Positions 1 to 21,521 of a stretch of DNA of 21,521 bases are shown in pieces. Below the pieces are notes generated by a model. That model did no database searches, had not been told where the DNA came from, and saw only the letters and a program-made list of their open reading frames with translations. The DNA comes from a virus. Made by a program: the position numbers and the translations under genes. The stretch is taken from IMG/VR virus record IMGVR_UViG_3300025514_000020, positions 1-21,521 of that record. The stretch is one strand, 5' to 3'. How positions within the stretch are numbered: the first letter of the stretch is position 1; every line of letters begins with the position of its first letter.

Positions 1-98
1 CGTTAAGAAATGCAAATTGTTACTATAAATAGTAACAGATATAGAAATAATCTGACACTTATGTGCAGTTAATATTACTATTAATTTGAAGTCTTACA
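1..98 (+). repeat. Left copy of a perfect 98-bp terminal inverted repeat
   Basis: Bases 1-98 are the exact reverse complement of 21424-21521; the match breaks at base 99 (a here, t expected). The repeat is strongly AT-rich while the interior is GC-rich. It holds an 8-2-8 dyad, GTTACTATAAATAGTAAC (19-36), a second dyad, TTAATATTACTATTAA (69-84), and the heptamer TTACTAT at 20-26 and 75-81 with an inverted copy at 29-35. The repeat begins where the U-tract of the lysis-operon terminator ends. It could be a recombination or inversion site, a hairpin-telomere half, part of a longer inverted repeat, or an assembly end effect. Confidence 0.95.
17..45 (+). promoter_or_regulatory. Promoter-like pair with overlapping dyad in the left repeat
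   Basis: TTGTTA (17-22) and TATAGA (40-45) are 17 bases apart, each matching four of six consensus bases of a sigma-A type promoter. The dyad at 19-36 lies across the -35 box and the spacer, where a repressor operator would sit. From this copy, transcription would run rightward, antisense to the amidase gene. AT-rich DNA often gives chance matches, so this is tentative. Confidence 0.3.
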
Positions 99-137
99 AA
101 AGGAAAAACCCCTCACCATCCACAGGACAGCGAGGGG
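98..137 (-). terminator. Rho-independent terminator of the late/lysis operon
   Basis: On the minus strand, downstream of the amidase stop, CCCCTC (137-132) pairs with GAGGGG (114-109), and G-T and C-G pairs extend the stem. It is followed by five T, CC and then four T. It closes the phage late transcript and runs directly into the left inverted repeat. Confidence 0.75.
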
Positions 138-162
138 GCAGTTGGCAACCGGAACGTGCGAA

Positions 163-906
163 TTATTCGGTTTTGATGAAAGCGTCGACAAACCCCGCCG
201 CCTTTACCTTGGCGAGCATTGCGTCGGCATTTGCCTTGGAGCTGAACGCCCCGACCTGAACGCGGTACATCCTTTTCGGCTTGGTAGGTGCAGGCGCGGG
301 AGCGGGTGGCTTCGGTGTTTCGCCCGATGTGAGCAGCCGCTTGACCTCGGCGCGGAAGGTGTCCATCGACTTCCCGTGCCTTGGAAACCAGTGACCGGGG
401 TCTGCGTGGTTGGAAGCGATGCCGCGCCTATGCCCTTCATAATGCCCGATGATAATGCCGTCAGCCATTGGGTCAAGGGTATACTCCTTGCAGAGGAAAG
501 CGCACAGTTCAGCGGCTTCCTTATAGACCGCATTAAAATATGATTTGTCGGTTAGACCATCCTCGCAAATCTCAAATGAGATGTGCGTGTCATTGCCGGA
601 GCCTCTCAGTCCTCTGCCGCAGTGCCAGCCGCGATGGTTCCACGGCAGGGTCTGGTAGGTGGCAATCGAACCATCGGCAAGCCTCCCGATAAAGGCATGG
701 ACGCAGACCTGCCTGCCCTCCGGCCTGTCCTGATTCCAGTGGTTATTGTGCCGGTTTCTGCCCAGCAGCCCGTCATCCGGACCGACGTAGCGCCGCAGCC
801 ACGGGTTATTCGCCCCGGTGGAATGCACCATGATGCCTCTTGGCGTAATCGTTCTGCCCGCTTTGTAGCAGGCGTTGTTTGTGAGAATCAACGTACGAAG
901 GTTCAT
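163..906 (-). CDS. N-acetylmuramoyl-L-alanine amidase (endolysin) with C-terminal SPOR domain
   Basis: This is a 247-residue endolysin that would cut the amide bond between N-acetylmuramic acid and the stem peptide at the end of the lytic cycle. The N-terminal part (about 20-180) looks like Amidase_2: VHST with His28, ISFEICED (Glu112), IGHYEGH (His155) and SNHADPGHW (165-173), which are candidate zinc-binding and catalytic residues. A Pro/Ala linker (PKPPAPAPAP, from about 198) joins it to a SPOR-like domain in the last 35 residues (RVQVGAFSSKANADAMLAKV). In other proteins SPOR domains bind glycan strands lacking stem peptides, so here it probably serves as the wall-binding module. There is no signal peptide, so release depends on the holin. 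The ATG overlaps the holin stop as ATGA. The gene is followed by a terminator. Confidence 0.93.
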   Translation of the reverse strand: MNLRTLILTNNACYKAGRTITPRGIMVHSTGANNPWLRRYVGPDDGLLGRNRHNNHWNQDRPEGRQVCVHAFIGRLADGSIATYQTLPWNHRGWHCGRGLRGSGNDTHISFEICEDGLTDKSYFNAVYKEAAELCAFLCKEYTLDPMADGIIIGHYEGHRRGIASNHADPGHWFPRHGKSMDTFRAEVKRLLTSGETPKPPAPAPAPTKPKRMYRVQVGAFSSKANADAMLAKVKAAGFVDAFIKTE

Positions 907-1319
907 TTGTTTACCCCCTCGCCATCGCGGGAGCCCATCTGCGCCAACATCATCTTGAGCTTCTCCGGGATAGGCAGCCCCACACGCGCGGCGTTCTCCA
1001 GGATGGAAATGCCTTCATTGCTCAAATAAAAGAAAATTATCGCCGTCCGGATCGCGCCGCCGTCGCCAATCACCTGACTGTCGACGATATGGCCTACACC
1101 CACCAGCACAAAGACGAGCACCTTTTTAAAGATGCCCCTTGCGCCGATTTCGCTGGAGAGCTTTTTGTCGGCAATTGCGCACATGACGCCGGTCAGATAG
1201 TCAATAACCACAAAGGCGATCAGGGCGTAGAGAAACCCGTCCAGACCGCCGAGGAACCAGCCGAGAAATCCGCCGATAGCAGTCAAGGCCCACTGTACCC
1301 AGTTCCAGAATACTTTCAT
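903..1319 (-). CDS. Phage holin (holin_4 / toxin-secretion holin family)
   Basis: This 138-residue membrane protein should form the membrane lesion that lets the adjacent amidase reach the wall. Hydrophobic segments lie at about 11-30, 30-50, 66-79 and 91-101. The FVVIDYLTGVMCA stretch (36-48) and the conserved end NEGISILENAARVGLPIPEKL (split: NEGISILENAA at 101-111, then GLPIPEKL at 114-121) fit the holin_4 (Cph1/TcdE-like) family and its usual length. The ribosome site GGAGG lies 8 bases before the ATG. It overlaps the amidase start by four bases. A minus-strand terminator lies about 50 bases upstream, so the lysis pair probably has its own promoter or depends on read-through; no convincing promoter is visible. 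Confidence 0.92.
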   Translation of the reverse strand: MKVFWNWVQWALTAIGGFLGWFLGGLDGFLYALIAFVVIDYLTGVMCAIADKKLSSEIGARGIFKKVLVFVLVGVGHIVDSQVIGDGGAIRTAIIFFYLSNEGISILENAARVGLPIPEKLKMMLAQMGSRDGEGVNK

Positions 1320-1365
1320 TGTTAAAACCTCCGTTTTTGTTGGTTATTCATACAGTACCTGCTCA

Positions 1366-1400
1366 TATAAAAAACGCTTGCCGTTTATACGGCAGAGCGT
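1366..1400 (-). terminator. Terminator hairpin upstream of the holin, minus strand
   Basis: The arms 1400-1389 and 1384-1374 form an 11-bp stem with one bulged base and a TTAT-type loop. On the minus strand it is followed by six T (1373-1368). It would stop leftward transcripts before the lysis genes and bounds the plus-strand cassette on its left. On the plus strand it lacks a good U-tract. The interval 1320-1474 otherwise holds the two divergent gene starts and no convincing promoter. Confidence 0.7.
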
Positions 1401-1474
1401 CTTTGTAGCTGCGGTTATTTAGCTTTACTCTCTCCCAAATTAAGGTTAAAATGAGTGGTAGGAGGGATATGACG

Positions 1475-2779
1475 ATGAAAAGGTCAGTATTATTTACAAT
1501 CGCGGCGCTTCTGCTTGTCGTCGCTCTATCGCTATTCGCGCCTACATACCAACGGGCAGCGGCCAGTCCCCCGATGGTTACCGTTCTATTGGACGGCTTG
1601 CCGGTACGCTTTGACGTGCCGCCCCAGATAATAAACGGACGAACCCTGGTCCCTTTTCGCTTGATTGCAGAGGCGATAAACATAAACGTAAACTGGGACG
1701 GTGATACCCGCACCATCTCTGCCAGCGACGGTAATACAAGGGTTATGCTTCAAATCGATAATAAAACCGCTCAGGTAAATGACCTGCCTACCCCGCTCGA
1801 TGCGCCCCCTGTTATCGTTGATGGCCGAACGCTTGTACCGTTGAGATTTTTCAGTGAAGAATTCGGCTGCCTGGTAAATTGGGATTCGGAAACCCGGATT
1901 ATAAGAATTGTCTCTCCGCCTCGTTCCATGAACGTCATTGGCTTTTATGCTTTAGGTGCGGGAGAAGCCAGTAGTTGGCTTGATCTTTTCGGCGTACCCT
2001 TCCCGGCTACCGGCAGCGGAAACACAGACACAGTGAGAGAGCTGGCCCTAGGCTGGTATACTATCGATGCGCAAGGCAACCTTTTAACCCGCACTTCTCG
2101 AAATGCTTGGCAGCGGCCTCCTGGCTGGGAAACAGTGCTGGCCACAGCCAAAGAGTTCGGGTTCAGGACAGAAATGGTCGTCCACGAGAACGACCGCAGC
2201 GGGCTGCTCACCACTTTCCTAAACGATGAACAGGCTATGTCTCGCGCCGTTGCCGCTATTGTACAGGAAGCATCCCTGTATCACGGTGTTAATCTGAACC
2301 TGGAAGAATTGGGACTGTACGCTGCAGGGGAAACGCGGCAGCAGATCCGTGACAGCTTTACCCGCTTTATTGCCATGCTAGCACCGCCACTGCGGGAGAC
2401 CGGAAGAACCCTGACGCTCACCATCCATCCGCCAAACAGTTCCTTCCGCGGCTATGATTATGCAGCACTCGGTCAATTAGCCGACCGCATTGTCGTTATG
2501 GCCCACGATTACGGACCAAAGCCTGAACCGCTAAACCGGGTGGTGCGGGCAGTGGAGATGGCGCTGGCCGTTGTCCCCCGGGAGAAGCTTGTTCTGGCCA
2601 TCTCGGCTCCGAGCGAAACAGCGGAAAGCATTATCCCCAAAATTGGTGTCGCTAAGCGCTATCGTCTGCAGGGTATCTCCCTCTGGCGGCTGGGGTTGGT
2701 GACAGAAGGCATGTGGACGGCAATGAGGCAAACGATTACAGGGAGGGAAAAAGATGAGCACCTCGCTAAAAAGGACTAA
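1475..2779 (+). CDS. Secreted stalk-domain (copper amine oxidase N-like) protein with degenerate GH18-like domain
   Basis: This 434-residue protein is encoded against the phage operon. ATG 1475 is chosen because AGGAGGG (1460-1466) lies 8 bases upstream; ATGs at 1451 and 1469 are poorly placed. A signal peptide (about 1-30, ending AAASP) precedes a Cu-amine-oxidase-N/stalk domain (about 35-147) with the paired pattern INGRTLVPFR / VDGRTLVPLR and VNWD. Residues about 153-420 resemble the GH18 barrel of spore-germination hydrolases: VVMAHDYG (340-347) and GISLWRLG (400-407). The catalytic DGxDxDxE motif reads HGVNLNLEE (270-278): Glu277 is kept, but the Asp positions are His or Asn. It may therefore bind glycan rather than cleave it. 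It is probably a lysogenic-conversion gene acting at the wall; a role in lysis is possible. It overlaps the next gene by 26 bases. Confidence 0.85.
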   Translation: MKRSVLFTIAALLLVVALSLFAPTYQRAAASPPMVTVLLDGLPVRFDVPPQIINGRTLVPFRLIAEAININVNWDGDTRTISASDGNTRVMLQIDNKTAQVNDLPTPLDAPPVIVDGRTLVPLRFFSEEFGCLVNWDSETRIIRIVSPPRSMNVIGFYALGAGEASSWLDLFGVPFPATGSGNTDTVRELALGWYTIDAQGNLLTRTSRNAWQRPPGWETVLATAKEFGFRTEMVVHENDRSGLLTTFLNDEQAMSRAVAAIVQEASLYHGVNLNLEELGLYAAGETRQQIRDSFTRFIAMLAPPLRETGRTLTLTIHPPNSSFRGYDYAALGQLADRIVVMAHDYGPKPEPLNRVVRAVEMALAVVPREKLVLAISAPSETAESIIPKIGVAKRYRLQGISLWRLGLVTEGMWTAMRQTITGREKDEHLAKKD

Positions 2780-3317
2780 AAGGCTTTGGTCGGTTATTGC
2801 TATTTTTGCAGTGTCGTTGTGTGTTGTCGTTTTATCTTTGTTTGTTTCACCTGGGCGCACACATCAAATACCTGAAACGACTGAGACGGAAAAGGACTAT
2901 ACAGGCGTATTTGTCAGTAAACTGCCGCTTGACGAGCAGTTAAAGGTAGCCCGCTGCGTCGAACTATCCGCTGTTGTCAACTGGGGCGAAGGAGGCCCTG
3001 GGCAGAGCATTGAAGTTGCCGAGGCGTTTCTGATGGGCTATCCTTATTCTGGCTATCTCGCCTACCTGGAAGAAAAGTACGGTAAATATAGGCCCGTTTC
3101 TCCAGGGGAAAGAGAGAGGAACGCAGTGGCTTTCCTGACACAGCATAAGGTTGATGAGCCACGGGCGCTTGGCCTATATCGGCGCGAAATATGGTTCTAT
3201 ACTGCTTCAGGGACTTTCCAAATCAACATTTTGCTCGATGAACAGGGGGCTGTCCGTGAATCGTCAGTGAGCTTCTTAGGCAAAGAAGACCCCTTCTTTC
3301 GGAGGGTCGACTGGTAA
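2754..3317 (+). CDS. Membrane-anchored or secreted protein of unknown function
   Basis: No family is recognised for this 187-residue protein. An N-terminal basic stretch (KRTKR) and a hydrophobic segment (about 11-33) indicate a signal anchor or uncleaved signal peptide, leaving a soluble part outside the membrane. The latter half looks like a mixed alpha/beta domain (YRREIWFYTASGTFQINILL, then DEQGAVRESSVSFLG). The ribosome site GGGAGGG lies 6 bases before the ATG, inside the end of the upstream gene, and the two genes overlap by 26 bases in different frames. They are thus translationally linked and may function together. A terminator follows immediately. There is no resemblance to phage structural genes, which supports a cargo (moron) role. 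Confidence 0.8.
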   Translation: MSTSLKRTKRLWSVIAIFAVSLCVVVLSLFVSPGRTHQIPETTETEKDYTGVFVSKLPLDEQLKVARCVELSAVVNWGEGGPGQSIEVAEAFLMGYPYSGYLAYLEEKYGKYRPVSPGERERNAVAFLTQHKVDEPRALGLYRREIWFYTASGTFQINILLDEQGAVRESSVSFLGKEDPFFRRVDW

Positions 3318-3324
3318 AGGACGA

Positions 3325-3371
3325 GGCACTAACCGAGGGTAAGCATACTTTGGTTAGTGCCCCTTCATTTT
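3325..3371 (+). terminator. Terminator of the plus-strand cassette
   Basis: A perfect 10-bp stem, GGCACTAACC (3325-3334) and GGTTAGTGCC (3352-3361), is followed by CCTTCATTTT. It lies 8 bases after the stop of the plus-strand gene and just beyond the stop of the convergent minus-strand gene, so it separates the two transcripts. The U-tract is imperfect. Confidence 0.7.
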
Positions 3372-3375
3372 ACGC

Positions 3376-4035
3376 TTACGCTAGCGATGTGCGAATGCTG
3401 CTCGTCGTGGGTCGGTTATTGGGCAGGCCAACATCTACAAAAGCATGCTCGTTCGGGTTCATATTCGCCCAAGTCCACTGAACCACGCCCCCTGGACTGC
3501 GAACAACTGTAGCCACCCTCCAAAAAGTGCACCAATCCTGCCCCATTACTGCGTCACCCAGAGTTGGCCCAACGCCAATTCGAGTGCCAGCTGGTAACGT
3601 CTCAATGAGACCGCCACTACGGGATCGAAGTGCCGCAGGACGATTCCAAATCGCATATTCCCGCAAGTTCATCCCGTTCCATGTAAAGTTTGTGCGCTGG
3701 AAATTCCAAATAGCAGAAAAGATGGCATGCTTATTAACATCAACTTGCGAGCTCCCAATAAACCCCCACTGCAGCTGACCCCCCGCGTTCCTTATAAGAA
3801 CTTGATGCTCTTCAGGGCTTCCAGTAACACGACGCCCTTCATCCTGCCACCTAAAATAATCGTTAGGCTGGATTGTTCCTATTTGAGTCGTGCAACCACC
3901 CGGACCAACCACACCGAACGGAACGCCTAAAAACACCGGAACAGAGATAGTTGACCGGTTCACGCAGAACATTCGTTGCGCCGTCACCCATGGCCGGACA
4001 GTAGAAGGGTTTCCAGCGGGACAAGTTGTCGACAC
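3376..4035 (-). CDS. Unrecognised protein with two SH3-like modules
   Basis: This is a 219-residue protein with a GTG start; AAGGAGG lies 7 bases upstream. There is no signal peptide or membrane segment. Two similar stretches suggest an internal duplication: LIRNAGGQLQWGFIGSS with NKHAIF (about 80-105), and VVRSPGGVVQWTWANM with NEHAFVD (about 178-203). The stretch before the second copy (LRSRSGGLIETLPAGTRIGVG) resembles bacterial SH3 (SH3b) domains, as in 'Rs...g...i.tLp.Gt.v.v', so it may bind wall or surface glycans. It is the last gene of the tail block before the opposite-strand cassette, and could be a tail-tip or receptor-binding accessory or a separate cargo gene. It is followed by the convergent terminator at 3325-3361. 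Confidence 0.75.
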   Translation of the reverse strand: MSTTCPAGNPSTVRPWVTAQRMFCVNRSTISVPVFLGVPFGVVGPGGCTTQIGTIQPNDYFRWQDEGRRVTGSPEEHQVLIRNAGGQLQWGFIGSSQVDVNKHAIFSAIWNFQRTNFTWNGMNLREYAIWNRPAALRSRSGGLIETLPAGTRIGVGPTLGDAVMGQDWCTFWRVATVVRSPGGVVQWTWANMNPNEHAFVDVGLPNNRPTTSSIRTSLA

Positions 4036-4117
4036 TCCAATTCCTCCTTAAATTTTTGCTACGCTACATCAAACGCCCTTTTCATATGCTGGTTGTTACG
4101 TGTTGCTACTACGTCAT
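4036..4117. other. Intergenic gap between tail gene and SH3-like gene
   Basis: This 82-base gap is the longest between consecutive minus-strand tail genes. A good ribosome site (GAGGAGG) at the end of the upstream gene leads to an ATG that meets a stop after two codons, as if a gene start were lost here. No hairpin or convincing promoter was seen. Confidence 0.35.
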
Positions 4118-6622
4118 TCAAACCACCTCCTCATGATATTTAAAAACAAGCGGATCCTGATGCCCGAGCGCCCACAACCCGACTCCTTTTAACCTCCATC
4201 TGTGCTTTGCGAGGTTGGCCAGCATGTCGAAATGCTCGGCATCGGAGTAATGGGCGATGGAGAACCCTCTTGCGTCTCCTAGGAAAAGTTGCGTAAGCCA
4301 CAGCCCCCGGTCGCGCAGCCGGAAGGCAACAGCCGTGTCGCTGTCAAAAGCCGCGAAAGAGTCGGTGTGCAGATAGTCAAAATCTGTGGAAATGCTTTCC
4401 TGCCTGGTTGCCGATTCTTCCCCGGGGCCTTCAAAGCGGAAATAGTCCCAGGGCTCAAGCCATGTCACGCCGGTACGCGGGATGCGTCCCAGTGTCTGGA
4501 TTTGACCGTCCGGCAGCGCCAAGTCAATGGCCTCCTGCGGCACATAAGTATAGGGGTCTCCCGCGTCCAGCAGGGCGCACTCACAGGCCGCGCCGCTGGT
4601 ACGCAATCCAAAGCCGCCCAGGGTCGGCAGGGACGCAGACAGGGCAAAGACCCGCGTGGTACCCACCCAGCAGTGCAATTCACTCCCGCGTGTTCTTAGC
4701 CGCAGCGTGTACCACGTGTTTAACCTCAGACTCTGTGCCACGTCCGGCTGCAGCCTTGTCCATGTCCCACCAGTCCTTTGCCAAAGTTCCGCCGTCTGCG
4801 TGCCGCGCCGCAGCAGGAACAGAAATAGATCATTTGCTCTCTGAGCTTTGAAAACCACGCCCATTGTGCCGCTTCCCGCCGTCATGCGCAGCCTGGCCCT
4901 GATGTTCAGATCGCCAAACCCGTAATAAGAGAGGTGCGCCTGAGCGTCTGCACTTGCCTGATCTGACTGGATTAACACCCGCCTTGCCGGATCTGTATCC
5001 ATGCTCCAGATACCCCCGCTGCGGTTGTAGAAAGCCAGAGTGTTGTCTCTAAAGTCGTCATACCAGACCCAGGCGTGCTCCGGGGCGCTTCGCAGCACCT
5101 CAGGGGTAAGGATAAACCGCTCCGGCAGCACGAGGGTATCGTTTACGTCTTTTAGTCTCCTTGGCGTGAGATTGAAAGTTGCCTCGCCGCCGGTCATGCT
5201 GAAGCTGAACTGCGAGCAGACCCTAAAGCCCCAGAACTGGGTACCGTACTGACTGCCCGCTCCGTGTACCTCCAAGGTGTGGCTTCCGGCGTCTAGATGA
5301 AACCGCCCGACTTTTAGCCAGTGGGTGCGGCGATGGAGGGGATACCAGTCGGGAAACGGCCCGATTTGTACCAGTGTCCCGTTTAGGCGCAGCTGCAAAA
5401 CCTGACGGTTCCACCAGGGGCAATTCACCCTTGCCGCCAGGTCATGTTCCCCCGACTGGGGAACGGAAAAAGAAAAAAGGGCTAAGCCATCTTCTTCCAA
5501 TACAGGTTGAGTCCCGGGAGGCGAACCCGGCGGGACGGGGAGAAGCTGGGGCGCCCTGGGGGAAATCCAGCCGCTGCCTATCGTCATAGCGCCGAAAATC
5601 TCATCAAAGCCGCTGCCTGTCCTGTCCGCAACCTGCCCGGCAAACTCATAGCGCGGCTCTTTTTCATAGGCGACCAGGTAGTTGCGCCTGACCCGGCCCG
5701 CCTGGCCGGAAACCTTGAAAATGGGGCTTGTAGTCCGCGTCGCGTCCATTCCTTCCTGGTAATCGTAGATGTGGAGGAGAAGGTATGGGCTTTGGCTGTC
5801 CTCGTCCAGAAACCCGGCAAAGGGGATGCGCGCCTGATGCTCATGAAAAGTAAAGTCTCCCTGCTGCCAGCCAAGCCAGGCGAGGAAGGTGCCGCCGCTG
5901 CCCCGGTAGCCCGTCGGCCTGCGGTCAATACGCCAGTTGAAGCCGAAGCCGGGGATGCCGAGAAAGATTTTCTCCTTTGGTATTCGCGTTACCGCGTAGT
6001 CATAGATTTCTTCCATCCACCACACCGGGCTGATGGGTCCGGGAGCGCTGCCCGCCCAGGCAAAGGCGTAGCTCATGATCACACAGGTATCAAAGTAAGG
6101 CTCCATCCGGCGGTAATCGCACCAGCGTTCCCAGGACGGAGCGCCGTCCCCGGTCATGGGAGGCAAGTCCCAATGCACATAGCGCTGGGACGGGCGGCTC
6201 TTGATGCTCTCGTAGATGCGCTTCGCCAGGGCCACCACGCCGTCCGGGTTGTCGTTCGGCCCTTTTTCCAGGTCGATATCCACCCCGGCGGCGAAGGGAT
6301 ACATATCTAAAATGCGGTGCAACTCACTGATAAATAAGTCCTGCGCCCCGTTTGTGTTCTCTACAATGGCCCGAAAGCGGGAAAGGATGCCGTCGTTTCT
6401 GACCGTCAGCAAATGGGTGATATGCGGCCAGCGTGCTACCCTTTCCAAATCTGCTGTGGGGATAGTGCCGGTAATCCGCCCGGTGTTGTCAGGTACCAGA
6501 AAATCAAACAGCCCCATGTGGGTTAACCTGTCGCCGTAATCCCGCCACTCCTGCCTTGCCCGGCTAGTCTTTAAAAATGACCAGGTCATGAAGCCTCGGC
6601 CTTCCTGCCGCATACCGCTCAT
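4118..6622 (-). CDS. Large tail protein with GH18-type hydrolase barrel and inserted carbohydrate-binding-like domains
   Basis: This is an 834-residue protein. ATG 6622 overlaps the upstream TGA as ATGA and has GGAGG 9 bases before it; the frame is open further upstream, but those starts lie inside the previous gene. The N-terminal part (about 30-345) resembles a GH18 barrel: GVDIDLEKG (113-121) carries the DxDxE pattern with Glu119 as predicted acid, followed by VIMSYAFAW (181-189) and KIFLGIPGFGF (218-228). A beta-rich region (about 365-475) looks like a CBM-type domain, and about 520-700 looks LamG/concanavalin-like (DDFRDNTLAFYN, NTWYTLRLRTRG). The end, GVGLWALGHQDP (813-824), resembles the last strand of GH18, so the barrel may be interrupted by the insert. 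It probably degrades wall or surface polysaccharide during adsorption. GH18 enzymes cleave beta-1,4-GlcNAc links; the substrate here is inferred. Confidence 0.85.
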   Translation of the reverse strand: MSGMRQEGRGFMTWSFLKTSRARQEWRDYGDRLTHMGLFDFLVPDNTGRITGTIPTADLERVARWPHITHLLTVRNDGILSRFRAIVENTNGAQDLFISELHRILDMYPFAAGVDIDLEKGPNDNPDGVVALAKRIYESIKSRPSQRYVHWDLPPMTGDGAPSWERWCDYRRMEPYFDTCVIMSYAFAWAGSAPGPISPVWWMEEIYDYAVTRIPKEKIFLGIPGFGFNWRIDRRPTGYRGSGGTFLAWLGWQQGDFTFHEHQARIPFAGFLDEDSQSPYLLLHIYDYQEGMDATRTTSPIFKVSGQAGRVRRNYLVAYEKEPRYEFAGQVADRTGSGFDEIFGAMTIGSGWISPRAPQLLPVPPGSPPGTQPVLEEDGLALFSFSVPQSGEHDLAARVNCPWWNRQVLQLRLNGTLVQIGPFPDWYPLHRRTHWLKVGRFHLDAGSHTLEVHGAGSQYGTQFWGFRVCSQFSFSMTGGEATFNLTPRRLKDVNDTLVLPERFILTPEVLRSAPEHAWVWYDDFRDNTLAFYNRSGGIWSMDTDPARRVLIQSDQASADAQAHLSYYGFGDLNIRARLRMTAGSGTMGVVFKAQRANDLFLFLLRRGTQTAELWQRTGGTWTRLQPDVAQSLRLNTWYTLRLRTRGSELHCWVGTTRVFALSASLPTLGGFGLRTSGAACECALLDAGDPYTYVPQEAIDLALPDGQIQTLGRIPRTGVTWLEPWDYFRFEGPGEESATRQESISTDFDYLHTDSFAAFDSDTAVAFRLRDRGLWLTQLFLGDARGFSIAHYSDAEHFDMLANLAKHRWRLKGVGLWALGHQDPLVFKYHEEVV

Positions 6623-7251
6623 ATCCGTTTCCCTCCTTCCGAGAGCTGCCATTCCTGCAGCTCGACGAGCACCCTGGCCGAAGGCTCCGGCCGCAAAGCA
6701 GCCTGTCCCTCGTCCAGCCCCAGGAGAGCAACGGGGAAGCGGGGATTCCCCCAAGCGGCATAGAGGAACCGGCCTTTAAACTGAACGGGGCTGCCGTTTT
6801 GCAGTACTTGCCGCTCAGTGCCGATAAGCTCTAACTCCTGGTTGTTCGCCAAGACTTGCGGAAAATAAAAAAGCCTTGTCAGCCGGTCTTGGCCCAAGGT
6901 GATGCCTTTGCTTAAGTTTTCCTTTGCCCTTAGGCGAAAGTCCAGGGCCGTGGGCACAATTACCGCCCCCGGCTCCACCGCCCAGTAGGAGCCACGGTTG
7001 GGAACAATCAAGGTTTTAGCGCCCCGCACCACGGCGTTGTAGTGTTTTGGCTGAGCCGGGCTGGCGTTTTCCCGCAGTTTTTGCAGCATCTCCTTGCTGT
7101 TTTGGGAGTAGCCGGTTAAATGCTTTCCTTCCTGGAGCATTACGTCCGTAAAGGAAAAAGAGCCGGCGGCATCAGACATTACCGCTTGGGCCCGGATACT
7201 TGCCACCCGCTTTCCTTCTTCCGGCGCAAAAAGAAACAAGTAACGTTTCAT
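6619..7251 (-). CDS. Tail-associated protein of unknown function, 210 aa
   Basis: No known family is recognised. ATG 7251 is preferred over an in-frame GTG at 7260, because AGGTGAGG just before the ATG can serve as ribosome site. Residues 27-46 (DAAGSFSFTDVMLQEGKHLT) closely match residues 28-47 of the 61-residue protein encoded immediately upstream, so the two are partly paralogous. The middle is beta-rich (LIVPNRGSYWAVEPGAVIVP). There is no signal peptide or membrane segment. It lies between Tal and the GH18 tail protein with overlapping junctions, so it is probably a tail-tip or fibre-attachment component. Confidence 0.75.
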   Translation of the reverse strand: MKRYLFLFAPEEGKRVASIRAQAVMSDAAGSFSFTDVMLQEGKHLTGYSQNSKEMLQKLRENASPAQPKHYNAVVRGAKTLIVPNRGSYWAVEPGAVIVPTALDFRLRAKENLSKGITLGQDRLTRLFYFPQVLANNQELELIGTERQVLQNGSPVQFKGRFLYAAWGNPRFPVALLGLDEGQAALRPEPSARVLVELQEWQLSEGGKRI

Positions 7252-7260
7252 TTTCCTCAC

Positions 7261-7446
7261 CTACTCAAAGGAGAAACGAAGCTCCGCAGGGTGGCCGTTC
7301 CACAGTGTAGCCAGCCTGCCGCCCTGCAGCACGATGTCGGCGACGTTTACCTGGCCGCTGGCATCCTCCAGGCAAAGGCGCACTTCGATTTTCTCAACCT
7401 TTTTGGTTGGGGACACAGACTTTAGATAAGACTCAAAAAACGCCAT
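7261..7446 (-). CDS. Small tail-region protein, 61 aa
   Basis: This short gene has a strong ribosome site (AAGGAG, 8 bases before the ATG) and begins 12 bases after the Tal stop. Residues 28-47 (DASGQVNVADIVLQGGRLAT) match a stretch of the next protein, so it looks like a single copy of a small beta module. Its stop lies directly before the next gene. It may be a tail-tip adaptor; function unknown. Confidence 0.72.
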   Translation of the reverse strand: MAFFESYLKSVSPTKKVEKIEVRLCLEDASGQVNVADIVLQGGRLATLWNGHPAELRFSFE

Positions 7447-7458
7447 AGCGTTTGCTCC

Positions 7459-8922
7459 TTACCCCAGGACCAGGGAAACAAACTGTGTTTCGCTGCTCCC
7501 GTCCTCGTAATGGATGACTATTTCAACCCCGACCTTGCCGTTTGGCCCCAGCTGAATATTCTCCAGGGCCGCCCGCAAGCTTAACACATAGCTGTCCCGG
7601 TGGGCGGGATGCACAGTTTGCGTCAGTGTTTTGGATACGCCCAGCGCGCCCACAGCCTTAAAAGACGCACCGCCCGAATAGCCTTGCGTGCCGTCCACCG
7701 TCCAGCCGTCGTTTATCCAGTAAGCGGTACCGCTCTCCGCCCTGGAATTTAAGAGCAGGTTAAAGACAGAGAGCTGCTCGATATCTTTTTTGTCCACCAT
7801 ATCCGCCGTATCAAACAAAGCCACGGAATGCTTAACCTGGCTGAGCGTCTCCGAGAGGTCTTTGCGGACAGCCGCCAGCTCGATTTCACTCCGCCAAGGC
7901 TCCTCCACAAAATAGCGCATGCGCATGACCCTTGTCTTGACATAGATGCCGGAATCCTCATCGTAAACCGTCACCACGTCCCCCAGGCTGACCTTTTCCC
8001 CCTCATAGCCTGCCAGGGCGGAGAGGTCGACGATGCCGCACTCATAGCTTACCTGCGCCTGGCTTAAGGCTAAAAGATACGCCTGGGCATATTCTTTCAG
8101 CTGGTTGGGGTCGGTGAATGCCTCCGCGGCCAAAACAGCGGAGGGAGGGGGATCGTAGCCGCTCTCCACCTCCAGATAGGGGATGCCGTTATTCACCGTG
8201 GCGATAGTCAAGCCGCCCCTGCCCCGAGGATAGACCCTTGTCACCTGCTCGATGGCGTTTCTTTCCTCTTGCGCCCGGCGCAGGTTTTTCCCCCGCAAAA
8301 AGAAAACGTTGCGTTCTTCTCCCGCGGCGTCCCGGAGAGACACCGTCTTTTGTTTCGTCTGAAAATTCAGCTCCACTTGAAAGATGCGCTCCATCTCCCG
8401 CAGCGCTTCCAGGCGGTTGCAGCCGCCTCGGAAAACGAAGGGCCGAATGGAGGATGCAGGAGAGTCTCCTGCCTGCCAGCCCGTACCTGATAAGAGAAGG
8501 CTGAGCACCTCCGCCGCTACGACATTTTCCCATTCCCGCGCGGGCGCGTCCGGAGCTTTCAGCAAATCGTACCACAGCGCCCAAGCTTCAACCTGCCAGT
8601 ACCTGGCCCCCGCATCATCCTCCTCGTTGGCAAGGACCATCACCCGGTAAACGCTCCCCGCCAGGTCAAGCGTCGTCCCCGTTTCCAAAGCTTCCGCGCC
8701 GGGCTTTACAGGCAGCTTGAACTCCAGCCGGTCTTCGTTGCCCAGGGTCTGGTGCACGATGATCTCATAGGCGTCGTGCAGGAGGGCGACCGGCTCCATC
8801 TGCTTGTTGACGACGACAGGCACGGCGAAGCCCAGCCGGTCATACCAGGAGACCGGATGCCAGGGGAGAAGGATTCGATTGTAAAGATGCCCTGTGTTAT
8901 ACCGTCTGCCGGTGTTATACAC
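7459..8922 (-). CDS. Tail-associated lysin/minor structural protein (Tal-like)
   Basis: This 487-residue protein has a GTG start, with AAGGAGG 8 bases upstream lying across the previous gene's stop. It begins with a YNTGRRYNTGHLYN repeat. About 30-370 has the character of the prophage tail endopeptidase / minor structural family (PF06605/TIGR01665 type): VVNKQMEPVALLHDAYEIIV, later GGCNRLEALREMERIFQVEL, and the LGDVVTVYDEDSGIYVKTRVM segment seen in siphoviral tail hubs. These proteins form the hub below Dit at the tail tip. The C-terminal part (from about 395) looks like a beta-sandwich, carbohydrate-binding type (WINDGWTVDGTQGYSGGASFK). No clear peptidase catalytic motif is visible, so lytic activity is not claimed. 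Confidence 0.85.
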   Translation of the reverse strand: MYNTGRRYNTGHLYNRILLPWHPVSWYDRLGFAVPVVVNKQMEPVALLHDAYEIIVHQTLGNEDRLEFKLPVKPGAEALETGTTLDLAGSVYRVMVLANEEDDAGARYWQVEAWALWYDLLKAPDAPAREWENVVAAEVLSLLLSGTGWQAGDSPASSIRPFVFRGGCNRLEALREMERIFQVELNFQTKQKTVSLRDAAGEERNVFFLRGKNLRRAQEERNAIEQVTRVYPRGRGGLTIATVNNGIPYLEVESGYDPPPSAVLAAEAFTDPNQLKEYAQAYLLALSQAQVSYECGIVDLSALAGYEGEKVSLGDVVTVYDEDSGIYVKTRVMRMRYFVEEPWRSEIELAAVRKDLSETLSQVKHSVALFDTADMVDKKDIEQLSVFNLLLNSRAESGTAYWINDGWTVDGTQGYSGGASFKAVGALGVSKTLTQTVHPAHRDSYVLSLRAALENIQLGPNGKVGVEIVIHYEDGSSETQFVSLVLG

Positions 8923-8924
8923 TG

Positions 8925-9905
8925 CTACGCCCTCCTTAGGAACACAGCCGGCCTGGCCCCGGTGATCTGCGCCGCGCCTAATGGAAAGGCGGCGGGTAAG
9001 CCGTCAGCGTAGGCCCTGGCCAAGCGGTAGCCGGTAATCCAGGCCGCCCCCAAATCCTCACTGCCCAGCGCCAGCATACCCGTGCTGGCAAGCCCCTGCA
9101 GGCTTGGCGCGGCGTCCTGCAGGCGTGCCAGCCAATAAAGGCCGGGCAGAAGCGATAAATTCGCCTCCAGCCACCTGACGCCCGTCGTCCCCGTGGTCAC
9201 TACCCCGGCGTCAAGGATCAGCGCGCCCGGATAGATTGCGCCGCTGTCGGCATAAACCCCAAGCCGCGCGCTCCCCGCGGCGGCGGTAGTGACGTTGACG
9301 GCGACGCGGTCAAAAGACTGGGCGACCGGCACATAAAATGGCAACAGGTCAATGTTGTTGGCCGAAGTGGTTAAGGGGGCCATACCGGCGGCGGTGATAC
9401 CGGCATGGTATAGACCGAGCCGCCGGTAACGGAGAAAGTCCAGTGCGTCCAGCCGCAGCTTGTCGCCCGCCGTCAAAAACCCTGCCGCCTCAGTCGTCGC
9501 GGCAGCGTGGGCTGTGCCGCCCGCGCCCACGTGGCCGCTAAAGGGCGAGCTGTCGCGCACATAAGAAAAATCCGCCGTAACTGTTATGCCGGGAGGTTGC
9601 TGCTCATGGAAGACGACCATGCCCTGCGCCGCATACAGGACATATTCCCCTGCGGGAACGATCGCGCCGTTGCGCCTGACCACAGGCACGGGGCTTTCCA
9701 GCCAGTTGCGGATATCCCCCTCATAAATCCGCCGGTGCAGGGTTTCCTCCGGCTGGTCTTCCACGGGGAAAAGCGTATGGCTTTCTATGCTGGCCACGTC
9801 CATCTCCAGCACTGTTTCCAGTTTGTTGACCGCGTCCTGCAGCCCGGATATGTCCGCTCCGTAGATCTCTCTGCTTGTTACTCTTTTAAATGGCGTCTTA
9901 GCCAC
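8925..9905 (-). CDS. Tail fibre/baseplate protein
   Basis: This 326-residue protein has a GTG start, with AAAGGAGGG about 5 bases upstream. The N-terminal half holds a helix (ISGLQDAVNKLETVLEMDV) followed by a small beta domain (residues about 60-120). A fibre-type stretch GTAHAAATTEAAGFLTAGDK (about 130-149), then LRLDAL, matches the 'H..AT...AGF+S..DK.KLD' segment common in Firmicutes phage tail fibres. The C-terminal half is Ala/Gly-rich and beta-rich, as in receptor-binding heads. It lies between Dit and Tal, where baseplate and fibre genes are common. It is probably a structural adsorption protein; the exact place in the particle is inferred. Confidence 0.75.
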   Translation of the reverse strand: MAKTPFKRVTSREIYGADISGLQDAVNKLETVLEMDVASIESHTLFPVEDQPEETLHRRIYEGDIRNWLESPVPVVRRNGAIVPAGEYVLYAAQGMVVFHEQQPPGITVTADFSYVRDSSPFSGHVGAGGTAHAAATTEAAGFLTAGDKLRLDALDFLRYRRLGLYHAGITAAGMAPLTTSANNIDLLPFYVPVAQSFDRVAVNVTTAAAGSARLGVYADSGAIYPGALILDAGVVTTGTTGVRWLEANLSLLPGLYWLARLQDAAPSLQGLASTGMLALGSEDLGAAWITGYRLARAYADGLPAAFPLGAAQITGARPAVFLRRA

Positions 9906-9917
9906 GGTATCCCTCCT

Positions 9918-10679
9918 TTACAGCCAGCGGTTGCGGCAGTTTATCTCCAACCTTGACCAGGACGCGCCCCCTGCCGCAACCACTTGAATAGCGTTAGTCC
10001 CCGGCGTCAGCTGGGGAAAGATTGGCCGCTCCAGCAGGTGCAAGGCTTTTTCCCTGGACTGTCCCCGCACGAGAACAGCCGTCTTTTGCCGGCAATCGAC
10101 TTCCAGCCGCTCCCCTGCGGAGAGCGCTCCCCGGTAGGTGAACTGCTCATCATTGACTCTGACCGTCAGAAACTGGCTGCCGCCGCCCGATATTCCCTGC
10201 AGCAAAAAGAGAGGGTCTGACGGCGCCGTCCCTCGCTGGTAGTGGGTGTATGGGCTTGTCGTTATGAGCAGCTCGTCCGGCGCGAGGTCGTAGGCAAAAG
10301 GATCGTCGCAGGCCATCCGCAGCGTAAATAGTCCCTGGCCTGCCTTCGCCTGCATCTGCAGATCTGAATCTGTCCAGGTGGCCAGATAGTACCTGTCCGG
10401 TGAGTCGTCAAAGACCAGCCGCTGCGCTCCCCGCATCGGGTTCAGCCAGGAGCGCAGCCGGTCCAGCTGCTGATAGAGCTTGTCATATGACGTTATTTTA
10501 AGCCAGCAGTCCAAGCTGAGCACGCGCGTTTCAAAGTCAGGCGGCATCCTGAGGACGCCATGCCTGCCCGGCATGACGATCACTTTTTCCCGCACTCCCG
10601 GGAAAATGGAGAGAGGGGAGCGCAGGAGATAAACAGAGTAAATGCCGCAGTGTTCCCCAGCAAATGAGAAGTCTCCCAT
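9918..10679 (-). CDS. Distal tail protein (Dit)
   Basis: This 253-residue protein is of the siphovirus Dit family (PF05709/TIGR01633 type), which forms the ring joining the tail tube to the tip. The N-terminal domain shows the expected pattern PGRHGVLRMPPDFETRVLSL (37-56), then a helix with LYQQLDRLRSWL and the RLVFDDSPDRYYLATW strand (87-102). The C-terminal domain (about 150-253) is galectin-like, with FLTVRVNDEQFTYRG and LTPGTNAIQV. The start overlaps the tape-measure stop as TAATG. Its position right after the tape measure is canonical. Confidence 0.9.
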   Translation of the reverse strand: MGDFSFAGEHCGIYSVYLLRSPLSIFPGVREKVIVMPGRHGVLRMPPDFETRVLSLDCWLKITSYDKLYQQLDRLRSWLNPMRGAQRLVFDDSPDRYYLATWTDSDLQMQAKAGQGLFTLRMACDDPFAYDLAPDELLITTSPYTHYQRGTAPSDPLFLLQGISGGGSQFLTVRVNDEQFTYRGALSAGERLEVDCRQKTAVLVRGQSREKALHLLERPIFPQLTPGTNAIQVVAAGGASWSRLEINCRNRWL

Positions 10680-12736
10680 TACAATCTCCCCCTTCCCCGG
10701 TTAGCCGCTTCGATATAGCGGTACAGCCTGCGGCTGATCTCCTCAATGTCTGTTTCCGAGCGCACGGTCATATTTTCCACCACCACCAGCGGGCCGCTTT
10801 GCCGGTATGCTCCCGCCACCGCCGCCTGTCCCTGTGGCTCCGGCGGCAGTGTCAACGCGGGAAGGCTTACTTCCAGCAGGCTGCCAAGCATCCGCTCCGC
10901 CATAGGAATAGCTTTTTTAATACTTTCAATCAGCGGGCCGCTGAAGTCCAACTTGTCCAAATCCTTTAGCGGGCCCTCTTTAGCCGGGGAAAAGGGCAGG
11001 AAAGACCTGACCCTGGCCACGACGCTTTTGACGCTGTCGGCGACTCTGGCGGCGGCGCTGGTGATGCCGCTGGCGATACTGGCGATCAGGTTGCGCCCGG
11101 CGTTAAAAAAGCTTTGGCCTAGGCCCGTAACGATTGAGAGCGCCTGGTTCAGGGCATTGCGGACATTGCCCGCCAAAGCGCCCAGCACCCTCGTGATGCC
11201 GCCTGCCAGGTTCTCGGCCAAGCGCACCCCGCTTGCCACAAGGCCGCTGATCCAGTTTTTGATGTTGTCAAAGGCGCTTTTAATCCCGGCGGCCATATTC
11301 GCGGCCGCGGTCTTAATGCTATTCCATACGGCCATCACCGCGCTCCTGAAACCCTCGTTGGTCTTCCACAGATGGATAATGATGGCCACCAGCGCCGCGA
11401 TTGCTACGATCACAAGCCCGATGGGATTGGCCGCCATCACCGCGTTCAGGACCTTTTGCGCCACCGCCGCTACTTTTTGCGCCGCAGTCAGGGCATGGGT
11501 CTTAAGCGCGGCCAGATTCTTGGCGTCGGCCATCCATTTTACCGCCTTGATCGCAGCGCTGACGCCGCTGGTGAGTGTGCCCACGAGCGTCAGCAGCGGC
11601 CCGATGGCGGCGGCGATGGCGAGAAATGAGAGGATCAGTGTCTGCGAGCCGCCGCTCAGGTTCGCAAACCACTCCACCAACGCGCTGAGCCTGCCGATCA
11701 GCCCTTCAATGGCGGGCATGGCGGAGTTGACGGCCTGCATCAGGGAAGTTCCCAGTGGCTCAAGAGCTACAGCCGCCTTGTTCCGCATCACGGCAAGCTG
11801 CTCCGCGAAATCCATCGTCTCAAAGGCCGCGCCGTTAATCGTCTCCCCACTGGCTTTTAAGGTTGTTACCAGCTCCGAGAGCTCAAAGCGGCCTTCCCGG
11901 ATGGCGGCCGCCATATCCGGGCCGATGCGGGCGCCGAACATCTCCAGGGCGATGGCGTTGGCCTCGCCGGTCGAGCCTGCTTCCTTGATCCTTTTTGTGA
12001 CTTCTTCCAGAGCCGCCTTGGTGTCGGTAATGCCCGCTTTGGCCATTTTACCCAGCGCGATGCGCAGGCCGCCCAGGACAAGCTCGGTGTTGACCCCTTC
12101 TTTTTCAAATTTACCTAGCATGGCCGCCGCCGTCTCCAGATCAAAGCCCATCTGCCGCAGGGGCGCCCCGAACTGCACCAGTTTGGCGTTTAAGTCGTTA
12201 AAGCCGATGCCGGTGCTCTGGGATACCTTGAAAAGGTAGTCCATGGTGCCTGCGGTATCGTCCGCCGCTATGCTCCAGTCGCCGAAGAGGCGGGAGGAGC
12301 CTGCGATCATGCCGGAGAGCTCCTCGCCGGTAATGCGAGAGAGGTTCAGCATCTGGGTGGACAGCTCCCGCAGCGGTTTGCCGGCCAGGCCCGTCCTGGT
12401 GTTGAGATCGGCGATAGCGCTGCTCACCTCGGCCATCCCCGCGGGAACAGTGGAGTAGACCGCCCGGAAATCGTCCTGCAAGCCTGCCAGGGCTTCGCCG
12501 GTAGCGCCGGTGCCGACGCGAATCTTATCGAAAGCGTCGTCAAAATCCGTTCCCAGCTTTAAGATTCCTGCCGTCGCAGCCGCGATGGGAAGAGTCAGCC
12601 CTGTTGTGAGCGTCCCGCCGATGGAGGTGAGCGTTTCGCCCGCCTTATCCAGGGTTTTTGAGGCCTCGTTTAAGCTTTTTTGCAGCTCGGAGATATCCGC
12701 GCCGATTTTAACGACCACATTGCGCAGTACCGCCAT
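10679..12736 (-). CDS. Tail tape measure protein
   Basis: This 685-residue protein sets tail length and helps DNA entry. The N-terminal part is helical (VVVKIGADISELQKSLNEAS) and is followed by a TIGR01760-like core: FDDAFDKIRVGTGATGEALA (65-84) and later VNTELVLGGLRIALGKMAKA (215-234). Hydrophobic, membrane-spanning-type segments lie at about 366-388 and 438-457. The C-terminal part contains FLPFSPAKEGPLKDL, common near the end of these proteins. By the usual relation of about 1.5 angstrom per residue, the tail would be near 100 nm, a modest siphovirus tail. GGAGGTGAT precedes the ATG. It follows the frameshifted chaperone pair, as in most long-tailed phages. Confidence 0.95.
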   Translation of the reverse strand: MAVLRNVVVKIGADISELQKSLNEASKTLDKAGETLTSIGGTLTTGLTLPIAAATAGILKLGTDFDDAFDKIRVGTGATGEALAGLQDDFRAVYSTVPAGMAEVSSAIADLNTRTGLAGKPLRELSTQMLNLSRITGEELSGMIAGSSRLFGDWSIAADDTAGTMDYLFKVSQSTGIGFNDLNAKLVQFGAPLRQMGFDLETAAAMLGKFEKEGVNTELVLGGLRIALGKMAKAGITDTKAALEEVTKRIKEAGSTGEANAIALEMFGARIGPDMAAAIREGRFELSELVTTLKASGETINGAAFETMDFAEQLAVMRNKAAVALEPLGTSLMQAVNSAMPAIEGLIGRLSALVEWFANLSGGSQTLILSFLAIAAAIGPLLTLVGTLTSGVSAAIKAVKWMADAKNLAALKTHALTAAQKVAAVAQKVLNAVMAANPIGLVIVAIAALVAIIIHLWKTNEGFRSAVMAVWNSIKTAAANMAAGIKSAFDNIKNWISGLVASGVRLAENLAGGITRVLGALAGNVRNALNQALSIVTGLGQSFFNAGRNLIASIASGITSAAARVADSVKSVVARVRSFLPFSPAKEGPLKDLDKLDFSGPLIESIKKAIPMAERMLGSLLEVSLPALTLPPEPQGQAAVAGAYRQSGPLVVVENMTVRSETDIEEISRRLYRYIEAANRGRGRL

Positions 12737-12740
12737 CCCA

Positions 12741-13082
12741 TCACCTCCATTTCGCCGGGACTTTAAGCCCCTTGCTCCGCGCGATTTTCATCAGCTGCTC
12801 CGTGGAGAGGCGGCTTGGCGCGGTCTTTTTTCTTGCGCTTTCTTTGAGCATTTTCTTCAGGCTGGGCAGTCGCTTCTGCCTGGCGAAGGCTTCGATGTGC
12901 CAGGCAAGGTAAATCAGCTCTTGAATCCGCTCCTCTTTTTCTTCCGCATAGCCCTCAAAGAGGAGCCCCAGCTCAAAGGGGGTCAGCTCCCAGACTTGGG
13001 CCGGGTGCATTTTTAGTCTCTTTACGGCGGCAAAGAACAGCTCAGCAAAGCCTATTTCCTGGCTGTCTCCACCGCCTGAGGG
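12741..13082 (-). CDS. Frameshift extension of the tail assembly chaperone (gpT-like part)
   Basis: This frame is reached by a -1 slip at GGGAAAC (13088-13082) in the preceding gene and stays open to 12741. It adds 113 residues beginning PSGGGDSQEIGFAELFFAAV. Without the slip, translation could start only at ATG 13010 (89 residues), which has no convincing ribosome site (gccgtaaagagactaaaa before it). The 24 codons upstream of that ATG also look protein-like (FAELFFAAVKRLK before MHPAQVWELTPFELGLL). As with lambda gpG-T, the fusion protein (about 210 residues) would bind the tape measure during tail assembly and not enter the virion. It ends four bases before the tape-measure start. Confidence 0.85.
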   Translation of the reverse strand, partial: PSGGGDSQEIGFAELFFAAVKRLKMHPAQVWELTPFELGLLFEGYAEEKEERIQELIYLAWHIEAFARQKRLPSLKKMLKESARKKTAPSRLSTEQLMKIARSKGLKVPAKWR

Positions 13083-13372
13083 TTTCCCGGCTGCGCGCCG
13101 AAGGCCAGCGTCATCGCTTCGCCCAGTTTCCCGGCCACCGTGGTGATGTCGCTGTACTCGTCAATCAAGTCCGCGCATTTTTCCGGGGTCAGGTCTTTGT
13201 CCTCATGGAAAAGACCGGCGTAGACAATCGTCCGCAGGTCTTTGACAGAGATGTTGTCGAGGTCAAGCTTGGTCAGGTTCTTGCCTGTCAGCTCCTCGAT
13301 TTTAATCAGCGCGTTCATGCCGTAGCGAAGCGTCCTCGGTTTATCCAGCTCTATGGTGACACCTTGTTTCAT
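13052..13372 (-). CDS. Tail assembly chaperone (gpG-like)
   Basis: This 106-residue protein starts at ATG 13372, with GGAGG 9 bases upstream inside the end of the tail-tube gene. An upstream open frame exists but has no better start. It is rich in Lys/Asp/Glu: MKQGVTIELDKPRTLRYGMN, then ALIKIEELTGKNLTKLDLDN, typical of Firmicutes phage tail chaperones that coat the tape measure. Near the 3' end it contains the -1 slippery heptamer, after which a minority of ribosomes would make the longer gpGT-type product. Position between tail tube and tape measure is diagnostic. Confidence 0.88.
   Translation of the reverse strand: MKQGVTIELDKPRTLRYGMNALIKIEELTGKNLTKLDLDNISVKDLRTIVYAGLFHEDKDLTPEKCADLIDEYSDITTVAGKLGEAMTLAFGAQPGNPQAVETARK
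13082..13088 (-). promoter_or_regulatory. Programmed -1 frameshift slippery site GGGAAAC
   Basis: On the minus strand the zero-frame codons are CCG GGA AAC, giving G_GGA_AAC, an X_XXY_YYZ heptamer in the correct phase; lambda uses GGGAAAG at the same place in gpG-T. After a -1 slip the frame runs without a stop into the downstream chaperone frame, while the zero frame stops ten codons later at TAG (13054-13052). Confidence 0.85.
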
Positions 13373-13376
13373 GCCG

Positions 13377-13991
13377 TTAGTCCTCCCTGTAATAGAGATT
13401 GCCGCTGCCCTCAAACTCGATGCTCTCGCTTACCACATCGTCGACGGATAATTCAATGCTGTCGCCTGCGATGAGCGCGTAACCCTCATAGCGTCTTTTG
13501 CTGGTCCCTGTATCCAAGTACAAGGCCACGATTATTTCCCGGCCGAGCCTTTCTGACAGGCGCCTATCCGCCCAGTAGCTCTCCGCGGAGGCCGTAAACC
13601 CCTTCACGGCGGGCAGGTGCTCCTTCCAGCCTTCGCTTTCAAAGGTGGTGATATCCGCCGTGTCCGCCGCAAGCTCGGCGCCCCAGTTGAAGAAGCCGCC
13701 AGCCTGATCAACCTTGATGCTTTTGCCGCTGACCGTCACTTCATCTTCTTCGTCCAGCGCAGATGTAAACCTCACGACCCCGCCGAGATGCTCCACCAAA
13801 TATCCGGTGTTTGCTGCGACGTCGTTAACAAACACAGAAATAGGGGAGTGTTTGTCCAAATATCTGCATGCGTCGTTTTCAATTGTGTATATCGTTCTTT
13901 CTGCATTCCCCACGGTTGTTTCTTTAACAAATACGGCCGGTTCATCTTCTGTTTGGAGAAACACTGCGCCAACCTTGCCCGAAATAGCCAT
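13377..13991 (-). CDS. Tail tube protein paralogue with N-terminal insertion
   Basis: This 204-residue protein is clearly related to the 127-residue protein just upstream. NWGAELAADTADITTF (102-117) aligns with SWSLELGADTLDVTAL, FTASAESYW with WSASAEGFY, and ESIEFEGSGNLYY with SISFEFQGTGALSY at the ends. Both begin MAI-GK. An extra segment of about 80 residues (about 10-92) looks like a small beta domain often seen in phage tail-tube proteins (ERTIYTIENDACRYLDKHSP, later GGVVRFTSALDEEDEVTVSG). It may form part of the tube or decorate it. The ribosome site (AAGGCGGTGAT) is weaker than that of its paralogue. Confidence 0.85.
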   Translation of the reverse strand: MAISGKVGAVFLQTEDEPAVFVKETTVGNAERTIYTIENDACRYLDKHSPISVFVNDVAANTGYLVEHLGGVVRFTSALDEEDEVTVSGKSIKVDQAGGFFNWGAELAADTADITTFESEGWKEHLPAVKGFTASAESYWADRRLSERLGREIIVALYLDTGTSKRRYEGYALIAGDSIELSVDDVVSESIEFEGSGNLYYRED

Positions 13992-14005
13992 AATCCATCA
14001 CCGCC

Positions 14006-14389
14006 TTAGTTGTAAGAAAGAGCACCGGTGCCTTGAAACTCAAAGGAAATGCTCACTGTATCATCCACCGGGTCTTCTACGGACATTCCTGAAATATAGG
14101 CGCTCCCGGAATAATAGTTTGTGGCATTGACAAAGAGTTTGAGCGACACTTCCGTGCTGTTTAAGTAAGCATCCTGCAGTGCCTTTTGTCCGGTTGCATC
14201 AGTGTGCACCGAATAGAAGCCTTCGGCCGATGCCGACCATTCTTTCAGGCCGGCGATGAATTTCTTCCAGTCGTCGCCGAGGGCTGTTACGTCAAGCGTA
14301 TCCGCCCCCAGCTCCAAAGACCAGCTGCTTATATCCATAACGGCACTTGCACCAAGCCCCAGTTTGCCGCTTTTACCTGCTATGGCCAT
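14006..14389 (-). CDS. Major tail tube protein
   Basis: This 127-residue protein is predicted to polymerise into the tail tube. The sequence is beta-rich with DISSWSLELGADTLDVTAL (19-37), WSASAEGFY (51-59) and a terminal SFEFQGTGALSY, as in TP901-1/SPP1-type tube proteins. GGAGGG lies 7 bases before the ATG and overlaps the stop of the tail terminator gene. It is compact for the family and is the first of two tandem paralogues, so it is probably the more abundant one. Confidence 0.85.
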   Translation of the reverse strand: MAIAGKSGKLGLGASAVMDISSWSLELGADTLDVTALGDDWKKFIAGLKEWSASAEGFYSVHTDATGQKALQDAYLNSTEVSLKLFVNATNYYSGSAYISGMSVEDPVDDTVSISFEFQGTGALSYN

Positions 14390-14392
14390 GGT

Positions 14393-14770
14393 TTATCCCT
14401 CCTCAAACTGAAATTCAAATTCCAGGGATACGGCATAAAGCCCCGTATCCGCTTCATAGTCGGACACTTCATCCAGGAGCAGGACAGAGCCGATGGTCAG
14501 GCCGTTCATCTCCCCGGAGAAGTTTTGCAGCGCCCTTTGGATGGTCTTGGCCGTTTCCGCCGCTTGTTTATATGACTTGGCAAACGAGCTAAACTGCAGC
14601 CGCTGCTTCACAAAGCCGGTATCCGCTGTCAGGCTGTGCAGCCGCTCCACCGAGACGGGGAAGTAGGCCACGGCCGGAAGGGCGCATTTTTGCGGCAAGA
14701 GGAAAGGGTAGAGGGCGTTATTTAGTTTTGGCTGCAGATAGCCGCTGACAGCTTCTTCCAGTCTCATCAT
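14393..14770 (-). CDS. Tail terminator / tail completion protein (DUF3168/gp17-like)
   Basis: This 125-residue protein is in the position and size range of siphovirus tail terminators, which cap the tail tube and join it to the head connector. It has an N-terminal helix (RLEEAVSGYLQPKLNNALYP), a beta-rich core (CALPAVAYFPVSV) and a final strand (LYAVSLEFEFQFEEG), matching the alpha/beta fold of the gpU/DUF3168 group. The ATG overlaps the upstream stop as ATGA; GGAGGGTGAC precedes it. The assignment rests largely on synteny and fold impression. Confidence 0.75.
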   Translation of the reverse strand: MMRLEEAVSGYLQPKLNNALYPFLLPQKCALPAVAYFPVSVERLHSLTADTGFVKQRLQFSSFAKSYKQAAETAKTIQRALQNFSGEMNGLTIGSVLLLDEVSDYEADTGLYAVSLEFEFQFEEG

Positions 14771-15174
14771 GTCACCCTCCCGATGCCCTTTAAAAGCTCG
14801 TCGGTTACCACCTTGGCGACGCTCTTTTTGTTTTCGTCAATGGCCGGGCGGAGAAAGGGCTGGGCCTTCATTTTGGATGTCCCCAGTTCCACCGGGGCGA
14901 AATGCTCCGCTCCTTTTCCCCTGGTCACCACATGCTCGCTTTTGATATTGGGCTTGCGTACTTTGCTTTTCTTGAGCGTTAAGCTGTCCCGCAAGAGTCC
15001 GGTATCCACCGGCACTTTTTGCTTGGCCGCCGCCAGCACAATTTCGGCCCCGGCCGTCGAGGCTTTGTCGAGCGCCTCCGCCGCCGCGTCGCCCAGCTGC
15101 TCCACGAGCTTGATGACCTCGTCTAAGCCCTCGATATGGGTTTTCAGCTTTTTTACCCGCAGCCGCTTAGTCAT
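14767..15174 (-). CDS. HK97 gp10-like head-tail joining/tail completion protein
   Basis: This 135-residue protein starts at ATG 15174; AAGGAG lies 10 bases before it, while an in-frame GTG at 15183 is too close to that site. The signature AKQKVPVDTGLLRDSL (about 50-65) followed by VELGTSKMKAQPFLRPAID (about 94-112) is that of the HK97 gp10 family (PF04883). These proteins act at the head-tail interface. It overlaps the upstream adaptor gene by 8 bases and the next gene by 4, consistent with coupled translation. Confidence 0.9.
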   Translation of the reverse strand: MTKRLRVKKLKTHIEGLDEVIKLVEQLGDAAAEALDKASTAGAEIVLAAAKQKVPVDTGLLRDSLTLKKSKVRKPNIKSEHVVTRGKGAEHFAPVELGTSKMKAQPFLRPAIDENKKSVAKVVTDELLKGIGRVT

Positions 15175-15493
15175 TCTGGACACTCTCCTTGCACATGAGA
15201 TTAAGCTCTACGCCGCGCTCCTCAAAGTTAAGGGCGGAGATAATCTCAAAAATACGCGCGCCAAAGACGACGCGCATTTTCGGCGTAATCCCGCTTCTAT
15301 AGCGCATAGTGATTTTTGTCGAGACCTCCGCGTTGGTCTGGGCGGAAGCGAAGTACTCCTTGCCGGAAACGGGTGTGACGTTAGCCCAGACCGTCGCCAC
15401 ATCCATCCATACATGTTCCTCCGCGCCAAAGCTGTCTCTGCCGGCGGTATATGCCTGAATCTTGACCCGGTGCCGCAGTTTCCCGATCTTCAT
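15167..15493 (-). CDS. Head-tail adaptor (SPP1 gp16-like)
   Basis: This 108-residue protein starts at ATG 15493, sharing TAATG with the previous gene's stop. It has the family pattern (PF05521): an N-terminal IGKLRHRVKIQ, then DSFGAEEHVWMDVATVWANV, then PVSGKEYFASAQTNAEVSTK, and later ITPKMRVVFGARIFEI. Such proteins close the head channel after DNA packaging and provide the docking surface for the tail. Confidence 0.9.
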   Translation of the reverse strand: MKIGKLRHRVKIQAYTAGRDSFGAEEHVWMDVATVWANVTPVSGKEYFASAQTNAEVSTKITMRYRSGITPKMRVVFGARIFEIISALNFEERGVELNLMCKESVQND

Positions 15494-15771
15494 TACCACT
15501 CCGCCTTTCGGTAGGAAAAGAGCAGGGCTTTAAGCACCTTGATCAGCTCGTCGCTGTCAAGCTCGTTTCGCTCCTCAAAAAGTTTGGCCACGGTAAAGTA
15601 GACAGCATGCTTGACCGGCTCGGGCACGCTTTGCGCAAACTCGCTCAAAGGGAAGCGCAGGACGCCTTCCACCAGATCCTCCGCCGCTTCAATCAGGCTT
15701 TCGATAAGCGCGTCCTCCGCCTCGCCGTCAACTCTAAGCCACGCTTTTGTATCTTCCAGTGTGACCACCAC
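15493..15771 (-). CDS. Head-tail connector protein (gp6-like)
   Basis: This 92-residue, largely helical protein is of the gp6/gp15 connector family (PF05135 type): VTLEDTKAWLRVDGEAEDAL, then LIESLIEAAEDLVEGVL, then VKHAVYFTVAKLFEERNEL. It forms the ring below the portal. It probably uses a GTG start (15771; GTG 15768 is also possible) with AAAGGGGG upstream. It is the first gene after the hairpin that follows the capsid gene. Confidence 0.88.
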   Translation of the reverse strand: MVVTLEDTKAWLRVDGEAEDALIESLIEAAEDLVEGVLRFPLSEFAQSVPEPVKHAVYFTVAKLFEERNELDSDELIKVLKALLFSYRKAEW

Positions 15772-15789
15772 CGTGCCCGCCCCCTTTCC

Positions 15790-15825
15790 AAAACTCGGCA
15801 GGCAGCCGCTTAGGACTGCCTGCCG
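15790..15825 (-). terminator. Hairpin between capsid and connector genes (attenuator-like)
   Basis: A perfect 10-bp stem, CGGCAGGCAG and CTGCCTGCCG (arms 15825-15816 and 15805-15796), has a 10-base loop and is followed on the minus strand by AGTTTTG. It lies 11 bases after the capsid stop. The short U-tract suggests partial termination, which would give more capsid than connector and tail mRNA, or 3'-end protection of the capsid message. Confidence 0.6.
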
Positions 15826-15835
15826 TAAGATTAAA

Positions 15836-17029
15836 CTACGCTTTTTGCTGCAGTATCTTGATGGCCTCCGGCAGCACCAGCTTGCCGTCCACCCGCTGGG
15901 TGGCGATAAAGCCTACTTGACCCGTGGGGGCGAACAGCTCGCTTAGCCGCTTGAACACCCGGCCCTGGCGGTCAGCCACCCAGTAATAGCCGAAATCGCC
16001 GAACACCACCGTTTTGGCCCCCGCCTCGATTACCGGCACATAGGCCGAGGTGTACAAGGGGCGGTTGAGGATGGTATCAGGCGTCGCTTCCTTGATGGAC
16101 GGCTGCCACAGGTACTGGCCGGTGCTGTCTTTTAGCTTGCGGATGGCCTTGACCGTGGCGTCGTTCATGACAAAGACGGCTTTTTTGCGGTAAGGGGACT
16201 TGAGGCTGTAGAACAGGTCCAGTATTTCGTCCAAGGTGATGGCTGCCGGGGCGGCCGTGGTCACGCCAATCTGCCCGCCGCCTGTGGCGGCAAGGATGCC
16301 GGTGGGTTTGCCAAGGCCGTCGCCCACAAAGAAAGCTTCCTCCTCCTTGGCGCCGATGCGGCGGGCGAACTCCCTGGCGATGTAGTTCTCCAGATTGAAC
16401 ACGCTGTCATTTAGGAGCTCCTCGCTGACCTTAATCATGGTGGCCAGCTTGAAAGCGCCGATGGACACCTGCCCGAAGCTGTCGTCGCTTTCGGGGATCT
16501 GTCCTTCCTCATCCACCCAGGAGGCGGTGCCCTTGCTTGCCACCACAGGGATCTTGCGGTCGCCGCTGGAGGTGGTAATGACATTGGCCAGCTGGCGGAA
16601 AATGTTTTCTTCCTCAAGGGATTTTACCAGAGTGCGCTCAAACTCGTCGGGCACCAGGTAGCCGCCTTCGGTATCCTCGCCGACCTGCAGCGCGTTTTGG
16701 ATATCGGCAGTGCGTTTGCCGCGCATGGCGTTCCAAAAGGCCCGCTTATACTCGGCGGCAGCCCGGCCGGTCTTAGTCTCGCCGTGGACAGACGGCTTGT
16801 TGGTGATGGGGGCGTTGGTCGGTAGGGAAAGCTCCGCGTCAAGGGCGGCCTGGCGCTCCAGCCGCTCGATCTCCCTGCCCAGCGCCACCACGTCGCCCTC
16901 CATCTTTTCATAGGAAGCGGTGTCCTCGGCGGACAAAAGCCCGTCTCCGCCCCGCTTGCTGTCAAGGTATGCCTTGGCGGCTTCCCATGCCTTGGCGCGC
17001 TTTTCGCGCAGTTCCAGGATTTTGCTCAT
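15836..17029 (-). CDS. Major capsid protein (HK97 gp5 fold)
   Basis: This 397-residue protein forms the icosahedral shell. Residues about 1-65 are charged and helical (LELREKRAKAWEAAKAYLDS), acting as a scaffold-like delta domain that the upstream protease would remove. About 90-110 is the likely cleavage zone. The mature part shows the PF05065 pattern: GGYLVPDEFERTLVKSLEEE, then DRKIPVVASKGTASWVDEEG, then SDDSFGQVSIGAFKLATMIK, EEEAFFVGDGLGKPTGIL and VVFGDFGYYWVADRQG. AAGGAGG lies 8 bases before the ATG. It follows the protease gene by 20 bases and is followed by an attenuator-like hairpin, consistent with high expression. Confidence 0.96.
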   Translation of the reverse strand: MSKILELREKRAKAWEAAKAYLDSKRGGDGLLSAEDTASYEKMEGDVVALGREIERLERQAALDAELSLPTNAPITNKPSVHGETKTGRAAAEYKRAFWNAMRGKRTADIQNALQVGEDTEGGYLVPDEFERTLVKSLEEENIFRQLANVITTSSGDRKIPVVASKGTASWVDEEGQIPESDDSFGQVSIGAFKLATMIKVSEELLNDSVFNLENYIAREFARRIGAKEEEAFFVGDGLGKPTGILAATGGGQIGVTTAAPAAITLDEILDLFYSLKSPYRKKAVFVMNDATVKAIRKLKDSTGQYLWQPSIKEATPDTILNRPLYTSAYVPVIEAGAKTVVFGDFGYYWVADRQGRVFKRLSELFAPTGQVGFIATQRVDGKLVLPEAIKILQQKA

Positions 17030-17049
17030 TCTTGTTTCCTCCTTAAAAT

Positions 17050-17739
17050 TTAGTGGGAAATTAATGAGAGCCGCTTATAGAGCGACTCTATCGGGGTACC
17101 CGTTTTCGGCTTGGCCTTGGGGATTTTCCCAAGCAGGGAGTTGGCGACCGCCATGCGGCTGAAAATGAGGCCTTCTCCTGGTTCTTGCGGTTCCTCGCCG
17201 GATGTGAACAGGATTTTGTCCGCAAAGCCGAGTTCCACGGCTTTTTTGGCGTTCATCCAGGTTTCCGCATCCATGAGATGGGAGAGCTTCACTCTCGACA
17301 GGCCGGATTTCAGCTCGTAGGCGTTGATGATGCTCTCCTTGACCTCGTCCAGTAGTGCCTTGGCGCGCAGCATCTCCTCGCTGTCGCCGATGGCGATGGT
17401 GCTGGGATTATGGACCATAAGCATACTCACCGGTGACATGTACACCTCGCCGCCGGCCATGGCGACGACCGAGGCGGCGCTGGCGGCCAGGCCGTCAATC
17501 TTGACTGTGACTTGCCCGGCATAGTCCATGAGCATGTTGTAAATCTGTGCCGCCGCAAACACATCACCGCCGGGTGAGTTAATCCATACCGTGATGTTGC
17601 CCGAACCTGCCAGCAGCTCGTCTTTAAACAGCTTGGGTGTCACCTCGTCGCCCCACCAGGACTCTTCGGCGATGGGGCCGTTAAGATAAAGGGTGCGTTC
17701 ATCATCAGAATTGCGCACCCAGTTCCAGAATTTCCTCAT
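17050..17739 (-). CDS. ClpP-like prohead protease (S14 family)
   Basis: This 229-residue protease should cut the capsid delta domain and act within the prohead. The ClpP-type catalytic triad is visible: Ser87 in GLAASAAS (83-90), His110 in MLMVHNPS and Asp174 in ELGFADKI. The NSPGGDV stretch (54-60) corresponds to the oxyanion region. The C-terminal tail from about 180 is low in structure and may target the protein to the prohead. The ATG overlaps the portal stop as ATGA, with AAGGAGG 8 bases upstream. Portal, ClpP-like protease, capsid is the usual order in this phage group. Confidence 0.94.
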   Translation of the reverse strand: MRKFWNWVRNSDDERTLYLNGPIAEESWWGDEVTPKLFKDELLAGSGNITVWINSPGGDVFAAAQIYNMLMDYAGQVTVKIDGLAASAASVVAMAGGEVYMSPVSMLMVHNPSTIAIGDSEEMLRAKALLDEVKESIINAYELKSGLSRVKLSHLMDAETWMNAKKAVELGFADKILFTSGEEPQEPGEGLIFSRMAVANSLLGKIPKAKPKTGTPIESLYKRLSLISH

Positions 17740-18989
17740 GTACTGACCTCCTTCGCTTGGTTTTGGTAAGCGGCACCCACGTCCTTAAGCTTGACCATAT
17801 TACCGTTTAAAACATAGACATTTCCGCCATCCTCATCAGGGATTAGGTTCAGATCTTCAAGTTGGCGCACATCGTTTGGAGAGAAAAAGCCGTTTTGAAT
17901 ACCTGTAGAATAGCCATCCATTCTTTCTTTGTATGAGCCCCGCAGCAGCCCGTCCACATTAAAGCGCACAAAGTAGCGGGGCTTTTCCGACGGCAGGAGG
18001 AGGGACTGCTGCAAAGCCTGCTCCCAGCGCACCACCCACGGATCGAGGGTGTACTTGACGAATTCCAGCGACTGCTGCTCGATGTTGGAAAAGCTGGACT
18101 TCTCAAGATCGCCAACCATGTGGGGCGGCACACGGAAGATACGAGCAATTTCATTGATTTGGAATTTGCGTGTCTCCAGAAACTGCGCCTGTTCCGGCGG
18201 GATGCCGATAGCCTGGAATTTCATGCCCTCTTCCAGTACCGCGATGCGGTGGGCGTTGCCGCCGCCCTGATAGACCGCGTTCCAGCTCTCCCGCACTCGT
18301 TTCGGGTCTTTGACCACACCCGGATGTTCCAGTACGCCGCCCGGATTGGCTCCGTTGGCGAAAAAGGAGGCGCCGTACTCCTCCGTCGCCATGGCCATGC
18401 CGATAGCGTTCTTGGCGATGGCGATGGGCGAGTAGCCGATCAGTCCGTCAAAGCCAAGGCCAGGGATATGCAAGACCTCGTCCCGGCGCAGCGTCAGCGT
18501 TTCGCTGGCTGGGTTAATCCGGCTTTCCTCAGCATCGCGGCGGTAGGTATAGGTCAGTTCGCCGTTTGCGCTTCTTGCCACATCCATCTTGTTTGGCAGC
18601 AGGGGGTAGAGGGCCAGCACCTGGCCACGCCCGTCCCGGATGATCTGGGCATAGGCGTTGCCCCAAAGCAGAAGATGACTCATCAGTGTTTCCCTGAACA
18701 CAAATGTAGTCATCTCCGGGTTTGGTTCGCTATGGAGGAGGTAGTACAGCTTGTGCCCCACCGCTTTTTCTTTGCCGCCATCAGCTTTGTAGCGGTATAT
18801 GCGCAGCGGCAGCCCGGCGATGGCTTCGGCCAGTATTCGGACGCAGGCATACACTGCCGTGGCCTGCATGGCCGTCCGCTCGTTAACGGTCTTGCCGCTG
18901 GCGGTACCGCCGAACAGGAAGGAGAACCCGCTGCCTACGCGGTTTTGTGGCCTATCCCGCGTGCGGAACAACCGGGAAAATATGCTCAT
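17736..18989 (-). CDS. Portal protein (HK97-type)
   Basis: This 417-residue protein forms the DNA-translocation ring at one vertex, partner of the terminase. The PF04860 pattern is clear: VYACVRILAEAIAGLPLRIY (47-66), then LYYLLHSEPNPEMTTFVFRE, LWGNAYAQIIRDGRGQVLAL, and IARIFRVPPHMVGDL with SFSNIEQQSLEFVKYTL. The C-terminal end is charged. The start overlaps the terminase stop as ATGA. Length is normal for the family. Confidence 0.95.
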   Translation of the reverse strand: MSIFSRLFRTRDRPQNRVGSGFSFLFGGTASGKTVNERTAMQATAVYACVRILAEAIAGLPLRIYRYKADGGKEKAVGHKLYYLLHSEPNPEMTTFVFRETLMSHLLLWGNAYAQIIRDGRGQVLALYPLLPNKMDVARSANGELTYTYRRDAEESRINPASETLTLRRDEVLHIPGLGFDGLIGYSPIAIAKNAIGMAMATEEYGASFFANGANPGGVLEHPGVVKDPKRVRESWNAVYQGGGNAHRIAVLEEGMKFQAIGIPPEQAQFLETRKFQINEIARIFRVPPHMVGDLEKSSFSNIEQQSLEFVKYTLDPWVVRWEQALQQSLLLPSEKPRYFVRFNVDGLLRGSYKERMDGYSTGIQNGFFSPNDVRQLEDLNLIPDEDGGNVYVLNGNMVKLKDVGAAYQNQAKEVST

Positions 18990-20590
18990 AGGATCAATAA
19001 CCCCCTCTCATCATAGACTGAAGCGCCGCCATCGCCGGAGCCGCAGCGCAGGGCCCGGTCCAGCGCCATAATCGTCGCCACCGCACCGTCGATCCTTTCG
19101 GTGCTCTTTTCCTTGTCCGGCTTGATGTTGCCGGCGGGATCGGTGCGAATGAAGATGTTGTCCATCATCCAGCGCAGGACGGGATGCCCGCCGTGGGCGA
19201 TTCTTTCCTCCAGCGTCAGCTTCATCAGTTCCTTGGTAGGCGGCGACATATCCTTAAAGCCCTGCCCGAAGGGGACGACGGTAAAGCCCAGCCCTTCAAG
19301 ATTCTGGGTCATCTGCGCCGCGCCCCAGCGGTCAAAGGCGATTTCGCGGATGTTGTACTTTTCGCCTAAGTTTTTAATGAACCGCTCAATGAAGCCGTAA
19401 TGCACCACGTTCCCCTCGGTGGTGAGGAGCTGCCCCTGTTTCTCCCAGAGGTCGTACTGCACATGGTCGCGCCGCACCCGCAGGCTTACATTGTTCTCCG
19501 GCATCCAGAAGAACGGCAGGACGCTGTATTTGTCGTCCTCATCTTCCGGCGGGAACACCAGGACAAAGGCGGTAATGTCGGTAGTGGAGGAGAGGTCAAG
19601 CCCGCCGTAGCAGACCCGCCCCTCAAGGCTCGCCGCATCGACCGGGAAGGCGCAGGCGTCCCATTTCGCCATGGGCATCCAGCGGACGGCTTGCTTTACC
19701 CATTGATTCAATCGCAATTGCCGGAAGCTGTTCTCCTCGGCGGGGTTTTGCTTGGCGCTTTCACAGGCGGCCTTCACCTTGTCGATGCCAACCGTAATGC
19801 CTAAACTTGGGTTCACTTTTTTCCACACCTTGGGGTCGGTCCAGTCGTCCTCTTCCTTCGCCCCGTAGATCACGGGATAGAAGGTGGGGTCGCGCTTCCT
19901 GCCTTCGAGGATATCCTTCGCCTTTTGGTGCGTCTCATAGCAGATGCTCTGGTTGTCCGTTCCCGCCGTGGTGATCAGGAAGTAGAGCGGCTGCCGCCTT
20001 GCGTCGCCGGAGCCTTTGGTCATTACGTCAAAGAGCTTGCGGTTAGGTTGGGTGTGCAGCTCGTCGAACACCACGCCGTGGATGTTGAAACCGTGCTTGG
20101 AGTAGGCCTCTGCGCTTAGTACCTGGTAGAAGCTGTTGGTCGGCAGATACACCAGCCGCTTGGTGGAAGCCAAAAGCTTTACTCGCCGGGACAGTGCCTG
20201 ACACATCCGCACCATATCGGCGGCTACCTCGAACACAATGGATGCCTGCTGGCGATCGGCGGCACAGCCGTATACCTCGGCGCGCTCCTCATTGTCGCCG
20301 CAGGTAAGCAAAAGCGCTATTGCCGCCGCAAGTTCAGACTTGCCTTGTTTTTTTGGGATTTCCACGTACGCTGTGTTGAACTGCCTGCAGCCGTTGGGCT
20401 TTAAAATACCAAACACATCGCGGACAATCCGCTCCTGCCAGTCGATCAGCTCAAAGGGCTTTCCCGCCCAGGCGCCTTTAGTGTGGGAGAGGGCTTGGAT
20501 AAAAGACACGGCGTAGTCGGCAGCGGCTTTGTCATAGAAGGAATCCGCCGCCATAAAGGAGGTCGGCCTGTATTTTTTCAGTTTGCGCAA
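18986..20590 (-). CDS. Terminase large subunit
   Basis: This 534-residue packaging motor has a TTG start at 20590: AAAGGAGG lies 8 bases upstream, and the protein then begins MRKLKKYRPTSF. The ATG at 20632 in the same frame sits in the loop of a terminator-like hairpin and has a poor ribosome site. The ATPase domain has PKKQGKS (79-85, Walker A-like) and VVFDELHTQ (173-181, Walker B with Asp176/Glu177). The nuclease domain has acidic residues Asp332 (GGLDLSSTTD), Asp420 (IAFDRWG) and Asp501 (ERIDGAVATIM), fitting a two-metal RNase H-like centre. Sequence character is that of the P27/HK97-type TerL common in Firmicutes prophages. No small subunit gene is adjacent, as would be usual. Confidence 0.96.
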   Translation of the reverse strand: MRKLKKYRPTSFMAADSFYDKAAADYAVSFIQALSHTKGAWAGKPFELIDWQERIVRDVFGILKPNGCRQFNTAYVEIPKKQGKSELAAAIALLLTCGDNEERAEVYGCAADRQQASIVFEVAADMVRMCQALSRRVKLLASTKRLVYLPTNSFYQVLSAEAYSKHGFNIHGVVFDELHTQPNRKLFDVMTKGSGDARRQPLYFLITTAGTDNQSICYETHQKAKDILEGRKRDPTFYPVIYGAKEEDDWTDPKVWKKVNPSLGITVGIDKVKAACESAKQNPAEENSFRQLRLNQWVKQAVRWMPMAKWDACAFPVDAASLEGRVCYGGLDLSSTTDITAFVLVFPPEDEDDKYSVLPFFWMPENNVSLRVRRDHVQYDLWEKQGQLLTTEGNVVHYGFIERFIKNLGEKYNIREIAFDRWGAAQMTQNLEGLGFTVVPFGQGFKDMSPPTKELMKLTLEERIAHGGHPVLRWMMDNIFIRTDPAGNIKPDKEKSTERIDGAVATIMALDRALRCGSGDGGASVYDERGLLIL

Positions 20591-20613
20591 AGGCCCCGCC
20601 TCCTTTTTTAGGC

Positions 20614-20642
20614 AAAAGAAAAGAGCTTCCATGGAAGCCCTT
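20614..20642 (-). terminator. Terminator-like hairpin upstream of the large terminase gene
   Basis: On the minus strand AAGGGCTTC (20642-20634) pairs with GAAGCTCTT (20629-20621) around a CATG loop, with one G-T pair. It is followed by TTCTTTT, giving TTTTCTTTT with the end of the stem. It separates the accessory genes from the packaging operon. The 80-base gap 20591-20670 holds this hairpin and the terminase ribosome site. Confidence 0.65.
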
Positions 20643-20670
20643 ATTTCCGCTAGTTGTTGCTGAGTATGCT

Positions 20671-20856
20671 TTATCCGATGTCCGCTTCGCCGGTCAGGAT
20701 AAAGCGGCTGTATTCGGCTTTGTGCTCCTCCAGGTACAACACAAGTTCGTAGAAGCCGTGCACAAAGGCCTCGTGCTGGACGCGGTTTACGTCAAACATA
20801 TTGGTGACACCGCTTGCCCGGACGGCGAGGATTTGCTCTTTTATCTTTTCATTCAT
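20671..20856 (-). CDS. DUF5049 family protein
   Basis: This 61-residue protein starts at ATG 20856, with GGAGG 9 bases upstream; a longer open frame upstream overlaps the previous gene and lacks a site. The sequence NEKIKEQILAVRASGVTNMF, then DVNRVQHEAFVHGFYELVLY and LEEHKAEYSRFILTG, is recognised as the DUF5049 type, a small family found next to terminase genes in Firmicutes prophages. Function unknown. It overlaps the cyclotransferase gene by 8 bases. Confidence 0.85.
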   Translation of the reverse strand: MNEKIKEQILAVRASGVTNMFDVNRVQHEAFVHGFYELVLYLEEHKAEYSRFILTGEADIG

Positions 20857-21313
20857 GGGCGGTTTCCTCCGTTTTTGCCGAATCGATGGTTGCCTGGCGC
20901 AGGATCTCCACATCGAAGCCCGCGGCCCTGTAGCCTTCCAAAATGGCGGCGTAATAGTAGCAGCTTGGCTGGCCGAGCGGCCTGCCCTCGTTCATGATAT
21001 ACACCATCGCCCTGACGGTCTTGCCGTTTAGTTGCACTTCTAGCGTTTCCTTGCGGTAGAAATATGGCCAGCCCTCGTAGCGGTCAAGCGCCGCCTCGTC
21101 AGCGGGCGATATCTCCCAGACCAGCACCGGGACGCTGCCGCCCTGACAAGGCTCCACCGTCGCCACCGCGCCTTCGCGCGCGCCCCGGAACAGAAGCCGC
21201 CAGTCCTTCATTACGCTTGCCCCCAGCACCTTCGCCGTGGGGCATCTGTCCGCCATCTGTTCCCGGTTTAAGTTGGAACCGTAGGCGATGTATAGCTTGT
21301 TGTGCTTATCCAT
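20849..21313 (-). CDS. Gamma-glutamylcyclotransferase-like (AIG2 fold) protein
   Basis: This 154-residue protein has the cyclotransferase signature: YGSNLN (11-16), the substrate-binding loop, and an acidic residue in DRYEGWPYFYRKE (Glu80) at the expected catalytic position. Family enzymes release 5-oxoproline from gamma-glutamyl peptides or gamma-glutamylamines. The substrate in a phage context is unknown; modified amino groups or peptides are possible. GGAGG lies 9 bases before the ATG. It heads the visible operon and is followed by DUF5049 and terminase, an arrangement seen in other Firmicutes prophages. Confidence 0.88.
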   Translation of the reverse strand: MDKHNKLYIAYGSNLNREQMADRCPTAKVLGASVMKDWRLLFRGAREGAVATVEPCQGGSVPVLVWEISPADEAALDRYEGWPYFYRKETLEVQLNGKTVRAMVYIMNEGRPLGQPSCYYYAAILEGYRAAGFDVEILRQATIDSAKTEETAHE

Positions 21314-21316
21314 TGT

Positions 21317-21466
21317 CTATGTCCTCCTTGCTCGCTGGCTGCGGGAGCGGCTTAAGCCGCCCGAAACCGCCACGCCGCCGAGCCGTTTAAGTGTGTGGTC
21401 AGGTGTTCTCGGCAGTTGGCGAATGTAAGACTTCAAATTAATAGTAATATTAACTGCACATAAGTG
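21317..21466 (-). CDS. Possible 3' end of an upstream gene, partly inside the right repeat
   Basis: On the minus strand a frame is open from a stop inside the repeat (21469-21467) to TAG at 21319-21317, about 49 codons. Outside the repeat it reads IRQLPRTPDHTLKRLGGVAV, then SGGLSRSRSQRARRT. The part outside the repeat is GC-rich like the neighbouring genes, while the part inside is AT-rich. It could be the tail of a phage gene cut by the repeat, or a chance open frame. It has no start with a ribosome site and no recognised family. Confidence 0.3.
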   Translation of the reverse strand, partial: HLCAVNITINLKSYIRQLPRTPDHTLKRLGGVAVSGGLSRSRSQRARRT

Positions 21467-21521
21467 TCAGATTATTTCTATATCTGTTACTATTTATAGT
21501 AACAATTTGCATTTCTTAACG
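21424..21521 (-). repeat. Right copy of the 98-bp terminal inverted repeat
   Basis: This is the exact reverse complement of bases 1-98. Read on the minus strand it has the same dyads and heptamers and points into the packaging end of the late operon. It lies upstream of the gamma-glutamylcyclotransferase gene, so the two repeat copies bracket the whole late region. The boundary with the GC-rich interior at 21423 is abrupt. Confidence 0.95.
21477..21505 (-). promoter_or_regulatory. Promoter-like pair in the right repeat, facing the late operon
   Basis: This is the inverted copy of the left promoter-like pair. In this orientation TTGTTA and TATAGA with 17-base spacing point leftward toward the packaging genes, so it is a candidate late-operon promoter with an operator-like dyad. 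It rests on sequence match only. Confidence 0.3.

Follow-up and report, generated by a model that had tools for sequence, protein, structure and literature searches.

A putative moron carrying a host-derived GH18-like gene between the tail and lysis genes of a temperate Firmicutes siphophage

Phages T5 and BF23 carry a receptor-binding tail-end gene with the exclusion lipoprotein gene llp adjacent to it, and unrelated versions of these genes are exchanged (PMC4728585). The prophage-encoded surface lipoprotein Ltp of Streptococcus thermophilus phage TP-J34 is considered a moron (PMC3952083). In Salmonella prophages, accessory loci with their own promoter lie antisense to the lytic genes, as in the case of STMMW_20121 of ST64B (PMC7067206), and sporulation-related wall hydrolases also occur on phages (PMC10294663). 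Here, we describe a two-gene cassette in a 21,521-nt virus record (IMGVR_UViG_3300025514_000020, positions 1 to 21,521; this whole stretch is referred to as the window) and compare it with these systems.

The cassette consists of ORF1 and ORF2 (Table 1), which lie on the plus strand within the minus-strand late operon, between the tail genes and the holin and amidase genes, and overlap by 26 nt with both frames open. The minus-strand tail genes begin at 3376 and continue upward as a siphophage late operon. On sequence grounds, ORF1 and ORF2 are both genuine genes, because homologues are present at the same place in other phages and because ORF1 is under purifying selection (dN/dS of 0.12-0.23, calculated against more diverged copies). 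A first-pass annotation had described two overlapping plus-strand genes inside the minus-strand late operon at this junction, and both the coordinates and the phage homologues agree with it. Mis-assembly, which it had raised as a possible objection, was discarded, since the same arrangement is found in several independent contigs and in one integrated prophage. Positions 20849-21313, where the phage operon has its packaging end, encode a gamma-glutamyl cyclotransferase-like (GGACT) protein.

Table 1. Coordinates of the cassette and its surroundings in the window.
Feature	Position	Strand	Description
Holin and amidase	163-1319	-	Lysis genes flanking the cassette
Accessory segment	1321-4149		Insertion relative to L020-L027; alignments stop at 1320/1321 and resume at 4142/4149
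Minus-strand terminator	1366-1400	-	Upstream of holin, outside the plus-strand transcript; common to L039 only
Cassette promoter TTTACT-N17-TAAAAT	1424-1452	+	Putative; sole TTTAY-N17-TAMAAT match in the window
ORF1	1475-2779	+	434 aa, ATG at 1475; signal peptide, stalk domain (PF07833), YdhD/SleL-like GH18 domain
GH18 motif HGVNLNLEE	2282-2308	+	Asp positions are His270/Asn273/Asn275; catalytic Glu277 retained
ORF2	2754-3317	+	187 aa, ATG at 2754; N-terminal membrane anchor, phage-only family
Hairpin between convergent genes	3325-3371		Likely bidirectional terminator; fold of -23 to -25 kcal/mol on either strand
Convergent tail-strand gene	3376-4035	-	219 aa, beta-rich, possibly SH3b-like; travels with ORF2
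Minor tail protein with GH18 domain	4118-6754	-	DIDLE intact

Comparison with 25 related loci, obtained from a scan with a tail protein and annotated with a simple open-frame caller, marks the segment as accessory. The segment is absent from the closest relatives (L020-L027), whose flanks share about 82-97% DNA identity with the window, and in them the tail GH18 gene runs directly into holin; since the alignments to them break off and resume at the two edges of the segment, ORF1, ORF2 and the gene at 3376-4035 form one insertion. This empty site and the dedicated promoter bear out the layout of a moron that had been read from the sequence at first. An occupied slot or a displaced module was found in seven distinct phages, which are few and related to each other (the window, L002/L003, L008, L004/L019, L005, L039 and a prophage in genome G085), and ORF1 is present in four of the seven (the window, L003, L008 and G085). 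The cargo of the slot, usually convergent with a variable tail-strand gene, differs among them. L039 aligns with the window at 98-1538 (90% identity) and 4032-7500 (88%), which covers both segment edges, the promoter and the signal peptide; its opposite-strand gene then diverges into another protein, of 256 aa with a LysM-type match, and the product of its tail-strand gene (261 aa) is different as well. In L018, the ORF2 domain is fused, as a lipoprotein, to the LysM-type body of L039. In the G085 prophage, ORF1 is accompanied by a lipoprotein of 257 aa that does not match ORF2; the tail-strand gene has just 25% identity to that at 3376-4035. In L005, a pair of the ORF2/3376 type is still together but stands at a remove of a few genes, flanked by other tail genes, and the tail-holin junction is empty. 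As judged from these arrangements, the slot swaps its cargo, with ORF1, ORF2, the LysM-type domain and another lipoprotein appearing in varied combinations, all of them predicted to be exported. Identity between the window and L003 is about 99.5% over ORF1 and the first half of ORF2 (about 1490-2990) and falls to 40-67% on both sides; this tract of about 1.5 kb reads as a recent transfer. The fusion gene of L018 (518-1630) adjoins, by inspection, a toxin-antitoxin-like pair.

Serine recombinase genes adjoin the lysis genes of relatives, which argues for a temperate lifestyle, and the virus is a temperate siphophage of Firmicutes of the class that also contains a Dethiobacter genome (the host class hereafter). 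The integrated prophage sits in a genome, G085, that also holds the host's own chromosomal ORF1 copy; the identities of the host genes in its flanks were judged by inspection.

The description of ORF1 as an exported protein with stalk and GH18-like domains is supported by the predicted signal peptide, by the stalk domain (Cu_amine_oxidN1, E=1.4e-37 in Pfam) and by a relationship to YdhD/SleL-type enzymes. The GH18-like domain lies slightly under the Pfam cut-off for PF00704 (E=6.9e-6; 26.4 bits against a cut-off of 29.6, with two homologues at 29.0 and 28.5). Comparison with structures of YaaH/SleL-type enzymes, proposed earlier as a check and carried out here as a PDB profile search, returned 3cz8, YdhD, at E=7e-18. 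GH18 enzymes have the catalytic motif DxxDxDxE. The Asp two residues ahead of the catalytic Glu is absent in the ORF1 of the window (Asn275) and is Asp or Asn in the family, with several switches on the tree; the fourth motif position is always Asn, and Glu277 is invariant among the members that cover the motif. The aligned YdhD and SleL sequences retain just the final DxE. Additionally, His344 replaces the MxYD Tyr in the phage clade. Since the closest chromosomal copies (L084, L011, L071 and L082) have, like those of the phages, this Tyr-to-His replacement and an Asn as sixth motif residue, the active-site change is older than the capture, and the altered residues of ORF1 (H270, N273, N275) are inherited from host members. 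Thus, the replacement of Asp by His/Asn seen by the first-pass annotation stands at the level of the residues, but not as a phage adaptation to mere glycan binding, as chromosomal host copies have the same substitutions and the Glu is invariant. A phage-specific loss of the catalytic Asp was discarded because chromosomal members carry Asn there too. Inactivity of ORF1 is neither established, given the invariant Glu277, nor to be assumed, because the GH85 enzyme Endo-A functions with N171 and E173, that is, with Asn and Glu (PMC2646837).

The family defined by the GH18 part of ORF1 is present in 45 of the 299 sampled genomes of the phylum (about 15%) and in 15 of the 98 of the host class, counts that take in remnants and one copy in a prophage. 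Because its neighbours vary between genomes, the gene stands mostly by itself on the chromosome. A conserved host operon was likewise rejected, with the exception of two genomes where the gene 9-10 nt downstream of the chromosomal homologue codes for a lipoprotein of LysM type related to the body in L039. In the trees, the phage copies nest within chromosomal copies of the host class. The copy of the G085 prophage groups with the chromosomal copy of the same genome (94/91 in the smaller tree and 99/93 in the larger one), and constraining all phage copies plus L009 to one group is disfavoured (p-AU 0.016); on this basis, at least two captures of ORF1 from the host are favoured, though not proven. 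L009 is an uncertain case, where a truncated ORF2-like start stands behind the ORF1 copy, near mobile-element-like genes; about 400 nt past this start (within L009:8001-9700) lies, by eye, the 3' end of a tRNA gene, a possible remnant or attachment site.

The promoter motif TTTAY-N17-TAMAAT occurs once each in the window, L003, L008, L009, L039, L113 (the prophage) and L116 (the G085 chromosomal copy), always just upstream of an ORF1-type gene or signal peptide. It is absent from L004, L005 and L018, which by eye have other promoter-like sequences. Since the motif always lies directly 5' of the ORF1-type gene or signal peptide, including the chromosomal copy, the gene was captured with its own promoter; by sequence, ORF1 thus derives from the host chromosome, as does the promoter in front of it. 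This promoter looks sigma-A-like, and would be used by sigma-A and active in the lysogen. No consistent sporulation-type motif was seen by eye 5' of the chromosomal ORF1 members. The cassette has its own predicted terminator hairpin besides its promoter motif, and strong hairpins stand at the place equivalent to 3325-3371 in L003, L004, L039 and L113. Both stem-loops of the originally proposed terminator on each side exist, but the one at 1366-1400 is not part of the cassette: its T-run is on the minus strand, which makes it a minus-strand terminator upstream of the cassette. It is oriented with late transcription and stands directly before holin; expression of holin and amidase would require a separate promoter or antitermination.

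ORF2 shows by hydropathy a single N-terminal hydrophobic segment (signal anchor), so that its earlier description as an unknown membrane protein is retained in the sense of a membrane-anchored protein, whereas a multi-span protein was discarded. Lipoprotein signals are present in the ORF2 relatives of L008 and L018 and in the L113 lipoprotein, and absent from ORF1 and ORF2 of the window. All seven ORF2 homologues are from phages. ORF2 had zero matches in the 98 host-class genomes (a search with no positive control in that set) and no family match in Pfam and further family searches; its low-confidence model (pLDDT 65) gave no significant match in a fold search. For the convergent gene at 3376-4035 (likewise a low-confidence model, pLDDT 69), the best matches were SH3b wall-binding domains, at non-significant scores. 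The DIDLE motif of the tail GH18 domain is intact in the window and several relatives; in the window, the last barrel strand of this domain, RLKGVGLWALG, stands at the far C end, past a long insert.

From its anatomy and host origin, the cassette is very probably a moron, that is, a lysogenic-conversion cassette, occupying a slot of variable content where the tail and lysis genes meet. We propose that its promoter would be active in the lysogen, that ORF1 would be exported and, via its stalk and GH18-like domains, act or sit on wall glycan, and that ORF2 would be its membrane-anchored partner. Action of ORF1 at the wall in the lysogen is rather probable. The likeliest benefit would be to alter or mask wall structures that related phages, whose tail protein has its own GH18 domain, need, so that superinfection would be excluded. 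We favour exclusion because the slot is next to tail-end genes, encodes products that are exported or lipoproteins and gets refilled with unrelated ones, as in the oad-llp and hrs-llp pairs of T5/BF23, and because the virion itself bears a GH18 tail domain. Taken by itself, this use is tentative; the full series of steps leading to wall action in the lysogen, with exclusion as its favoured purpose, could equally hold or fail. PADLOC returned no match of the cassette to a known exclusion or defence protein. In a stronger form, which is rather unlikely, the convergent pair would be a matched module swapped as a unit, consisting of a wall-binding tail-end protein (3376-4035) and host-captured exported wall proteins that block that virion type.

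The spore-wall roles of the relatives of ORF1 fit a host-fitness role as well, in which the extra copy would change wall remodelling, spore cortex or germination of the lysogen and let the prophage persist through dormancy, with no effect on other phages. The nearest solved relatives of ORF1, YdhD and SleL/YaaH, are spore wall enzymes, phages are known to carry sporulation-related wall hydrolases (PMC10294663), and SpoIVA is present in 37 of the 38 genomes with close homologues against 213 of the 261 others (p=0.0065, with kinship ignored). However, the spore-former baseline is already high, the captured promoter is sigma-A-like with no sporulation-type promoter recognised, and ORF2 and the other cargo have no spore relatives. 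We regard this role as rather unlikely. Less probable still is an active glycosidase that would cut wall glycan by Asn275 and Glu277 in a GH85-like manner and serve wall turnover or lysis timing. The restriction of position 275 to Asp or Asn and the invariance of Glu277 (members covering the motif), the Endo-A precedent (PMC2646837) and the proximity of holin and amidase are consistent with it, but His344 takes the place of the MxYD Tyr in the phage clade, and a promoter of its own opposed to the lysis genes is a poor fit to late expression. The cassette could also be passenger DNA that lacks a selected function, recombination having brought a host gene into a site that tolerates it, as many related phages do without it and truncated copies exist in L009 (ORF2-like start) and L016 (ORF1). 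Purifying selection on ORF1 weakens this explanation, which is highly improbable in view also of the retained promoter, the repeated filling of the slot by exported proteins and the recent transfer between the window and L003.

The sequence of the locus shows one route by which a moron can arise: a host wall gene is acquired with its own promoter and set in opposition to the late operon, probably on more than one occasion, after which other exported wall proteins take its place. If superinfection is excluded, as we prefer, this would represent a wall-level exclusion system for Gram-positive hosts and give a testable function to a widespread uncharacterised host gene family. If the matched-module reading were true, the pair would be a Gram-positive counterpart of oad/hrs-llp, made from a domesticated host GH18-like protein.

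Among the known systems, the Salmonella prophage loci are likewise accessory, run antisense to the lytic region and have a promoter of their own (PMC7067206), but their expression was measured, whereas that of the window cassette is predicted. Ltp is a prophage-encoded surface lipoprotein of a Gram-positive host and, as proposed here for the cassette, is considered a moron (PMC3952083); however, it sits in the lysogeny module of TP-J34, and in family searches neither ORF1 and ORF2 nor the other cargo proteins resembled it. YdhD and SleL/YaaH share with ORF1 a GH18-like domain that aligns over the catalytic region and the C-terminal strand, but ORF1 has a stalk domain instead of LysM and, in the phage clade, Asn at the catalytic Asp position. 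In the oad-llp and hrs-llp pairs of T5/BF23, as in the window, an exported or lipoprotein gene stands beside a tail-end gene and unrelated versions occupy one place (PMC4728585). The llp products of T5 and BF23 act in the infected Gram-negative cell and bind an outer-membrane receptor; the window cassette, for which exclusion is proposed, is instead host-derived or orphan, lies opposite to the late operon and has its own promoter.
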